From Rhodanobacteraceae bacterium (lineage in GTDB: Bacteria > Pseudomonadota > Gammaproteobacteria > Xanthomonadales > Rhodanobacteraceae), in contig JAEUPP010000013.1 of assembly GCA_016790075.1 (NCBI GenBank), positions 34,465 through 98,464 of the forward strand: DNA of 64,000 nt. The letters run 5' to 3'. Under the pieces are notes generated by a model, which worked only from the letters and a program-made list of their open reading frames with translations, searched no databases and was not told the DNA's origin. Positions within the stretch are counted from its first letter, which is position 1; each line of letters starts with the position of its first letter. Both the position numbers and the translations under genes were made by a program. Positions 1 to 64,000 of the stretch are shown piece by piece.

Positions 1-632
1 TGCGCCGTCGCTCCGGTCGTCATCACGTCGTCGACAACAGCAACATGCCGCGGCAATGCGACACCCTTGCGTACCGTGAACGCACCACGCAGGTTGCGCC
101 GCCGCGCGAGCGCGCTGAGGCCACTTTGCGCAGGCGTCTCACGCAGCCGCAACAAACTGTCGGGCAGCAAGCTGACGCCGCTTGCAAGCGCCAGCGGGCG
201 GGCGAGTTCCAGGGCCTGGTTGTAGCCGCGCTCGCGCAGCCGCGCGGCATGCAGCGGTACCGGCAGCAGCGCTTCAGGCAGCGCCGGCGGCGCCCGGCGC
301 CAGTGATCGAGGGCGACTTCGGCAAGCACGCGGCCCGCGGCCAGATCGCCAGCGAACTTGAACCGCGTCATGAGACCGGTCAGCGGCGGCGTATAGCGCA
401 ACGGCGCCCAGGTTGCCTCGAATGCTGGCCGCCGCTTGAGGCAGCGCCCGCAGGCCGCCGCGGCCAGAGGCAGCGGCAAACCACAGCAGGCGCAAGCCGT
501 GAGGTTGGGCTCCAGATCGGCGCTGCAGGCGGCGCACAGATCCCGCGCGGGCTGGCCGACACCGCCGCAAAGCAGACAGCGTGCGGGGATCAGCCAAAAG
601 CCCAGCCGCTGCCACCACCTGTCAACCGGCAT
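1..632 (-). CDS. comF: ComF family phosphoribosyltransferase-like protein (partial, 3' end outside window)
   Basis: The minus-strand reading frame runs open from the start codon to the window edge, so only about 210 residues are visible. An N-terminal cysteine cluster (CLLCGG, CAAC, CACCG and CGRC) fits the zinc-finger domain of ComF proteins. The last visible residues hold the PRPP-binding signature VVDDVMTTGAT. ComF proteins act in DNA uptake during competence, although many are annotated only by fold. The ATG at 630-632 is used here. A TTG at 642-644 lies in the same frame, eight bases after a GGAGG at about 652-656, and could be the real start. The gene is divergent from bioB, an arrangement that recurs in gammaproteobacteria. 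Confidence 0.88.
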   Translation of the reverse strand, partial: MPVDRWWQRLGFWLIPARCLLCGGVGQPARDLCAACSADLEPNLTACACCGLPLPLAAAACGRCLKRRPAFEATWAPLRYTPPLTGLMTRFKFAGDLAAGRVLAEVALDHWRRAPPALPEALLPVPLHAARLRERGYNQALELARPLALASGVSLLPDSLLRLRETPAQSGLSALARRRNLRGAFTVRKGVALPRHVAVVDDVMTTGATA

Positions 633-706
633 GCGCGTTTTCAAGTTGACAGCCTCCGCCATGGCCCGGACACTCGCGCCCGAATTTAGCCCGCTAGCGA
701 TCGCCC

Positions 707-1762
707 ATGACAGCCCTACGCCACGACTGGACGCGCGAGGAAGTGCTCGCCCTGTTCGACCTGCCCTTCGCCGACCTGCTGCACCGCGCGCAACTCACCC
801 ATCGCGCGCACTTCGACGCCAATGCGGTGCAGGTTTCGACGTTGCTGTCGATCAAGACCGGCGGCTGCCCCGAAGATTGCGCCTACTGTCCTCAGAGCGC
901 GCGCTACGCGACCGGCCTCAAGGCCGAAAAACTGATGCCGCTGGATGCCGTCGTGGACAAGGCGCGTCAGGCCAAGGCTGCCGGCGCGACGCGCTTCTGC
1001 ATGGGTGCCGCCTGGCGCTCGCCCAAGGACAAGGACCTGGGCAAGGTCGCCGAAATGGTTGGCGCTGTGAAGGCTCTAGGTCTCGAAACCTGCGCGACCC
1101 TGGGCATGCTCAGTGGCGAACAGGCGCAAGCGCTTCGGAGCGCGGGCCTGGACTACTACAACCACAATCTCGACACCGCGCCGGAGTTCTACGGCGACAT
1201 CATCAAGACCCGCGAGTACCAGGATCGTCTCGACACGTTGGAAAACGTGCGCCAGGCCGGCCTGAAGACCTGCTGCGGCGGCATAGTCGGTATGGGTGAA
1301 ACGCGCGAGCAGCGCGCCGGGCTGCTGCAGACACTGGCGAACCTGCCGGAGCACCCGGGCTCGGTGCCGATCAATCGGCTGGTGCAGGTCGCCGGCACTC
1401 CTCTCGCCGGCACGGCCTTGCTCGATCCGTTTGAATTTGTGCGCACGATTGCGGTGGCGCGTCTGCTGATGCCGCAGTCCATGGTGCGCCTGTCCGCCGG
1501 CCGCGCCGAAATGAGCGACGAGCTGCAGGCGCTGTGTTTTCTTGCCGGCGCGAATTCGATTTTCTACGGCGAAAAGCTGCTGACGACGGGCAATCCCGAC
1601 GTGGAGCACGATCAGGCCCTGTTCCGGCGCCTGGGCATCCATCCGTTGGCGGTCGTGGAACAGTCCTCTACGGTGCATGCGGATATCGTCGAAACCGATG
1701 CCCTGATCTGCGGCAGCGGGGGTTGCGGCGGCGATTGCGGCGACACCGGTCTGGCCGCCTGA
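707..1762 (+). CDS. bioB: biotin synthase BioB
   Basis: Radical SAM enzyme that inserts sulfur into dethiobiotin, the last step of biotin synthesis. The 351-residue length matches the family (E. coli 346). The radical-SAM cluster motif is C54-x3-C58-x2-C61 ([13 protein letters not shown]). Further conserved cysteines ([21 protein letters not shown]) supply the auxiliary [2Fe-2S] cluster, and RLSAGR carries its arginine ligand. It is first of four same-strand biotin genes. Upstream there is a TTGACA at 646-651, but no convincing -10 at 17-18 bases. I found no BirA-type operator. The C-terminus is unusually Gly/Cys rich ([10 protein letters not shown]), which is a common tail in this family. 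Confidence 0.97.
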
Positions 1763-1793
1763 CGTTGCGGCACTTGATGCCGCCGAAGCCGCG

Positions 1794-2978
1794 ATGCCGC
1801 GCCCCGAACTGCTCTCTCGCCTGCAACAGGCCTGCACGGCGCGCGCCGAGGCCGAGCTGTTACGGCGTTTGCGCTGCGTCAGCGCAGCCGACGGCGCCGA
1901 AATCGTCATCAGCGGCCGGCGCCTGTGGAATTTCGCGAGCAACGACTACCTCGGCCTCGCTCAGCACCCGCGCGTGTGTGAAGCGCTGGTCGCTGCTGCC
2001 CAACGTTGGGGCGTCGGCGCGACCGCGGCGCATCTGCTCGGCGGACACAGGGACACGCACGAAGCGCTCGAGCACAAGCTCGCGCAATGGACCGGGCGCG
2101 AGCGCGCGCTGCTGTTTTCAAGCGGTTATCTGGCCAATCTCGGCGTGCTGGTCGCGCTGCTGCGCGAAGGCGATCTCTGCCTGCAGGACAAACTTAACCA
2201 TGCCTGTTTGCTGGACGGTGCGCGGCTGGCCGGCGCAACGCTGAAACGTTATGTACACGCCGACGCGGCCAGTGCCCGCCGGCAGCTGGAAACCGCCGCG
2301 CAAAGTCCCGCATTGCTCGCCACCGATGGGGTGTTCAGCATGGACGGCGATGTGGCGCCGCTGCGGGAACTCGCCACCCTGTGCCGCGAACAGAACGCGA
2401 CGCTGCTGGTCGACGACGCTCACGGCCTCGGCGTACTCGGCCCCGACGGGGCCGGCAGCGTGGCCGAAGCCGGCCTCGATGCGAACGATGTACCGGCTCT
2501 TATGGCCACGCTCGGCAAGGCCGTCGGGGTTTGCGGGGCTTTTGTCGCGGGTAGCGCCATGCTGGTGGAAGGCCTGGTGCAGTTCGCCCGCACCTATGTC
2601 TACAGCACCGCACTGCCGCCCGCACTGGCCGCCGCCGCTGCCACCGCCATCGACATCGCGCGCCATGAGCGCTGGCGGCGCGACCGGCTGCAGACGCTGA
2701 TCGCACATCTGCGCAGCGGTGTACAGGCGCTGGGCCTGACTCTGCTGCCGTCACGCACGGCGATACAGCCACTGCTCGTCGGCGACAGCGCGGCCGCGCT
2801 AGGTCTGTCGCGCGCGCTGGAATCCGAGGGTTTCTATGTACCGGCAATACGTCCACCGACCGTGCCTGCAGGCGCTGCGCGTCTGCGCATCACGCTGTCG
2901 GCACTGCATAGCGAAAGTCTGGTCGAGCAGTTGCTCGCCACGCTCGCCCGCCATGCCGACAGCGCCCGCAGCGTCTGA
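1794..2978 (+). CDS. bioF: 8-amino-7-oxononanoate synthase BioF
   Basis: PLP-dependent alpha-oxoamine synthase that condenses pimeloyl-ACP (or -CoA) with alanine, the first step of biotin ring assembly. It has 394 residues, the family size. The PLP lysine is K242 in TLGKAVGVCGAF. DDAHG near residue 207 carries the cofactor-binding Asp and His, and NDYLGL near 50 is the usual N-terminal motif. It starts 31 bases after bioB, so co-transcription is likely. Confidence 0.96.
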   Translation: MPRPELLSRLQQACTARAEAELLRRLRCVSAADGAEIVISGRRLWNFASNDYLGLAQHPRVCEALVAAAQRWGVGATAAHLLGGHRDTHEALEHKLAQWTGRERALLFSSGYLANLGVLVALLREGDLCLQDKLNHACLLDGARLAGATLKRYVHADAASARRQLETAAQSPALLATDGVFSMDGDVAPLRELATLCREQNATLLVDDAHGLGVLGPDGAGSVAEAGLDANDVPALMATLGKAVGVCGAFVAGSAMLVEGLVQFARTYVYSTALPPALAAAAATAIDIARHERWRRDRLQTLIAHLRSGVQALGLTLLPSRTAIQPLLVGDSAAALGLSRALESEGFYVPAIRPPTVPAGAARLRITLSALHSESLVEQLLATLARHADSARSV

Positions 2979-3003
2979 AGCTGCCTGAATACTGATTTCC
3001 CTT

Positions 3004-3768
3004 ATGCACATTGAGACACTGGGCCAGGGCCCCGACCTCGTCATGATCCACGGCTGGGCCATGCATGCGGGCATCTTCGCGCCACTGACGCGTGAGCTCG
3101 CGCAGCATTTTCGCCTGCATCTGGTCGACCTGCCCGGCCATGGACTCAGCGCGCAGCGCGATGAGCGTCTGGATCTCGCGGCTTGCGCCGAGCGCATTGC
3201 CGCGCAGACGCCCCGCGCGCTCTGGCTCGGCTGGTCGCTGGGCGGGCTGGTCTGCATCGAAGCGGCACGGCAGCAGCGGCCGTTGGTGCGTGGCCTTGTG
3301 CTGATCGCCACCAGCCCGCGTTTTGTCGTCGGCGACGACTGGCCGCAGGGCGTGGCGGCAGATACCTTCCGCCAATTTGGCGACGGCCTGCGCAGCGACT
3401 ACCACCGCACGATAGAACGCTTCCTCGCCCTCGAAGCCCACGGTTCGGAACGCGCCCAGAGCGAACTGCGCGAGCTGCGGGCGCATGTGTTCGATCGTGG
3501 CGAGCCGGCGCTGCGCGCGTTGTGTGACGGGCTCGAAATCCTGGATCGCGCCGACCTGCGCGGCCTGCTGCCCCAGTTGAGCACACCCAGTCTCTGGATC
3601 GCCGGCCGCCGGGACCGGCTGATTCCGCCAGGCGCCATGCAATGGGCCGCGCAACAAAGTCCACATGGCCGCTGGCTCGAACTCCCAGCCGGACATGCGC
3701 CGTTTATCGGACACGCACACAGTGTCGCCGAGGCAGTGGTCGCTTTTGCTGCCGAGGTCGGCCCATGA
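3004..3768 (+). CDS. bioH: pimeloyl-ACP methyl ester carboxylesterase BioH
   Basis: Alpha/beta hydrolase of 254 residues. It removes the methyl group from pimeloyl-ACP methyl ester, releasing the precursor from the BioC-disguised fatty acid cycle. The nucleophile elbow is GWSLGG (S78), the acid is the Asp in GRRDRLIPP near residue 203, and the base is the His in PAGHAPF near 228. HGWAMH near residue 16 forms the oxyanion region. Its position between bioF and bioC is what separates BioH from other hydrolases of this size. Its stop codon overlaps the bioC start (ATGA). Confidence 0.94.
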   Translation: MHIETLGQGPDLVMIHGWAMHAGIFAPLTRELAQHFRLHLVDLPGHGLSAQRDERLDLAACAERIAAQTPRALWLGWSLGGLVCIEAARQQRPLVRGLVLIATSPRFVVGDDWPQGVAADTFRQFGDGLRSDYHRTIERFLALEAHGSERAQSELRELRAHVFDRGEPALRALCDGLEILDRADLRGLLPQLSTPSLWIAGRRDRLIPPGAMQWAAQQSPHGRWLELPAGHAPFIGHAHSVAEAVVAFAAEVGP

Positions 3769-4640
3769 CGCCGTTTGATCGCGACCAGGTACGCCGCGCT
3801 TTCGGCCGGGCAGCAGCCAGTTATGCCGGGCACGCGGTGTTGCAGCACGAAGTCGAAGACCGCCTGCTCGAACGTCTCGACTACGTCACCACGCCGCCGC
3901 AGCGCGTGCTTGATCTCGGCTGTGGCCCCGGCCGCGCCAGCGCCAAGCTGCGCAGGCGCTGGCGCAAGGCCGAGATCATCGCGATGGACCTGGCATTGCC
4001 CATGCTCAGGCAGGCACGGCGCGGCGGCAGCTGGCTGCGCCCGCTGCCGCGTATCTGTGCCGACGCACGCCAGCTACCGCTTGCCGACGCGAGCATCGAT
4101 GTGTTGTTTTCCAGCCTGTGCATACAGTGGGTCGCCGACCTGCCGGCCCTGTTTGACGAGTTCCGGCGCGTGCTCAGACCCGACGGCTTTCTCGCCCTGT
4201 CGACTTTTGGGCCGCTGACCCTGCATGAGCTGCGCGCGGCCTGGGCCGAGGTCGATCAAGCGCCGCATGTGAGCCGTTTTGCGGACATCCAGCGCATCGG
4301 CGACGCCCTGCTGGCGGCCGGGTTCCGCGATCCGGTGCTGGACGGCGATGACTTCACGCTGACCTATGCTGACACGGACGCACTGATGCGCGACCTCAAA
4401 GCCATAGGCGCGACCAACGCCGACTCCCAACGCCGCCGCGGTCTCACCGGCAGGTCGCGGCTGCAGGCGGTGGCACAGGCGTATGAGCCTTTTCGTGGCA
4501 GCGACGGCCGCCTGCCGGCTACCTACGAAGTCATCAGTGCCCATGCCTGGGGCCCCAAGCCGGGCCAGCCCCGGCGCAGCGGCGGCACCGACATTGCGAC
4601 ATTCCCGCTGGATCAGCTGCGGATCCGGCGCCGCCGCTGA
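3765..4640 (+). CDS. bioC: malonyl-ACP O-methyltransferase BioC
   Basis: SAM-dependent methyltransferase that caps malonyl-ACP so it can prime pimelate synthesis. The SAM motif I is VLDLGCGPGR (residues 48-57), followed by the acidic residue of AMDLALPML. The ATG at 3765 overlaps the bioH stop by four bases, which decides the start against an in-frame codon 123 bases upstream. At 291 residues it is about 40 longer than the E. coli enzyme, as in Pseudomonas and Xanthomonas. It is the last visible gene of the bioBFHC operon; bioA and bioD are not in this window. Confidence 0.95.
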   Translation: MTPFDRDQVRRAFGRAAASYAGHAVLQHEVEDRLLERLDYVTTPPQRVLDLGCGPGRASAKLRRRWRKAEIIAMDLALPMLRQARRGGSWLRPLPRICADARQLPLADASIDVLFSSLCIQWVADLPALFDEFRRVLRPDGFLALSTFGPLTLHELRAAWAEVDQAPHVSRFADIQRIGDALLAAGFRDPVLDGDDFTLTYADTDALMRDLKAIGATNADSQRRRGLTGRSRLQAVAQAYEPFRGSDGRLPATYEVISAHAWGPKPGQPRRSGGTDIATFPLDQLRIRRRR

Positions 4641-4662
4641 CCGGTCCCGGTGCTGCGCCGGC

Positions 4663-5841
4663 TTAGCGTCCGCGCAACACATCCACCGCATCGTTGAGCC
4701 CGGCCAGCGTCAGCGGGTACATGCGCCCCTGCATCAGCTCGCGGGTAATGCCGATCGAGGGCGTCCACTCCCAGCGTGAAGGCTCCACCGGATTTAGCCA
4801 GACGGCACGGCGATAGAGCTCGGTCAGGCGCCCCAGCCATACTGCACCGGCTTCGGGGTTGTGGTGCTCGATGCTGCCGCCGGCTTCGGTGATCTCGTAC
4901 GGGCTCATGCTCGCGTCGCCGACGATGACGAGCTTGTAGTCGGCCGCATAGGTGTGCATCAGGTCCAGAGTGCTCTGATGCACATCCCAGCGGCGCGAGT
5001 TGTCGCGCCAGATCCGCTCGTAAATGAAGTTGTGGAAATAGAAATGCTGCAGGTGCTTGAACTCGCTGCGCGCTGCCGAGAAGAGCTCTTCGCAGATGCG
5101 CACGTGATCATCCATCGAACCACCGATGTCGAGCAGCAGCAGTACCTTGACCGCGTTGTGCCGCTCCGGGCGCAATTTAAGATCCAGCCAGCCTGCGTTG
5201 CGTGCGGTTGCGCGGATCGTGCCGTCGAGATCGAGTTCCTGCTCAGCACCGGTGCGCGCCAGCCGGCGCAGCGCGCGCAATGCCAGCTTGATATCGCGGG
5301 TCCCCAGTTCGCGGGTGTCGTCAAGATTGCGGAACTGGCGCTGCTCCCAAACCTTGACCGCACGGCGCTGACCCGACCTGCCACCGATGCGGACCCCTTC
5401 GGGGTTGTAGCCCGAATGACCGAACGGAGAGGTTCCACCGGTGCCTATCCAGCGCGATCCGCCCTGATGGCGCTCCTGCTGCTCGGCCAGCCGGCGCTGC
5501 AGCTCATCGAGCAATTTCTGCAAACCGCCCAGCGCCTCGATGGCTGCCTTTTCCTCGGGCGTAAACACGCGCTCCAGCTCACGCCGCAACCATTCTTCGG
5601 GTATGGCGCCGTAGAGCTGTTGCGCAGCCGCATCGACCCCATTGAAGAACAGGCCAAACGCGCGGTCGTAGCGGTCGAACTGGGTTTCATCCTTGATCAG
5701 GCAGATCCGCGCCAGCAGATGGAATTCATCCAGCGACAAACGGGAAAAGCCGGCGCGCAGCGCATCGAGCAGCGCCAATAGTTCGTTGATGCCGGGCTTG
5801 AGTCCCTGGCTGCGCAGCCAGAGGAAAAAACGGATCAGCAT
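4663..5841 (-). CDS. VWA domain-containing CoxE-like protein
   Basis: 392 residues. The N-terminal half is helical and charged. The C-terminal half is a von Willebrand factor A domain whose metal site begins LLLLDIGGSMDDH, a DxGxS variant of the canonical DxSxS. Proteins of this kind usually pair with a MoxR AAA+ ATPase and act in cofactor insertion or assembly of protein complexes. Such an ATPase lies at 7012-7854 on the same strand, but the YbaY-type lipoprotein gene sits between them on the other strand. It is convergent with bioC, leaving 22 bases. The specific client protein is unknown. Confidence 0.85.
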   Translation of the reverse strand: MLIRFFLWLRSQGLKPGINELLALLDALRAGFSRLSLDEFHLLARICLIKDETQFDRYDRAFGLFFNGVDAAAQQLYGAIPEEWLRRELERVFTPEEKAAIEALGGLQKLLDELQRRLAEQQERHQGGSRWIGTGGTSPFGHSGYNPEGVRIGGRSGQRRAVKVWEQRQFRNLDDTRELGTRDIKLALRALRRLARTGAEQELDLDGTIRATARNAGWLDLKLRPERHNAVKVLLLLDIGGSMDDHVRICEELFSAARSEFKHLQHFYFHNFIYERIWRDNSRRWDVHQSTLDLMHTYAADYKLVIVGDASMSPYEITEAGGSIEHHNPEAGAVWLGRLTELYRRAVWLNPVEPSRWEWTPSIGITRELMQGRMYPLTLAGLNDAVDVLRGR

Positions 5842-6073
5842 GCAGTGTCGGCCCAGGGGCGGCGGCGGGACGAGGCGGCGGTGGATCGGGGCGGGTGAGC
5901 TGTTTCGCCGCCGACAAGGCCGTGTGATAGTGCAACTAAACGCTTATGCAACGCAGTTGGTGGCATGATTCGACCTTCGGAATCGCGACAGCGGCGGCGA
6001 AAATCGCTAGTCTGCGCGGCTTCATGCCGCCGCTTTGGCGCCGGCCACGATACTACGTTTGCGGAGACCTCCC

Positions 6074-6913
6074 GTGCAGAAGCTCGCTCTTTCCCTGCTG
6101 TTCGCCAGCCTCGCCCTGGCTGCCTGCGGTCCGTCGAACGACAGCAGCAATCAGACCCAGACCACAACCCGGGCACAGCTGCCGACCTCGGTCACCGGCA
6201 CGGTATCGCTGAAAGTGCCAGCGCCAGTAGGGCCGACCGCACAGCTCAAGCTTTCCCTGGAGAACGTAAGCCTGAAACCGGAAGTCATCGTGGCGCAGAG
6301 CACAACCCAGGCAGGCTCGCTGCCGGCCCAGTTCCAGCTTCCGTTCGAACCCGGCAAGATTGACCAGAACGCGCTGTACGTGCTCAACGTCGAACTCATC
6401 GACGGCGAACGCCGCTATGTCGCACCCCGCCAGTACCCGGTGCTGACCAAGGGCTCGCCGGCCAAGGTCGACGTCGTCATGACGCCAGAACCCACCGCCT
6501 CGGAAAAGCTGGAATCCGAATACGCCGGCCTGGAGCGCGCCATCGGCGGCATGAAGCGCTCGCAGGGCTCCAGCGAAGACGAGGCCAGCACCACGGCCTG
6601 GGACGGCTTCTTCGACAAGACCGGCCTGCGCTATATCCGCGAAATCGTCGACTTTGGCGACAAGGGCCGCACCAACACCTACTACGCCTATCGCGAAGGC
6701 AAACCCATGGCGGTGGTGCAGGAACGCGTTCCGGCCATGGCCGAGAAACCGAACGCGGTTACACGCGCGGGCTGGGATGCCGCCGGCCTGCTGGTGCTCA
6801 AGACGAAGCGGGACGGTGGTACGGTCAGCGTACTCGCCGACGCCGATGCCAAGAGCCTCTACGATCGCGCCGTAGCCAAGTACGAAGTGATTTCCAAGCG
6901 TACTCCGAAGTAA
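6074..6913 (+). CDS. YbaY-type lipoprotein
   Basis: 279 residues. The GTG at 6074 is chosen because GGAG lies seven bases upstream and because it yields a classic lipoprotein signal (LALSLLFASLALAACGPS). The longer in-frame version would add 13 residues before that signal. A beta-rich domain near residues 40-125 (VTGTVSLKVPAPVGPTAQL onward) fits the YbaY/YscW lipoprotein family. The C-terminal part (about 140-279) contains a charged helix and a domain I cannot assign. A bidirectional terminator follows. Function of the family is not established. Confidence 0.8.
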   Translation: MQKLALSLLFASLALAACGPSNDSSNQTQTTTRAQLPTSVTGTVSLKVPAPVGPTAQLKLSLENVSLKPEVIVAQSTTQAGSLPAQFQLPFEPGKIDQNALYVLNVELIDGERRYVAPRQYPVLTKGSPAKVDVVMTPEPTASEKLESEYAGLERAIGGMKRSQGSSEDEASTTAWDGFFDKTGLRYIREIVDFGDKGRTNTYYAYREGKPMAVVQERVPAMAEKPNAVTRAGWDAAGLLVLKTKRDGGTVSVLADADAKSLYDRAVAKYEVISKRTPK

Positions 6914-6950
6914 CTGCTACACGGCCGGCCGTTCAGCGTCGTCTTGAACC

Positions 6951-6982
6951 AAAAAACCCTCCTCAGTCCGGGAGGGTTTTTT
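6951..6982. terminator. bidirectional intrinsic terminator
   Basis: A 12-bp perfect stem (AAAAAACCCTCC with GGAGGGTTTTTT) encloses an 8-base loop. A-rich and T-rich flanks make it work in both directions, and it sits between the convergent lipoprotein and MoxR genes. Confidence 0.93.
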
Positions 6983-7011
6983 GTGCGATACGGCCGGGGT
7001 CGCGGCTATTT

Positions 7012-7854
7012 TCAACCGCCGCGTCGCGCCATGAACGCAATGCGCTCGAACAGCTGCACGTCCGCCTCGTTCTTGAGCAGTGCGCCATAAAGCGGCGGTA
7101 TGGCCTTCTTCACGTTGCGCTCGCGCAAAGTGTCCACGGCGAGATCTTCCGCCAGCAGCAGTCTGAGCCAGTCCAGCAGCTCCGACGTCGTCGGTTTTTT
7201 CTTGAGTCCCGGCGTCTCGCGCAAGGCGAGGAACGCGGTCAGCGCTTCGTGCACGAGTTCGCGCTTGAGCCCCGGGAAATGGACCTCGACGATGGCACTC
7301 AGCGTGTCGGCATCGGGGAAGCGGATATAGTGGAAAAAGCAGCGGCGCAGGAACGCGTCCGGCAGCTCCTTTTCATTGTTCGACGTGATCATCACGATAG
7401 GCCGATGCCTGGCGCGTACGGTCTCGCCGGTCTCGTAGACGTGAAAATCCATGCGATCGAGTTCGCGCAGCAGATCGTTAGGAAACTCGATGTCGGCCTT
7501 GTCGATCTCGTCGATGAGCATGACCGCGCGCCTGTCGCTGGCGAAGGCCTGCCAAAGTTTGCCCGGTACGATGTAGTTCCCGATATCGCTGGCGCGCGCT
7601 TCGCCCAGCTGCGAATCGCGCAGCCGCGCCACCGCGTCGTATTCGTAAAGTCCGTGCTGCGCCTTGGTCGTCGACTTGATATGCCATTCGATCAGCGGCG
7701 CATCGAGCGCGCGCGCCACTTCTTCGGCGAGCAGGGTCTTGCCCGTGCCGGGCTCGCCTTTGATCAACAGCGGTCGCTGCAGGGTGATCGCCGCATTGAC
7801 TGCGAGCTTGAGCTCGTCGGTGGCGACGTAACGGTCGGTGCCTTCAAAACGCAT
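7012..7854 (-). CDS. MoxR family AAA+ ATPase
   Basis: 280 residues with Walker A GEPGTGKT (about 37-44), Walker B VMLIDEIDKAD and sensor TSNNEKELPDAFLRRC. MoxR ATPases act as chaperones that assemble or activate protein complexes together with a VWA-domain partner, probably the gene product at 4663-5841. The gene is followed by the shared terminator at 6951-6982 and lies downstream of tex on the same strand with a 63-base gap. Confidence 0.9.
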   Translation of the reverse strand: MRFEGTDRYVATDELKLAVNAAITLQRPLLIKGEPGTGKTLLAEEVARALDAPLIEWHIKSTTKAQHGLYEYDAVARLRDSQLGEARASDIGNYIVPGKLWQAFASDRRAVMLIDEIDKADIEFPNDLLRELDRMDFHVYETGETVRARHRPIVMITSNNEKELPDAFLRRCFFHYIRFPDADTLSAIVEVHFPGLKRELVHEALTAFLALRETPGLKKKPTTSELLDWLRLLLAEDLAVDTLRERNVKKAIPPLYGALLKNEADVQLFERIAFMARRGG

Positions 7855-7917
7855 AGGTATCCCGCTCGAAACCGGAGGAGTGGCCGCGGCCGCAACCAGC
7901 GCGACCGCGGCACGGTA

Positions 7918-10242
7918 TCAGTTGCGGCGCGCCTTGGCGAAAGCGTCAGCGAACGCATTGTTCGATGGCGCCGGTGCCGATCCGGGCTTGGGACCGAAAC
8001 TGCGCGGGCCCGCATCCCGTTTTGCACTCCGTTCGTCACGCTTGGCTGCGGCAGGGCCGGCGGCGGCCTCGCCGATCGGATCATCCAGGCGCATCGTCAG
8101 CGCGATACGTTTGCGCGGAATATCGACCTCAAGCACCTTGACCTTGACGACATCGCCAGCCTTGACGACTTCGCGCGGGTCTTTGACGAATTTTGTCGAC
8201 AAGGCCGAAACGTGTACCAGGCCATCCTGGTGCACGCCGATGTCGACGAAGGCACCAAACGCCGCGACATTCGACACGCGCCCTTCGAGCACCATGCCGG
8301 GCTTGAGGTCTTTGAGATCCTCCACGCCGTCGGCGAAGGCCGCCGTGACGAACTCGGGTCGCGGATCGCGGCCGGGCTTTTCGAGTTCCTTGAGGATGTC
8401 GCGCACGGTCGGCAAACCAAACTTGTCGTCGATGAACTGGTCTGCCCGCACAGTCTTCAGGAACGCCGTGTCGCCGATGATGTTCTTCACCTCGCGGCCG
8501 CAGGACTTGATGATGCGCTGGACCACCGGATAGGCCTCCGGATGGACGGCCGATGCATCGAGTGGGTTGTCGCCAGCGGTAATGCGCAGGAAGCCCGCGC
8601 ACTGCTCATAAGCCTTGTCGCCAAGCCGAGGCACTTTCTTCAATTGTTCACGAGTACGGAATGCGCCGTTCGCATCGCGGAATTTCACCACGTTCTCGGC
8701 TACTGATGCGGACAGTCCTGCGACACGCGCGAGCAACGGCGCCGAAGCCGTGTTCACGTCGACGCCGACGGCGTTGACGCAGTCCTCGACCCTGGCATCC
8801 AGGGCGCGGGCAAGCTTCACCTGATTGACATCGTGCTGGTACTGGCCGACGCCAATGGCCTTGGGCTCGATCTTTACCAGTTCCGCCAGCGGATCCTGCA
8901 AGCGCCGTGCGATCGATACCGCGCCACGCAGGCTTACGTCGAGCTCCGGGAACTCCCGCGCCGCGGTTTCCGACGCGGAGTACACCGACGCACCCGCTTC
9001 GCTGACTACGACCTTGGCGAGCTTGAGCTCCGGTGCTTTCTTTATCAGCTCCCCGACCAATTTGTCGGTTTCGCGCGATGCAGTGCCGTTGCCGATCGCG
9101 ATCAAATTGACGCCATACTGGCGGCTCCAGGCCGCGAGCTGCGCCAGCGATTGATCCCACTGGTTCTTGGGCTCGTGCGGATAGATCACGCCCGTGCTCA
9201 GGAGCTTGCCGGTGCCGTCGACGATGGCGACCTTGCAGCCGGTACGAATGCCCGGATCGAGCCCGAGGACGACTTTGGGTCCGGCCGGCGCGGCCAACAG
9301 CAGATCCTTGAGGTTTTCGCCGAATACACGAATGGCCTCGTCTTCAGCGCTCTCGCGCGTCTTGCCGAACAGATCGAGCGCCAGATGCAGGTGCAGTTTG
9401 ATACGCCAGGTCTGGCGGCAGGTTTCAAGCAACCAGGCATCAGCCGGCCGGCCGCGCTGCGCGATACCAAAATGCGCGGCGACACGGCCTTCAGCCTCCG
9501 CATGGCCTTGCTCGGGCTCGGTCGTCGGTTCGAGCTCGAGATCGATAACACCTTCGTTACGCGCGCGGAACAGCGCGAGCATGCGGTGCGACGGAATCGA
9601 TTTGACCGGTTCGGCATGGTCGAAATAATCGCGGAACTTCGCGCCTTCGTTTTCCTTGCCAGCCACGACCTTGGCGCGAACCTGGCCGCGTTCGGTCAGC
9701 CAGCTGCGCAACTCACCGACCAACCCCGCATCCTCGGAGAATTCCTCGAGCAGGATCGCGCGGGCGCCATCGAGAGCTGACTTGATGTCGGCCACGCCCT
9801 TGCCGGCATCGATGAACGGCAAGGCAAACTCCTCAGGCTTGCGCGCCGGGTCTTCACGCAACCCGTCGGCCAGCGCCTGCAGTCCGGCCTCGCGTGCGAT
9901 CTGCGCCTTGGTGCGGCGTTTGGGTTTGTAGGGCAGATACAGATCTTCGAGCCGCGCCTTGGTATCCGCTTCCAGAATTTCCTTTTTCAACTCATCGCTG
10001 AGCTTGCCCTGCTCGGCAACGCTAGCGAGTATGGCCGTACGACGCTCTTCGAGTTCACGCAGGTAACGCAGGCGTTCTTCGAGATTGCGTAGCTGGGTGT
10101 CGTCCAGGCCACCAGTCGCTTCCTTGCGGTAGCGCGCGATGAAAGGCACCGTCGCGCCGCCATCCAGAAGCTCGACGGCTGCCTGAACCTGAGCCGGTTT
10201 CGCCGCAATTTCCTCGGCGATTTTCTGTTCGATCGTAAGCAT
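7918..10242 (-). CDS. tex: Tex family S1 RNA-binding transcription accessory protein
   Basis: 774 residues. The visible order is: N-terminal helix-turn-helix region beginning [12 protein letters not shown]; YqgF/RNase H-like domain with [11 protein letters not shown] near residue 330; helix-hairpin-helix repeats; S1 domain near 645-715 ([16 protein letters not shown]). A low-complexity Lys/Ala/Pro tail completes it. Tex is a widespread nucleic-acid-binding protein linked to transcription and stress tolerance. The ATG at 10242 is chosen because the longer open frame upstream adds residues unlike Tex, and AGG lies seven bases before this ATG. Confidence 0.95.
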
Positions 10243-10434
10243 GAAACCTGTTCTTCTCGTGGGGCGGCGGAGCTCGCGCGACGCCGGGCCGGGCATTTTA
10301 GTGGCCTCGCCTGCACCTTCGCCATCGGCGCAGCGTACCGCGTTGCGGCACCGAACCCCGAATTGACTCGGATCAACGCGCAGCCGGCACAGCGCTGCCA
10401 CGATGGAGACCATCTTTCCTCGTCAGGTAATTCC

Positions 10435-11049
10435 ATGACACTACGAAACGCCGTGCTCTGCACCCTGTTCGCCGCCTCGCTGCTTCCCGCTGCCCGAGCG
10501 CATGCCGAAGACTGGACGTTGAAGATCGGGCTGCACCAGGTCGCGCCCCGTTCGGACAACGGCGATCTGGCCGGCGGAACGCTGGCGACCGACGTCTCGG
10601 GCGACTGGCGACCGACCTTCCAGCTCGAATATTTCGTCACACCGAACTGGGGCGTGGAACTGCTGGCCGCGACACCCTTCAAACACGATATCCGCCTCAA
10701 TGGTGCCAAAGCCGCCGAGGTGTCGCAGCTGCCGCCAACGCTGTCACTGCAATACCACTTCCGTCCCGGCGCTCGCGTTTCGCCGTTTGTCGGCATCGGC
10801 GTGAACTACACGGCTTTCTTCGACGTCAGCGAAACCGGCCCGCTGGCTGCAACGCAGCTCACACTGTCCAAATCCTGGGGCGCGGCAGCACACGCAGGCA
10901 TCGATTTCGCACTCGGCGACCGCTGGCTGATTTCGGCCGACCTGCGCTGGATGGACATCGACACGGAAGTGCGCGTGAACGGGGCCCGGGCAGGTACTGT
11001 CAATATCGACCCTATCGCCTACGGAGTAGCGGCAGGCTATCGCTTCTGA
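10435..11049 (+). CDS. ompW: OmpW family outer membrane protein
   Basis: 204 residues with a clear signal peptide (NAVLCTLFAASLLPAARAHA). The mature part has alternating hydrophobic beta strands, ends in an aromatic residue (GVAAGYRF) and contains FQLEYFVTPNWGVELLAATPF, the OmpW hallmark. OmpW forms a small eight-stranded barrel for small hydrophobic molecules. The ATG at 10435 follows the signal sequence better than the in-frame upstream codon. The gene is convergent with mnmG, with an imperfect GC-rich inverted repeat (about 11080-11105) between them. Confidence 0.93.
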   Translation: MTLRNAVLCTLFAASLLPAARAHAEDWTLKIGLHQVAPRSDNGDLAGGTLATDVSGDWRPTFQLEYFVTPNWGVELLAATPFKHDIRLNGAKAAEVSQLPPTLSLQYHFRPGARVSPFVGIGVNYTAFFDVSETGPLAATQLTLSKSWGAAAHAGIDFALGDRWLISADLRWMDIDTEVRVNGARAGTVNIDPIAYGVAAGYRF

Positions 11050-11137
11050 CCGCGCACAGCGCCCCAGGCTACCCAGCGCGAGTCTCTATAGCGAGGCTCG
11101 CGCCGTTTGTCCGTTACTGGTGGTTTGCTGCGCAGCC

Positions 11138-13012
11138 TCAGGCCACGCGGCGTTTCAGGTGCACCAGCAGTAGCGAAATTGCGGCTGGCGTCACGCCGGC
11201 GATGCGGCTGGCCTGACCGATGGTTTGTGGTAACGCACGTGCAAGCTTCTGAGCGACTTCGGCCGACAGGCCCGACACGGCGGCGTAATCGAAACCCAGC
11301 GGAATCGCCGTATCTTCGTTACGCCGCTGGCGTTCTATCTCGTCGCGCTGGCGATTGAGATAGCCCTCGTATTTCACGCCAATCTCAACCTGTTCGGCCA
11401 CACGCGTGTCCGCGACACCCGGACCGATACCCTCAACGCGGGCGAGTTTCGCGTAGTCGAGTTCAGGTCGGCGCAGCAGATCGAGCGCACTCGCTTCGCG
11501 CGTCAGGTTCAGACCAAGCTCGCTGTCGAGTGCGCGCCCTAGCGCATTGCCCGGTGCTGCCCAGATCGAGCCCAGACGGGCCGTTTCCGCGGCGACGGCG
11601 TCGCGCTTGGCACGGAAGGCGTCGTAGCGTGCCCGGTCGACACAACCCAGCGCGAAACCCTGCTCGGTGAGGCGCAGGTCCGCATTGTCCTCGCGCAATT
11701 GCAGGCGATATTCGGCGCGCGAGGTGAACATGCGATACGGCTCTGTCGTGCCGTTGGTGATGAGGTCATCGACAAGCACGCCGAGATAGGCCTCGTCGCG
11801 ACGCGGGGTCCAGGGTTCCTGTCCCTGCGCCGCGCGCGCCGCGTTGAGTCCTGCGAGCAGGCCCTGCGCGGCGGCTTCTTCGTAACCCGTCGTGCCGTTG
11901 ATCTGTCCAGCGAAGTAAAGGCCAGCGATCGCCTTGGTTTCCAGCGAGGCTTTGAGGCCGCGCGGATCGAAGTAGTCGTACTCGATCGCATAACCTGGCC
12001 GGGTAATGTGCGCGTGCTCGAAACCCTTGATCGAACGCACCAGGGCAAGCTGCACATCAAACGGCAGCGAGGTGGAAATGCCGTTGGGGTAGATCTCGTT
12101 CGTCTCCAGGCCTTCCGGTTCGATGAAGATCTGGTGCGACGGCTTGTCGGCGAAGCGTACGACCTTGTCTTCGATCGACGGGCAATAACGCGGCCCTACG
12201 CCTTCGATCTTGCCCGTGTACAGCGGTGAACGGTCCAGCGCCGCACGGATAAGGTCATGCGTATGTTCGCTGGTATGCGTGATCCAGCACGGCAGCTGGC
12301 GCGGGTGTTCGGCAGCGCTACCGAGGAAGGACATAACCGGCAGAGGATCATCGCCAGGCTGCGCCTGCAGTTCGCTGTAGTCGATGCTACGGCCGTCGAT
12401 ACGCGGCGGGGTACCGGTCTTGAGGCGATCGGTGCCAAGCTTAAGTTCGCGCAGGCGCGAGGCCAGTGTTGCCGCCGGCGGATCGCCGGCACGACCGCCA
12501 GCGTAGTTCGCAAAACCGATGTGGATTTTTCCCGCCAGGAAAGTGCCGGCTGTCAGTACGACCGTCGCCGCGTGAAAACGCAGGCCCATCTGCGTAACCG
12601 CGCCTGCGACGCGATCACCCTCCACGATGAGATCGTCCACCGCCTGCTGGAACAGGGTCAGATTGACCTGATTCTCAACGATGCGGCGTATGGCAGCCTT
12701 GTAAAGCGCGCGGTCAGCCTGACAGCGCGTGGCCCGCACGGCAGCGCCCTTGGATGCGTTGAGCACGCGCCATTGAATGCCGGCCAGGTCGGCCGCACGC
12801 GCCATCGCACCACCCAGCGCATCCACTTCCTTGACCAAATGGCCCTTGCCGATGCCACCGATGGCCGGGTTGCAGCTCATCTGGCCTATGGTCTCGATGT
12901 TGTGGCTCAGGAGTAGCGTCTGTGCACCGCATCGCGCGGCGGCGAGCGCCGCTTCGGTGCCGGCATGGCCACCGCCAATCACGATGACATCGAAGGTTCG
13001 GGAGAAATCCAT
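11138..13012 (-). CDS. mnmG: tRNA uridine-5-carboxymethylaminomethyl modification enzyme MnmG (GidA)
   Basis: 624 residues, the family length. The FAD-binding dinucleotide motif is [21 protein letters not shown] near residue 10. Conserved blocks [36 protein letters not shown] and the C-terminal helical tRNA-binding domain are present. With MnmE it builds the cmnm5 group at wobble U34 of several tRNAs. mnmG is often followed by rsmG-parA-parB near the origin of replication; here its downstream neighbour is the convergent ompW instead, so that linkage is absent. Confidence 0.97.
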
Positions 13013-13102
13013 GGCAGGAAGCAGTATGCGGGGACGTTGCGGATTCTAGCGGCTGGCCGGTTGTATCGCAGGTGGGCGCATCGGGCTTACGACCTAGGTT
13101 GT

Positions 13103-13118
13103 TGGCACGACCCCTGCA
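13103..13118 (+). promoter_or_regulatory. sigma-54 (-24/-12) promoter match for candidate small RNA
   Basis: TGGCACG at 13103-13109, four bases, then CTGCA at 13114-13118. GG and GC are at the exact -25/-24 and -13/-12 spacing of RpoN promoters, with one deviation (C for the first T of TTGCA). This predicts a start near 13129. No clear activator site was recognised upstream. Confidence 0.7.
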
Positions 13119-13128
13119 ATACCGTTCT

Positions 13129-13360
13129 CGCACTCCCACCGGCGCACGGCGTTTGCGAGCACGCTGACAGTCGGAATTCAGGGGCCGGCTCTGCGTCGGT
13201 GGGAGGACGCACAAAAGATCGCTGCGGTACCGCGCTAATTCCAGGGGATTAGAGGCTGGCGCCCGGCGGTCTTAGGAACAGGGGGAATCCAAGAGGACCG
13301 TGTGCCGGGCGCCAGTAACCGGTAAGCACCGCGGATTGCGCAAGCAGCCGCGGTGTTTTT
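13129..13360 (+). ncRNA. candidate sigma-54-dependent structured small RNA
   Basis: A transcript from the predicted start to the terminator would be about 232 nt and holds no convincing ORF. A 12-bp perfect stem pairs 13256-13267 with 13304-13315. Inside it GGTC (13268-13271) pairs with GACC (13296-13299), leaving an inner loop rich in GGA. GGA occurs at 13173, 13202, 13205, 13246, 13275, 13284 and 13295, roughly the density seen in RsmY/RsmZ/CsrB-type sponges for RsmA/CsrA. I do not recognise a named RNA family. The promoter, structure and terminator are visible; the role is inference. Confidence 0.5.
13327..13360 (+). terminator. intrinsic terminator of the candidate small RNA
   Basis: CACCGCGG (13327-13334) pairs with CCGCGGTG (13348-13355), followed directly by TTTTT. 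The T-run direction requires a plus-strand transcript, although no protein gene lies upstream on that strand. Confidence 0.85.
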
Positions 13361-13529
13361 ATTGGTGCCGTGCGCAGAGTATCCGGGTCACGCATTATCA
13401 AACCGTGAAACCGATCGAATCTCCGCATTATTTCGTGGACTGACAAATTCGGCCAGGTCAATAAGCGACCCAAGCCGTCACCCCGAAATATTCGCCCTAA
13501 CCGTGATCGTTCGCCCAGTTTTTCGCAGC

Positions 13530-13545
13530 TGGCACGCGAACTGCA
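13530..13545 (+). promoter_or_regulatory. sigma-54 (-24/-12) promoter match before the 66-residue protein
   Basis: TGGCACG (13530-13536), CGAA, CTGCA (13541-13545). It has the same elements, spacing and single deviation as the match at 13103. It predicts a start near 13556, giving a 30-base leader with an AGAGGAG ribosome site at 13572-13578. Confidence 0.78.
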
Positions 13546-13585
13546 TCACAGATCTGGCGACCGATCAGTCCAGAGGAGCCAGCCA

Positions 13586-13786
13586 ATGAACGCCGCCATC
13601 GATCCGATGATTCAGGTCAATCCGTTGTTCATGCGCATGGATCTGCTGATCGAAGTCGGCAAGCTCGAGCTCGCTATCGCGAACATCCGCCGCCAGAAAG
13701 CGGCGAACGAAGCAGAACCACTGATCGCCCCCCTCGCATCACGCATCGCGCGCCTGAACGAAGCATTGGGCCGATTGACTGCCTGA
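13586..13786 (+). CDS. small helical protein of unknown function, sigma-54 promoter
   Basis: 66 residues (MNAAIDPMIQVNPLF...). It has no cysteine, signal peptide or membrane segment. Residues 16-40 and 48-65 look like two amphipathic helices (DLLIEVGKLELAIANIRR; SRIARLNEALGRL), with a central EAEPLIAPL. A strong ribosome site lies seven bases before the ATG, and the gene has its own promoter and terminator, so it is a complete single-gene unit. I do not recognise the family. RpoN control would suggest a role in nitrogen, motility, biofilm or stress responses, but that is inference only. Confidence 0.75.
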   Translation: MNAAIDPMIQVNPLFMRMDLLIEVGKLELAIANIRRQKAANEAEPLIAPLASRIARLNEALGRLTA

Positions 13787-13828
13787 ACCCTCTCTCTCCT
13801 CCGCGCCCGACCCGCGCGGACTTTACAG

Positions 13829-13853
13829 GCCCCGTAATGCGGGGCTTTTTTTT
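13829..13853 (+). terminator. intrinsic terminator after the 66-residue protein
   Basis: GCCCCG and CGGGGC enclose a TAATG loop, followed by eight T residues. Close behind the stop codon at 13786. Confidence 0.92.
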
Positions 13854-13907
13854 GCTGATTTGCACGCCGACAACCCCGGCCGGACGGCGCCGGCATAGCG
13901 GTTTGTG

Positions 13908-14783
13908 CTAGTCGTCCCGGGTACGCAGACGCCCAGCATCGGGCGGCGCGCTCGGCGCGCGCTGCATGGCCGGTGTGGACGTGCGGGCAGCCGCCGCGGG
14001 CATCTGCCGTGCCGGCGCACCGGCATGCGGAGTCGGCAGGTTGATGCGGCGCTGGTCGAAGGCCGGGCCAGTACGGATGGGGCGCTCGTCGCGCGGCGGC
14101 AGCCCCGCCGAGCCGCGCGCGGTCCTATCTTGCAGCGACATTTCTGGCCTACCCAGTGGAAGCAATTCACGCTGCGGCAGCCCTTCACCACGGCGCACAC
14201 GCGGCGCGCCGTAGTACGGATCGACGCTTTCTGTCCTAAGCTGCCGTCCTGTGTCAAAACCCAGTGGACGGCCAGCTTCACCGCCCTGGTTGGAGGGCAA
14301 GCGGGCGCTGCGATTGGCGTGCATGACCGCCTCGGCGGAGGGCACGCGCCGACCGTTCATGGCAGCGATCGTCGAGGCTTCACTGGCAACATTCCGGGTG
14401 CGCTCACGCGCAAGCGCGCGTTGGTGACGCTGCCAGGACCAGTCGTGGTAACCCACACCCCACCAGCTCGCATACCAGGGCGCGTGACCAAAATACGGCC
14501 AGCCGGCGTAACAAGGGCTGTGATAGCTGTAGACGGAATACGGCCAGTTCGTGGTGCCAAGGTAAAAACTTGGGCTAACGTAGGGATCGTAATAGCCAAA
14601 ATGGCCAGGACCGCCGGAATAGCCGAAACAGTAACCCGTGTAGTAACCGTCGTGGTCGTGTTCGGAATAGTGCCGCCCGTGCTCGTAGTAATAGTCAGCA
14701 GCGCCGTCGTGACGGTAGTAGCTGGTGCTGGCGCATCCGGTCAGCGCCGTGGCAGCCAGCAGGGAGCAGACCAGTCGACGCAT
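13908..14783 (-). CDS. Tyr/His-rich lipoprotein of unknown function
   Basis: 291 residues from an ATG at 14781-14783 that opens a lipoprotein signal (RRLVCSLLAATALTGCAST). An in-frame codon 69 bases upstream would place unrelated residues before the signal. Residues about 25-110 are dominated by Tyr, His, Asp and Gly (YYRHDGAADYYYEHGRHY). The C-terminal half is Arg/Pro/Ala rich and probably disordered. No catalytic motif is visible. Proteins with such tyrosine-rich stretches occur in Xanthomonadales envelopes without known function. It ends near the terminator at 13829-13853, which faces the other way. Confidence 0.72.
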   Translation of the reverse strand: MRRLVCSLLAATALTGCASTSYYRHDGAADYYYEHGRHYSEHDHDGYYTGYCFGYSGGPGHFGYYDPYVSPSFYLGTTNWPYSVYSYHSPCYAGWPYFGHAPWYASWWGVGYHDWSWQRHQRALARERTRNVASEASTIAAMNGRRVPSAEAVMHANRSARLPSNQGGEAGRPLGFDTGRQLRTESVDPYYGAPRVRRGEGLPQRELLPLGRPEMSLQDRTARGSAGLPPRDERPIRTGPAFDQRRINLPTPHAGAPARQMPAAAARTSTPAMQRAPSAPPDAGRLRTRDD

Positions 14784-14848
14784 AGCGGACACCTCGGGGC
14801 CGGAGGACAACCGCAGTCTAGCGCAGCAGTCATTAACGGTATCTGACG

Positions 14849-17479
14849 TCAACCCAGGCTGCGGCGCAGGATGTCGCCGAGATCATGCGAGCTCTCGCCC
14901 TCGGAAAGCCTTTGCAAGGTCGCCTGAGCCAAGGCCCGCCGCTGTGGTTCAAGGCGACGCCAGTCCTTGAGCGCCGTCGCCAGACGCGCCGCCGTCGTCG
15001 GATTCAGTGCATCGATCTCACGCAGGGCCTGCTCGATCAGCCGGTAACCAGCCCCATCGCTACGGTGGAACGCTATCGGATTGCGTGCCGCAAACCCATG
15101 CAGCAGCGCAGCAACCCGATTCGGATTGCGCAGGCTGAAGCGTGGATGGTGCAGCAGCGCCGCTACACGTTCGACGGTGTCAGGGCGTGGCACCGTAGCC
15201 TGCAGAGCAAACCATTTGTCCAGCGTGACAGCATCCGCATCGTAACGGCGTGCGAAATCCTGCAGTGCTTTCTGTGCCTGCGGCGCGTCCTGGGCGAGCA
15301 GTCCCGCCAACGCGGCAAGGCGTTCGGTCATGGTCGGCGCAAGTACGTAGCGCGTTGCAGCGACTTCAGGCGCGAGCTCGCTATCGATCCGTAGCCATAA
15401 CCGCAGGCAGCGGTTGAGCAGGCGCCGCCGCCCCCGCGCAAGCCCGTCGAACGCCCCGACCTCACTCCGCAGCAGCAGGGTATGGCGCGTCGCCAGCATT
15501 TCGGCCAGCCGCCGCGCAAGTGCGTTTTCGAGGGTTTCCCGCGCCGCATGCAGCGCCGCGGGGTCCAGCGGTTCGCACTGCGGGGCGAGTTCGTTGTAGT
15601 CGGGCGGCATGGATAACTCGGCCAGCAACGCCGGATCGATGTCGGCGCCGAAAAGCTCCGCCAGGGTGTCGCACCAGATGCGCAGCTCCGGCGAGTCGGT
15701 CTCGCCATCGATCGCCCGCAGCAGCGCCTTGCGTGCCAGTTGCTGCGAAGCTTCCCAGCGGTTGAAGCCATCGCTTTCGTTGCGCAACAGGAAGGCCAAG
15801 TCGTCGGCGTTGTGATCGCTGTGCAACTGTACGGGCGCAGAAAACCCGCGCAGCAACGAAACCGCGCGCGGCGCGGCAACGTCAGCGAAGACGAAGGTCT
15901 GCTCTGCGCTGACCAGTTCCAGCACGCGCTCACTCTGCGCCGATTCGCCCGGCGCCTCGCGCAGCGGCAGATTGCAGCCATCGGCGCCCAGCAGCGCGAC
16001 CCGGACCGGAATCGGCACTGCACCTTTGTGCGGTTGCTGCGGCGTGGTTGCGGTGTGCTGGCGCAGGCGCAGCGTGTAGCAACGCTGCGTGGCGTCGTAA
16101 CTGCCCTGCGCTTCAAGCTGCGGCGTACCCGCCTGCGCATACCACGCGAGGTAAGGCATCAGATCTATGCCGTTCGCTTCGCCAAGCGCGGCAAGAAACT
16201 GCTCGACCGTGGCCGCCTGGCCGTCGTGACGGTGGAAGTACTCGTCCATGCCGCGGCGCCACGCGACCGGGCCAAGCCGGCCGGCAATCATGCGCACGAG
16301 CTCGGCGCCCTTGTCGTAGACCGTCGCGGTATAAAAATTATCAATCGCCCGGTATTCCGACGGCCGTACCGGATGCGCGAGTGGTCCGGCGTCTTCAGCA
16401 AACTGCGCGCGGCGCAGGATCTGCACGTCCTCTATGCGCTTGAGCGTGGCCGAGTTCATGTCGGCACTGAACTGCTGCTCACGATAGACCGTGAGACCTT
16501 CCTTCAGCGAGAGCTGAAACCAGTCGCGGCAGGTGACCCGATTGCCTGTCCAATTGTGGAAATACTCGTGAGCGACGATGGCCTCGACATGCGCATAGTC
16601 GTCATCACTGGACCGCTGCGGATCGGCGAGCAGGTACTTCGCATTGAAGATATTGAGTCCCTTGTTCTCCATCGCGCCCATGTTGAAATCATGTGTGGCG
16701 ACGATGTGGTACACATCAAGATCGTAGTTGCGGCCGTAGAGGCGCTCATCCCAGCGCATGGCACGCACCAGTGAATCCATGGCATAGGCGCAACGGTCGA
16801 TCGAGTCCGCCTCGGCGAATATGCGCAGGGTCACCGCGCGGTTTTCGGCGGTAATGTAGGCACGTTCGATCCGCTCGAGCCGGCCGGCAACGAGCGCGAA
16901 CAGATAACAGGGCTTGGGATGTGGATCGTCCCAGGCCGACCAGTGACGGCCATCGGGCAATTCGCCACTACCGGCGGGATTGCCGTTGGCGAGCAGCACC
17001 GGAAAACGCGCGCGATCGGCGCGCAGCACCACGTGAAACGGCGCCAGCACGTCAGGCCGATCCAGGTAATAAGTGATGCGGCGGAATCCCTCGGCCTCGC
17101 ACTGGGTCAGCAGGAAGCCCTGTTCGGCGCTGCCCGACAGATACAGACCCGAGAGTGCGCTATTGGTCGCGGGGTCAAGCTCGACCTCGGTTTCGAGCAC
17201 GGCCTGATCCGGCACCTGCGCAAGAGTCAACGATTCATGATCGACGGTATAGCCGCCCGCCTCGAGCTCGCATCCGTTCAACCAGATCCGTTTCAGGGTC
17301 AGGCCGACTCCGTCGAGTTTCAACGGCGCCGGACCGGGCGTCCTGCTGCGCAGTTCCAGGCGTGCCCGCACGCGGCTAGCGCGGATGTCGAGATCGAATT
17401 CGAGTTTTACCGCGGCCACCTGCCACGCAGGTGCGGCGTAGTCGGCGAGACGGACGACGCCGTAATCGGAAACGGACAT
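14849..17479 (-). CDS. pepN: aminopeptidase N
   Basis: 876 residues, a full-length M1 metallopeptidase. Visible hallmarks are the substrate-anchoring GAMENKG, the zinc site HEYFHNWTGNR (HExxH) and the third ligand in LKEGLTVYREQQFSADMNS. The proteobacterial C-terminal helical domain (DUF3458-type) covers roughly residues 440-876. It removes N-terminal residues from peptides in the cytoplasm. It is divergent from the dehydratase at 17552, with 72 bases between starts. Confidence 0.96.
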   Translation of the reverse strand: MSVSDYGVVRLADYAAPAWQVAAVKLEFDLDIRASRVRARLELRSRTPGPAPLKLDGVGLTLKRIWLNGCELEAGGYTVDHESLTLAQVPDQAVLETEVELDPATNSALSGLYLSGSAEQGFLLTQCEAEGFRRITYYLDRPDVLAPFHVVLRADRARFPVLLANGNPAGSGELPDGRHWSAWDDPHPKPCYLFALVAGRLERIERAYITAENRAVTLRIFAEADSIDRCAYAMDSLVRAMRWDERLYGRNYDLDVYHIVATHDFNMGAMENKGLNIFNAKYLLADPQRSSDDDYAHVEAIVAHEYFHNWTGNRVTCRDWFQLSLKEGLTVYREQQFSADMNSATLKRIEDVQILRRAQFAEDAGPLAHPVRPSEYRAIDNFYTATVYDKGAELVRMIAGRLGPVAWRRGMDEYFHRHDGQAATVEQFLAALGEANGIDLMPYLAWYAQAGTPQLEAQGSYDATQRCYTLRLRQHTATTPQQPHKGAVPIPVRVALLGADGCNLPLREAPGESAQSERVLELVSAEQTFVFADVAAPRAVSLLRGFSAPVQLHSDHNADDLAFLLRNESDGFNRWEASQQLARKALLRAIDGETDSPELRIWCDTLAELFGADIDPALLAELSMPPDYNELAPQCEPLDPAALHAARETLENALARRLAEMLATRHTLLLRSEVGAFDGLARGRRRLLNRCLRLWLRIDSELAPEVAATRYVLAPTMTERLAALAGLLAQDAPQAQKALQDFARRYDADAVTLDKWFALQATVPRPDTVERVAALLHHPRFSLRNPNRVAALLHGFAARNPIAFHRSDGAGYRLIEQALREIDALNPTTAARLATALKDWRRLEPQRRALAQATLQRLSEGESSHDLGDILRRSLG

Positions 17480-17551
17480 GGCTGGGCTGGGAGACGGAGC
17501 AGGGCGCGCAGGCTAGCATGCCGCCACTGCGCCCTGTATCGTGCCCGCGCG

Positions 17552-18508
17552 ATGAACACGACCCCCAGCGTTACGCTTGCTGACATTCGCGATGCCGCTG
17601 CGCGCATCGCGCCGCATGCTTATGTCACCCCGGTGCTGCGTTCGCGCAGCCTCGACGAACTCGCCGGCGCCCAGCTGCATTTCAAATGCGAGCAACTGCA
17701 GCGAGTGGGCGCGTTCAAGTTTCGTGGCGCCTGCAACGCCGTCTGGTCGCTGCCCGAGGATGTCGCGCGCAGCGGCGTGGTAACACATTCGTCGGGCAAT
17801 CACGGCGCGGCGCTTGCACTCGCTGCGGCGACGCGTGGTATCGCCTGCCATGTGGTCGTTCCTGACGGCGCGGTACGCACCAAGCTTGCTGCGATCGAGG
17901 GCTATGGGGCGCAGCTGCATCGCTGCGCACCGAACATCGCCGCACGCGAGCAAGCGGCGGCCAGCGTGCAACGGCAAACGGGCGCGACGCTCGTGCATCC
18001 GTTCACAAATGAACGGGTCATAGCCGGCCAGGGCACGGCGGCGCTGGAGCTCATGCAGCAGTGTGGCGGTATCGATGTACTGGTCGCGCCGGTAGGCGGC
18101 GGCGGCTTGATCAGCGGCAGCGCCGTCGCGGCACGAGGGCTGAGTCCCGTCACCGCAGTGTTCGCCGCCGAACCCGAAGGCGCACCTGATGCTTACGAGT
18201 CGTTTCGCCGCGGCGAGCGTTATGTCGATATCCAGCCAAACACGATCGCCGATGGCCTGCGCGGCACAATAGGAGAAATCAACTTTGCCCTGATGCGCGC
18301 CAATGTCGACGCTGTACTGCCGGTCAGCGAAGCACAGATCATCGCCGCGATGCGCCTGATCTGGGAACGCCTCAAGCAGGTGATAGAACCATCAAGTGCA
18401 ACGGCGCTTGCCGCTGTACTGCGATATCCCGCGCATTTCGCCGGCAAGCGTGTCGGCGTGGTGCTGTCCGGCGGCAATGTCGATCTCGACGCATTGCCCT
18501 GGCGCTGA
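17552..18508 (+). CDS. PLP-dependent threonine/serine dehydratase or serine racemase-like enzyme
   Basis: 318 residues of the fold-type II PLP family. K56 in GAFKFRGACNA forms the cofactor aldimine. SSGNHGAALA is the substrate loop and GGGGLISG binds the PLP phosphate. The length lacks the C-terminal ACT-like regulatory domain of biosynthetic IlvA, so it is a short catabolic-type dehydratase or a serine racemase. Sequence alone does not decide between them. The ATG at 17552 is used; the much longer open frame upstream runs antisense through pepN. Confidence 0.88.
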   Translation: MNTTPSVTLADIRDAAARIAPHAYVTPVLRSRSLDELAGAQLHFKCEQLQRVGAFKFRGACNAVWSLPEDVARSGVVTHSSGNHGAALALAAATRGIACHVVVPDGAVRTKLAAIEGYGAQLHRCAPNIAAREQAAASVQRQTGATLVHPFTNERVIAGQGTAALELMQQCGGIDVLVAPVGGGGLISGSAVAARGLSPVTAVFAAEPEGAPDAYESFRRGERYVDIQPNTIADGLRGTIGEINFALMRANVDAVLPVSEAQIIAAMRLIWERLKQVIEPSSATALAAVLRYPAHFAGKRVGVVLSGGNVDLDALPWR

Positions 18509-18587
18509 GTCAGACCTGCACTGAAGCCGGCCGAACGTTTTCGACGCGCAGCCCTTGGTGCCGCCGCCGGCAACGGGGGAAATTGCT

Positions 18588-19487
18588 CTAACTTTCATTG
18601 GCTTTGCCGCGCGCTGACTGCGGCGCGCGGCTGACCCCGACCAGTGCAACCGCGACCAGTGCGATTCCGGCAGCCTCCCAGGCATCCGGACGCTCGCCGA
18701 GGAGCAACCAGGCCAGCAACACGCCACAGAGAGGTACGGCGAGACTGATGATGCCAGCCACAGTCGCCGGCAGGCGCTGCACGATCATGGCCCATAACAC
18801 CCAGGCCAGACCGGACGCGAGCACGGCGTTATAGGCCAGTCCCCAGACGAACGGCGCATTCCAGATGATAGGACGCTCCGGCACACACAGCGCGATCAGG
18901 CAAAGCCCGATGGCGCCGAACAGCATCTGCCACGCCGTCAGTCGCAGCGGCGTGGTGCCACCATCGGCAAAGGCGTTCTTGGAAATCGCGACCGCCAGCG
19001 CCCAGGCCAGTCCACTACCCAGCGCAAGCAACGCGCTCGCGCCTACCCCCAGGCCGTGCCAAGGCTGCAACACGCCGATCAGTCCGACAGCGGCGAGCGC
19101 GGCAAAAGCAAGCCGGCGCCCGTCGGGCCGCTCACGCAATACTGGCCAGGCGAGCAACAACAGCCAGAACGGCATCGTGTACGCCAGCAACGCGGTCTTG
19201 CCAGCTCCGCCCTCAACCAGCGCCCATTGCACCAGCGACTGGAACGCCGTGGTCTGCGCCAGGCCGAGCAGGATTACCGGCCGCAGCGGTGGGGCGCGCA
19301 AGGTCTCGCCGCGCAACAGCAGGACCACGAACAGCACCAGGGTCGCGAGCACCGCGCGGATGGCCGCAAACTCAAACGGCCCCGAATACTGCAGCACCTG
19401 TTTCATGACGACCCAGTTGTAGCTCCAGACCAGGGTCAGCACGGCCAGCGCAAGCAAGGCGCCGCGGCGGGAAGCAGGGTCGCTCAT
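18588..19487 (-). CDS. EamA/DMT family transporter
   Basis: 299 residues, nearly all hydrophobic, with about ten predicted membrane segments arranged as two EamA repeats (the first from LAVLTLVWSYNWVVMK, the second near residue 150). Members export amino acids, metabolites or drugs; the substrate is not predictable here. The ATG at 19485-19487 is chosen because the extra 67 residues of the longer frame are Arg/Cys rich and non-membrane. Confidence 0.9.
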   Translation of the reverse strand: MSDPASRRGALLALAVLTLVWSYNWVVMKQVLQYSGPFEFAAIRAVLATLVLFVVLLLRGETLRAPPLRPVILLGLAQTTAFQSLVQWALVEGGAGKTALLAYTMPFWLLLLAWPVLRERPDGRRLAFAALAAVGLIGVLQPWHGLGVGASALLALGSGLAWALAVAISKNAFADGGTTPLRLTAWQMLFGAIGLCLIALCVPERPIIWNAPFVWGLAYNAVLASGLAWVLWAMIVQRLPATVAGIISLAVPLCGVLLAWLLLGERPDAWEAAGIALVAVALVGVSRAPQSARGKANES

Positions 19488-19650
19488 GGCAAGGGTTCTG
19501 ACGAAACGCCGGATGATACGGCAAGCCTGCAGGCATCCCATGCGCTGAGCGCGAGCTTGGCGACAGCGTGCAGGCTGCAACACACCGGCGCCGTCGTTAT
19601 GCTTGGGCTTCGGCACAAGACCCCGGCATCCACGCCGGCCGGAGCTCCAC

Positions 19651-20079
19651 ATGATTATCGACGGCGTGCGCGCCATGGATCGCGCCACTGAACTCCTGTT
19701 GCGCTACTACACCGCGTTCAATCGCGGTGACTGGGAAAACATGCTGGCCTGCCTCGCCAGCGACGTGAAGCACGACATCAATCAGGGCCAGCGCGAAACG
19801 GGCCGCGACGCTTTCCGTCATTTCCTGGAGCGCATGCAGGTCAGCTACCGCGAGCAGCTACGCGACATCGTCGTCATGGCCAACGCGGACGGCTCGCGCG
19901 CTGCCGCGGAGTTCGTGGTCCACGGCGAATACATCGCGACGGATGCAGGCTTGCCGCCGGCGAATGGCCAGCGCTACGTGCTGCCGGGCGGCGCCTTTTT
20001 TGAAATCGCCGACGGCCAGATCTGCCGGTTGACGAATTACTACAACCTCGACGACTGGCTACGCCAGGTGCGCGCATGA
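19651..20079 (+). CDS. SnoaL/ketosteroid isomerase-like (NTF2-fold) protein
   Basis: 142 residues with the pattern of an NTF2-fold small-molecule domain: helix LLRYYTAFNRGDWENMLACL, then DVKHDINQGQRETGRDAFRHFL, and strand GAFFEIADGQICRLTNYYNLDDWL. Proteins of this type are annotated as ketosteroid isomerase-related without a demonstrated reaction. GGAG stands eight bases before the ATG. The last codon overlaps the start of tag (ATGA), so the two are translated together, with cytochrome b561 third in the operon. Confidence 0.82.
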   Translation: MIIDGVRAMDRATELLLRYYTAFNRGDWENMLACLASDVKHDINQGQRETGRDAFRHFLERMQVSYREQLRDIVVMANADGSRAAAEFVVHGEYIATDAGLPPANGQRYVLPGGAFFEIADGQICRLTNYYNLDDWLRQVRA

Positions 20080-20654
20080 GTGGTACCGGGACAAAGCGCT
20101 GCTTCTGGGCCGAATCCAGCGACAGCGAACGCATCTACCACGACACCGAATGGGGCCGGCCGCTGCACGGCGATCAGGCACTATTTGAATTTCTCTGCCT
20201 CGAAGGCGCCCAGGCCGGCCTGTCATGGCGCACCATCCTGGAAAAGCGGGCGCACTATCGCCGCGTATTTCACGATTTCGACATAGCCCGCTGCGCCAGG
20301 CTCACGGATGCGCAGCTCGAACGCGCCCTGGCTGACCCCGGCATCGTACGCAATCGCCTCAAGGTCTATGCGGTGCGGCGCAATGCACTCGCAACCCAGG
20401 CCGTACAGCGCGAGCACGGCAGCCTGGATGCCTATCTCTGGGCCTTCGTCGACGGCAAGCCGGTCGACAACAAACCACGCAGCCGAAACGATGTACCCGC
20501 GAGCACTGCGCTGTCAGACCGCCTCAGCAAGGCATTGCGCAAGCAGGGTTTCACCTTTGTCGGCAGCACCATCTGCTATGCATTTTTGCAGGCGACGGGC
20601 ATGGTCAACGATCATCTTGCCGACTGCTTCTGCCGCGAGGGCACCATCACATGA
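20076..20654 (+). CDS. tag: DNA-3-methyladenine glycosylase I
   Basis: 192 residues, full length. It excises 3-methyladenine from alkylated DNA. The zinc-binding residues are visible as C9 and H22 near the N-terminus (KRCFWAES, IYHDTEWG) and the H/C pair in NDHLADCFC at the C-terminus. FEFLCLEGAQAGLSW contains the catalytic-pocket Glu. Start and stop both overlap neighbouring genes by four bases. Confidence 0.95.
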   Translation: MSGTGTKRCFWAESSDSERIYHDTEWGRPLHGDQALFEFLCLEGAQAGLSWRTILEKRAHYRRVFHDFDIARCARLTDAQLERALADPGIVRNRLKVYAVRRNALATQAVQREHGSLDAYLWAFVDGKPVDNKPRSRNDVPASTALSDRLSKALRKQGFTFVGSTICYAFLQATGMVNDHLADCFCREGTIT

Positions 20655-21184
20655 ATACCCCGACAACCTATTCCCGCCTTGTGCGCGTACTGCACTGGTT
20701 CACGCTGCTTCTGCTGATAGCCGTCTATGCAACGGCCGAACTGCGTGGCTGGGCGCCGGACCGCCCGACGCGGACCGCCGTCATGCAATGGCATATGGCG
20801 CTGGGGTTGCTGGCGGCACTGCTCGTGTTGCCGCGTCTTGGCGCACGCCTGAGCCGACCCGCCCCGCCGATACTACCGCCGCCAGGACGGTTTGCACTGC
20901 TCGCTGCCAGAGCCATGCATATCACCTTGTATCTGTTCCTGATCGTGCAACCCTTGCTTGGCCTGGTAACCGCGCAAAGCGGTGAACGCGCCGTCGTCAT
21001 TCCCTTGACCGGCCTGACCCTGCCTGACCTGATCGTCAATGATCACGACCTGCACGAGTGGACCGAGGAAATGCACGTGCTGATCGGCAAGATCTTCTAT
21101 GCCGTGATAGGCCTGCATGCACTCGCGGCACTTGCCCACCACTACTACTTCCGCGACAACACCTTGCGCCGCATGCTGGGTTGA
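20651..21184 (+). CDS. cytochrome b561 family protein
   Basis: 177 residues with four predicted membrane segments. Haem-ligand histidines are visible in RVLHWFTLL (about H15), MQWHMALGLL, RAMHITLYLF and GLHALAALAHHY, the CybB pattern. It probably passes electrons from ubiquinol or reduces superoxide at the inner membrane. It overlaps tag by four bases and is the last gene of the SnoaL-like/tag/b561 unit. Confidence 0.92.
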   Translation: MNTPTTYSRLVRVLHWFTLLLLIAVYATAELRGWAPDRPTRTAVMQWHMALGLLAALLVLPRLGARLSRPAPPILPPPGRFALLAARAMHITLYLFLIVQPLLGLVTAQSGERAVVIPLTGLTLPDLIVNDHDLHEWTEEMHVLIGKIFYAVIGLHALAALAHHYYFRDNTLRRMLG

Positions 21185-21193
21185 TCTGAAGGC

Positions 21194-21943
21194 TCATTTT
21201 GAGGAGACGTATTTCTCGCGCCGTATATGCGGCACCGCCAGGCCCGCTTCCTTGAGCAGTGTGAACGCCTCGTCGACCATGTTCGGATTGCCGCAAAGAT
21301 AGGCGATATCGCCCTGCGGACTCGGCACCAGCTCCTTCAGCAACCCTTGCACGTGGCCATTGCGATCCTGCGTGCGCGGCTGCGCACGCGCCGCGCGCGA
21401 CAGGCAGGCGTGGTAGCGAAAACCTGGCACCTGCTGCTCGAATGCGCTGAAGTCGGCGTCGTAGAGCAGTTCCTGTTCGTTGCGCGCACCGAAGATCAGC
21501 ACGACCTCGCATTGACGCTCGGCGATGACGCGGCGCAGCTGGGGCAGCATCGCGCGATACGGTGTAATGCCGGTGCCGGTGCCGACGAGCAGATAGCGCT
21601 GGTTCGCATCCGCATCGAGCAGGCAAAAACGGCCGTAAGGGCCGCTGGCGGTGATCGTATCGCCGTGCTGCAGATTGCCCAGCAACGCCGTGGCCGCACC
21701 GCCATCGACGTAGGACACGGCGATCTCGATCTGGCGTATCGGTGTGCCGTCGCCCGCCCCCACGGTGGCAATCGAATAACTGCGCTTGGTCGGTTTGCCG
21801 TCGCTGTAGTGGAAATGGATCTGCAGGAACTGGCCGGGAACGAAGACGAAAGGCTGATCGTCAGCGCGTTCAAACACGAGATGGCGCACGCTGGGCGCGA
21901 GCATATAGCTGGACACCAGACGCAACGGAAACTGTTCAGCCAC
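21194..21943 (-). CDS. fpr: ferredoxin/flavodoxin--NADP(+) reductase
   Basis: 249 residues, matching bacterial subclass Fpr. RSYSIATVG binds FAD. LLVGTGTGITPYRAML is the NADP-binding glycine loop, and AYLCGNPNMVDEAFTLL precedes the C-terminus. It exchanges electrons between NADPH and ferredoxin or flavodoxin, often in oxidative stress and Fe-S biogenesis. It is convergent with cytochrome b561 (10 bases apart) and divergent from the ABC transporter genes. Confidence 0.93.
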   Translation of the reverse strand: MAEQFPLRLVSSYMLAPSVRHLVFERADDQPFVFVPGQFLQIHFHYSDGKPTKRSYSIATVGAGDGTPIRQIEIAVSYVDGGAATALLGNLQHGDTITASGPYGRFCLLDADANQRYLLVGTGTGITPYRAMLPQLRRVIAERQCEVVLIFGARNEQELLYDADFSAFEQQVPGFRYHACLSRAARAQPRTQDRNGHVQGLLKELVPSPQGDIAYLCGNPNMVDEAFTLLKEAGLAVPHIRREKYVSSK

Positions 21944-22008
21944 GAGGCAGGACCAATAGGCATCAAAGGGGGCCGTATACTACCCGCCCCTTCCGGACCC
22001 TGCAGCCC

Positions 22009-22944
22009 ATGAGCTCGTTCCCGGCGCTGGATGTGCGCAATCTCACCAAGACCTATGCAAACGGCGTAAACGCACTCAAGGGCGTCTCGCTATGCGTCGA
22101 ACCCGGCGACTTCTTTGCACTGCTCGGCCCCAACGGGGCGGGCAAATCGACCTTGATCGGCATTCTTTCCTCGCTGGTGAATGCCAGCGGCGGTGAAGCC
22201 GACGTGTTTGGCCGGTCCATTCACGCCGATCGCGGCGGCGCCATGCAGCTGATCGGCCTGGTGCCGCAGGAAATCAACTTCAACCAGTTCGAGACGCCGT
22301 TCGACATCTGCGTGAACCAGGCCGGTTTCTATGGCATTCCGCGCCGGATCGCCTGCGAACGCGCCGAGAAGTATCTGAATCAGCTCAGTCTCTGGGAAAA
22401 GAAAGGCGTCGCCTCGCGTACCCTGTCGGGCGGCATGAAGCGGCGCCTGATGATTGCGCGCGCCATGATGAACGAGCCGCGGTTGCTGATCCTGGACGAA
22501 CCCACCGCCGGCGTTGACATCGAAATCCGCCGCTCGATGTGGAAGTTCGTCAGCGAGATCAACCGTGCCGGCACTACCGTCATCCTGACCACGCATTATC
22601 TTGAGGAAGCCGAGCAGCTGTGCCGCAACATCGCCATCATCGACAAGGGCAGCATCATCGAAAACACGTCGATGAAACGCCTGCTGGCCAAGCTTGATGT
22701 GGAGACTTTCGTGCTCGATGTGGTCGCCGTGCCCGAGGCACTGCCCACGGTCGACGGCGTGCGCCTGACGCCGGTCGATGCGCATACGCTGGAAGCGGAG
22801 ATGTCGCGCACGCACGATCTGAACTCGCTGTTCGCCGCACTCAGCGCCAACGGCATCGTCGTGACCTCGATGCGCAACAAGGCCAATCGCCTCGAAGAAC
22901 TGTTCGTACGCCTTGTCGAAAACAATCAGGGCAAGGCCGCCTGA
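22009..22944 (+). CDS. ABC transporter ATP-binding protein (YadG-like)
   Basis: 311 residues with Walker A GPNGAGKST, Q-loop VPQEINFNQF, signature LSGGMKRRLMIARAMM and Walker B LLILDEPTAGVD. The closest pattern I recognise is YadG of E. coli, paired with the ABC-2 permease YadH that follows here. The substrate of YadGH is not established. The ATG at 22009 gives the normal family N-terminus. The stop is 43 bases before the permease. Confidence 0.92.
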   Translation: MSSFPALDVRNLTKTYANGVNALKGVSLCVEPGDFFALLGPNGAGKSTLIGILSSLVNASGGEADVFGRSIHADRGGAMQLIGLVPQEINFNQFETPFDICVNQAGFYGIPRRIACERAEKYLNQLSLWEKKGVASRTLSGGMKRRLMIARAMMNEPRLLILDEPTAGVDIEIRRSMWKFVSEINRAGTTVILTTHYLEEAEQLCRNIAIIDKGSIIENTSMKRLLAKLDVETFVLDVVAVPEALPTVDGVRLTPVDAHTLEAEMSRTHDLNSLFAALSANGIVVTSMRNKANRLEELFVRLVENNQGKAA

Positions 22945-22987
22945 GGCGACCGCCAGCTCACTCACCCCTTCGGTCAAACCACTGCGC

Positions 22988-23764
22988 ATGCAAACCCAAG
23001 CCAACTTCGTCGCCCTGGGAACCATTGTCCGCCGAGAGATCGCGCGCATCCTGCGCATCTGGGGCCAGACCCTGCTGCCGCCTGCGATCACCATGACGCT
23101 GTACTTCTTCATCTTCGGCAATATGATCGGCGCGCGCATTGGCGAGATGCAGCCCGGCATCAGCTATATCGATTTCATCGTGCCGGGGCTCATCATGATG
23201 AGCGTGATCCAGAACGCCTACGGCAATATTTCCAGCTCGTTCTTTGGTTCCAAGTTCGGCCGCTACGTCGAGGAAATGCTTGTCTCACCCATGCCAAGCT
23301 GGGTGATCCTGAGCGGCTATGTACTCGGTGCGGTCGTGCGCGGACTACTGGTCGGCGCCATCGTGCTGGGTGTTGCGATGTTCTTCACGCATATCCGTCT
23401 ACATCATGTGTTCGTCACTCTGACGACCTTTCTGCTGACCGCGGTCGTGTTCGCGCTGGCCGGCTTTGTCAACGCCGTCTACGCGAAGAAGTTCGACGAC
23501 ATCGCGATCGTGCCGACCTTCATACTGACCCCGCTGACCTACCTCGGCGGCGTGTTCTACCCGCTCGCAAGCCTCGGCGAACCCTGGCACACGATCTCGC
23601 TGGCCAACCCTATCGTCTATATGGTCAATGCGTTCCGCTACGGCTTGCTGGGTGTCAGCGACGTCAACCTCGTAGCCGCTTATGCGGTAATGCTTGCTGC
23701 AGCGGCGATTCTGGCCGTGTTCGGCTTGTACTTGCTCAAACGCGGTGTCGGCATGCGGGCCTGA
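22988..23764 (+). CDS. ABC-2 type permease (YadH-like)
   Basis: 258 residues with about six hydrophobic segments and the ABC-2 signature region (YEEMLVSPMPSW-like EEMLVSPMPSWVILSGY; PLTYLGGVFYPLASL). It forms an exporter with the upstream ATPase. An in-frame codon lies 75 bases upstream but overlaps the ATPase gene; the ATG at 22988 gives a normal N-terminus (MQTQANFVALGTIVRREI). Confidence 0.92.
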   Translation: MQTQANFVALGTIVRREIARILRIWGQTLLPPAITMTLYFFIFGNMIGARIGEMQPGISYIDFIVPGLIMMSVIQNAYGNISSSFFGSKFGRYVEEMLVSPMPSWVILSGYVLGAVVRGLLVGAIVLGVAMFFTHIRLHHVFVTLTTFLLTAVVFALAGFVNAVYAKKFDDIAIVPTFILTPLTYLGGVFYPLASLGEPWHTISLANPIVYMVNAFRYGLLGVSDVNLVAAYAVMLAAAAILAVFGLYLLKRGVGMRA

Positions 23765-23846
23765 ACACCCGGCGTCTGGCCCTTGGCGACGCTTGATATA
23801 AGATGCCGGGTCGGCAAGGTAGCCGTGGTGGGGGGATATTGTGGTC

Positions 23847-24878
23847 ATGGTCAATCCAGGTGCATCGCTGGCGGGGATACCCGGTGCGGGCGGTTCGTTC
23901 GCCCGCAGCCGCCCGCCTTTCCTGCCGCGTCAACTATCGGAAGAGGAACTGGCGCTGTTCATCAGCGCCGGGCAGCGCCGCGAGGTCGTGCCGCGCGAGA
24001 TGATCTTCCGCAAAGGCGAACTGGGTCGCACCATGTTCGTGATCGAGTCCGGCACTATCCAGCTGGAATTCGGCGACGGCATGCCCGACAAACTGATCGG
24101 TGCCCGGGAGTTTTTCGGCGAACTTGCCCTATTCATCGGCAACCACGCGCGTGTAGCCAATGCCATTGCCGCGGAAACCAGCGTGCTGCGCGTGATTGAA
24201 CACCCGGAATTTGAAACACTGCTGCAGACCCAGGCCCCGCTGCTCGCGCAATTCATGCGGCGCTCGTTCTCCTATCTGGTCGCGAGCGAACAGCAGCTTA
24301 TCCAGAACCTGAAGCGGCGCAATGAAGATCTGCTGGTTACTCTGGATTCGTTGCGCCAGACGCAGACGCAGTTGTCGACTGCCGAACGCCTGGTGCGCAC
24401 CGACGAGCTGACCGGCCTGTGCAACCGACGCGGGCTTTATCATTTCCTTGAAGAGTTGCGGGCTAACCGCGACCCCTCGCGGCGTCTTGGCTTGCTGCTG
24501 ATCGACATCGATCACTTCAAGCAGATCAACGATCACTACGGCCACCTGAGCGGCGACATCGCGCTGCGCGCGGTCGCACGCGAAGTGCAGCAGGCGGCGC
24601 TGACCTGCGACCTGCCCTGCCGCTTGGGCGGCGACGAATTCGCGCTACTGGTTCAGGTGCGCGACCCCGAAGAATTGCGTGACCGTGCCGCGCAGGTCAC
24701 CAGCGGCGTGCGTGCGCTGCGCTTCCACGCTCCGGCCGAGGGCTTGCTGGTCAGCGTCAGTATCGGCGGCAGCCTATGCCACGAAACGGCCGAATGGTCG
24801 GCCTGGTACAGCGATTCGGACTGTGCGCTCTACCTGGTCAAGGGCGAGGGCGGCGACAACTATCGCGTTATCGCCTGA
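23847..24878 (+). CDS. diguanylate cyclase-like protein with N-terminal cyclic-nucleotide-binding fold
   Basis: 343 residues. Residues about 40-150 form a cNMP-binding beta roll (IFRKGELGRTMFVIESGTIQ, then GAREFFGELALF). A short coiled linker leads to a GGDEF domain with the intact active-site loop RLGGDEFALL and metal-binding IDIDHFK. The autoinhibitory I-site, normally RxxD six residues before GGDEF, reads LTCD, so product inhibition is probably lost. The ATG at 23847 is used; a GTG at 23841 is only four bases after a GGGGGGA run. The Crp-type arginine of the phosphate cassette is not evident, so the ligand may not be cAMP. Confidence 0.88.
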   Translation: MVNPGASLAGIPGAGGSFARSRPPFLPRQLSEEELALFISAGQRREVVPREMIFRKGELGRTMFVIESGTIQLEFGDGMPDKLIGAREFFGELALFIGNHARVANAIAAETSVLRVIEHPEFETLLQTQAPLLAQFMRRSFSYLVASEQQLIQNLKRRNEDLLVTLDSLRQTQTQLSTAERLVRTDELTGLCNRRGLYHFLEELRANRDPSRRLGLLLIDIDHFKQINDHYGHLSGDIALRAVAREVQQAALTCDLPCRLGGDEFALLVQVRDPEELRDRAAQVTSGVRALRFHAPAEGLLVSVSIGGSLCHETAEWSAWYSDSDCALYLVKGEGGDNYRVIA

Positions 24879-24917
24879 GACCTCCACGGTCTGCCAGCGG
24901 CATCGCCGGTCGGCCTG

Positions 24918-24941
24918 AAAATGCTGCGATGCAGCATTTTT
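24918..24941. terminator. bidirectional-looking intrinsic terminator
   Basis: AAAATGCTGC and GCAGCATTTT pair across a three-base GAT loop, followed by one more T. It separates the GGDEF gene from the peptide-modification cyclase. Confidence 0.88.
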
Positions 24942-25094
24942 GACCCTGGACACTACCGGCTACTGCTTATTCCTGATACGTAGGCGTACACTTTTGCGCT
25001 AGGCCCAAGCGTTGTTGCGCTCGCTGTAAACAGTAAGCGCGCATAACGCCATCGGGAATACCTGCCGCTTGCCGTACGTTCTGGAGTCTTGGGC

Positions 25095-27758
25095 ATGAAT
25101 GCCTTGGTGTCGCCTACGGAATCGCAACCGTCACCACGTCAGAGCACGCCCTTGCTGCGCACGCTCGCGCTGTGCGACCTCGTCGACTCCACCAGTCTCG
25201 TCGAGCGGCTGGGCGACCAGCCGGCGGCCCAGCTGCTGCGCCGCCACGATCGCATGGCGCGCGACCTCATGCTGGCCCACGAAGGCCAGGAGATCGACAA
25301 GACCGATGGTTTCCTGGTCCTGTTCGAGCGCCCGATCCAGGCCATCGCCTTCGCCCTGGCCTATCAACGGGAACTGCAGCATCTGGGTGCGGACGAAAAG
25401 GTCGAGCTGAAAGCACGCATCGGCATTCATGTCGGCGATGTGCTGGTCTGGCAGAACGAACCCGGCGATGTAATCCACGGCGCCAAGCCGCTGGAAGTTG
25501 AAGGTCTGGTCAAACCCGTGACCGCACGGCTCGCCTCGCTGGCCTTGCCGGGACAAGTCCTCGTATCCGGCGTGGCCGCCAGTCTCGCGCAACGTGCCCA
25601 CGCCGAACTCGGCGCCAAGGCTGACCGCACGCGCTGGATCAACCATGGCCGCTATCGTTTCAAGGGCGTGCCCGAACCTCAGGTCGTCTACGAAGTCGGC
25701 GAGGTCGGCTTTGCGCCACTGCGCCAGCCGCCGTATTCGGGCAAGGCCTGGCGCGAGGTACCCTGGTGGCGCCGTCCCGGCACCATGTTTATCGAAGCCG
25801 GAATTGCCGCAGCCGCTATCGTGCTGGGCATCTGGCTGATACTGCGGCCACCGGCCGCCATTGCCTTCGCCGAACGTGACTGGGTGGTACTGGGCGACCT
25901 GCAGAACCTGACCGGCCAGGCCAATCTCGACGACACCCTGCGCACGGCGCTGCGCCTAAGTGTCGAGCAATCGCGTTATGTCAACGTGGTATCCGATCTG
26001 CAGGTCCGCGATTCCGTGCGGCGCATGCGCCGCGACCCCGCCAATACGCGTATCGATCGCGCCATCGGCGCTGAAGTCGCCTTGCGCGAAGGCGCACGCG
26101 CCCTCGTACTGCCCAGCATCGCCGAAGTCGGCGGCAAGCTGCGCGTGACCGCCGAGGTCATCGATCCGGGCAGCCAGACCACGGTCTACACCGATTCGGC
26201 GGAAGGCAGCGGTATCGAGTCGGTGCTGACCTCGCTGGACCGGATCAATGCGCAGCTGCGCGCGCGACTTGGTGAATCACTGGCTCAGGTCAAGACGACC
26301 AGCCAGCCGCTGGCGAAGGTGACGACTGACAACCTTGAAGCGCTGCGAGCGTATTCGCTGGCGCGCAAGGCGGCTACCGAGGGCAACGGCGATACGGCTC
26401 TGGATCTATACGAGCAGGCGATCCGGCTCGATCCGGAGTTTGGGCTTGCTTATCTGAGTCGCGCTGGGTTGCGCCTGGGGGCCGATGACAAACGGCGCGC
26501 CAAGGAAGATATCGAGCGCGCAAAGGCATTGCGCGAACGCCTTCCCGCACGCGAACAGCTCTATATGGATGCCCTCGCAGCCAGCTTCGCCAAACCTTCC
26601 GATATCCAGAAGAAATGGGCGCTATTGGGCGAAATGTATCCCGACCATTATGCAGCATTCGCAAATCTTGCGCATTTTATATACGTGTACGACGGGCGAT
26701 ACGCTGAAGCCATCCGCGTCGCGGAGAAGGCAATCGCCCCGAACTACCCGCGCAGCGGCAATACACACTATTTGCTCGGCCAGCTGTATACGGCGAGCGA
26801 AATGCCGCAAAAGGCGAAGCTCCATTTGCAACGCGCCAAGGAATTGAACTCACAAAGGCAAGGCACTTTCATTGTCGATGCGGCAGCGAGCATGCGCCGC
26901 TTTGCCGAAGCAGATGCTGAAATGGCCGCCGCAAAGCCTCTTGGCGTACCGAGCAACGACGTGCTACAGCATCGCTTGCGAGTCGCACTAGCTGTTGACA
27001 AGGGGCTATGGCGCGACGCGCTGGCACGCGCAGATGAAGCAGAGACTGCAGCGGCAGCGGTGGGACCACTCCCGACTCGTCTGTTTCAAGGCACCAAGCT
27101 TTCGCTGCAGGCCATCGCAACGCCGGGCACCGAATTCGCGCGTCAGATCAATGCCTACGCACGCAACGAAATCTCTGCACTGAGCGACTCGCAGAACTAC
27201 GACCGCGACCAGTCACTCTTCGGAGTCTTTTTCGCAGCATATCTCGCGGCACGCAACGGCGACGAAGAACTCGCGAAGTCCGTAGCTGCTCCTGTAGTCG
27301 ATCATGCCGACATCAAACACTACCGCTATGTTGCTGATATGGCGGCACTGGCCCAAGCGCAGCTCTCAATCACTAAAGGTGATGCCAAAGCGGCACTGAT
27401 ACTGCTATCGGCTCGGATTGATGGGGCGGAACTCTATCTGCTGCACAGTGGACTGCGCGACGCGCACACTCTAGCTGGCAATCTAGACGATGCTGCGCGC
27501 GAGGCGCAGTGGCTGGCGCAGCATCGTGGTCGCGCCTATGCCGAATACAACGCTACACAGATTCTTAAGGCACTCAATGTTGCGGAATCGAACCTCGCCG
27601 TACTCAGCGAAGCGGAGATCGCGCTACTGCAGAAAAAGACAACCATATCTGCAAGCAAACTAGCCGATTTTCTCCGCCTATGGCCTGAAGCAGAATTACC
27701 GGCGCCCCTGAAGCGCCGCGTGGACGCAGTCCGCAAGGACGCCGGCGATCATTCTTAG
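25095..27758 (+). CDS. putative peptide modification system cyclase (class III cyclase domain, TM, TPR)
   Basis: 887 residues from an ATG eight bases after GGAG. Residues about 20-200 form a class III adenylate/guanylate cyclase homology domain (LALCDLVDSTSL; KTDGFLVLF; RIGIHVGDV). One membrane helix follows (about 232-250), placing the rest in the periplasm. Residues about 258-390 resemble the TolB-like FlgO-type domain of such proteins, and TPR-like helices fill the remainder. Metal-ligand Asp residues (D28, D71) are kept. The catalytic Asn position reads Pro (LVKPVTARL), with Arg145 kept. The architecture and the neighbours match the family I know as 'putative peptide modification system cyclase'. 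The stop overlaps the convergent peptide gene by four bases. Confidence 0.82.
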   Translation: MNALVSPTESQPSPRQSTPLLRTLALCDLVDSTSLVERLGDQPAAQLLRRHDRMARDLMLAHEGQEIDKTDGFLVLFERPIQAIAFALAYQRELQHLGADEKVELKARIGIHVGDVLVWQNEPGDVIHGAKPLEVEGLVKPVTARLASLALPGQVLVSGVAASLAQRAHAELGAKADRTRWINHGRYRFKGVPEPQVVYEVGEVGFAPLRQPPYSGKAWREVPWWRRPGTMFIEAGIAAAAIVLGIWLILRPPAAIAFAERDWVVLGDLQNLTGQANLDDTLRTALRLSVEQSRYVNVVSDLQVRDSVRRMRRDPANTRIDRAIGAEVALREGARALVLPSIAEVGGKLRVTAEVIDPGSQTTVYTDSAEGSGIESVLTSLDRINAQLRARLGESLAQVKTTSQPLAKVTTDNLEALRAYSLARKAATEGNGDTALDLYEQAIRLDPEFGLAYLSRAGLRLGADDKRRAKEDIERAKALRERLPAREQLYMDALAASFAKPSDIQKKWALLGEMYPDHYAAFANLAHFIYVYDGRYAEAIRVAEKAIAPNYPRSGNTHYLLGQLYTASEMPQKAKLHLQRAKELNSQRQGTFIVDAAASMRRFAEADAEMAAAKPLGVPSNDVLQHRLRVALAVDKGLWRDALARADEAETAAAAVGPLPTRLFQGTKLSLQAIATPGTEFARQINAYARNEISALSDSQNYDRDQSLFGVFFAAYLAARNGDEELAKSVAAPVVDHADIKHYRYVADMAALAQAQLSITKGDAKAALILLSARIDGAELYLLHSGLRDAHTLAGNLDDAAREAQWLAQHRGRAYAEYNATQILKALNVAESNLAVLSEAEIALLQKKTTISASKLADFLRLWPEAELPAPLKRRVDAVRKDAGDHS

Positions 27759-28009
27759 TCTGCTCTGAGGTCGTGAATGACCGCATCCAGAGTACCGCCA
27801 AGCTGCTTCTGTATTACGGCACGCGAAGTCTTCAACGTCTGAGGATCCGCTAACTGCTTGCACTGCGCAAAGCATTTCGCCAGTTCCACCGGTGCGCCGA
27901 TCTGCTTGAGTGCCGCCTCCGGATCTTTAAGTAACAACGCACGGAATTCGTCGTCGGAACTCAGTTTGTCGAGTAGCGTATCCACCTGCGCAGACGTAAG
28001 ACTAGCCAT
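27755..28009 (-). CDS. putative modified peptide (NHLP-type leader), copy 1
   Basis: 84 residues. The N-terminal half (SAQVDTLLDKLSSDDEFR, then ALLLKDPEAALKQIGAP) has the FRxxLLxDPxxAL pattern of nitrile-hydratase-like leader peptides used by RiPP systems. The second half carries CFAQC (C46, C50), a GG at 71-72 and the conserved tail IHDLR. No signal peptide or membrane helix is present. The ATG at 28007-28009 follows AGGGGG; a GTG directly before it is less well placed. About 59 of 84 positions match copy 2. It has its own sigma-70-like promoter. Confidence 0.8.
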   Translation of the reverse strand: MASLTSAQVDTLLDKLSSDDEFRALLLKDPEAALKQIGAPVELAKCFAQCKQLADPQTLKTSRAVIQKQLGGTLDAVIHDLRAD

Positions 28010-28047
28010 CACAATTCCCCCTAGTTGCCACCACCCGTGGCCGGACG

Positions 28048-28076
28048 AGTGTAACGAGCAAGCAGCAGGCCAACAA
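28048..28076 (-). promoter_or_regulatory. sigma-70-like promoter of modified-peptide copy 1
   Basis: On the minus strand, TTGTTG (28071-28076), a 17-base spacer and TACACT (28048-28053), about 38 bases before the start codon. The same arrangement stands before copy 2. Confidence 0.62.
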
Positions 28077-28191
28077 TTAGTTCACGCGGGCAACACACCG
28101 CTACAGTAGGTACCGAAAAGCTACGCGGTCGCCGCGGAATATAGCCACGAATACCAAGCAACCGCGCGGAATCAGCGCGAATTTATCGACC

Positions 28192-28536
28192 TCAGCTCAC
28201 GCGAAGGTCATGAATGTTTGCACTTAGTGTCGCACCTATCTGCTGCCGAATCGCCGCACGCGACGCTTTCAGCGTCTCCGCATCAGCCAATTGCTTGCAC
28301 TTCCCAAAGCACTTCACCAGCTCGATAGGCGCGCCTATCTGCCCGAGCGCAGCGGCCGGATCGCTGAGCAACAGCGCTCGAAACGCGTCATCGCTGCTCA
28401 GCTTATCTAGCAGCATATCCACCTGCGCCGAAGCAAGGCGTACCGTCGCGGGGGCGGCCGTCGCTGACCGGAATTCGTCAGTCGAGCCCGCCTTGTCGAG
28501 CACTGTATCCAGCTGCCCAGCAGTGAAACTATCCAT
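28192..28536 (-). CDS. putative modified peptide (NHLP-type leader), copy 2 with duplicated leader helix
   Basis: 114 residues. Residues 31-114 align end to end with copy 1 and share FRALLLSDPAAALGQIGAP, CFGKC (C76, C80) and the IHDLR tail. The extra N-terminus (4-23, FTAGQLDTVLDKAGSTDEFR) repeats the first leader helix found again at 35-53, so an internal duplication is visible. The ATG at 28534-28536 is used because AAGGA lies six bases upstream; another ATG two codons earlier abuts that ribosome site. The GG of copy 1 is GA here. Confidence 0.78.
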   Translation of the reverse strand: MDSFTAGQLDTVLDKAGSTDEFRSATAAPATVRLASAQVDMLLDKLSSDDAFRALLLSDPAAALGQIGAPIELVKCFGKCKQLADAETLKASRAAIRQQIGATLSANIHDLRVS

Positions 28537-28574
28537 TGCCATTCCTTATCGTTGCCGCCAATTGCGGCCGGGCG

Positions 28575-28603
28575 AGTTTAGTGGGCAGGTTGCTGGTCAA
28601 CAA
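28575..28603 (-). promoter_or_regulatory. sigma-70-like promoter of modified-peptide copy 2
   Basis: On the minus strand, TTGTTG (28598-28603), a 17-base spacer and TAAACT (28575-28580). Downstream bases up to the start codon resemble those of copy 1 (shared CTCGNCCGGCC core), showing that promoter and gene were duplicated together. Confidence 0.6.
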
Positions 28604-28754
28604 CGGGTTCCGGCTGCAGGCACCGGCCAGTCCTTGCGACATAGGCTCGTGTGCTTGTCGCAACGGCATTCAGCCGCTAGTGTCGCGCCGGCTGTTGGCG
28701 GCCACTGTCGAATGTGGCAACCCGTATCTTGGTATCACATTCCCGGAGTTCCGC

Positions 28755-29951
28755 ATGCGTGTGCGCCGCTGCGCCCATCTGATGTTTGAACCACGCGAGG
28801 CGCTGCAGTTTGATCTCGATTCTCTGGTCGGCGGAGGTGACGGACTGCGCACGGAACTTAGCCTGCTGGCCCTGGTGCCGCATAACCGGCAGGAGATCGC
28901 TGTGTCCGTGGCGGAGGCCGCCCTGCTTGCCCGCGTGCCCTGCACTACGTGGACCGATCTGGAAACACTTGCGGCCACGCATGACCCGGACGGGATCCAC
29001 TCGCTGATCGCACGCGGACTGCTGATTGCCGACGATGCTGACCACGCCGCGGACCGTGCCCGCGACGATCGGGTACGGGAAGCCAACTGGCATACGCTGT
29101 CGGCAGTGCAACACTATTTCGGCTGCTGGGACGGGGTGCGCTCCGGCGACGAGACGCGCAGAGCCGGTTACGTCACCTTGCAGGATCTGATTGCCAAACT
29201 CGGTGAACCGCCGCCGCCGGCACAAGAGCACAGCAGCGCTGCCGCACGTCTGCCGCTGCCGCCGCCGCAAACCAGCGATTTCGACGACCTGCTCAGGCGC
29301 CGCGCAACCTGCCGCAATTTCGATACCACGACAGCATTGGCCCAGACAGAGCTTGCGACCATGCTGCACCGCGTGTTTGGCGCCCAGGGCACGCTACAGA
29401 TCAACGGCGGTGGTGACACTACCGTGATCAAGCGCAACAGCCCCTCCGGCGGCGGCCTGCATCCAACCGGTGCGTATGTGATCGCACGGCATGTGCAAGG
29501 CCTGGCCTGTGGGCTGTATCACTACCGGCCACTTGAGCACGCGCTGGAACCCATGCGCGGGCTGGCGCAGGACGAGGCCGACGATCTCGCGCTGCGCAGC
29601 GTGGCGGCGCAAGCCTATTTCGCCGCCGCACCGGTGCTGGTCGTGCTCGCGGTGCGTTTTCCACGCAATTTCTGGAAATACCGCAATCACGCCAAGGCCT
29701 ACCGCGTGACCACGCTCGACGTGGGCCATCTGTCGCAGACCCTGTACCTGTCGGCGACTGACCTGGGTCTGGGCGCCTTTATCACTGCCGCCATCAACGA
29801 GATCGAGATCGAGCAGGCATTTGGACTCGACGCTCTGGTCGAAAGTGCGATTGCGGTATGCGGCTTCGGCCACCGGGCCGCACAACGTGAGACGCCGGAG
29901 TTCGATCCGCGCGGCCTGGTCTGGCGTACCGATGGGACACGCACGCGCTAG
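28755..29951 (+). CDS. putative peptide maturation dehydrogenase (SagB-related nitroreductase fold)
   Basis: 398 residues. Residues about 176-390 form a SagB-type FMN dehydrogenase/nitroreductase domain: DFDDLLRRRATCRNFD at the start, NSPSGGGLHPTGAYVIARHV in the FMN region and GLYHYRPLEHALEPM. SagB enzymes oxidise thiazolines or oxazolines in modified peptides. The N-terminal 170 residues are of unknown fold with a Pro-rich linker near 151-171. The ATG at 28755 has GGAG six bases upstream. The longer frame would run into the promoter of copy 2. Together with the cyclase and leader peptides it defines the RiPP-like cassette. No YcaO/SagD or SagC partner is visible. Confidence 0.83.
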   Translation: MRVRRCAHLMFEPREALQFDLDSLVGGGDGLRTELSLLALVPHNRQEIAVSVAEAALLARVPCTTWTDLETLAATHDPDGIHSLIARGLLIADDADHAADRARDDRVREANWHTLSAVQHYFGCWDGVRSGDETRRAGYVTLQDLIAKLGEPPPPAQEHSSAAARLPLPPPQTSDFDDLLRRRATCRNFDTTTALAQTELATMLHRVFGAQGTLQINGGGDTTVIKRNSPSGGGLHPTGAYVIARHVQGLACGLYHYRPLEHALEPMRGLAQDEADDLALRSVAAQAYFAAAPVLVVLAVRFPRNFWKYRNHAKAYRVTTLDVGHLSQTLYLSATDLGLGAFITAAINEIEIEQAFGLDALVESAIAVCGFGHRAAQRETPEFDPRGLVWRTDGTRTR

Positions 29952-30859
29952 CGCCGCACAAACCGCGGCTGCCTGCCGGCAAGCAGCGGTGCCGCTCGGC
30001 TCAGCTCCTGATCCAGGGCGTGGAACACGGCCTTGATGCGCGCGCTGTTGCGCAGGTCCGGATGCATGAGGACCCAGACATCATTGGTGCATTCTTCGAT
30101 AGGGCCCGTGACGCGCCGCAGCGCCGGCTGCCGGTCACCGATGAAACAAGGCAGCACCGCCAGCCCTGCGCCAGCAGAACACGCATGCGCCAGGCCGATG
30201 AATGAATTCGTGCGGTAGGCCACTTCGTCCAGCGGCTTGAACCTGGCCAGCCAACGCAACGACACCGTGTGCGGCATGGAGTCGTCCACGGCGATCCACT
30301 CATGCGCAGCCAGGTCTTTGCCCGGCCGGCGCTGCAGATACCGCGCAGCGCCGTAGACCGCCATGGCGAGATTGCCTATTTTTTTCCCTATCAGGTGCTC
30401 CGGCGGCGACTTTGTCGGCCGCACGGCGATGTCCGCATCGCGCTTGGACAGGTCGTAGAAATCGTTTGATACAACGACCTGCAACAGAATGCCTGGGTGC
30501 AGGCTGCGACAGCTCTGGGCCATGGGCGCAATCAGGCCATTGGCGAAGCTGTCGGTGGTCGTGACCCGCACATGCCCGGTAGGACGCAAGTCCTGTCCCG
30601 CCACTTTCAGCAGCGACTCGGTCGCCTGGCGTTCGATCTCCGCACCGGCCTGGGCCAGCTCCTCGCCGGCGAGCGTAGGCACGTAGCGACCGGCGCTGCG
30701 CTCGAACAGCTTCACGCCGAGGCGGGCTTCAAACGCCTCGAGGCGTCGGAACGCCGTCGCATGACTCACGCCAAGACGCTGCGCCGCACCCGTCAACGCA
30801 CCTGTCGCTGCAATGGCAGCAACAAACTGCAGGTCTCTCAAGTCGTCTCCGGTTTGCAT
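29948..30859 (-). CDS. LysR family transcriptional regulator
   Basis: 303 residues with an N-terminal winged helix-turn-helix (GALTGAAQRLGVSHATAFRRLEAFEARLGVKLF, seen in two blocks) and a LysR substrate-binding domain (GHVRVTTTDSFANGLIAPM; DADIAVRP). It is divergent from the metallo-beta-lactamase-fold gene at 30950, its probable target. A perfect inverted repeat covers its own start codon (30853-30868). Its stop overlaps the end of the dehydrogenase gene by four bases tail to tail. Confidence 0.92.
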   Translation of the reverse strand: MQTGDDLRDLQFVAAIAATGALTGAAQRLGVSHATAFRRLEAFEARLGVKLFERSAGRYVPTLAGEELAQAGAEIERQATESLLKVAGQDLRPTGHVRVTTTDSFANGLIAPMAQSCRSLHPGILLQVVVSNDFYDLSKRDADIAVRPTKSPPEHLIGKKIGNLAMAVYGAARYLQRRPGKDLAAHEWIAVDDSMPHTVSLRWLARFKPLDEVAYRTNSFIGLAHACSAGAGLAVLPCFIGDRQPALRRVTGPIEECTNDVWVLMHPDLRNSARIKAVFHALDQELSRAAPLLAGRQPRFVRR

Positions 30860-30868
30860 CTATGCAAA
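30853..30868. promoter_or_regulatory. inverted repeat over the LysR start codon, candidate autoregulatory operator
   Basis: TTTGCAT, a two-base spacer and ATGCAAA form a perfect 7-bp inverted repeat. It sits in the divergent LysR/MBL control region. Repression of its own gene is inference. Confidence 0.4.
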
Positions 30869-30949
30869 TACCGATTTCAGATTTGTCATATTGAATTTCA
30901 TTTTCGCAAATCCAATACTCGGGTCAATACCCATCTGAGGGGCTTTCCC

Positions 30950-31918
30950 ATGCGCACATTCCTGCACATCACCGCCTCACTGCTGCTCTCGGCAACGGCT
31001 TACGCAGCCGAACCGATCTGGGACGGCAACAAGGTCAACATGATCAGCGAGAAGCTGGCTACGGACGTCTATGCCTTTTATGCGGACAACGCCCGCGAGC
31101 TGAACGCCAGCGGCGGGGCGGCCGCGACCAGCAGCGGACTGATCGTCGGCTCGCGCGGCGCCTTACTCGTCGATACCATGCTGAACAAGCGCCTCAACGC
31201 GCAGGTCCAGGCGCTGACACGCAAGGCAACCAAGCTGCCGCTGCTCTACGCGGTCAACACCAGCGCACATGGCGATCATTCCTACGGCAACATGTATCTG
31301 CCAGCGCAGACGCGCGTGATCCAGCACGCACACACGCAGAATTTCATCGCGACCAGCCTGGATGCCGACAAGGCATTCATGCTCAAGAACTTTGGCGACG
31401 GCCGCGGCATCGAGGAAATTCACGCCCATCCGGCCGATCTCATCGTTCCCGCCGGCGGCAAGATCGTTGTCGATCTGGGCGGCAAGCAGGTTGAAATCAT
31501 TGATTTCGGCTTTGCCCAGACCGGCGGCGATCTGTTCGTCTGGGAACCCGCGTCCCGGGTGATGTGGGCCGGCAACCCCGTCATCGCCAAGAAACCCGCA
31601 CTGCCCTGGCTGCTGGACGGCCACCTGGTTGAAACATTGGAAACAATGAGAAAAGTATATGATTTTCTGCCCAGCGACGCGCGCATCGTGCCGGGGCATG
31701 GTGTGGCGTTGTCGCGTGAAGACCTGAAATGGCACATCAACTACCTGGCGACGATCGAGCAGAACGTGCGTGCTGCAATCACCGAGGGGCTCAGCCAGGA
31801 GGAAACGGTCAGGCGCGTGACGATGCCGGACTACCGCGGCTATGTACTATTCGACTGGGTGCACAACAGCCTGAACGTTCCCGCAGCTTACAAGGACCTG
31901 ACCACGCCGAAGCAGTAA
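30950..31918 (+). CDS. secreted metallo-beta-lactamase-fold protein with altered metal site
   Basis: 322 residues with a signal peptide (FLHITASLLLSATAYA). The MBL fold is clear (GLIVGSRGALLVDTML; NTSAHGDHSYGN; IVPGHG). Aligning to the HxHxDH/H/D/H pattern, the first His is S105, the third His (normally GHT) is Q190 in FAQTGGD and the bridging Asp is N209 in WAGNP. H107, D109, H110 and H250 remain. The Zn1 site therefore looks lost. Hydrolase activity is doubtful or uses one metal. Alternatives include a binding or scavenging role. Confidence 0.82.
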   Translation: MRTFLHITASLLLSATAYAAEPIWDGNKVNMISEKLATDVYAFYADNARELNASGGAAATSSGLIVGSRGALLVDTMLNKRLNAQVQALTRKATKLPLLYAVNTSAHGDHSYGNMYLPAQTRVIQHAHTQNFIATSLDADKAFMLKNFGDGRGIEEIHAHPADLIVPAGGKIVVDLGGKQVEIIDFGFAQTGGDLFVWEPASRVMWAGNPVIAKKPALPWLLDGHLVETLETMRKVYDFLPSDARIVPGHGVALSREDLKWHINYLATIEQNVRAAITEGLSQEETVRRVTMPDYRGYVLFDWVHNSLNVPAAYKDLTTPKQ

Positions 31919-31993
31919 CGGAACCACTGTGCCGGCTGTCGGTTGCCGCAGGTGCAGAGATTGCCAAGCGGCCGGCGCCGCAGCCGGCGCGTC

Positions 31994-33013
31994 TCAGGAA
32001 CCGCCGGAGCCCGCCGTGATGCGCACATCGACACGCAGGCCAATGGGCAAGGGCGGCGTGCCGTCAAGTTCAATCAGCGCTTCGAGTATCTTGGCATCCT
32101 GCTTTTCGGCGGGATCGCCGGAGATCGAATTGCGGCGCCCCATGCGCTGGCTCACCCGCACCACCTTGCCGGCGAACTGCTGTTGCGGAAACGCATCGCT
32201 GACGATGGTCGCAGCCTGGCCCTCGCGGATGCGGCCGATATCGAGCTCGTCGATATCGGCGCGCACATAGCGCCGCGACAGATTGCCGATACGCGCCAGC
32301 GGCAGCGGCGACAATGCCACGACCGTTTCGCCCTCGCTGAGATCACGCTTGAGCACCGTACCGTCAATAGGCGAATGAATCAGTGTCTTCTCCACCAGCG
32401 CCTGGGCGCGGTCGCGATCGGCGCGCGCGGCGGCCACTGCGGCCGTCGCGGCAGCAATATCCTCCGCGCGCGCGCCCGCCTGCAGCAGCGCGAGTTCCGC
32501 ATCCGCCCGCAGGCGCCGCGCTGTCGCCGCCTCTGCCTGGGCCCGCGCCTGTTGCGCGGTCTCTGCTGCTATCAGTTTGTTGTGCAGGAGATTGTCGCGG
32601 CGGTCGCGCTCAGCCAGGGCTTGCCGTTCCAGCGCGACAGCTTCACCGCGCGCGGCCTCGGCCGCGGCCAGCTCCTCGCGCCGCGCGCCATTTTCCAGTC
32701 GCGCCAGTTCGGCTTCGCGGCGTTGCAATTCCGCTTCGGCCGCCGCAAGCGCCGCACGGTACTCGCTGTTCTCGATTTCGGCGATAAGCTGGCCGGCACG
32801 TATCGCGTCCCCTTCGGCGATCAGCACCTTGGACAGGCGTCCTGACAACTGCGGAATGATCACGCGCTCCTCGCCAACTGGCTCGACCAGGCCACCGGCA
32901 GCAATCAAGTGCAAGGTGCCGCCGCCAGTTGCAGCCGACGGTGCCTCGCGGCCGCAAGCGGCCAGCAGCAGCACATTTACAGCGACCAAGACAATCCACA
33001 AAACACGAGTCAT
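31994..33013 (-). CDS. HlyD/DevB-like periplasmic adaptor lipoprotein of an ABC exporter
   Basis: 339 residues with lipobox LLLAACGR near residue 20. It has a split biotinyl-lipoyl-like domain (GRLSKVLIAEGDAIRAGQLIAEIE and SPIDGTVLKRDLSEGETV) and a long Ala/Glu/Arg-rich coiled-coil hairpin in between (about 85-190). It links the inner-membrane ABC transporter to an outer-membrane channel. The start overlaps the ATPase stop by four bases, so it is last in the operon. Confidence 0.9.
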   Translation of the reverse strand: MTRVLWIVLVAVNVLLLAACGREAPSAATGGGTLHLIAAGGLVEPVGEERVIIPQLSGRLSKVLIAEGDAIRAGQLIAEIENSEYRAALAAAEAELQRREAELARLENGARREELAAAEAARGEAVALERQALAERDRRDNLLHNKLIAAETAQQARAQAEAATARRLRADAELALLQAGARAEDIAAATAAVAAARADRDRAQALVEKTLIHSPIDGTVLKRDLSEGETVVALSPLPLARIGNLSRRYVRADIDELDIGRIREGQAATIVSDAFPQQQFAGKVVRVSQRMGRRNSISGDPAEKQDAKILEALIELDGTPPLPIGLRVDVRITAGSGGS

Positions 33014-33714
33014 ACGGAACTCCGCTGCGGCCGCCGGTCACCCACCAGACGGCCATCTTCCAGATGCAGGACACGATCACCAAACGGTTCGACGCGCGGA
33101 TCATGGCTGACCACGACAACCGCCACGCCTTCATCACGCGCCAGGCCATGCAGCGTCGCTGCGACGCTCTGGCCGGTCTTGCCGTCAAGCGCTGCCGTCG
33201 GTTCGTCGGCCAGCAGAATGCGTGGCTTGCCAGCGAGCGCGCGCGCGATGGCGACGCGCTGTTTCTGTCCGCCGGAGAGCTCGCTGGGATAGTGCTCGGC
33301 GCGATCGCCCAGGCCCAGGCGCTCAAGCAGGGCCAGCGCCAACTGACGCTGTGAGCTGCGCGGCACGGCCTTGATGTCGAGTGCTATCGCGACGTTCTCC
33401 CAGGCCTTTAGGGTCGGAAACAGGTTGTAGTGCTGGAACACGAAGCCCACGTGCGCAAGCCGCAGTGCTGCCATGGCTTCCACCGCCAGCCCGCTCGCCA
33501 GGGGATTGCCGAACAAGTGCACACGGCCACGGGTCGGGCGCAGCAGGCAACCCATGATCTGCAGCAGGCTGGTCTTGCCTGAACCGCTGGGGCCGAGCAG
33601 CAAGGTCATCTCCCCCGCCTCGATCTCAAGACTGATGTCCTGCAGCGCGGTAAACGCGGTCGCGCCCTGACCGTACACCACGCCTATCTGTTCGAGCGCA
33701 AGCACGGCGCTCAC
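33010..33714 (-). CDS. ABC transporter ATP-binding protein (DevA/MacB/LolD type)
   Basis: 234 residues: Walker A GPSGSGKT, signature LSGGQKQRVAIARAL, Walker B ILLADEPTAALD and H-loop VVSHDPR. The class serves mechanotransmission exporters with FtsX-type permeases rather than importers. It overlaps both neighbours by four bases. Confidence 0.93.
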   Translation of the reverse strand: MSAVLALEQIGVVYGQGATAFTALQDISLEIEAGEMTLLLGPSGSGKTSLLQIMGCLLRPTRGRVHLFGNPLASGLAVEAMAALRLAHVGFVFQHYNLFPTLKAWENVAIALDIKAVPRSSQRQLALALLERLGLGDRAEHYPSELSGGQKQRVAIARALAGKPRILLADEPTAALDGKTGQSVAATLHGLARDEGVAVVVVSHDPRVEPFGDRVLHLEDGRLVGDRRPQRSSV

Positions 33715-34865
33715 TGAAACACCGAGGTCGGATCAATGCGCGTGATACGACGGATCGAGACCAGCGCACCGAGCGCACACATGCACAAGGTCAGCAACGC
33801 CAGTACACCGACCAGGCCCAACGGCATGGCGACCGCTACCGTGCTGCCTGCGCTGGCCGCCACCACGAGGGCGACCAGCAACATGCCGCCGGAAAATCCG
33901 AACACCGCGCTGATCGCCGCCTGCTTCAGGATGACGCGGTGGAGATAACGGTTCGGTGCCCCCATCGCGCGCAAGGTGGCGTATTCCGGCAGACGGTCGA
34001 CGGTAGTCGCATACAAGGTCTGACCAACGATGACGATGCCGACAACCAGCCCCAGCAATGCGGCGAGCAGCAGCGCGGACCCGGCGCCCGTCGTGATCAG
34101 CCAGTAGCGCTGCGCTGCACGGGCAAAATCGGCGGCGAACCAGACGTCGACGCGACCTAGCCGCGCCTGTAGCGCAGCGCGCACCCCTGCGGCATCGGCT
34201 CCGGCCTGCAGCCTGACCAGCAGATACGTGGTCTGATCCGGCCGGAAGAAGGTGAATCGCTGTGCATTGCGGTGCGTGGCGAACACATAAGGGCTTTGTG
34301 TGAACGTGCGGATGCCTTGGGTGAACCCGACCACGCGCGCGCGGTGGTTGTTGATTTCTACGGTCTGTCCCAGGGCGGTGACGCCGAGCTTGCCGGCATA
34401 GAGCTGGTCGATGATGACCGCATCGTCCTGCTGCAGGTCCTCAACACGTCCTTCGACAAGATTCCAGGGCCGGCCCTGGCCACTGGCCAGATTGAAACCG
34501 ACCATGCTGACGCTTTCTGTACCCCCGTCGGGTTTGCGCCAGAACGCGAACTGCATCATCAGCATGTCGACCGAAGCAACACCAGGCACCGCCAGCGCCT
34601 CGAAGCGACGGCGCTCGTCCAGACGCCCGGCGATATCGACATTGGTTGTTCCTGCCGGCGTAATCCAGAGGTCGGCTGCGGTGTGATCGACCAGGCCGGA
34701 AGTCGTGCGCGCAAACCCAAGCAGCAGGCCTAGCTCCACGCCCATCAGCAGCACCGCGAACAACACGCCGACCAAGGTAACGACGAAACGCGCCCGGTCG
34801 TGGCTCAGGTTGCGCCAGGCCAGCAGGCTAGTGCCGGAGACACGCGCGGCATAGGGTTCTGTCAT
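33711..34865 (-). CDS. FtsX-like ABC transporter permease (DevC type)
   Basis: 384 residues: one N-terminal membrane helix (FVVTLVGVLFAVLLMGVELGLL), a large periplasmic domain (about 50-255) and three C-terminal helices, the layout of DevC/MacB permeases. RATLRAMGAPNRYLHRVILKQ-type coupling helix residues are visible (ATLRAMGAPNRYLHRVI). With the ATPase and HlyD protein it forms a tripartite exporter of unknown cargo. Confidence 0.92.
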   Translation of the reverse strand: MTEPYAARVSGTSLLAWRNLSHDRARFVVTLVGVLFAVLLMGVELGLLLGFARTTSGLVDHTAADLWITPAGTTNVDIAGRLDERRRFEALAVPGVASVDMLMMQFAFWRKPDGGTESVSMVGFNLASGQGRPWNLVEGRVEDLQQDDAVIIDQLYAGKLGVTALGQTVEINNHRARVVGFTQGIRTFTQSPYVFATHRNAQRFTFFRPDQTTYLLVRLQAGADAAGVRAALQARLGRVDVWFAADFARAAQRYWLITTGAGSALLLAALLGLVVGIVIVGQTLYATTVDRLPEYATLRAMGAPNRYLHRVILKQAAISAVFGFSGGMLLVALVVAASAGSTVAVAMPLGLVGVLALLTLCMCALGALVSIRRITRIDPTSVFQ

Positions 34866-35419
34866 GGGTTACGCCTTTCCCTGGCTGCGCGCGGCAGCAC
34901 GAACTCGACACGCGCCGCGAGTTCGCGCAGAGCGGCCTGCTCGTCCTGGCCCAGCAGTTGCTGCAGGCCCAGAAACAAGGCATAGGCCAGCGTCGCCTGA
35001 TCCTGCGCCTCGGCCATGGTCATGCCGCCCTCCCGCCGCAAGCGCGCGAGGTAGGCGACGCGCTCGCGATCGACCGCCTGCACCGCTTCGCGTGCGGGTG
35101 CGTCGTGCGCCGCCCAATTGCGCACGGCGCGCTCCAGCCGCAGATCCAGCGCATCCGCGAGGGTGTCGAGGACGCGGATCTTGTCATCAACCCTGGCTTC
35201 GCGTTCCGCCTCGTCGATCAGGCGCGAGGTGTGCCGCTCGCGCCAGGCTCCCAACAGCGCGGCATGGAACGCATCCATGCGGGGATAGTGGTGATACAGC
35301 GAGCCTTTAGTGCGGCCCGCACGCGCACAGAGGTCGGCTACCGTCAGGCGCGTGTGGCCATGCTGCGACAGCAACCCCAGTCCGACAGCTATCCAGTCAA
35401 CCTCGCTCCGGCGGGCCAT
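34862..35419 (-). CDS. TetR family transcriptional regulator
   Basis: 185 residues with an N-terminal helix-turn-helix (TRLTVADLCARAGRTKGSLYHHYP). The C-terminal ligand domain is helical and unassigned. Its four-base overlap with the permease and single-base gap from the upstream membrane protein make it part of the exporter operon that it probably represses. Confidence 0.92.
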   Translation of the reverse strand: MARRSEVDWIAVGLGLLSQHGHTRLTVADLCARAGRTKGSLYHHYPRMDAFHAALLGAWRERHTSRLIDEAEREARVDDKIRVLDTLADALDLRLERAVRNWAAHDAPAREAVQAVDRERVAYLARLRREGGMTMAEAQDQATLAYALFLGLQQLLGQDEQAALRELAARVEFVLPRAARERRNP

Positions 35420-35420
35420 C

Positions 35421-35786
35421 TCAGACCAGGCCTAGACCAGCCAGCAGTGCGATCACGGCAAACAGACTCCATTGCGGCAGGTGCCACGGGCTCATGCGAT
35501 AGACCACGACCAGGGCTAGGCTCAACACGGTGAACGCCAGCGCCAGAGCCGTGATCAGCATGACCAGCGGCAGGTTTGCATGGTACGCGGCCCAGGCTAG
35601 TGCAAGGCTCATCGCCAGCAGCAGGAGCGTCACCATATGCCAGCAGTAATAGGCGGTCAGCCGCGGAATGGGCGCGAGCTCACGTGCGGCAAGCAGTGGC
35701 CGCACGATCTCGCGACCGCCGGCCAGCGCATGAATAAGGAAAGTCGAAAATGCCACGGCCGCGGCGGCGGCCAGCCAGTAGTTCAT
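35421..35786 (-). CDS. small membrane protein of unknown function
   Basis: 121 residues with four hydrophobic segments (WLAAAAAVAFSTFLIHAL; VTLLLLAMSLALAWAAY; VMLITALALAFTVLSLALVV; SLFAVIALLAGLGLV). The second half resembles small DUF-type inner-membrane proteins. The ATG at 35784-35786 is preceded by GAGG. It is the first gene of the TetR/exporter operon, so its expression may report or supply the operon promoter. No family recognised. Confidence 0.72.
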   Translation of the reverse strand: MNYWLAAAAAVAFSTFLIHALAGGREIVRPLLAARELAPIPRLTAYYCWHMVTLLLLAMSLALAWAAYHANLPLVMLITALALAFTVLSLALVVVYRMSPWHLPQWSLFAVIALLAGLGLV

Positions 35787-35820
35787 GAAGGTGCCTCGCC
35801 ACTTGTGCCACAACAACATA

Positions 35821-35833
35821 CCATCAATGATGG
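35821..35833. promoter_or_regulatory. 13-bp palindrome upstream of the exporter operon
   Basis: CCATCA-A-TGATGG, perfect, 35 bases before the first gene of the TetR operon. TetR regulators bind palindromes of about this size, so it is a candidate operator. Confidence 0.4.
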
Positions 35834-35866
35834 AATGCTCAAGTGTTTGCGACATTGCGCCGCAGC

Positions 35867-35883
35867 ACATGAATAATTTATGT
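35867..35883. promoter_or_regulatory. 17-bp near-perfect palindrome upstream of hemerythrin-like gene
   Basis: ACATGAAT-A-ATTTATGT, with seven of eight arm positions pairing. It lies in an AT-rich stretch 193 bases before the hemerythrin-like gene at 36076. It resembles NsrR or FNR-type sites only loosely; the regulator is unknown. Confidence 0.35.
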
Positions 35884-36075
35884 ACTTAGCAACATCGCAC
35901 GTATTAGCTATTTTTTTTCCGCGAACAATTGAGTAGGCTAAGCGCCCACGCATCAGGCGCGCTCCCTCACGCGGGGAACGCCCTCAGCTCGCTGATGCGC
36001 AGCTCGTGTATTTGCAGACCAGACATTCTTGGCGAAGCCGAGACCCGTTTGCACGCTCGCCATCTAGGAGGACTC

Positions 36076-36597
36076 ATGCTCGACATGCTGCGCAGAATTA
36101 TTGGCCAACCCGCCCAGCCGGCGCCCGTCACAGCTCCCGTGCGTAATGGCGTGACGCCGCCGGCGCCACGCAGCCCGAGCTACGATTCGGGCCTTGTTCC
36201 CTCGCTCAAGAACGACCACCAGGAACTCGTGGCGCTGTTCGAGCAGATCGGTCGCACCTACGAGGCGCGGCGCTTTCACGAAATCCCTGCACTGCTGACC
36301 GCATTCAAGACGCGCCTCGAGGCGCATCTGCTTACGGAAAACGTGCGGTTCTATAACTATGTCGAGTCGACCCTGCGCGATGATGCGGAAAACCTCGCCC
36401 TGATCCGCGACTTCCGCCGCGAAATGAACACGATCGCGCGTGGCGTCATTGATTTCGTGAAGAAATACCAGGCGAATGGCGACGCCGAAAGCATCATGCA
36501 CAGTTTTCTGAACGACTACCGCGCCGTCGGCGGCCTGCTCGTGCAGCGCATCCAGCGCGAGGAAGGCAATCTGTATCCGCTGTACATGCCAACCTGA
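36076..36597 (+). CDS. hemerythrin-like (HHE domain) protein, copy 1
   Basis: 173 residues from an ATG five bases after AGGAG. Residues about 45-172 fit a helical HHE bundle with potential iron ligands H48 (NDHQE), H84 and E88 (AHLLTENV) and E162 (REEGNLYPLY). Not all canonical hemerythrin ligands are visible, so it may be a reduced site or a non-iron relative. It could bind O2 or NO or serve iron-sulfur repair. The N-terminal 40 residues are Pro-rich. A second copy lies at 36834 and the two share many blocks (ENVRFYNYVE, RDFRREMN, FVKKYQ). Confidence 0.8.
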   Translation: MLDMLRRIIGQPAQPAPVTAPVRNGVTPPAPRSPSYDSGLVPSLKNDHQELVALFEQIGRTYEARRFHEIPALLTAFKTRLEAHLLTENVRFYNYVESTLRDDAENLALIRDFRREMNTIARGVIDFVKKYQANGDAESIMHSFLNDYRAVGGLLVQRIQREEGNLYPLYMPT

Positions 36598-36616
36598 AAC
36601 GCACACCGCGCAACAA

Positions 36617-36651
36617 GGCCGGCGCCTCTCCCCGGGGCCGCCGGCCTTTTT
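36617..36651 (+). terminator. intrinsic terminator after hemerythrin-like copy 1
   Basis: GGCCGGCG (36617-36624) pairs with CGCCGGCC (36639-36646), followed by TTTTT. Confidence 0.9.
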
Positions 36652-36755
36652 GTTTTCTGGGCCACGCTGGCACCGACCAACACCAGCCGCCCCACCAGAC
36701 TGTGCTCTGCGTCAGCTTTTTATTGCTATTTGTTAATTAGAAACACGTATACGAT

Positions 36756-36769
36756 TGAAATTAATTTCA
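36756..36769. promoter_or_regulatory. 14-bp perfect palindrome upstream of hemerythrin-like copy 2
   Basis: TGAAATT followed by AATTTCA, in an AT-rich stretch 64 bases before the gene at 36834, near a TATACG that could be a -10. No regulator can be assigned. It differs from the palindrome before copy 1. Confidence 0.4.
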
Positions 36770-36833
36770 CTGCTGCTAGGATCGCAACCACGCCCGCAGC
36801 TTCATCCCGCGGCGGCCTCGTGACGGAGCCCGC

Positions 36834-37337
36834 ATGTTCGCAGCCATCCGCAAGCTGTTTGGTCGACAACTGCCGGTACCGGCTCCTGTACTGACCAGCA
36901 GCAGCGTACAGGCTCCACGCTACGATGCACTGCTCGTGCCGCAGCTGACGCATGACCATCGCGAACTCGTGCGCAGCTACGAACAGATAGGCCTGCTGCC
37001 TGAGCGCGACCGCTGGGATCTGCTGCCCGAGCAGCTACTTGCCTTCAAGGCGCAGCTCGAAGCACACCTGCTTGCAGAGAATGTGCGCTTTTACAACTAC
37101 GTCGAATACTCGCTGCGCGACGACGAAGAGAACTTCAAGCTGATCCGCGACTTCCGCCGCGAAATGAATGCGATCACGCGCGGCGTTATCGAATTTGTGA
37201 AGAAATACCAGCAACCACTGGTCCGATCAAACGATCGCGGGGCGTTCATCGCCGACTACCGCCAGGTGGGCGAGTTGCTGGTACAGCGAATAGAACGGGA
37301 AGAAGGCAGCCTTTATCCGCTTTATCAGAATAGCTGA
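36834..37337 (+). CDS. hemerythrin-like (HHE domain) protein, copy 2
   Basis: 167 residues, paralogous to the protein at 36076-36597 over almost the whole length. Potential ligands are H40/H42 (THDHRE), H78 and E82 (AHLLAENV) and the EEG of REEGSLYPLY. The N-terminal 30 residues diverge. It has a separate AT-rich promoter region and comes 150 bases before the DUF3050 gene. Its function is likely the same class of gas or iron chemistry, not proven. Confidence 0.8.
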   Translation: MFAAIRKLFGRQLPVPAPVLTSSSVQAPRYDALLVPQLTHDHRELVRSYEQIGLLPERDRWDLLPEQLLAFKAQLEAHLLAENVRFYNYVEYSLRDDEENFKLIRDFRREMNAITRGVIEFVKKYQQPLVRSNDRGAFIADYRQVGELLVQRIEREEGSLYPLYQNS

Positions 37338-37487
37338 CGCAAACGCAGCTGATTGGGCGAAACGGGGCGGCGCGCCGACAGGGCGACGCGCGGCGACACA
37401 CAACATGTGTTTCAGCGCAGTACCGCGCGACACCGGATGCCGTGGCGGCGTCCGGCGGTTACGCGCATTCACCGGGAGGAGTCAGCC

Positions 37488-38288
37488 GTGTCCGCACTAC
37501 TCGAACAGGTATTCACGCCAGATGTGCGTGCGCTGCGCGACGCTTTGCACACGCACCGCGTATTCGACGCGATCCGCGACATGGATTCGCTGCGCGCATT
37601 CATGGAAGTTCACATCTACGCTGTCTGGGATTTCATGTCGCTGGCCAAGCGCCTGCAGCGCGACCTGACCTGCGTCGAGCTGCCTTGGATGCCACCGCCG
37701 GACATCGAAGCTGCGCACCTGATCAACGAGATCATCCTCGGTGAAGAGACAGATACCGGACCAGACGGGCATCCGATCAGCCATATGGATCTCTACATCG
37801 CTGCGATGCGCGAAGTCGGCGCGGACACCCGGCCCTTCCTGCAATTTCTTTCGCTGGTGCGCGAGCGTGTACCGGTGGAGAACGCACTGGGCCGCGTCGG
37901 CGCTCCCACCTGCGTCATTGACTTTGTCACGCATACACTGCGCGTCGCCATCGGTGAGCGCACGCTGGTAGTCATGGCTAACTTCTTCTACGGCCGCGAG
38001 AACGTGATTCCAGGCATGTTCCAGCGCCTGCTCAGCAGCTGGGGACTGGATCGCCTGCAGGCACCGTCGTTCGTCTACTACCTCGACCGGCACATTGAAC
38101 TCGACGGCGACGCCCACGGCCCGGCCGCCGAGGCCATTATCGATCGCGCCCTGCAGCGCGAACCCGAACTCGTCGACGCGGTACGCAAAGCCGCGATCGC
38201 TAGCCTCAGCGCACGCCGTCAGCTCTGGGACGGCACTGAAAAGCTGCTCAGCCGCCTGTCGCGCAGCGCGCGCCGCATTCACGCCTAA
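37488..38288 (+). CDS. DUF3050 family protein (haem oxygenase-like fold)
   Basis: 266 residues. [28 protein letters not shown] at the start is typical of DUF3050, a family with a haem-oxygenase-like helical fold. Internal histidines ([20 protein letters not shown]) could be metal ligands. The GTG at 37488 is chosen because GGAGGA ends seven bases before it; no ATG lies near. The setting after two hemerythrin-like genes suggests diiron or haem-related chemistry. Its reaction is unknown. Confidence 0.82.
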
Positions 38289-38304
38289 CCAGCGGCAACG
38301 AGAG

Positions 38305-38337
38305 GCGCCGAACGCTGGGGCCACCGGCGTTCGGCGC
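38305..38337 (+). terminator. strong hairpin, possible terminator after DUF3050 gene
   Basis: GCGCCGAACGC pairs perfectly with GCGTTCGGCGC over an 11-base loop. There is no T-run, so termination is uncertain. Confidence 0.5.
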
Positions 38338-38451
38338 GGTGCCGGGGATGGGCCATCGGCCAGCAGGAATTTGCAGCTGCCGCCGGCACGCATCTTCCCT
38401 TGTGCGATCGCACCATCGTCCCTACCTTCCGGGTTCAGCCCGGGAGGTTTC

Positions 38452-39018
38452 ATGGCGGACAGTTTTCACGCAACAACCATCGTTTCCGTACGGCGCAACG
38501 GCAAAGTGGTGATCGGCGGTGATGGGCAGGTCACCCTGGGGCACACGGTGGTCAAGTCCAACGCGCGCAAGCTGCGCCGTCTCGGCCGCGGCGACGTGCT
38601 CGCCGGATTCGCCGGCGCAACCGCCGATGCCTTCACGCTGTTTGAGCTGTTCGAGGACAAGCTCGCCAAACATGGCAACCAGCTCACGCGTGCCGCGGTC
38701 GAGCTGGCGAAGGAATGGCGTACCGACCGGCGTCTTGGCCGCCTCGAAGCCATGCTGGCCGTGGCTGACCGGGACAGCTCGCTGCTGATCTCGGGCAATG
38801 GCGATGTACTTGAACCTGAACAGGGTTTGATCGCCATCGGTTCCGGCGGCCCTTATGCCCAAGCGGCGGCCAAGGCATTGCTGGAAAACACCGATCTTGA
38901 TGCCCGCAGCATTGTCGAGCGTGCGCTCAAGATAGCCGGCGACATTTGCATCTACACCAATCACTCCATCGCCATCGAAGAAATCGACGGCAACACCGGT
39001 GCGGGCTCTCAGGCCTGA
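38452..39018 (+). CDS. hslV: ATP-dependent protease HslV, peptidase subunit
   Basis: 188 residues of an N-terminal threonine hydrolase that forms a two-ring 12-subunit peptidase with HslU. The catalytic block [20 protein letters not shown] does not follow the start Met directly. Seven residues (MADSFHA) come first and must be removed to free the Thr. [15 protein letters not shown] near residue 125 is conserved. CGGGAGG lies before the ATG. It is followed by hslU after 32 bases. Confidence 0.95.
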
Positions 39019-39050
39019 CCCTAGCACCTCACTGCCGGAACTCCCCCCGC

Positions 39051-40379
39051 ATGTCCGAATTGACCCCTCGCGAAATCGTCACCGAGCTCGATCGCTATAT
39101 CGTCGGCCAGCACTCCGCCAAGCGCGCGGTCGCCATCGCGCTGCGCAATCGCTGGCGCCGCATGCAGCTGGAACCGTCGTTGCGCGATGAAGTAACGCCA
39201 AAGAACATTCTGATGATAGGCCCCACCGGCGTGGGCAAGACAGAGATAGCCCGCCGCCTCGCCGGGTTAGCCAACGCGCCCTTCATCAAGGTCGAAGCAA
39301 CCAAGTTCACCGAGGTTGGCTACGTCGGCAAGGATGTAGAGTCCATCGTGCGCGACCTCGCCGACTCGGCCTGGAAGATGACCCGCGAGCAGGCCAAGGC
39401 ACGCGTCAGGACCACTGCAGAAGATCGCGCCGAGGAGCGTATCCTCGACGCTCTGCTGCCGCGCCGTGCCGGCGGCTGGGAACGCGACGCGACCGATAGC
39501 AGCGACACGGACACGCGGCAGAAGCTGCGCAAGCAGCTGCGCGAAGGCAAGCTCGACGAGCGCGAAATTGACCTTGAGACCAGCGTGAATGTCGGCGTGG
39601 AAATCGCCGCGCCTCCGGGCATGGAGGAAATGAGCCAGCAGCTGCGCGGCATGTTCCAGTCACTGGCCGGCAGCCGTACGCAATCGCGCAAGCTCACTAT
39701 CAGGGCTGCCCGGCCGATACTGCTGGAAGAAGAGGCCGGCAAACTGCTTAACGAGGACGAACTCAAGGCCGAGGCGCTGCGCAACTGCGAGCAGAACGGC
39801 ATCGTGTTCATCGACGAGATCGACAAGGTCGCCCAACGCGGCGAATGGCATGGTGCCGGTGTCAGCCGGGAAGGCGTGCAGCGTGACCTGCTGCCCCTGG
39901 TCGAAGGCTCGACCGTGTCGACCAAGTACGGCGTGATCAAGACCGATCACATCCTGTTTATCGCCTCCGGCGCGTTCTCGCTGGCCAAACCCTCGGATCT
40001 GATTCCTGAGCTGCAAGGCCGTTTTCCTATCCGCGTCGAACTCGGGGCGCTGAGCAGCGACGATTTCGTGCGCATCCTGCGCGAACCACACAATGCGCTG
40101 ACCAAGCAGTACACAGCTCTGCTCGCCACCGAAGGCGTCACCCTCGAATTCACCGACGACGGCGTTTCGCGCCTCGCCGCCATCGCCTTCCTGGTCAACG
40201 AGCGCACGGAAAATATCGGCGCGAGAAGATTGCACACCGTGCTGGAACGCCTGCTCGATACCATCTCGTATGAAGCGCCAGACCGTAGCGGCACGCAGTA
40301 CCGTATCGATGCCGCCTACGTCGACCAGCATCTGGGCGAACTGGTCAAGGACGAAGATCACTCACGCTATATTTTGTAA
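39051..40379 (+). CDS. hslU: ATP-dependent protease HslU, ATPase subunit
   Basis: 442 residues, full length. It unfolds substrates and feeds them to HslV. Walker [15 protein letters not shown], pore loop [12 protein letters not shown], Walker [12 protein letters not shown] and the C-terminal helix ending SRYIL that docks on HslV are all visible. The I-domain covers about residues 110-230. Its stop is only six bases from the convergent hrpB stop. Confidence 0.97.
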
Positions 40380-40385
40380 TATTTT

Positions 40386-42914
40386 TCAGGTGCCGCGCGG
40401 CTTGGCCCGTGCCGTCGGCGCGGCAGTCCAGGGATCGTCGGGCCAGGGATGGCGCGGATAACGGCCCTTCAGTTCTTTCTTGACCTCCGGATAGGTGCGT
40501 TCCCAGAAGCCCTTGAGGTCCTGAGTCACCTGGATAGGCCGCTGCGCCGGCGAAAGCAGGTGCAGGGTCAGCGGTACGCGTCCCTGCGCAATGCGCGGCG
40601 TATCGGCAAGGCCGAACAATTCCTGCAGTTTCACCGCCAGCACCGGTGGCTGGCCGTCGGTGTATTCGATACGGCGCTCGTTACCGCTGGGTACACGCAG
40701 ACTCACCGGCGCCTGCGCGTCCAGCGCACGCCGCTGGTCATAGTCAAGCATGCCCGCCAATGCCTGTGACAACTCGTCGCTGCGCAATGCATCGATACGC
40801 GACTTGCCTTCAAGGTACGGCGCCAGCCACTCCTCCAGCGACGCCAGCAGCGCCGCCTCGGACAGATCCGGCAACCCCAATTCCGGACACCAGCCACGCA
40901 GCGCGTTCACGCGCTGGCGCAGTTCACGCGCGTTATCGCTCCAGGGCAACAGATCCAGGCCCGCATCACGCACTGCCGCGAGCAGCGCCGGCACCGCGTC
41001 CGCCGGTGTGACGGCGACCTGCCGCCGGCTCAGCACGAGTGCGGCGAAATGGCGTTCCTCGAACGCTTCGACGGCACGCTTGGCGCCGTTCCAGCGCACC
41101 GTGCGCACGTCGGCGAAGCGCTCGGCAAAATCGCGTTCCAGCTGGTCCGGATCGAACGGCGACGCCGACAGGATCAGGCTGTCTTTGTCCTCGAAACGCA
41201 GATCGAGCGCAATCAGCCAGGGCTCACCGTACAGCGCGGTATTGTCGTGCAGACGCGCGCCGCGGCCGTTGGACAGGGCATAGCGGCGCGGATTGGCCGG
41301 ATCCTGTTTCGCGACCCGATCGGGAAACGCATGCAGCAGCAGATCGCCGATACGCAACGCATCACCGACCTCGCGGGCAGGCGCATCGCTGCGCAGACGG
41401 CGGCGCCATCCGGCACTGGCCTGCTCGAGTGCCGCCAGAGCACCCGTGTCGGCATCACGCGCCGCCCTGGCGCCGTCGCGACGCCAGGCGTGCAATGCCG
41501 CAATACGCAGGCGGAAATCGTCACTGCGCCCGGCCTCCCCACGCAGCGGGCTGCGGGCATCCAGCGCAGCCAGCAGATCGGCGACCAGCGCGCGATCACG
41601 CGCCGGTGCGCGTACCGCGGCAGCAGCCAGTCGCGGCGTCGCACCGAGCTCGATCAGCTCACGCCCCAGCGCCGTGATGCGCCGATCCGCATCAAGCGCA
41701 CCCAGCAGCACGAGCAGCTCGCGCGCCTGGGCAAGGTTGCCGGTTGGCGGCGGATCCAGCCAGGGCAAGCTATCTGCGCCCCAGGCCGCGAGCTCCAGCG
41801 CAAGACCGGATAATTCCACATGTTCAAGCTCCGGCTTGCGCGAAGGCTCCAGCCTCTGGCTTTGCGGCCATAACCGGTACGCACGCCCGAGAGCGACGCG
41901 CCCGGCACGGCCGGCGCGCTGATCGGCGGAGGCTTGGGAAATCGTTACCGTCGAAAGGCGCGTAAACCCCGAGTTCGGATCAAAGCGCGGCTCGCGCGCC
42001 TGGCCGGTGTCGACCACGGCACGGATGCCGGGCAGGGTCACGCTGGACTCGGCCACATTGGTTGCCAGCACGATGCGCCGTGTGCCCTCGGATGCCGGCG
42101 CCAATGCCGCGCGCTGCTCCTGCAGGGATAACTCACCGTGCAGCGCAAGCACCTGCACGGTCGACGCCCGATCAGCAGCGCTACCTAACAGCGTGCGCGC
42201 GCGTTCGATCTCGCGCTTGCCCGGCAGGAAAACCAGGATATCGCCATCCGTTTCGGCCAATGCCAGCTCCGCGACACGGCGCAGGTGCGGCAGCCAGTCC
42301 TCGCCACCACGCACCGGCGGATAGCAAACTTCAACGGGAAAGCTGCGCCCCGCACTCGTAAGCCGCGGCGCATCCAGCCAGCGCGCGACACGCTCCCCAT
42401 CCAGAGTCGCCGACATCACCAGCAGGCGCAGATCAGGACGCAAGGTGTTCTGCACATCCAGCGCCAGCGCAGCGCCCAGATCGCCGTGCAGATGGCGCTC
42501 GTGGAATTCGTCGAACAGGATCGCACCGACGCCAGTGAGTTCGGGATCACTCTGCAGCAACCGTGTGAGTATGCCTTCGGTTACGACCTCGATACGCGTC
42601 GCGGCGGAAACCTTGGCCTCAAAGCGGATGCGATACCCGACCGTCGCGCCGACCTCCTCGCCGAGTTGCCGCGCCATGAACTCGGCCGCCGCGCGCGCCG
42701 CGATGCGCCGTGGCTCAAGCAGCAGGATCTTGCGCCCCGCCAGCCAGGGCTGGTCCAGCAGCGCCAGCGGTACCTGCGTGGTCTTGCCCGCACCCGGTGG
42801 TGCTTCGAGCACGGCACGCGAGCCGCTCGTGAGCGTCGCGAGCAGATCGGGGAGGATTTCGTGGATGGGGAATTCGGCGGGATTCGGGGCGCTCACTGCG
42901 ATAGCGTAGCGCAT
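40386..42914 (-). CDS. hrpB: ATP-dependent helicase HrpB
   Basis: 842 residues of a DEAH/RHA-type helicase: Walker A EAPPGAGKTTQVP, motif II FDEFHERH, motif III VMSATLDGERV, motif VI SADQRAGRAGR and the HrpB-specific C-terminal half ending near PRHPWPDDPW. The family is common in proteobacteria but its physiological substrate is poorly known. The longest frame is used; a GTG six codons in (about 42896) is an alternative start, with no clear ribosome site for either. Confidence 0.94.
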   Translation of the reverse strand: MRYAIAVSAPNPAEFPIHEILPDLLATLTSGSRAVLEAPPGAGKTTQVPLALLDQPWLAGRKILLLEPRRIAARAAAEFMARQLGEEVGATVGYRIRFEAKVSAATRIEVVTEGILTRLLQSDPELTGVGAILFDEFHERHLHGDLGAALALDVQNTLRPDLRLLVMSATLDGERVARWLDAPRLTSAGRSFPVEVCYPPVRGGEDWLPHLRRVAELALAETDGDILVFLPGKREIERARTLLGSAADRASTVQVLALHGELSLQEQRAALAPASEGTRRIVLATNVAESSVTLPGIRAVVDTGQAREPRFDPNSGFTRLSTVTISQASADQRAGRAGRVALGRAYRLWPQSQRLEPSRKPELEHVELSGLALELAAWGADSLPWLDPPPTGNLAQARELLVLLGALDADRRITALGRELIELGATPRLAAAAVRAPARDRALVADLLAALDARSPLRGEAGRSDDFRLRIAALHAWRRDGARAARDADTGALAALEQASAGWRRRLRSDAPAREVGDALRIGDLLLHAFPDRVAKQDPANPRRYALSNGRGARLHDNTALYGEPWLIALDLRFEDKDSLILSASPFDPDQLERDFAERFADVRTVRWNGAKRAVEAFEERHFAALVLSRRQVAVTPADAVPALLAAVRDAGLDLLPWSDNARELRQRVNALRGWCPELGLPDLSEAALLASLEEWLAPYLEGKSRIDALRSDELSQALAGMLDYDQRRALDAQAPVSLRVPSGNERRIEYTDGQPPVLAVKLQELFGLADTPRIAQGRVPLTLHLLSPAQRPIQVTQDLKGFWERTYPEVKKELKGRYPRHPWPDDPWTAAPTARAKPRGT

Positions 42915-42933
42915 GCGGGGGGATCACCGGGCT

Positions 42934-43029
42934 GCGGTAGCTTTGGCGGTGATTCTCGACCTGTGCTCACGCAAGGTGGTGGGCTTGTCCATGTCCGAAC
43001 GCATGACCGCTGCGTTGGTATGCGATGCG
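42934..43029 (+). pseudogene. IS3-family transposase OrfB relic
   Basis: A short reading (LAVILDLCSRKVVGLSMS, then ERMTAALVCDA) matches the rve integrase core of IS3-family OrfB, where the first Asp of DDE lies in this block (VLDLFSRKVVGW in intact elements). The frame has lost everything before and after. It is a decayed insertion remnant. Confidence 0.75.
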
Positions 43030-43097
43030 CCTGCAGCGTCAATAGCCCGCAGAGTGCATCCAACGAAAAGTAGAGGCTCTAGAAAACGGAGAGTCTC

Positions 43098-43181
43098 ATG
43101 CGGAAGCCGACGTACAGCGAAGTGCAGATCGCAGCAATCCTGAAAGAATTGGAAGCAGGCGTAGCGGCAGCGGACGCGGGA
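43098..43181 (+). pseudogene. IS3-family transposase OrfA relic
   Basis: MRKPTYSEVQIAAILKELEA, then GVAAAD, matches the N-terminal helix-turn-helix of IS3-group OrfA (pattern MRKxxFxExQIxxILKExEAG). Only about 28 codons remain. The relic lies after the OrfB piece, the reverse of the order in an intact element. Confidence 0.72.
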
Positions 43182-43301
43182 TTGTTCACGTGCGACGCTT
43201 GGCCGACGCCGTGTGCGCGTGGTGACATCGCTGAAGCCTTACTTGCGCTCTCGGTTTCCCAGGCAAGGCCGGATGCCCTGCTAGGCATGCCGGCCAGGAG
43301 C

Positions 43302-43335
43302 GGGGTGGAATGGATTTTCGTTGAGTCTCCACCCC
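43302..43335 (-). terminator. GC-rich hairpin, possible terminator of the secreted-protein gene
   Basis: GGGGTGGA (43302-43309) pairs with TCCACCCC (43328-43335) just after the minus-strand gene at 43346. No T-run is present on either side. Confidence 0.4.
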
Positions 43336-43345
43336 GCCCGGAGGC

Positions 43346-44548
43346 CTACTCGCAGGTCAAACCATTGAGCTCAATTTCACGACGGCGCCAGGTGTCACGC
43401 GTGCCGGAACCCGAGGGACCGCCGACGGCAGCGGCCGAGCCGTTGTAGCTGAACTTCATGGAATAGCAGTTCGGGAATTCAAATGTGACCGTGCCCCAGC
43501 GCGTCGCCGCCGCGTTGCCGAAATCGCCGGCAAAACCACCGTTGGAGTTATAGATGGTGTCTGCGACGATGGGGCCACGCGCACCGGCCGTGATGCGCGC
43601 CGAACCGAACAACCAGAAAGGCAGTCGGTCAACGCCGTAAGTAAACCAAGCGAACGTGAACAGTTTGTCGGTTGTGCCGACCAGGTCAAACACCTGGATC
43701 AACATGCCTTCGCCAGAATGCGCCGGATCAAACCAGTTGCCGGTCAGATAACCCGTGACTGGAATATTCTGGAATGCGGTCGGGTAGGTAGCCGACGTGG
43801 GGTTGTAAGTCGGCACTGCAATGTCTTGCCCGTTGTCGCCCTGGAAGAAATTGAACAGCGTTACGGTGAACGCGTTATTGAAGTCGAAAAACGCGGTGCT
43901 CGACGAGTTCGTTGCGAAGTTTTCGAGCACGTAGGTCGTGCTGTTGACCAGCGGTTCGTCCGCGTAGCTGTGCGAAACCACGGTATTCGTTTCGTCCGCA
44001 ACACGCACCAGCTTGCGTGAGCTGCTGCCCTGGGTCAGGCGCAGCCCCGGAAACAAGGGGTAGCGGACTGCGTTGCCTTCGTTGGCCGCATCACGATCGA
44101 TCGCGATCAGTGTGACCGCGTCGTAGAACTGGCCACTGCTGCTGCAGGGAATGCGCCAGAGGCGCACGGTCACGGTTTCTTCGTAGAAACGGTCATTGAA
44201 ATTGATGTCTTTCGCTGCAAGCACGACGCGTCTGGAATAGACCGGCGTCGAGGACGACGATGGCGGTGCCGGCAGCGGGTAGTGCAAACAGCTCGGCGCA
44301 TATGCGCGATACCGGTTCGCGCTCGGTGACAGATCCTTGGCGCCGCCTTCATTCGTGCCGTTCGCATCGCGCTTGGGTGTCGAGGCACCAATCAGTACGC
44401 GCGCGGCAGCGTTTTCCTTGGCAGCGCTCTCACCACGCTGCTGTGCAGCGACTCCGGTAATGACGGTTTCGGCTGCTGAGGCCTGCAGCGCCAGCATGGC
44501 GCCGAACAGCAACAACCCCGAAACCAACCCCAGCCTTAACTTACTCAT
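43346..44548 (-). CDS. secreted protein of unknown function with C-terminal GxWFDPxxSGEG domain
   Basis: 400 residues with a signal peptide (SKLRLGLVSGLLLFGAMLAL, cleavage near AAE). Residues about 265-370 hold GNWFDPAHSGEGMLIQVF and FTFAWFTYGVDRLPFWLFGS, a beta-rich repeat common in secreted Xanthomonadales proteins (GLWxNPxxSGxGxxL...FATWFTYD) and not functionally defined. The middle (about 95-260) has predicted beta strands and a Ser/Pro-rich stretch. The ATG at 44546-44548 follows GGAGGA by six bases, against an upstream TTG. Confidence 0.75.
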   Translation of the reverse strand: MSKLRLGLVSGLLLFGAMLALQASAAETVITGVAAQQRGESAAKENAAARVLIGASTPKRDANGTNEGGAKDLSPSANRYRAYAPSCLHYPLPAPPSSSSTPVYSRRVVLAAKDINFNDRFYEETVTVRLWRIPCSSSGQFYDAVTLIAIDRDAANEGNAVRYPLFPGLRLTQGSSSRKLVRVADETNTVVSHSYADEPLVNSTTYVLENFATNSSSTAFFDFNNAFTVTLFNFFQGDNGQDIAVPTYNPTSATYPTAFQNIPVTGYLTGNWFDPAHSGEGMLIQVFDLVGTTDKLFTFAWFTYGVDRLPFWLFGSARITAGARGPIVADTIYNSNGGFAGDFGNAAATRWGTVTFEFPNCYSMKFSYNGSAAAVGGPSGSGTRDTWRRREIELNGLTCE

Positions 44549-44725
44549 AACATTTCCTCCCAAGTATTCCGTGCGAGCCGCGAATGTCCGCGAGAGTGTT
44601 GTGGAACGGATGAATTGCTGGTGAACTTTTTCCCCGGTGGCGGCTTGGACTGCGGTGGGTCAGAACCGCTACAGCACCGCCCTGGCTTTCAGGATAATGG
44701 CCGGTCCTTGTTTGTGGCCATCCCT

Positions 44726-45511
44726 ATGCAGCTTGTCGATATCGGCGCCAATCTGACCCACTCCTCGTTTCAGCATGATCTCAGCGCCGTACTCGAACGC
44801 GCTCGCGCCCACGGCGTTAGCCAGCTTGTGGTGACCGGCGCCAGTCGCGAGGGCAGCCCGCAAGCGCTGGCCCTGGCCCGCTTGCATCCGGGCCTGCTCT
44901 ACGCCACCGCTGGCGTGCATCCACACCATGCCGCGGAGTACGACGGCGACTGCGACGCGCTACTGCGCGAACTCGTCGCAGCTCCAGAAGTGCGTGCGGT
45001 CGGCGAGACCGGTCTGGACTACTACCGCGATCTGTCGCCGCGGCCAACCCAGCAGTTCGCGTTCGAGCAGCAGTTGCAGATCGCGCTGGACTGCGGCAAG
45101 CCGCTGTTCCTGCATCAGCGCGATGCGCATGACGATTTCATGGCCATACTCAAACCCGTGCGCGACAAGCTGGCCGCCGTTGTGGTGCACTGCTTCACGG
45201 GCACGCGCGCTGAACTTTTCGACTATCTCGATCTGGACTGCCACATCGGCATTACCGGCTGGATCTGCGACGAGCGCCGCGGGACGCATTTGCGCGAGAT
45301 CGTCGGCAATATTCCGCTGCAGCGGCTCATGATTGAAACCGACAGCCCCTACCTGCTGCCGCGCAATGTTTCGCCCATGCCCAGCCACCGCCGCAACGAG
45401 CCCATGTACCTTGCGCATATCTGCACCGAAGTGGCACGTGACCGCGGCGAGAGCCTGGAAACGACAGCGCAGGGAACCAGCGCGACCGCGCGGGCGTTCT
45501 TCGCAATCTGA
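44726..45511 (+). CDS. tatD: TatD family 3'-5' DNase/hydrolase
   Basis: 261 residues with the TatD opening MQLVDIGANLTHSSF, metal-binding blocks TAGVHPHHA, AVGETGLDYYRD, PLFLHQRDAHDDF and VVHCFTGT, and ETDSPYLLPRN near the end. It is a metal-dependent nuclease of the amidohydrolase superfamily. The DIGxNLT start follows TatD proper rather than YcfH or YjjV. It is not linked to tatABC here. An ATG follows a GTG/TTG-rich region; 44726 is the only ATG that gives a normal N-terminus. Confidence 0.93.
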   Translation: MQLVDIGANLTHSSFQHDLSAVLERARAHGVSQLVVTGASREGSPQALALARLHPGLLYATAGVHPHHAAEYDGDCDALLRELVAAPEVRAVGETGLDYYRDLSPRPTQQFAFEQQLQIALDCGKPLFLHQRDAHDDFMAILKPVRDKLAAVVVHCFTGTRAELFDYLDLDCHIGITGWICDERRGTHLREIVGNIPLQRLMIETDSPYLLPRNVSPMPSHRRNEPMYLAHICTEVARDRGESLETTAQGTSATARAFFAI

Positions 45512-45595
45512 GCGCCGCTGTAACGGGGAACCAAGCGGCACGCAACCGGTCAGACGCCTCTGGCATCTTACCGGCGCCGCCTTCGAGAACTCCTT

Positions 45596-46669
45596 ATGAC
45601 CCGACCGACCCGCAGCCTGATCTGGATTGCCGGTTTCCTGGCCACGATCGCCGTCCTGGTCGCCCTGATCGCCCCTCGTCTGGCACAGGCGTTTCTCGCC
45701 AACCCGTATTTCAACGGCCTGATCCTACTCGTGCTGCTGGCCGGCATCAGCGTGAACCTGCGCCAGGTGCTGGCACTGAACCGCGATATCGACTGGATAG
45801 AACACTACCGCCGCGCCAATCCCGAACGCCCGGTATCTGGCCAGCCGCGGCTGCTGGCGCCGATGGCGCGCATGCTGGCCGGACGCGAGCGCGGCAAGCT
45901 CGCGTTGAGCCCCAGCTCCATGCGCACCGTGCTTGACGGCGTCTACTTGCGGCTTGAGGAAGCGCGTGACCTGTCGCGTTATCTGATCGGACTTGCGATC
46001 TTTCTTGGCCTGCTGGGCACCTTCTGGGGTTTGCTGGGGACCATTCGTGCGGTGTCGGACATCATCGGCTCCCTCGGCGTCGGCACGGATGCTGTAGCGA
46101 TGTTCAGTGCCCTCAAGGACAACCTGCGCGAACCGCTGGCCGGCATGTCGACCAGCTTCTCGACCTCGCTGTTCGGCCTGGCAAGCTCCCTGGTGCTGGG
46201 TTTTCTCGATCTGCAGGCCGGCCACGCGCAGAACCGTTTCTATAACGAAATGGAGGAATGGCTGTCGACCGTCACCAAGTTGTCTTCAGGCAACGGTATT
46301 GGTGTGGAAACCGATACTTCGGTACCGGCCTATGTACAGGCCTTGCTGGAACAGACCGCCGACGGCCTCGAACGCATGCAGCGGGCGATAGTCGACAGCG
46401 AACGTGAGCGCCGCAGCGCGAACGAGCAGCTGGCCGAACTCAATACCCAGCTCGCGCGCCTGACCGAATTCCTGGGCCGTGATGCGCGGGAACGGCATGC
46501 GGCGACTGAGGTGCAGGAAGATCTGCGCGCCGCGCTGAAATCCATCGCCGGCCAGCATTCGGGCGGACAGGCACTATCCGACGAATTGCGCAGCGAGTTC
46601 CGCCTGCTGTCGCGCACGATAGCGGCTGCGCTCGACAACTCGCGGCACTCCGGCGCCGAGCGTCGCTGA
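45596..46669 (+). CDS. MotA/TolQ/ExbB-like inner membrane proton channel protein
   Basis: 357 residues. Two hydrophobic segments near the start (LIWIAGFLATIAVLVALIAP; YFNGLILLVLLAGISVNL) and two in the middle (LIGLAIFLGLLGTFWGLLGT; LFGLASSLVLGFLDLQ) form a MotA/ExbB-type channel core. The C-terminal 120 residues are coiled-coil-like and charged. It precedes the OmpA-domain partner by three bases. Such pairs form 5:2 ion-driven motors; the driven process is unknown. Confidence 0.85.
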   Translation: MTRPTRSLIWIAGFLATIAVLVALIAPRLAQAFLANPYFNGLILLVLLAGISVNLRQVLALNRDIDWIEHYRRANPERPVSGQPRLLAPMARMLAGRERGKLALSPSSMRTVLDGVYLRLEEARDLSRYLIGLAIFLGLLGTFWGLLGTIRAVSDIIGSLGVGTDAVAMFSALKDNLREPLAGMSTSFSTSLFGLASSLVLGFLDLQAGHAQNRFYNEMEEWLSTVTKLSSGNGIGVETDTSVPAYVQALLEQTADGLERMQRAIVDSERERRSANEQLAELNTQLARLTEFLGRDARERHAATEVQEDLRAALKSIAGQHSGGQALSDELRSEFRLLSRTIAAALDNSRHSGAERR

Positions 46670-46672
46670 CCT

Positions 46673-47758
46673 ATGCGCAGCCTTGCCGCCCGCCGCCGCA
46701 GCCTGGATATCTGGCCAGGATTTGTCGACGCACTCACCTCGCTGATCATGGTGCTGGTGTTTGTGCTGCTGCTGTTTGCGATTGGCCAGTTCGTGCTATC
46801 CGATTCGCTGGCTGGCAAGAATCGCGCGCTCGACGATCTGAATGCGCGCGTTGCACAACTGGCCAAGACGCTGTCGCTGACCGAAGACACCAAGCAGCAG
46901 CTCGACGCACAGGTGAAGGAGCTATCGGCCTCGCTGCTGGGCGTGAGCGGCGAACGCGACCAGGCGCGCAGTGAACTCACGGCTGCGCAGGCCGAAGCCG
47001 CCCGTCTCAGTGCCGATATCGCTGCACTTGCGCAGCTCAAGAGTCAGCTCGAAAACGATATTGCACGGCTCAGCGGCGAACTCGGTCTTAGCCAGACCGA
47101 AGTCGCAAAGGGCAAGGAGCTGTCCGCGCAGCAGATTGCGCAGATCGAACTGTTGAACCGGCAGATGGCCGCGCTGAATACGCAGCTCGCGCAGATCCAG
47201 GCCGCGCTGGACCTGGCCAACAAGGACATCAAGGCCAAGGACGTCAAACTCGCGGATCTCGGCAAGGAGCTCAATCTCGCATTGGCCAATCGCGTGGGCG
47301 AACTCGAACGCTATCGCTCGGAATTCTTTGGCCGCTTGCGTGCCGCACTCGGCGACCGGCCCGATATCCGCGTCGTCGGTGATCGTTTCGTCGTGCCGAC
47401 GGATATCCTGTTTGATACCGCCTCAGCCGAACTGGGACCGACGGCGCAAGCATCAATGGACAAGCTCGCCGAAACGGTGAAGCTGGTCGCCGCGGAAATT
47501 CCGTCGAATCTCGACTGGGTGCTGCGCATAGACGGGCACACCGATGCACGTCCCATCCACACCGACCGCTTCCCGTCGAACTGGGAACTGTCTTCGGCGC
47601 GCGCCGTCGCCATCGTCAAACACCTCGTGGTGCAAGGCATACCGGCACATCGCCTGTCGGCCAACGGCTTCGGCCAGTTCCAGCCGCTGGATTCCGCACA
47701 GACCGCGGAAGGTTTCGCGCGCAACCGGCGTATCGAGATTCAGCTGACGAATCGCTGA
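46673..47758 (+). CDS. MotB-like protein with coiled coil and OmpA peptidoglycan-binding domain
   Basis: 361 residues: one membrane helix with an acidic residue suited to proton conduction (FVDALTSLIMVLVFVLLLF, D19), a long coiled coil (about 45-220) and a C-terminal OmpA-like domain (IDGHTDARP, then SSARAVAIVKHLV and RNRRIEIQL). It is the stator partner of the gene upstream. No flagellar, Tol or chemotaxis genes are nearby. Confidence 0.87.
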   Translation: MRSLAARRRSLDIWPGFVDALTSLIMVLVFVLLLFAIGQFVLSDSLAGKNRALDDLNARVAQLAKTLSLTEDTKQQLDAQVKELSASLLGVSGERDQARSELTAAQAEAARLSADIAALAQLKSQLENDIARLSGELGLSQTEVAKGKELSAQQIAQIELLNRQMAALNTQLAQIQAALDLANKDIKAKDVKLADLGKELNLALANRVGELERYRSEFFGRLRAALGDRPDIRVVGDRFVVPTDILFDTASAELGPTAQASMDKLAETVKLVAAEIPSNLDWVLRIDGHTDARPIHTDRFPSNWELSSARAVAIVKHLVVQGIPAHRLSANGFGQFQPLDSAQTAEGFARNRRIEIQLTNR

Positions 47759-47795
47759 TGGCCTGCCTCGCAGCGAACCGCTGAAACGGTTACCC

Positions 47796-48311
47796 CTAGT
47801 CGCCGTGATACGCCGCCCAGCCGCCGAACTGCTGACCTATGACCCGATCAACGGCAGGTGCAATCTTGTCGAGAGCATGAGTTGATGTGCCGCTGACGCG
47901 GTAGGTTACCGTTGCCTCCGTACCGTTATCTTTCGCCGCGAGTGCGACGCTGAGCACGCCGCTGACCGCCATGTCCTGTAGCGGCCCGAGCGCCGCACTG
48001 AGCCGCAGCAGTTCGTGGCGCCGCAGCATGATGACGCGGCCGTGTTCGGCACCTCCGCCTTTCCAGCGTTCACAGAAGCAGGCGCCAAGCGTGAGATCGA
48101 GGCGGAGATTGGCCGCATCGCCCGACCAGGTGTGATCCTTCGGCCACCAGCGCGCCGGCTGCCCGAGTGTGGCCCAAGCCTGCGCCGGCGCTGCCGCAAG
48201 CAGGAATCGATGCTCAATCTGGAAACCGTCGGGCGCTGCCTGCTTGACCGCGGCCTGAGCCATTGACGCGCCGAACAGCGCAAACACAACCAGGACCAGG
48301 CGAGAACACAT
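47796..48311 (-). CDS. secreted SRPBCC (START-like) family protein
   Basis: 171 residues with a signal peptide (LVLVVFALFGASMAQA). The rest resembles a polyketide-cyclase/START fold (FLLAAAPAQAWATLGQPARWWPKD; EATVTYRVSG; GQQFGGWAAY at the end). Ligand unknown. It is convergent with the MotB-like gene. Confidence 0.75.
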   Translation of the reverse strand: MCSRLVLVVFALFGASMAQAAVKQAAPDGFQIEHRFLLAAAPAQAWATLGQPARWWPKDHTWSGDAANLRLDLTLGACFCERWKGGGAEHGRVIMLRRHELLRLSAALGPLQDMAVSGVLSVALAAKDNGTEATVTYRVSGTSTHALDKIAPAVDRVIGQQFGGWAAYHGD

Positions 48312-48360
48312 TAGCGGCTCCGATAACGTAGTGGCGGTCTGATTATTGCGCGGCCCGCGT

Positions 48361-49107
48361 TCAGTCGTAGCGGCCTACACGCAGCACGAGGTCCCAGCGC
48401 ACGAGGCGAATCTCGCTGGCGTCGCCCCAGGCCGCAGCAAACTGAGCACCCAGTTCATCGACGGGATCGCTGCCGTTCGCCGCGATGTAGCGCTGCGTAG
48501 CCGACCACGAGCGCAGGTAGGCCAGAAACGCGGCGAGGTCGTAGTGCGCAGCGAGTTCAAACGCCGGCGTCTCGAGGCGCGCAAATGGAAACGCCAGCTC
48601 GGCATAACCCGATTCCACGAGCCGGCGCTCGGGCGGCCAGTAACGATCGAGCAGATCGACATAGAGCTTTTGTTTCACCGCATCGACCGCCGGCGTGACC
48701 TGGCAATCGGCATAGCTCCACTGGGCAACGATCCCGCCAGGACGCAGCACGCGCCGGACTTCGGCATGGAAGGCATCGAGCTCAAACCAATGCAAGGCCT
48801 GGGCGACGGTGATGAGATCGGCGCTGGCGTCTTCCAGCGTCGAGTGCTCGGCGCGCTCGACACGGTATTCGAGATTCGCCGCGGTTTCCGCTTGCGCGAC
48901 TTGCGCAGCGCTGGGATCGGTCGCGATCACGCGCTCGAAATGTCCGGCCAAGCCCAGACTCGCCTGACCCGTACCGCAGCCAGCGTCCCAGGCCAATGTG
49001 CGGGTCGGGCACTGTGCCGCAAGCCAGGCGAACAGTTCTGGCGCATACCGCGGCCGCGCCGTGCGATAGATCGCCGACTGAGTGGAAAAATGGTCTTTGA
49101 ACGACAT
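48361..49107 (-). CDS. class I SAM-dependent methyltransferase
   Basis: 248 residues. Motif I is LAWDAGCGTGQASLGLA, followed by VIATDPS and ALHWFELDAFHAEVRRVLRPGG, the usual class I pattern of small-molecule methyltransferases (DUF/UbiE-like group). The C-terminal part with LDRYWPPERRLVESGY resembles trans-aconitate-type or ubiquinone-type enzymes, but no substrate can be given. Confidence 0.88.
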   Translation of the reverse strand: MSFKDHFSTQSAIYRTARPRYAPELFAWLAAQCPTRTLAWDAGCGTGQASLGLAGHFERVIATDPSAAQVAQAETAANLEYRVERAEHSTLEDASADLITVAQALHWFELDAFHAEVRRVLRPGGIVAQWSYADCQVTPAVDAVKQKLYVDLLDRYWPPERRLVESGYAELAFPFARLETPAFELAAHYDLAAFLAYLRSWSATQRYIAANGSDPVDELGAQFAAAWGDASEIRLVRWDLVLRVGRYD

Positions 49108-49157
49108 GGCACTCTCCGTCGCACTCTCTCATCAGCATTGAATTTCACTGCTCCGCC

Positions 49158-49718
49158 TCACAACGAATGGCGCGCAGCACCGTCAATCACCACGCGCGAT
49201 TCACCCGGCGCCAGTCCGGCTAGCGCATACGCACCGATGCGCACGCGCACCAGGCGCAAGGTCGGCAAGCCGACCGCGGCGGTCATGCGCCGTACCTGCC
49301 GATTGCGGCCTTCGCGCAGGGTCAGTGCCAGCCAACTATCCGGCACGTTCTTGCGAAAGCGTATCGGCGGATCGCGTGGCCAGATGTCCGGTGGTTCGAG
49401 TCGCTGCGCCTCCGCCGGCAAGGTGGGACCGTCGTTGAGCACGACGCCGCGGCATAGCGATCGCAGCGCTTCATCCGTGATCGTACCTTCGACCTGTACC
49501 CAATAGGTCTTGGCTTGCTTGTGCCGCGGATCGGTCAGTCGGTTGGCGAGCCTGCCGTCGTCGGTCAAGAGCAGCAGGCCCTCGGAATCGGCATCCAAGC
49601 GGCCAGCCGCGTAGACGCCGGGCTGGTGGATATGGTCGGCCAAGGTTGGCCGCCGCGGCGTGCTGTTGTCGGTGAATTGGCACAGCACGCCATAAGGCTT
49701 GTTGAACGCGAGCAGCAT
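49158..49718 (-). CDS. rluE: 23S rRNA pseudouridine synthase RluE
   Basis: 186 residues of the RsuA/RluB/E/F group without an S4 domain. The catalytic Asp is in [14 protein letters not shown]. The start [16 protein letters not shown] and length favour RluE, which modifies U2457 of 23S rRNA in E. coli. The C-terminal [21 protein letters not shown] block is conserved. Confidence 0.9.
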
Positions 49719-49757
49719 GCGGGTGGCGCGCGGATGCGAACAGCCGCGCGCGCGGCG

Positions 49758-50705
49758 TTACTGCTTTGCGGACTCGGACGGCGAAGCGGCCGCCGTCGCC
49801 GGCTTCACGAACTTCAAGGTCATGCGGTCGGACTCGCCTATCGCCAGATACTTGTCCTTGTCCTTGTCGCCCAACCCCAGCGTCGGCGGCAGGGTCCAGA
49901 CACCCCCTTCGTAGTCCTTGGTGTCCTTGGGATTGGCGTTGATCTCGCTCTTTTCCTGCAGCTGGAAACCGGCGTCGGTCGCGAGCTGGATCACGTAGTC
50001 TTCAGTGATGTAACCCGACTTCTTGATTTTCTCCAGATCGGCACCGGCCGCAGCACGGTGATCGGTCACGCCGAGCACACCGCCGGGCTTGAGCACGTCG
50101 AAGGCTGCCTTGAACAGGGCCTTGTCAGTGTTCCACATCATGAAATTATGAACATTGCGAAATGTCAGCACCATATCGGCGCTGGCCGGCGCACCTAGCA
50201 CGGGCGCGCTCATCGGGAATTCGCGCACGTCGACGGCTCCGTAGCGTTCGGCGTCGGCAGCAAGCTTTTCCCGGTATGCGGTATTGCTCTTGATGAGGTA
50301 GTTACGGGTACCCTCTTTCTCCACCGTCGTCGCGTCGACCAGCGCCGCGCTGAGTTTGCCCTGACCCTTGAGCAGTGGCGCGAGGATTTCGGTAAACCAA
50401 CCGCCGCCGGGCGTAATTTCGACGACCGTCATGTTCGGCTTCAGGCCAAAGAACGTCAGCGTCTCGCGCGGATGACGATAGACGTCGCGCGCCTTGTTCG
50501 CATCCGATCGCCAGGAGCCCGCGAGCACCTGATCGAAGTCGACGGTTGCGGCGGCAGCGGCTGGCGGCGGGGTCGGAGCGGGCGCCGCAACGGGTGCCGC
50601 AGGCTTGGGGGCTTCCGGTGCGGCAGCGGGCTTGGCGGATTCCTGGCCACCGCCGCAGGCGGCAAGAACCAGAGTGAGGGCGAACGGCAGGGCAAGCTTC
50701 TGCAT
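49758..50705 (-). CDS. predicted lipoprotein with SAM-dependent methyltransferase fold
   Basis: 315 residues. The ATG at 50703-50705 opens a lipoprotein signal (LALPFALTLVLAACGGGQ). An Ala/Pro-rich linker (about 25-55) precedes a methyltransferase-like domain: motif EITPGGGWFTEILAPLL, then ADMVLTFRNVHNFMM and VLKPGGVLGVTDHRA. The same domain order is found in other secreted 'methyltransferases' of this order. SAM is not expected outside the cytoplasm, so the domain may bind another ligand. The frame upstream of this ATG lacks a signal. Confidence 0.82.
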   Translation of the reverse strand: MQKLALPFALTLVLAACGGGQESAKPAAAPEAPKPAAPVAAPAPTPPPAAAAATVDFDQVLAGSWRSDANKARDVYRHPRETLTFFGLKPNMTVVEITPGGGWFTEILAPLLKGQGKLSAALVDATTVEKEGTRNYLIKSNTAYREKLAADAERYGAVDVREFPMSAPVLGAPASADMVLTFRNVHNFMMWNTDKALFKAAFDVLKPGGVLGVTDHRAAAGADLEKIKKSGYITEDYVIQLATDAGFQLQEKSEINANPKDTKDYEGGVWTLPPTLGLGDKDKDKYLAIGESDRMTLKFVKPATAAASPSESAKQ

Positions 50706-50815
50706 GACAGCTCCGAAACGCGATGGGGAAGTGCAGCAGGCTAACACGCGTGAAGTGACGGCCGAAATCGCCTTCGAGCCGTGGCGTACTGCCAATGCGC
50801 CGGATTGGCAACAAC

Positions 50816-51742
50816 TCAGCGCGGGCGCCGGCGCGCACGCGGCTTCACCGCCGCGCTAGCCGTCGCCGCCGTGTGTTCTGCCGCTTCCTCGAGCAGCCAC
50901 GCGCGGAACGCGGCCACACCGGCATGTGTCGCCGAGCGCGGCGGATAGACGAGGTAGTGCGACCACTCCGCACGCAGCCGCTCCGGCACCAGCGCAACGA
51001 GTCGTCCCGCATCGATGTGCGGCTTGACCAGGGTCATGCGGCCCAATGCCACGCCCAGCCCCTCGAGCGCTGCGCGATGCAGCGTCTCGGTATCACCGAA
51101 ATTGGCGACATAGCGCTTCGGCGGCTGACCGCCGAACTCCCGGAACCAGTCGGCCCACCAATCACCCGGGTCGCCAAGCAGCGGCCAACGTGCGAGCTCG
51201 GCTGGCGCCGGCGAGCGGCTGCGACGCTTGAGCAGCAGCGGACTCGCGACTGGCGTTATCCACTCGTGGAAAAGGTGGATCGCGTCAAGGCCGGGCCAGA
51301 TACCAGGCCCGAAGCGCAGTGCCGCATCGACGGGTTCTTTGGCGAAATCGACGAGGCCGACGCCTGAATGCAGGTGCAGCTCCAGTTCCGGATGGCGTGC
51401 GACGAAACGCGGCAGCCTCGGCACGAGCCAGCCCGAGGCAACCGTCGGCATCATGCTGATGCTGAGCGCGCCTGCGCGGCTTTGCCGCGGCGGCTGCAAC
51501 GCGCGCTCGATCGCGGCAAGTGGATGTTCGACCGCGTCGAGCAGGCGTTCGCCGTCGGCGGTCAGGCTGACGCCACGCGGTCCGCGCACGAACAGGGTCT
51601 GCTGCAGGCGTGCTTCGAGCGCACGGATCTGATGGCTCAATGCACTGACCGTGAGGTTCAGACGTTGTGCCGCGCGCGACAGATTGCGTTGCTGCGCGGC
51701 GAGCACGAACGCTTGCAGTGCGGACAGCGGAGGCTTTGCCAT
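50816..51742 (-). CDS. LysR family transcriptional regulator (GcvA-like)
   Basis: 308 residues. The helix-turn-helix block (LSRAAQRLNLTVSALSHQIR) and substrate domain (LSISMMPTVASGWLVPRLP; PVDAALRFGPG) are of the GcvA/AmpR type. It is divergent from the 57-residue protein at 51863, with 120 bases between. That gene is its likely target. Confidence 0.92.
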   Translation of the reverse strand: MAKPPLSALQAFVLAAQQRNLSRAAQRLNLTVSALSHQIRALEARLQQTLFVRGPRGVSLTADGERLLDAVEHPLAAIERALQPPRQSRAGALSISMMPTVASGWLVPRLPRFVARHPELELHLHSGVGLVDFAKEPVDAALRFGPGIWPGLDAIHLFHEWITPVASPLLLKRRSRSPAPAELARWPLLGDPGDWWADWFREFGGQPPKRYVANFGDTETLHRAALEGLGVALGRMTLVKPHIDAGRLVALVPERLRAEWSHYLVYPPRSATHAGVAAFRAWLLEEAAEHTAATASAAVKPRARRRPR

Positions 51743-51862
51743 GTTGAATTTTCCTCAAGCCTGTCTTGCAAAGATATCGCTTTTTCCCCGCGACTGGCGT
51801 GGCTACGCTGTCGCCACCTTCAAGCGGCATCAACTCTCGCTGCACCCCGACGGAGCAATACC

Positions 51863-52036
51863 ATGACCTCGATCTGGAAAGACCTGCTCTTCATGCATGG
51901 GTATTTCGTGCGCCCCGATGACATCCTGGACGTTGCCCACAGCAAGGCCGACCGGGCCGACGCACAGCGCGAAGCCCGCCAACTGACAGAACTCGCTGCC
52001 GATACCGAGGGCCTCGCCTGCGCCGGCTGCAGTTGA
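51863..52036 (+). CDS. 57-residue protein of unknown function
   Basis: 57 residues (MTSIWKDLLFMHGYFVRPDD...). The N-terminal half looks like a helix, the C-terminus ends CAGCS with two cysteines. GGAG stands eight bases before the ATG. Divergence from the LysR regulator suggests it is a regulated gene rather than a chance ORF. No family recognised; a metal or redox role for the Cys pair would be guesswork. Confidence 0.6.
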   Translation: MTSIWKDLLFMHGYFVRPDDILDVAHSKADRADAQREARQLTELAADTEGLACAGCS

Positions 52037-52198
52037 TGCGGCCGTTGCGCCGGAGTGTGACGCCAGGACGCGTCGCACGCGGCTCAGAGAAACGGCCGGC
52101 TGAACGGTGCAGCCCGCGCCGGGCAGGCGCAAGCCGGATAGCGCGGCACCTCGATGCATTCACCGGCCGCGATTTACTGCGGCGATGCGAGGCGCTGG

Positions 52199-52780
52199 TC
52201 AGGCACGGCCAGGCCGCCCCGATCGCCGGCACCCTTCACTTTGCGCTGAGTTCACAGCTTGCGCCTGCTGCCAGATCCCCAGGACAAAGGACTGAACCGT
52301 GCGGACAAAGCACTCGCTGGCGAACGCCAACACGAAGTGCGGGGAACCGTCCAGTTCCACCAGTTGAACCGGGCCTGCCGCTTTCAGGGCCGCGACGTGG
52401 GTGTGCGCAGCAGCTATACGCGTCTTAGGGTCCAGCGTGCCCGCGAGCACGAAGGTGCGCGGCAAGACTTTGGGCAGCTCGCCGTAGTAAGCATCGCGCT
52501 CGCAGACCGGTAAATTGCCCTGCAGCACCAGCCCTGGAAGCGGGCTAGTGAACCAGTAGTCCGCCTGCTCTTTCTTCAGGGGGTCGCCGCTCAGCTGAAG
52601 ACGCTCCGCAGCCTGATGCCGTGCCGGAACCGTGTAGTAAGTGCATAAACTGGGCACCAACACTGGATGCTGGTCCCGGTCGCTGCACACCTCGAACTGC
52701 TGGGCAGAAACCAGCGGCGCCAGGACCAGGAGCGACAGTAGCCGCACTCCATTGAGAAAGCGTGAAACCTGAACGGTCAC
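52199..52780 (-). pseudogene. internally deleted secreted alpha/beta hydrolase (TAP-like C-terminus)
   Basis: About 193 residues from a GTG near 52778-52780. The N-terminus has a signal-like segment (FLNGVRLLSLLVLAPLVSA) and the start of a mature hydrolase (SLCTYYTVPARH). Residues about 85-175 match the C-terminal TAP-like part (FVLAGTLDPKTRIAAAHTHV; ELDGSPHFVLA). The central 250 or so residues, including the GxSxG nucleophile, are missing in between. The join appears in frame. It is therefore a truncated relic or a shortened gene. The start is poorly supported. Confidence 0.55.
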
Positions 52781-52892
52781 TTTGCATCGCCATGGTGAGC
52801 CGCGTGATCTCTGCGAATACACCGGCACGCCTCAGTGTTTGTCCACGACAACAACATCGCCGCATGCGGGTTGAATAATTCGATATGCGTGT

Positions 52893-53285
52893 TTATTTGT
52901 CCACTTCTTGCATCATCATGTCCCAGGAAGGATATGACGAACTGTCCGTGGTAACCGCAACTTTGCCGCCGGCAAAACGCACGCTGACGCTTCCGCTGTA
53001 GCTGATTTCGATGGTTGTTATGCCACATACCGCTTTCTTGCTGCCGGCGTCCGAGCAATAAGCAAGAGCGCCGTCCTTGATCGCGGTGCTGAAATTTCTG
53101 ATCTGAGTCAATTCGTCTTTCGCCGGAAAGCTATCGACCTTCAGATCAAATTTGACATCGCTTCCGCAAGCGCTCTTGAGCTTACTGGCGGCCCCATGCA
53201 CAGCTAATGCTTGAATAGATGGGGGTTGTGGAGCGCTTACGAAGTATCCGCAGAGAAGCTTTTGTACCCAGCCGCTTATCCGCAT
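52893..53285 (-). CDS. hypothetical secreted or cell-associated small protein
   Basis: 130 residues from an ATG at 53283-53285. The N-terminal WVQKLLCGYFVSA is weakly hydrophobic. Cysteine pairs (SACGSD, YCSDAG, VCGITT) suggest disulfide bonds in an exported domain. Base composition is more AT-rich than in surrounding genes. I do not recognise a family. It lies downstream of aceK on the same strand with 45 bases between. Confidence 0.5.
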   Translation of the reverse strand: MRISGWVQKLLCGYFVSAPQPPSIQALAVHGAASKLKSACGSDVKFDLKVDSFPAKDELTQIRNFSTAIKDGALAYCSDAGSKKAVCGITTIEISYSGSVSVRFAGGKVAVTTDSSSYPSWDMMMQEVDK

Positions 53286-53330
53286 AACCCCAAAATCCAA
53301 AACCAACTACCGATTTAGTCAGAGGTCCGC

Positions 53331-55070
53331 TCAGGAGAAGGGCTGGCCGAGCAGCACGGCAGGCGTCAGGCAGGCCGAGGCTGGATACGGTGGCACGTCG
53401 ATGCGCTCTCCGGCCGCGATACGCTGCTGCAGCGCCAGCCACCAGCGCACATCGAAGATCTCGCCGTGCTGGGCGAGCAACGCTGCGCGCTGCGCATCGC
53501 TAAGGCCGAGAAAGCGCGGAAACTGCTGCGGAAACACATCGTGTGGACCGACGTACCACGCGTCGCTGCCGCTGGCGCCCTCTCCTTCGTCCTCCGGCAG
53601 GACACGAAAGCGGCATTCGCTGACGAGGCAAAGTTCGTCGTAGTCATAAAATATTGCACGGCCGTTGCGCGAGATACCGAAGTTCTTCAGCAGCAGATCG
53701 CCGGCAAACACGTTGCTGCGCGCCAGATCGCGGATCGCCTGGCCGTAGTCAAGAATCGCACGCCGCGCCGCCTCCGCATCGACTTCACGCAGGTAGAGGT
53801 TCAGTGGCCGTAGACGGCGCTCGATGTAGCAGTGTGCGATCACGAGATCAGTGCCGTCGACATAGGCACTCTCACGACACTCGCCAAGGATTTCTTCCAG
53901 CAACGCAGGTGCAAAACGGCGCAGCGGAAAGCGCAGGAAGCGGAACTCCTGCGCATCGACCAGCCGGCCTGCGCGATCACGATGAAACACCAGACGGTAC
54001 TTGGCCATGACTTCTTCGCGCACCGTTTCCTTGGGAAATGCAAAGCGGTCGCGAATCAGCTTGAACACCAGCGGATACGAGGGCAGCGTGAACACGAGCA
54101 TGACCATGCCACGCTCGCCTTCGGCGTGCACAAAGGTTTCGTCCGGATCGCGCTGCAGGTGGCGGAAGAAATGCCGATAGCGTTCGGTCTTGCCCTGCTT
54201 GGCGCGGCCGAGCACGGTGTATAGCTCGTCAATGGGCTTGGACGGCAGCAAGGTGCGCAGAAATACGACCGCGTCGCCGACGGTCGCAAGGTCCGCATGA
54301 AAATAGCTGCGCGTGTAGCCGAACACCTGCGCCACATGTTCGCGCTCGGTCAGCACGGCATCGGCACGAATGCCCCCGGGTTCGTGCACCAGCGCGATCA
54401 CCAGCGGCGCAATGCGCTCGGCGCCGAACACGCGGCCGACGAGATAGGCGCGGCGTTCGCGGTAGAACACGGTCTGCAGCAGCTCGATGGCGCGCACCGG
54501 GTCACTGCCCCAGCTCTCCAGCCGCCGCGACACGGCTTCGGCGATACGGATGGCGCAGAGTCCCGCATGCGCATAGGCCGCGGCGAACGGATAGTCGTCG
54601 AGTATGGCCTGACACACGCGCGGCAGATTGCCCCAGACCGCATAACTATGGCGCGCAACCGGATGCGTGATGCGATCGGTGGGTTCGATATCGAGCGCAA
54701 CGAATTCGATGCCCGCATCCACGCCACGCGTTTTGAAGAAGCGCCGGGTCTGCGTGTTGAACCAGGTCTTGTAGAGTTCCTGATCGAGCAGCGTTGCGAT
54801 GATTGCCGCATAGTGCGTACGAATCTCGCCCCAGAGCGTGCGGTCACGCAGCGCTTCGCCGAGATGTGCTTCGAGCCGGCTAGCCATACGCTGCGCACAG
54901 GCGTCGTAGAGTTCGATACGTTCGACCGCATCTCCGCCGGCTCCATCCCAGTCACGTGTCTCGAATCGCCGCTGCGCGCGTTGGGTGACGGCGCGGAATT
55001 GCGCGTGATAGTCCACGAATCCTTCGTGGATCAAGGTAGCGGTTTCGGCGGCTGGGGATGTGGCAGTCAT
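53331..55070 (-). CDS. aceK: isocitrate dehydrogenase kinase/phosphatase AceK
   Basis: 579 residues from the ATG at 55068-55070 (an in-frame TTG five codons earlier has no support). AceK phosphorylates Icd on a serine and removes the phosphate, setting flux between the TCA cycle and the glyoxylate shunt. Hallmarks are the AceK-specific block [20 protein letters not shown] with the ATP-site Lys, the catalytic-loop region [21 protein letters not shown] and [15 protein letters not shown]. aceBA are not in the window. The target gene icd lies 1.8 kb upstream, separated by a two-gene cassette. Confidence 0.95.
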
Positions 55071-55178
55071 CGTAGGCAGTCGCAATCGGCGGCGGCACGA
55101 GTATCACGATTGGGAAGGCAAGGGAATAAGGCACCGCGCGCGCGCAAGCAACGCACAGTTGCCCGCCAAACTCCTCTG

Positions 55179-55721
55179 TCAGAGCCCCAGGCGCCGCGTC
55201 TCATCGATAGTGGCCACGAGCGACGCGAGTAAACACTGCGGAGCGCGGCGAGACTCACCGAATCGTTCGCCTGCCAACCGAATAAGATCGGGGGGAACTT
55301 CGCGGAAGTCGTGCTTGATGTCTCGTTCCTCGTCGACGTCAACTCCCAGGAGGTAACGCAACCACGTTTCGATATGACGTTTTGGGACTAGATGACAGAT
55401 ACGCTCAGTCGCCGCGCGAACTGGCCGGCCGGCGTTTTCCAGGCTCTGATCAAGCTGCCTGCAGCGATACTCGACAGACCTAAGGTCTGCGTCGACGACG
55501 ACAATCATCCCTATCCCAAGCTGGTGATTGGCCTTTGCCCGGAACTCCTTCACCACTAGCGGATATTGAGTAATGACAAATGCTTCTGCCGATCCGCGTG
55601 CGCTCGGCGCGACAGTCGTGCGAATGCGCCGCGAATCGATACCTAACGTCTGAAGCCAGCGTCGCACAAAGAGTTCGTGCGCGCGATCCTCACAGAGTAG
55701 ATCAATCCGATCACACGGCAT
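55179..55721 (-). CDS. TOPRIM-like small protein paired with an AAA ATPase (DUF4276-like)
   Basis: 180 residues from the ATG at 55719-55721, overlapping the ATPase gene by 11 bases, so co-translation is likely. The N-terminal strand IDLLCEDRAHELFVRRWL with an acidic residue and the later VVVDADLRSVE (DxD) fit a TOPRIM or DUF4276 fold. HLVPKRHIETWLRYLLGVDVDEE follows. Small TOPRIM-like proteins partnered with ABC-type ATPases form the nuclease or effector arm of defence systems such as PARIS-, OLD- or AbiL-like modules. The exact family is not certain. GC is lower than in flanking genes. Confidence 0.6.
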   Translation of the reverse strand: MPCDRIDLLCEDRAHELFVRRWLQTLGIDSRRIRTTVAPSARGSAEAFVITQYPLVVKEFRAKANHQLGIGMIVVVDADLRSVEYRCRQLDQSLENAGRPVRAATERICHLVPKRHIETWLRYLLGVDVDEERDIKHDFREVPPDLIRLAGERFGESRRAPQCLLASLVATIDETRRLGL

Positions 55722-56805
55722 CGCCGAGTCCTGCAAGGTACTCAGACAAACGTGCACCAGACAGATCGATATCACGCAGCGGGACGCATTCGCTCAAGCC
55801 GTTCTTTAGCGAAAAAACGAAAGTGTCGTCAGCCCCGAGATAGTCGATTACTTCAGGGTGATGGGAGACAACGATAAGCTGCCCACCGGCATCTACAACC
55901 GCCTCTCGCAGAGCAACAAGCGCAGGCTGTATTTCCGCGATCGCTATGTAGTTGAGTGCTTCGTCCAGCGCAATCAATGATGCACGGTCGAGGCACTCGG
56001 AAATAGCGTACAGAAGAATCAGCGTTCGCTGCCCTTCCGTTAGCTGGTCGAAGCCTGTCGTGTGTACTTTTCCGTGGCGATGGATGTCGATCGACAGTGC
56101 TCGTCCACTGTGGCGATCGGCCAGTCGTAGAGAAGTTGCTCCCGAAACAATGGCTGGCAACCGCTCGTCGAGACGATGAATCGCGCTCGGTCGCGACAGG
56201 GCCATTTCTCGCCACCATGAGGCAAAGTTTGTCGCATCCTGCCTTAGCACAGATTCTTCATCGGTCGTATGCGATGAAAACCTGAAAATGTCGGGCTTGA
56301 GAATCAGCGCTCGAAACCAGTAGTCACGAAACCAGCAGAGCTTGGTGTTGTTGCCCGATGCTGGAACTTCCGGGATGAAGGAACGCGAGCCACTGAGGCT
56401 AAACTTCTGAGTAACTCGAAACTCGTCGTCGTATAGCGTAACGGTGTTGTTCGTGTACTCGAACAACAGGCGACCATCCTCACTAAGCGCCTCGCGCTCG
56501 ATGAGGGGATGTTCAAGGCGACCTTCATACTTAATCGTCAGATCGTAGACAAATGCTGACTGCGTTTCTCGCTTGACGCGCAGCGATATCTGCTGGCGAT
56601 CACGGCGTTGCCACCAGGTCAGATCGGACGCCGTCAAGCACTCGGTTACCCGCTGACCACGCATGAGCTGACAAACCAAATTCAGCGCAGAAAGTACGGT
56701 GGTCTTGCCACTACCGTTCGAGCCCACCAAAAGGTTGACGGTACCTGGACGCCATTCGAAATTGACGAGCGAGCGCAAGTTATCGACTCGCAGATACGTA
56801 AGCAT
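55711..56805 (-). CDS. AAA15/21-type ABC ATPase of a probable defence module
   Basis: 364 residues: N-terminal LRVDNLRSLVNFEWRPG, Walker A LVGSNGSGKTT, signature-like LTEGQRTLILLYA, Walker B SLIALDEALNYIA and switch His VVSHHPEVIDYL. The ATPase lacks a fused TOPRIM, which is supplied by the next gene. CAGGAG precedes the ATG at 56803-56805 by five bases. The sampled stretch 56401-56460 has 27 of 60 G/C against 39 of 60 in icd (57061-57120). It is inserted between icd and aceK. Confidence 0.78.
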   Translation of the reverse strand: MLTYLRVDNLRSLVNFEWRPGTVNLLVGSNGSGKTTVLSALNLVCQLMRGQRVTECLTASDLTWWQRRDRQQISLRVKRETQSAFVYDLTIKYEGRLEHPLIEREALSEDGRLLFEYTNNTVTLYDDEFRVTQKFSLSGSRSFIPEVPASGNNTKLCWFRDYWFRALILKPDIFRFSSHTTDEESVLRQDATNFASWWREMALSRPSAIHRLDERLPAIVSGATSLRLADRHSGRALSIDIHRHGKVHTTGFDQLTEGQRTLILLYAISECLDRASLIALDEALNYIAIAEIQPALVALREAVVDAGGQLIVVSHHPEVIDYLGADDTFVFSLKNGLSECVPLRDIDLSGARLSEYLAGLGDAV

Positions 56806-56823
56806 TGAAACTCCTGTGACCTC

Positions 56824-56858
56824 CGGCGGGCTGCAGCCGATGTGGCAGCAGCCCGCCG
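56824..56858 (-). terminator. hairpin after icd, possible terminator
   Basis: CGGCGGGCTGC pairs perfectly with GCAGCCCGCCG over 13 bases, three bases past the icd stop and 19 bases before the ATPase ATG. It lacks a T-run. Confidence 0.5.
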
Positions 56859-56861
56859 ACA

Positions 56862-58160
<1,299 letters not shown>

Positions 58161-58402
58161 GGAAATCTCCGGTGGGAAGGAAGGCAGACGGCTGCCGGGA
58201 GGTTTAGCCGGCTATTGTCGCGGTTGAGCCGGACTGCGTCCATGTCGGTGCGCGTGAAACGATTCCTGCGCGATCGCAACAAAGTCTGCCGACGCGCAAT
58301 TTCCTAAACCCTGCCGGCGTGAGGTCCGCCTAGACTGCGCTGCCACTTGCGACGCTGACGTTGCCAGGGCGGTTATCCCCATCCAACTGTTCGGGAGGAC
58401 GC

Positions 58403-58930
58403 ATGAGAACGTTGTTGCCGCTCGCCGCCTTGTGCCTGAGCGCCGCCGCCAACGCCGATACACCGGCGCCGCCAAAGCAGCCGCCTGCCTGTGCTGCAGC
58501 GGAGTTTCATCAATTCGACTTCTGGGTAGGCGACTGGGACGTTACCAACCCACAGGGTAAGGCCGCCGGACAGAGCCGTATTGAGGCAATACTCGATGAC
58601 TGTGCGATCAGCGAAAACTGGCGGGGCGCGGGCGGCACCGTGGGCAGGAGCTACAGCGCCTGGGATGCGAGCAACAAGCGCTGGAACCAGTACTGGGTCG
58701 CGACCGACGGCCAGGTGCTCTACCTCGGCGGCGGATTGGTGGACGGCCGTATGGTGCTCAGCGGCGACACAATCGACGCCAAGAGTGGAAAGCGGTCGCC
58801 GCAGCGCGTGACCTGGACGCCCAATACCGATGGCACGGTGACTCAGCTCTGGCAGACATCGGACGACAGCGGCAAGACCTGGCGTACCGTATTCGAGGGA
58901 AACTATAAAAGGGCGGAAAAGAAACCCTAG
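58403..58930 (+). CDS. secreted DUF1579-like protein
   Basis: 175 residues with signal peptide (TLLPLAALCLSAAANA). The mature part is beta-rich: FHQFDFWVGDWDVTNPQG is a typical opening of a lipocalin-like DUF1579 domain, followed by WVATDGQVLYLGGGLVDGRM and repeated strands. Ligand and role are unknown. GGGAGG lies eight bases before the ATG. It is monocistronic. Confidence 0.78.
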   Translation: MRTLLPLAALCLSAAANADTPAPPKQPPACAAAEFHQFDFWVGDWDVTNPQGKAAGQSRIEAILDDCAISENWRGAGGTVGRSYSAWDASNKRWNQYWVATDGQVLYLGGGLVDGRMVLSGDTIDAKSGKRSPQRVTWTPNTDGTVTQLWQTSDDSGKTWRTVFEGNYKRAEKKP

Positions 58931-59023
58931 CGAGCAGACGACTGGCGCCGGCATGTACAGCGATTGGCCGTGTCGCGTCGATACCGAATCTCCGCTCAGG
59001 CCAGGACGTGGCAAAGAGCACAC

Positions 59024-59383
59024 TTATGCAACGTCGTTCTTGCTCCAACTTTCCGGTGTGAGTGGAGCGAGCCCGTATGTTGCGCGAGCGCGATCACACT
59101 GCGGGCTGGGTTGGCCGAACTCCCAGGCTGCGACGAGATCACGGCAGGGCGACGGGCGACGTTCGTAGTGGCGGCAACGCACGTCGCTGCCAATCGTACC
59201 GACGAGATTGATGCAGTGTGGCGAACCGCTGTCGGTGCCGCACATGCTGACGCGGTGCGCGTCCAGTGGCTCAGTCAATTCAGCGGGCATACCGGCCGGG
59301 TCGAAGTCTGTCGTTTCGGACCAATGAAACGCAACACGGAATCGGGCGCAGCAGGCACCGCAATGTTGGCAGGGGTGTGACAT
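59024..59383 (-). CDS. YkgJ family cysteine cluster protein
   Basis: 119 residues. Cysteine motifs are CQHCGACCARF near the start, SPHCINL and CRHYERRPSPCRDL, the signature of the putative zinc- or iron-binding CxxCxxCC family. The ATG at 59381-59383 is the first that gives this N-terminus; the longer frame has no related residues. It is divergent from the membrane-protein gene at 59487. The role of the family is unknown. Confidence 0.8.
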   Translation of the reverse strand: MSHPCQHCGACCARFRVAFHWSETTDFDPAGMPAELTEPLDAHRVSMCGTDSGSPHCINLVGTIGSDVRCRHYERRPSPCRDLVAAWEFGQPSPQCDRARATYGLAPLTPESWSKNDVA

Positions 59384-59486
59384 GGCTATACACGGGGTTG
59401 GCAGGCCTAGTGTAAGGCCACTGGCCCGTTGCTGGGCGCCGCGCAGGCGGCTACCGTGCGCTCTGGCAAGCACTCCAGGAGCATCC

Positions 59487-59936
59487 ATGGCCGAACTGCA
59501 TTTGCGCCGCGGCATCAGGTTCGCAGCCAGCGTGTTTCTGATTTCCGCCGGCATGCATGCGATGGCGCACTACCAGTACTACGTCGCCGACCTGTTCGCG
59601 GACGAGCGCAGGCGAGCCGTCGTTGAGGCGATGCAGAGCTATGTCATCGTGCCGCGTTTTGGTACGACGATGTGGACTCTGCACTGCATGTTCAGCGCTA
59701 GCTTCGCAGTATTTCTGATTCTCACCGGCACCGCCTACTGGTGGATGGCCAAAGATATGCCGCTGCAGAAGCTGCGACCGCTCGCAACGGCCAGCGCGTG
59801 GCTATGTTTTGCAGCGACGGTGCTGGTGTCACTGGCCTATCCCGTACTTCAGACGGTGTTGATCCTGTTGTTAGCCGCGCTCGGCTTCAGCTATGCGGCC
59901 TGGCGTGGTCGTGGCATCACACGCCCTGCGCTTTGA
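59487..59936 (+). CDS. four-helix membrane protein of unknown function
   Basis: 149 residues with four hydrophobic segments (SVFLISAGMHAMAHYQYYVAD; SFAVFLILTGTAYWWMA; ASAWLCFAATVLVSLAYPVL; TVLILLLAALGFSYAA). AGGA precedes the ATG by six bases. The pattern resembles small LIC/DUF-type membrane proteins in proteobacteria. No catalytic residue stands out. Confidence 0.72.
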   Translation: MAELHLRRGIRFAASVFLISAGMHAMAHYQYYVADLFADERRRAVVEAMQSYVIVPRFGTTMWTLHCMFSASFAVFLILTGTAYWWMAKDMPLQKLRPLATASAWLCFAATVLVSLAYPVLQTVLILLLAALGFSYAAWRGRGITRPAL

Positions 59937-60157
59937 AAACCCACGAAACCGTGCCCGCTCTACAACTGCGTTGCCTTTGCACTACCACGGCAGGTCCAGC
60001 AGCCGCTACCGCCAACTTCACCTGTTCGCCGGCTCCGGTACATGCTGCCCACCGTGGTCCTGGAACGACATGCGCGCTAGTGGCGGTAGACCAGGCTGTT
60101 TCAGACCGGAGATAGCGAATGATCGCAAGTCCCGTTTGCCGCGGCCGCAGCCCAAGC

Positions 60158-61054
60158 TCAGCCGTCGACGCGACAGACACGATTGCGTCCGTTCTGTTTG
60201 GCACGGTAAAGCTGCTCATCGGCAGCACGAAACAAATCTGACAGAGCACTCATGCCACGACGCCATTGCGCTAGGCCGATACTGACAGTAACCGTTGTGG
60301 GCTCACCGCCGAGTTCAAATGTGTTCGCCTCGATCGTGCGGCGCAGCCGTTCTGCCGACTCGGCCGCCTCCGGCAAACTTTGCTCGGCGTAGACGAGCGC
60401 GAACTCTTCCCCGCCGATACGGGCAACAAGCTGGTCGGCGCGAAGGTTGTGACGTAGCAACTGTGCAACACCGCGAATTACCTCATCGCCGGCAGGATGG
60501 CCGTAGCGATCGTTGATCGGCTTGAAGTGATCGATATCCACAAGCGCGAGGCACAACGTACGCAGGTGTCGCGTCGCGCGCAAAATCTCTTTTTCCATTA
60601 ATTCCTGAAACTGACGGCGATTGTATAAACCAGTCAGCGGATCAGAGGTCGCAAGCTGGTACAGCTCCTCGTGATACCTCGCCTCCACCGACCCCTGCTC
60701 CATGAACTTCAGGATATAGTCACCGACACCGATGTGATCGCCGTCGCGCAGTTCGGCTTCAAGAATAGGTTGCTCGTTAAGGAAGGTCTTGTTAGTGGAA
60801 TCAAGGTCACGAATGCGGTAGCCGCTGGCTTCGCGCCAGATGCGACAATGCTGACGCGAGATGCTGCGGTGATTGATCTGCAGCTCAACCTCGGGAGAAC
60901 GACCGATCACCACGGCATCATTGCCGAGCTCGATACGGCGGCCTAGGTTTTCGCCATGAATGACTACGAGGCAGGCCGATCCGAGCCGACCGGTGCGCGC
61001 CCCTGGTGGCCGCACCGTACGACGTTGCGTAGTATTGCCGTTGCGCGAAGACAT
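60158..61054 (-). CDS. FHA domain-containing diguanylate cyclase
   Basis: 298 residues. An N-terminal FHA domain (about 30-120: IGRSPEVELQINHRSISRQHCRI; DSTNKTFLN) binds phosphothreonine peptides. A GGEEF domain follows (LVDIDHFKPINDRYGHPAGDE; RIGGEEFALVYAE). The I-site position reads RADQ instead of RxxD, so product inhibition is probably weak or absent. The ATG at 61052-61054 is used. It likely makes c-di-GMP in response to a phosphorylated partner. Confidence 0.9.
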   Translation of the reverse strand: MSSRNGNTTQRRTVRPPGARTGRLGSACLVVIHGENLGRRIELGNDAVVIGRSPEVELQINHRSISRQHCRIWREASGYRIRDLDSTNKTFLNEQPILEAELRDGDHIGVGDYILKFMEQGSVEARYHEELYQLATSDPLTGLYNRRQFQELMEKEILRATRHLRTLCLALVDIDHFKPINDRYGHPAGDEVIRGVAQLLRHNLRADQLVARIGGEEFALVYAEQSLPEAAESAERLRRTIEANTFELGGEPTTVTVSIGLAQWRRGMSALSDLFRAADEQLYRAKQNGRNRVCRVDG

Positions 61055-61145
61055 GGGCCAAGTGTAGCGCGCGCCAGCGCGTTCCACGCGCGGGCGCTAA
61101 GCCCCCGACATAGCTCAGGCCGACACCGGGCCGACGCGCCCGGCC

Positions 61146-62144
61146 CTACGTGCTGGAAGTGCCACGGACGCGCACCAATAGCGCAAGCAGCAGCAGTAGC
61201 AGTAGCGCAGCGCCAGCGTTGTGCGCAGTCGCGACCGGCAATGGCAGGCCGAGCACGACGTTACTGATACCCAGGGCGATCTGCACCACAAGAGCAGCAG
61301 CTAAAGCAAGCGCTAGGCGGCCCAGGCGCCGCCGCCAGGCGGCAACAATGATGCCCAGCAAGTGCCCTAACACAACTAGCGCGCCGATGCGGTGGGTTAG
61401 CTGTATCGCCGTACGTGCGTCCGCATCGAGCACACCGCCTTCATAGTTGACGCCGATTCCGCGCCACAGCACGAACGCTTCGCGGAAATCCACCGCCGGC
61501 CACCAGCGCCCGGCACAGGTCGGAAAGTCGGTGCCACAGGCCAGCGCCGCGTAGTTCGCGCTGGTCCAGCCCCCTAGTGCGATCTGCAATGCTACCAGCG
61601 CCAATCCGACAATGATCATGCGGCGCAGTGCCCCAGTACCGGTCTGCACCTGCACAGGCAGGCTCAAGCGCAGCGCCACATAGGACAAAAGGCAAAATGT
61701 GGATATACCACCGACCAGATGCGCCATTACTACGATAGGCTTGAGCTTCCAGGTTACGGTCCACATACCAAGCAATGCCTGAAATACGATCAGCACCGAA
61801 GTAGCAACCAGCACCGGTGCAATACCAGGCAACTCGCGACGGCGATACCAGGCGAACAGCGTCAGACCGAAGGTAGTCAGTATCAAACCGCCGGCTAGAA
61901 AACGGTGCACCTGCTCGCGCCAGGCCTTGTGCGATTCGACCGCACGCTCAGGGAAGGCCGCGTTTGCGGCTTCGATCTCGTAATCGTGCTTGGGCCAAGT
62001 CAGTTTTCCGTAGCAGGTCGGCCAATCTGGACACGACAAGCCGGCGTTGGAAAGGCGCACGAACGCACCGAACACAATGACAAGCAGGGCGAAGGCAACG
62101 GCGAACCAGGCGAGGTTGCGCAAAATTCGGTGATTCGAGTTCAT
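61146..62144 (-). CDS. ctaA: haem A synthase (CtaA/COX15)
   Basis: 332 residues with eight hydrophobic segments. FGAFVRLSNAGLSCPDWPTCYGKL is the family hallmark, with paired histidines for haem in SHKAWREQVHRFLAG and LTHRIGALVVLGHLLG. It converts haem O to haem A for cytochrome oxidase. It is last of three assembly genes on this strand; ctaB is not found downstream, where the FHA-GGDEF gene sits instead. Confidence 0.94.
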   Translation of the reverse strand: MNSNHRILRNLAWFAVAFALLVIVFGAFVRLSNAGLSCPDWPTCYGKLTWPKHDYEIEAANAAFPERAVESHKAWREQVHRFLAGGLILTTFGLTLFAWYRRRELPGIAPVLVATSVLIVFQALLGMWTVTWKLKPIVVMAHLVGGISTFCLLSYVALRLSLPVQVQTGTGALRRMIIVGLALVALQIALGGWTSANYAALACGTDFPTCAGRWWPAVDFREAFVLWRGIGVNYEGGVLDADARTAIQLTHRIGALVVLGHLLGIIVAAWRRRLGRLALALAAALVVQIALGISNVVLGLPLPVATAHNAGAALLLLLLLALLVRVRGTSST

Positions 62145-62148
62145 GGTT

Positions 62149-62697
62149 TCAGCGGATCAGGCGGGAGAGATCCTGACGCACGCCCGCGGGGTCGTAGCCT
62201 GGATCAAAACGCAGCATCAATAGTCCGGCCGGGTCAACGACGACTGCAGCGACGCTGTCAGGCGTTGTTGGGCGCAGTGCTTGTAGCGGTGCGGCAGTGG
62301 ATTGTACGAAATCGATACGAGGATACTGCGTCATCCGCGTTGGCGTTGAATCAACGCCAACGGCAACCAGACGCAACCGCGTGGCTTTCTGCGTCATCAA
62401 CGACCAGATCTTTTCTGCATCAGCGAGACGCTGTTCGCAAGCGGCAGCACAGTCGGGGCCGGCGATCAGTGCGAGCGTCCAGCGATATTCGGTGTCTTTC
62501 CACGCAAAAGCCGCGTCACGCGTCGCGCGCGGGTTGTCGGCCGCAAGTTCTTGCGGCGGCTTAACGAGGACGCCATTGTTGCGTAGTCTTGCCGGCTGCC
62601 ATTCGCCGACACGCAACGCGAAAGCGGCGATCATCGGAGCGAGAAACACAAACATGATCGCGATGAGTTGTAAGCGTTTCTTAGTTTGTACTTCCAT
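62149..62697 (-). CDS. membrane-anchored cytochrome oxidase assembly-associated protein
   Basis: 182 residues from the ATG at 62695-62697. One N-terminal membrane helix (LQLIAIMFVFLAPMIAAFAL), then a periplasmic domain with a thioredoxin/SCO-like look (RWTLALIAGPDCAAACEQRL; VDPAGLLMLRFDPGYDPAG). It lacks the SCO copper motif CxxxC in the usual place (CAAAC is present at CDCAAAC-type spacing, unclear). It lies between SURF1 and ctaA, the common position of this uncharacterised protein. Confidence 0.8.
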   Translation of the reverse strand: MEVQTKKRLQLIAIMFVFLAPMIAAFALRVGEWQPARLRNNGVLVKPPQELAADNPRATRDAAFAWKDTEYRWTLALIAGPDCAAACEQRLADAEKIWSLMTQKATRLRLVAVGVDSTPTRMTQYPRIDFVQSTAAPLQALRPTTPDSVAAVVVDPAGLLMLRFDPGYDPAGVRQDLSRLIR

Positions 62698-62711
62698 CGA
62701 CCGGGTCCTGG

Positions 62712-63428
62712 TTAATCTTTTCGCCAATGCAGTACGACAAAGATGACGACTACAGCTATTGCGAAGGAAAACCACTGTAGTGCGTAGCCACGATGCTTCT
62801 CTGGCGACAGCGCTGCCGGCGTCCAGCTCCGCACGAAGCCAGAGGCCGAATCAGCATCAAGTAACAGCAGCCGCGGCGCGACCGTGGCAGCGAGATCCCG
62901 CGCAATAGCGCCGATGTCCACGAAGAGCATGAGCTTGGGCCAACCGGCTTGTCGCGGCAATGCATCGCCTCCGATGCGCAGTCCGCCGCCCGGCGCAGGT
63001 GCGTAGATACCGTGCAATTCGAGGTCCATCGACGGCAGATCTGGCCAAGCCGGCGGCGGCTGCCCAACGGGAGCCGCGACCCAGCCTAAGTTGACAAGCA
63101 ATCGGTGCGATGCCCCACGTGGCTCGAATACTGCAATCGCACGCCGGCCAACCTTGCCTTCGTGAACTTGTTGATCTAGCCAATATCCACGCCCTGCGAC
63201 GTAGCGCCCCTGCACGGCGACACGCGGGTAGTCATCGGCAGGCAGAGGATCTGGAAGCTTCGCATAGTCCAGCAGCACAGAATTCGCTGCCGCGGTGTAA
63301 GAGTTCAGCAAGTGCTCCTTCTCCTGCCCGCGCCCCCATTGCCAGCGCGATAGTCCAAGAAACACAGCGAGACCGAGCAACGCCAGGATGCATGCAAATA
63401 AAGACGGGCGACGCCAGCGCCGGCTCAT
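62712..63428 (-). CDS. SURF1 family protein (Shy1-like)
   Basis: 238 residues with a membrane helix at each end (SLFACILALLGLAVFLGLSRWQ and LQWFSFAIAVVVIFVVLHW). GRYVAGRGYWLDQQVHEGKVGR is the SURF1 signature block. The family helps insert haem A and assemble cytochrome c oxidase. It is the first gene of the SURF1/assembly/ctaA set and is divergent from the DUF2909 gene. Confidence 0.93.
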   Translation of the reverse strand: MSRRWRRPSLFACILALLGLAVFLGLSRWQWGRGQEKEHLLNSYTAAANSVLLDYAKLPDPLPADDYPRVAVQGRYVAGRGYWLDQQVHEGKVGRRAIAVFEPRGASHRLLVNLGWVAAPVGQPPPAWPDLPSMDLELHGIYAPAPGGGLRIGGDALPRQAGWPKLMLFVDIGAIARDLAATVAPRLLLLDADSASGFVRSWTPAALSPEKHRGYALQWFSFAIAVVVIFVVLHWRKD

Positions 63429-63485
63429 CGCCGCCAGCGCCTATACTCGCGCCCTGTGCAGTGTGTTCCGACAGGTGCTTCGCTT

Positions 63486-63695
63486 ATGGCCGGCAAACTG
63501 ATCATCGTCGCTTTCCTGGTTGTGATCCTCTACAACCTCGGCGCCGGGTTGTATTACATGATGGTCGACAAGGGTACTACTAGTCGCACGGTGAAGGCGC
63601 TGACGCGACGAATCGCCCTATCGGTAGGACTCATCGTGATCGTAATGTTCTCAATCTGGATGGGGTGGATTACGCCGCATGACATTGGGCGTTGA
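63486..63695 (+). CDS. DUF2909 twin-transmembrane protein
   Basis: 69 residues with two helices (LIIVAFLVVILYNLGAGLYYMM and ALSVGLIVIVMFSIWMGWI), the DUF2909 layout. It is usually encoded beside SURF1 and cytochrome oxidase subunit III. Here the subunit III gene is absent and an rRNA operon follows on the other strand. The ATG at 63486 is used because the upstream in-frame codon lies in the SURF1 promoter region. Confidence 0.85.
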   Translation: MAGKLIIVAFLVVILYNLGAGLYYMMVDKGTTSRTVKALTRRIALSVGLIVIVMFSIWMGWITPHDIGR

Positions 63696-63763
63696 GAGCA
63701 CTCGGCGCGCGCACAAACTAAGTGACTCTAGGCCAAAAAAGACTAGGGCCTGGCGCACACACG

Positions 63764-63781
63764 GCTGGTCGCTAGACCAGC
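63764..63781. repeat. perfect hairpin-forming inverted repeat
   Basis: GCTGGTC, GCTA, GACCAGC in the gap between the DUF2909 gene and the rRNA terminator. No T-run follows, so a terminator role is not shown. Confidence 0.5.
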
Positions 63782-63860
63782 TGCGCCTGGTGGCGATAGG
63801 GAAATCCCGGGCCAGATAGTCAGAGCGCCTAGAACTCAGAGCGGCTCGAACTGAGAGTCA

Positions 63861-63890
63861 AAAACCAAAACGCCATCCGAATGGATGGCG
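63861..63890 (-). terminator. rRNA operon terminator
   Basis: On the minus strand CGCCATCC and GGATGGCG pair around a four-base ATTC loop, then TTTTGGTTTT (complement of 63861-63870). It follows the 5S gene by 13 bases. Confidence 0.88.
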
Positions 63891-63903
63891 TGATGGACAA
63901 AAA

Positions 63904-64000
63904 GGGCCCTGGCAGTGACCTACTCTCGCATGCGGAAGCACACTACCATCGGCGCGGGTTCGTTTCACTTCCGAGTTCGAGAAGGGATCGGGTGGTACCA
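63904..64000 (-). rRNA. rrf: 5S ribosomal RNA (partial, 5' end outside window)
   Basis: The minus strand reads TGGTACCACCCGATCCC, then CGAACTCGGAAGTGAAAC, GCGCCGATGGTAGTGTG and GCATGCGAGAGTAGG, and ends CTGCCAGGGCCC, all characteristic 5S blocks. About the first 21 bases of the gene lie beyond position 64000. The 23S and 16S genes are expected further right. The 3' end is placed at the GGGCCC by analogy; a few bases are uncertain. Confidence 0.95.

Follow-up and report, generated by a model that had tools for sequence, protein, structure and literature searches.

A candidate peptide-pheromone cassette joined to a receptor-type guanylate cyclase in the Xanthomonadales

The window analysed here (the whole stretch of 64,000 nucleotides from a Rhodanobacteraceae bacterium) contains a locus that we somewhat favour reading as a peptide-pheromone system coupled to a receptor guanylate cyclase, in which the modified peptide would be the cognate signal that feeds c-di-GMP. 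The reading draws on homology, linkage, predicted topology and the joint exchange of sensor, peptide and dehydrogenase. Joint inheritance of the peptide, the enzyme and the sensor half of the cyclase on a nearly unchanged core suggests that the peptide may be the receptor's missing signal. With slightly more doubt than confidence, we also propose a general form: an oxidatively modified ribosomal peptide would be the pheromone of a Xanthomonadales receptor guanylate cyclase, with pherotypes that cross genera as a cassette of half a gene, a peptide and a dehydrogenase, and that feed cGMP and c-di-GMP. Signalling of this sort between bacterial cells would form a new class.

Under this proposal, an NHLP-type peptide would be synthesised in the cytoplasm, oxidised by a SagB-like flavoenzyme, probably in its C-terminal tail, and delivered to the periplasm by a route that the proposal leaves undefined. 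The TPR sensor of the cyclase would bind the peptide from its own cassette, and binding would alter cGMP synthesis. The cGMP would act on the adjoining cNMP-GGDEF protein and so, via c-di-GMP, on biofilm and lifestyle. We infer the peptide modification, export, receptor binding and sign of the effect alike.

In a profile search of the window, the cyclase, both peptides and the dehydrogenase scored above their NCBIfam cut-offs (Table 1). The initial annotation had placed all four genes correctly, and its assignment to the TIGR04509/04510/04511 trio was borne out by the family HMM search; the leader motifs FRALLLKDPEAAL and FRALLLSDPAAAL are present in the peptides. The dehydrogenase also exceeds the cut-off of the SagB family TIGR03605 (125.4 vs 78.4 bits); TIGR04511 matches the longest ORF only from residue 76 on, thus ATG 28755 is the likely start. 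The annotation's description of one block of adjoining genes stands, except that it missed the minus strand of the peptides, the GGDEF partner and the allelic exchange. Both peptide genes lie opposite to the cyclase and dehydrogenase genes: that of peptide 1 converges on the cyclase gene, with overlapping stop codons, and that of peptide 2 is divergent from the dehydrogenase gene. Three same-strand peptide pairs occur, in loci L230 and L216. The cNMP-binding GGDEF gene upstream is a member of the conserved set, though separable from the cassette.

Table 1. Features of the cassette and its GGDEF partner in the window
Feature	Position	Strand	Basis
cNMP-binding + GGDEF protein, XC_0249 family	23841..24878	+	Pfam cNMP_binding and GGDEF above cut-off; constant core
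TIGR04510 membrane class III nucleotidyl cyclase, XC_0250 family	25095..27758	+	906.7 bits vs cut-off 400
Cyclase catalytic domain, residues 15-205	25137..25709	+	Constant core; D28, D41, D71, A150
Transmembrane helix of cyclase, residues 232-250	25788..25844	+	Hydropathy peak at 232
Periplasmic sensor of cyclase (predicted), residues 255-887, variable part	25857..27755	+	TPR hits; helical solenoid
Peptide 1, 85 aa from GTG 28012 (ATG at 28009)	27755..28012	-	TIGR04509, 65.3 bits vs 34
Putative core of peptide 1 (final 20 residues)	27758..27817	-	Inference from three Xanthomonas types
Peptide 2, 116 aa	28192..28542	-	TIGR04509, 65.2 bits vs 34; match from residue 36
Putative core of peptide 2 (final 20 residues)	28195..28254	-	Sequence; inference as for peptide 1
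Divergent intergenic region, peptide 2 / dehydrogenase	28543..28754	.	Gene layout
TIGR04511 SagB-related FMN dehydrogenase, Lys-Tyr motif	28755..29951	+	503.1 bits vs cut-off 240

Our comparison comprised 127 cyclases, 120 dehydrogenases, 103 GGDEF proteins and 160 peptide ORFs (156 distinct) from 121 loci (plus L135 for alignments). These loci were picked for holding a cyclase or a peptide, so genome-wide tallies are the fairer count of co-occurrence. Of the 82 Xanthomonadales genomes that hold the cyclase, 81 match the peptide at E<=0.001, G034 among them with a score below the cut-off. Within the window's family (197 genomes), all 57 with a cyclase over the cut-off match the peptide at E<=0.001; the peptide is over the cut-off in 55 (G034 and G127 are below it) and the dehydrogenase in 52. 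The five lacking a dehydrogenase over the cut-off comprise three with fragments (G037, G120, G131) and two whose contigs end beside the peptide gene (G079, G127). The co-occurrence of peptide (57/57) and dehydrogenase (52/57) with the cyclase is therefore not due to chance; 14 control genomes gave no peptide match. Among 321 genomes of the class, the peptide was found in four, the window's own included, all of the window's order, and relatives outside the order were absent. One genome, G409, keeps the GGDEF and cyclase genes with no peptide in a whole-genome search and no dehydrogenase at the locus.

By homology, the window cyclase and GGDEF protein belong to the families of XC_0250, a guanylate cyclase, and XC_0249, a cGMP-activated diguanylate cyclase, both of Xanthomonas campestris (PMC3770947). 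There, a chain from the cyclase through cGMP and the GGDEF protein to c-di-GMP is established as a biofilm pathway (PMC3770947), in keeping with the initial annotation's view of the cyclase as a signalling component. The annotation had held that no chemistry was proven; this stands for the peptide in the literature searched but not for the cyclase, whose orthologue has been proven to be a guanylate cyclase and stands next to a likewise proven cGMP effector. The same paper termed the TPR region uncharacterised, and the consulted part of a 2019 review still calls the domain uncharacterized (PMC8042644). The text of PMC3770947, figures and supplements aside, contains none of the terms peptide, dehydrogenase, nitroreductase, periplasm or XC_0251. 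Biofilm was restored by the cyclase domain alone (PMC3770947), which counts against the pheromone reading.

As with XC_0250 and XC_0249, the two genes are adjacent in the window, and they are in most loci compared. A search of 16 genomes placed the cNMP-GGDEF gene beside the cyclase in four and elsewhere in 11, with none in G275; we therefore rejected the GGDEF protein as an inseparable part of the cassette. D28, D41, D71 and A150 are nearly invariant across the aligned cyclases. At the XC_0250 residues D41, D71, L73, A150, L157 and A161, the window has D, D, F, A, V and A (4/6), and L198, of a presumed Xanthomonas, has all six; the paper's numbering of the named residues carries over unchanged to the Xanthomonas orthologues. 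The best PDB match of the N-terminal domain of the window GGDEF protein is 5h5o, which we took as XC_0249 on the strength of seven residues, the entry of PMC3770947 itself being 4KG1; identity to 5h5o is also our basis for calling genus g58 Xanthomonas. Five of the seven cGMP-site residues (F73, E90, L91, H98, V142, N145, E146) are kept in the window, where V142 is L and N145 is S; S occurs at position 145 in 52 and N in 43 of 102 aligned GGDEF proteins. The replacements of L73 by F and L157 by V in the cyclase and of N145 by S in the effector count against the pheromone reading; cGMP is accordingly no more than the putative product of the window cyclase, and the GGDEF protein its proposed effector.

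The side of the membrane helix facing the N-terminus is the more positive in 123/123 cyclases with a predicted helix, and the sensor is accordingly predicted to be periplasmic in all of them. More than one hydrophobic helix is predicted in 21 of 124 cyclases, which counts against the pheromone reading. In the predicted structure, a helical solenoid spans about residues 430-880, mostly at pLDDT 80-97; its structural matches may reflect a common arrangement, a further point against that reading. The N-terminal part of the sensor gave no Pfam hit, and we take it to be FlgO-like. Each tandem cyclase is accompanied by its own peptide. Tahibacter aquaticus DSM 21667 has two cassettes.

The alignments show the locus to be a mosaic in which the GGDEF protein and catalytic domain are constant, while the periplasmic sensor, peptide and dehydrogenase swap as a block. 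In one presumed Xanthomonas pair, the core is 100% identical and the flanks 97-99%, and the 3.5-kb sensor-peptide-dehydrogenase block has no blastn match (matches kept at E<=1e-10 and at least 80 bp). Among six pairs compared in this way, the block aligns throughout in the two of matching type and fails to do so in the four of different type, with the exceptions of a 195-bp match in the dehydrogenase (L198/L218) and a flank match that enters it (L196/L222). Types were set by sensor identity (65%), so that the sensor contrast holds by construction and those of core, peptide and dehydrogenase do not; the broken cyclase pieces of G442 (L280, L281) were excluded, and the dehydrogenases of L258 and L266 are fragments. 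Dehydrogenase identity falls to 39% within a type and reaches 62% between types. Changepoint analysis of 252 pairs of Xanthomonas alleles, which are non-independent, put the median switch point at residue 233, in the membrane helix, with 132 pairs at residues 220-239 and a 5-95% range of 202-362. In L224 and L249, the resident cassette is followed by sensor-only genes. Counting against the pheromone reading, the nearest sensor is within the same genus in 65 of 81 units; in L217 and L124, sensor, peptide and dehydrogenase point to no single donor. The contrast between constant core and variable cassette is weaker in the window's own genus and strongest outside it (window vs L073: GGDEF 79, catalytic 77, TPR 36/29, peptide 58, dehydrogenase 57%).

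With dehydrogenase distance also held constant, the peptide-sensor partial correlation falls to 0.23, against 0.22 for peptide and catalytic domain. Thus, the larger share of what links peptide to sensor is held in common with the dehydrogenase, the outcome expected if three neighbours recombine as a block, and such recombination explains part of the co-variation (permutation of the distance correlations gave 0/300, phylogeny ignored). In genus g26, the peptide tracks the catalytic domain (0.87) nearly as well as the sensor (0.91); in genus g5, peptides track sensors while the dehydrogenase is shared.

The initial annotation saw no exporter adjacent. There are in fact ABC-2 genes at 22018-23761, upstream, and HlyD/ABC genes at 31994-33714, downstream, but neither set goes with the cassette beyond the genus: ABC-2 permease and HlyD matches each occur beside it in 5/7 other genomes of the genus and in none of the loci compared outside it, some of which are cut by contig ends (generic ATPase matches were disregarded). 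Both were therefore rejected as dedicated exporters, as was C39-type export as a required part, the C39 protease domain being present in six of eight cassette genomes and absent in G016 and G391. A defence role was unsupported: the cyclase, peptides and dehydrogenase matched no PADLOC family, Pycsar included, at E<=0.001, and the GGDEF protein matched TIR effectors weakly, among them one called PycTIR, in the region of the cNMP domain.

The aligned dehydrogenases carry W307 (118/118), K308 (117/118) and Y309 (118/118), the Lys-Tyr motif of an FMN dehydrogenase. In SagB/McbC/ThcOx enzymes this motif has a catalytic role. Structure comparison matched the fold to ThcOx, so that both the nitroreductase fold and the motif are shared with the SagB/McbC/ThcOx azoline oxidases, and a possible N-terminal peptide-clamp (RRE-like) domain would parallel the two clamp domains ascribed to ThcOx in the consulted part of PMC5108345. 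The shared fold and motif speak for the initial annotation's proposal that the dehydrogenase acts on the part of the peptides with CxxxC, taken here as chemistry in the style of azole-forming RiPPs, which we nevertheless judge very improbable. CxxxC is not supported as the modified motif: of the 156 distinct peptides, just 10 contain it (C.C in 24, CC in 9, C..C in 5); a single Cys may still be a target, as 139 have at least one. The annotation's remark that no YcaO is adjacent extends to the whole assembly (95.65% complete), which gave no hit at E<=0.001, the same search being positive in 5/14 control genomes. The cassette thus differs from azoline oxidase (TOMM/LAP) systems in lacking both a YcaO cyclodehydratase in the genome and a conserved CxxxC, and azole chemistry through a distant YcaO was set aside for the window's own genome.

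It is unlikely, but deserves weight, that peptide and dehydrogenase regulate the cell from inside instead of signalling from outside, the modified peptide serving as a partner or redox switch in the cell that makes it and the sensor having diversified under another pressure. The conservation of the peptide leader and of a second helix resembles that of a small protein domain, Cys is frequent, only 1/160 peptides has a strongly hydrophobic, export-like stretch, and no C39 exporter is conserved. Against it stand the predicted periplasmic sensor and the tails: within three Xanthomonas types, conservation of the peptide peaks in its final 20 residues, yet these differ from type to type (3/6 types allowed the comparison). 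In the window, peptide 2 has a partly duplicated leader and shares IHDLR with peptide 1 in the C-terminal 20 residues. No conserved core chemistry was seen in the tails of the 156 peptides, which, with the known biofilm output (PMC3770947), makes it distinctly unlikely that the peptide is an antibacterial RiPP whose paired sensor serves self-recognition or producer protection (kin discrimination), even if the allelic variety and sensor-only genes recall toxin-immunity loci. We give little credence to three neighbours exchanged merely by adjacency to the conserved catalytic domain, with no functional peptide-sensor pairing; contiguity and the low partial correlation fit it, but not the joint absence of peptide and dehydrogenase in G409, the separate peptide of each tandem cyclase or the g5 pattern. 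The pheromone reading itself has to accommodate the lack of a conserved exporter, G409 without a peptide, the g26 pattern and that partial correlation. Overall, the initial observation is confirmed and its interpretation partly supported.

NCBIfam names the three families without product or function, and we add a GGDEF partner, a predicted topology and the exchange of alleles. No product of the TIGR04509 trio was found in the literature searched, and among the matches listed in open-licence PMC no paper connects either the peptide or the dehydrogenase family with cGMP signalling. For the cGMP pathway, in turn, the account consulted names no input signal. Our data bring trio and pathway together, and each may supply what the other lacks. 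If the pheromone reading is true, peptides and receptors would come in cognate pairs, a single genus would hold several pherotypes, and a SagB-type enzyme would have a use even where no cyclodehydratase is present. Polymorphic peptide quorum-sensing loci include agr, and an agr- or comQXP-like pattern (variable sensor, peptide and modifying enzyme on a constant core) is present here, strongest outside the window's genus. According to the consulted part of PMC4008528, comQXP combines a variable peptide C-terminus and receptor sensor with a conserved cytoplasmic signalling domain. A modifying enzyme belongs to comQXP as well, and the dehydrogenase would be its counterpart here. The cassette is not a comQXP or agr member, its receptor being a TIGR04510 cyclase and its partner a cNMP-GGDEF protein rather than a histidine kinase and response regulator. 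Unlike comQXP, it pairs a nucleotidyl cyclase bearing a predicted periplasmic TPR sensor with a flavin dehydrogenase, in Gram-negative bacteria, and its output would be cGMP and c-di-GMP.

The cassette of the window consists of a cyclase, two peptides and a SagB-related dehydrogenase, and lies beside a gene for a cNMP-binding GGDEF protein. Both peptide genes run opposite to the cyclase and dehydrogenase genes, and they are the only TIGR04509 matches in this genome. Tahibacter supplies the nearest named relatives of this cyclase. Peptide 2 carries an additional partial leader copy (LDTVLDKAGSTDEFRSA) N-terminal to its full leader; no such duplication was noticed by eye in a list of 156 distinct peptides. 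Between the dehydrogenase and HlyD/ABC genes lie genes for a LysR regulator and for a protein of metallo-beta-lactamase fold, to which no match was found in the related locus L123.

Features of the cassette in the window and at related loci
Feature	Location	Coordinates	Strand	Remark
cNMP-binding GGDEF protein	window	23841-24878	+	upstream of cyclase
TIGR04510 cyclase	window	25095-27758	+	well above curated cut-off
Convergent cyclase/peptide 3' ends	window	27755-27758
TIGR04509 peptide 1	window	27755-28012	-	well above curated cut-off
TIGR04509 peptide 2	window	28192-28542	-	well above curated cut-off
Partial leader copy in peptide 2	window	28453-28542	-
TIGR04511 dehydrogenase	window	28755-29951	+	well above curated cut-off
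LysR and metallo-beta-lactamase-fold genes	window	29948-31918
Sensor-only cyclase	L224	10240-12357
Sensor-only cyclase	L249	10651-12588
Cyclase matches in pieces	G442:C1	128421-132190

Within the order, the cyclase exceeds its cut-off in 82 of 299 genomes, and 81 of these have a peptide match; in the family (197 genomes), all 57 cyclase genomes have a peptide match and 52 a dehydrogenase above cut-off. Peptide matches across the class occur in 4/321 genomes, every one from the window's order. The most frequent layout among 121 fetched loci is GGDEF> CYC> PEP< DH> (64 loci), and nine differ from it only by an inverted dehydrogenase. An antisense peptide gene lies at the 3' end of 123 of 127 cyclases; the median gap between the two stops is -4 bp. 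The four exceptions are two contig ends, locus L231 with peptides on the other side, and locus L228, which retains the GGDEF and cyclase genes and has no dehydrogenase at the locus and no peptide match in its genome (G409). Because the convergent 3' ends touch or overlap (gap ≤0 in 66/123), antisense control between the two genes would be allowed. A search for the GGDEF protein in 16 genomes places it next to the cyclase in 4 and elsewhere in 11, and G275 lacks it. Locus L230 (G388) carries peptide genes arrayed on both strands (nine TIGR04509 matches) and several dehydrogenase-like frames, next to a complete cyclase gene and a piece of a second one. A cyclase gene in G442 (genus g58) looks broken, since its matches fall in several separate pieces.

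XC_0249, on binding the cGMP made by the X. campestris guanylate cyclase XC_0250, synthesises more c-di-GMP (PMC3770947). Four of 30 loci compared have 88.6-95.9% identity to 5h5o, the PDB entry taken as XC_0249 from seven residues, and are taken as Xanthomonas; the remainder reach at most 73.1%. Each of the four has an adjacent TIGR04510 cyclase (1096-1206 bits). The cyclase of one, L198, has D41, D71, L73, A150, L157 and A161 at the published XC_0250 positions and matches the published length, with 886 residues when numbered from its Met. By this pairing and agreement, XC_0250 belongs to TIGR04510, whose name is "putative peptide modification system cyclase". In the window, cGMP is a likely but not certain product, as the cyclase retains 4/6 and the GGDEF protein 5/7 of the named residues. 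The catalytic domain by itself rescued biofilm in X. campestris (PMC3770947), and therefore a signal could act on the enzyme in either direction.

The cassette is a mosaic. Loci L220 and L242 (genus g58) share GGDEF proteins and catalytic domains at 100% identity, whereas their variable parts are far apart (two TPR parts, 29 and 19%; peptide, 29%; dehydrogenase, 33%). Blastn aligns one flank over 4,837 bp (99.0% identity) and the other over 6,987 bp (97.2%), with no match within the intervening 3.5 kb; L222 and L223, of the same type, align unbroken (96.5% over 15.7 kb). Six types occur among the 28 loci of this genus. Between types, identities are 92% (GGDEF), 93% (catalytic), 36% (sensor), 34% (peptide) and 41% (dehydrogenase), and within types 95, 95, 82, 80 and 77%, respectively. 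For 252 between-type pairs, the best switch point falls at a median of residue 233, inside the membrane helix (132 pairs at residues 220-239; 5-95% range 202-362), and no locus pair in this comparison has a sensor identity of 60-70%.

For the sensor, peptide and dehydrogenase of L242, the closest sequences are those of L229, from a different genus, and for the three parts of L196 they are those of L200, while both cores are nearest their own genus; in L217 and L124 the pattern is less clean, the three parts pointing to differing loci. Among 81 units, a counterpart from the same genus is closest for the catalytic domain in 78 and for the GGDEF protein also in 78, but for the sensor in only 65, the dehydrogenase in 63 and the peptide in 60. 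Behind the resident cassettes of L224 and L249 lie sensor-only cyclase genes truncated immediately before the membrane helix and lacking the catalytic domain; they are closest to the resident cyclases of L208 and L254 (50-51%) and are perhaps displaced older receptors. Tandem copies in one genome can differ likewise: at L092 their catalytic domains are 97% identical, their sensors and peptides 44-45%.

Across 91 complete units, distances of the catalytic domain correlate with those of the GGDEF protein (r 0.85), and sensor distances with those of the dehydrogenase (0.82) and the peptide (0.65), which gives two blocs. With GGDEF distance held constant, correlations are 0.77 for sensor-dehydrogenase, 0.56 for sensor-peptide and 0.57 for peptide-dehydrogenase, and 0.08, 0.08 and 0.22 for catalytic domain against sensor, dehydrogenase and peptide. 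When dehydrogenase distance is additionally held constant, peptide-sensor falls to 0.23, hardly above peptide-catalytic (0.22), as a recombining block would give. Three of four tandem loci in genus g5 hold two cyclases, each with a peptide, and a single shared dehydrogenase (the fourth locus is cut); over 21 pairs from this genus, peptide identity tracks that of the sensor (0.96) rather than that of the catalytic domain (0.42). For genus g26, where tandem cyclases adjoin two dehydrogenases, sensor and catalytic domain are tracked alike (0.91 and 0.87; 15 pairs). Given these three results, peptide-sensor pairing is favoured, though still confounded with linkage.

In agr, a variable peptide, enzyme and sensor half stand on a constant core. 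The same is described for ComQXP (PMC4008528), and because this locus likewise sets a variable peptide, putative modifying enzyme and sensor half on a constant core, we read it as a system of peptide signalling in which the receptor is a guanylate cyclase. The peptide would be modified by the dehydrogenase, exit the cell and bind the cyclase sensor. We reject membership in the ComQXP and agr families: the locus resembles them in this arrangement, but its receptor, enzyme and messenger are others.
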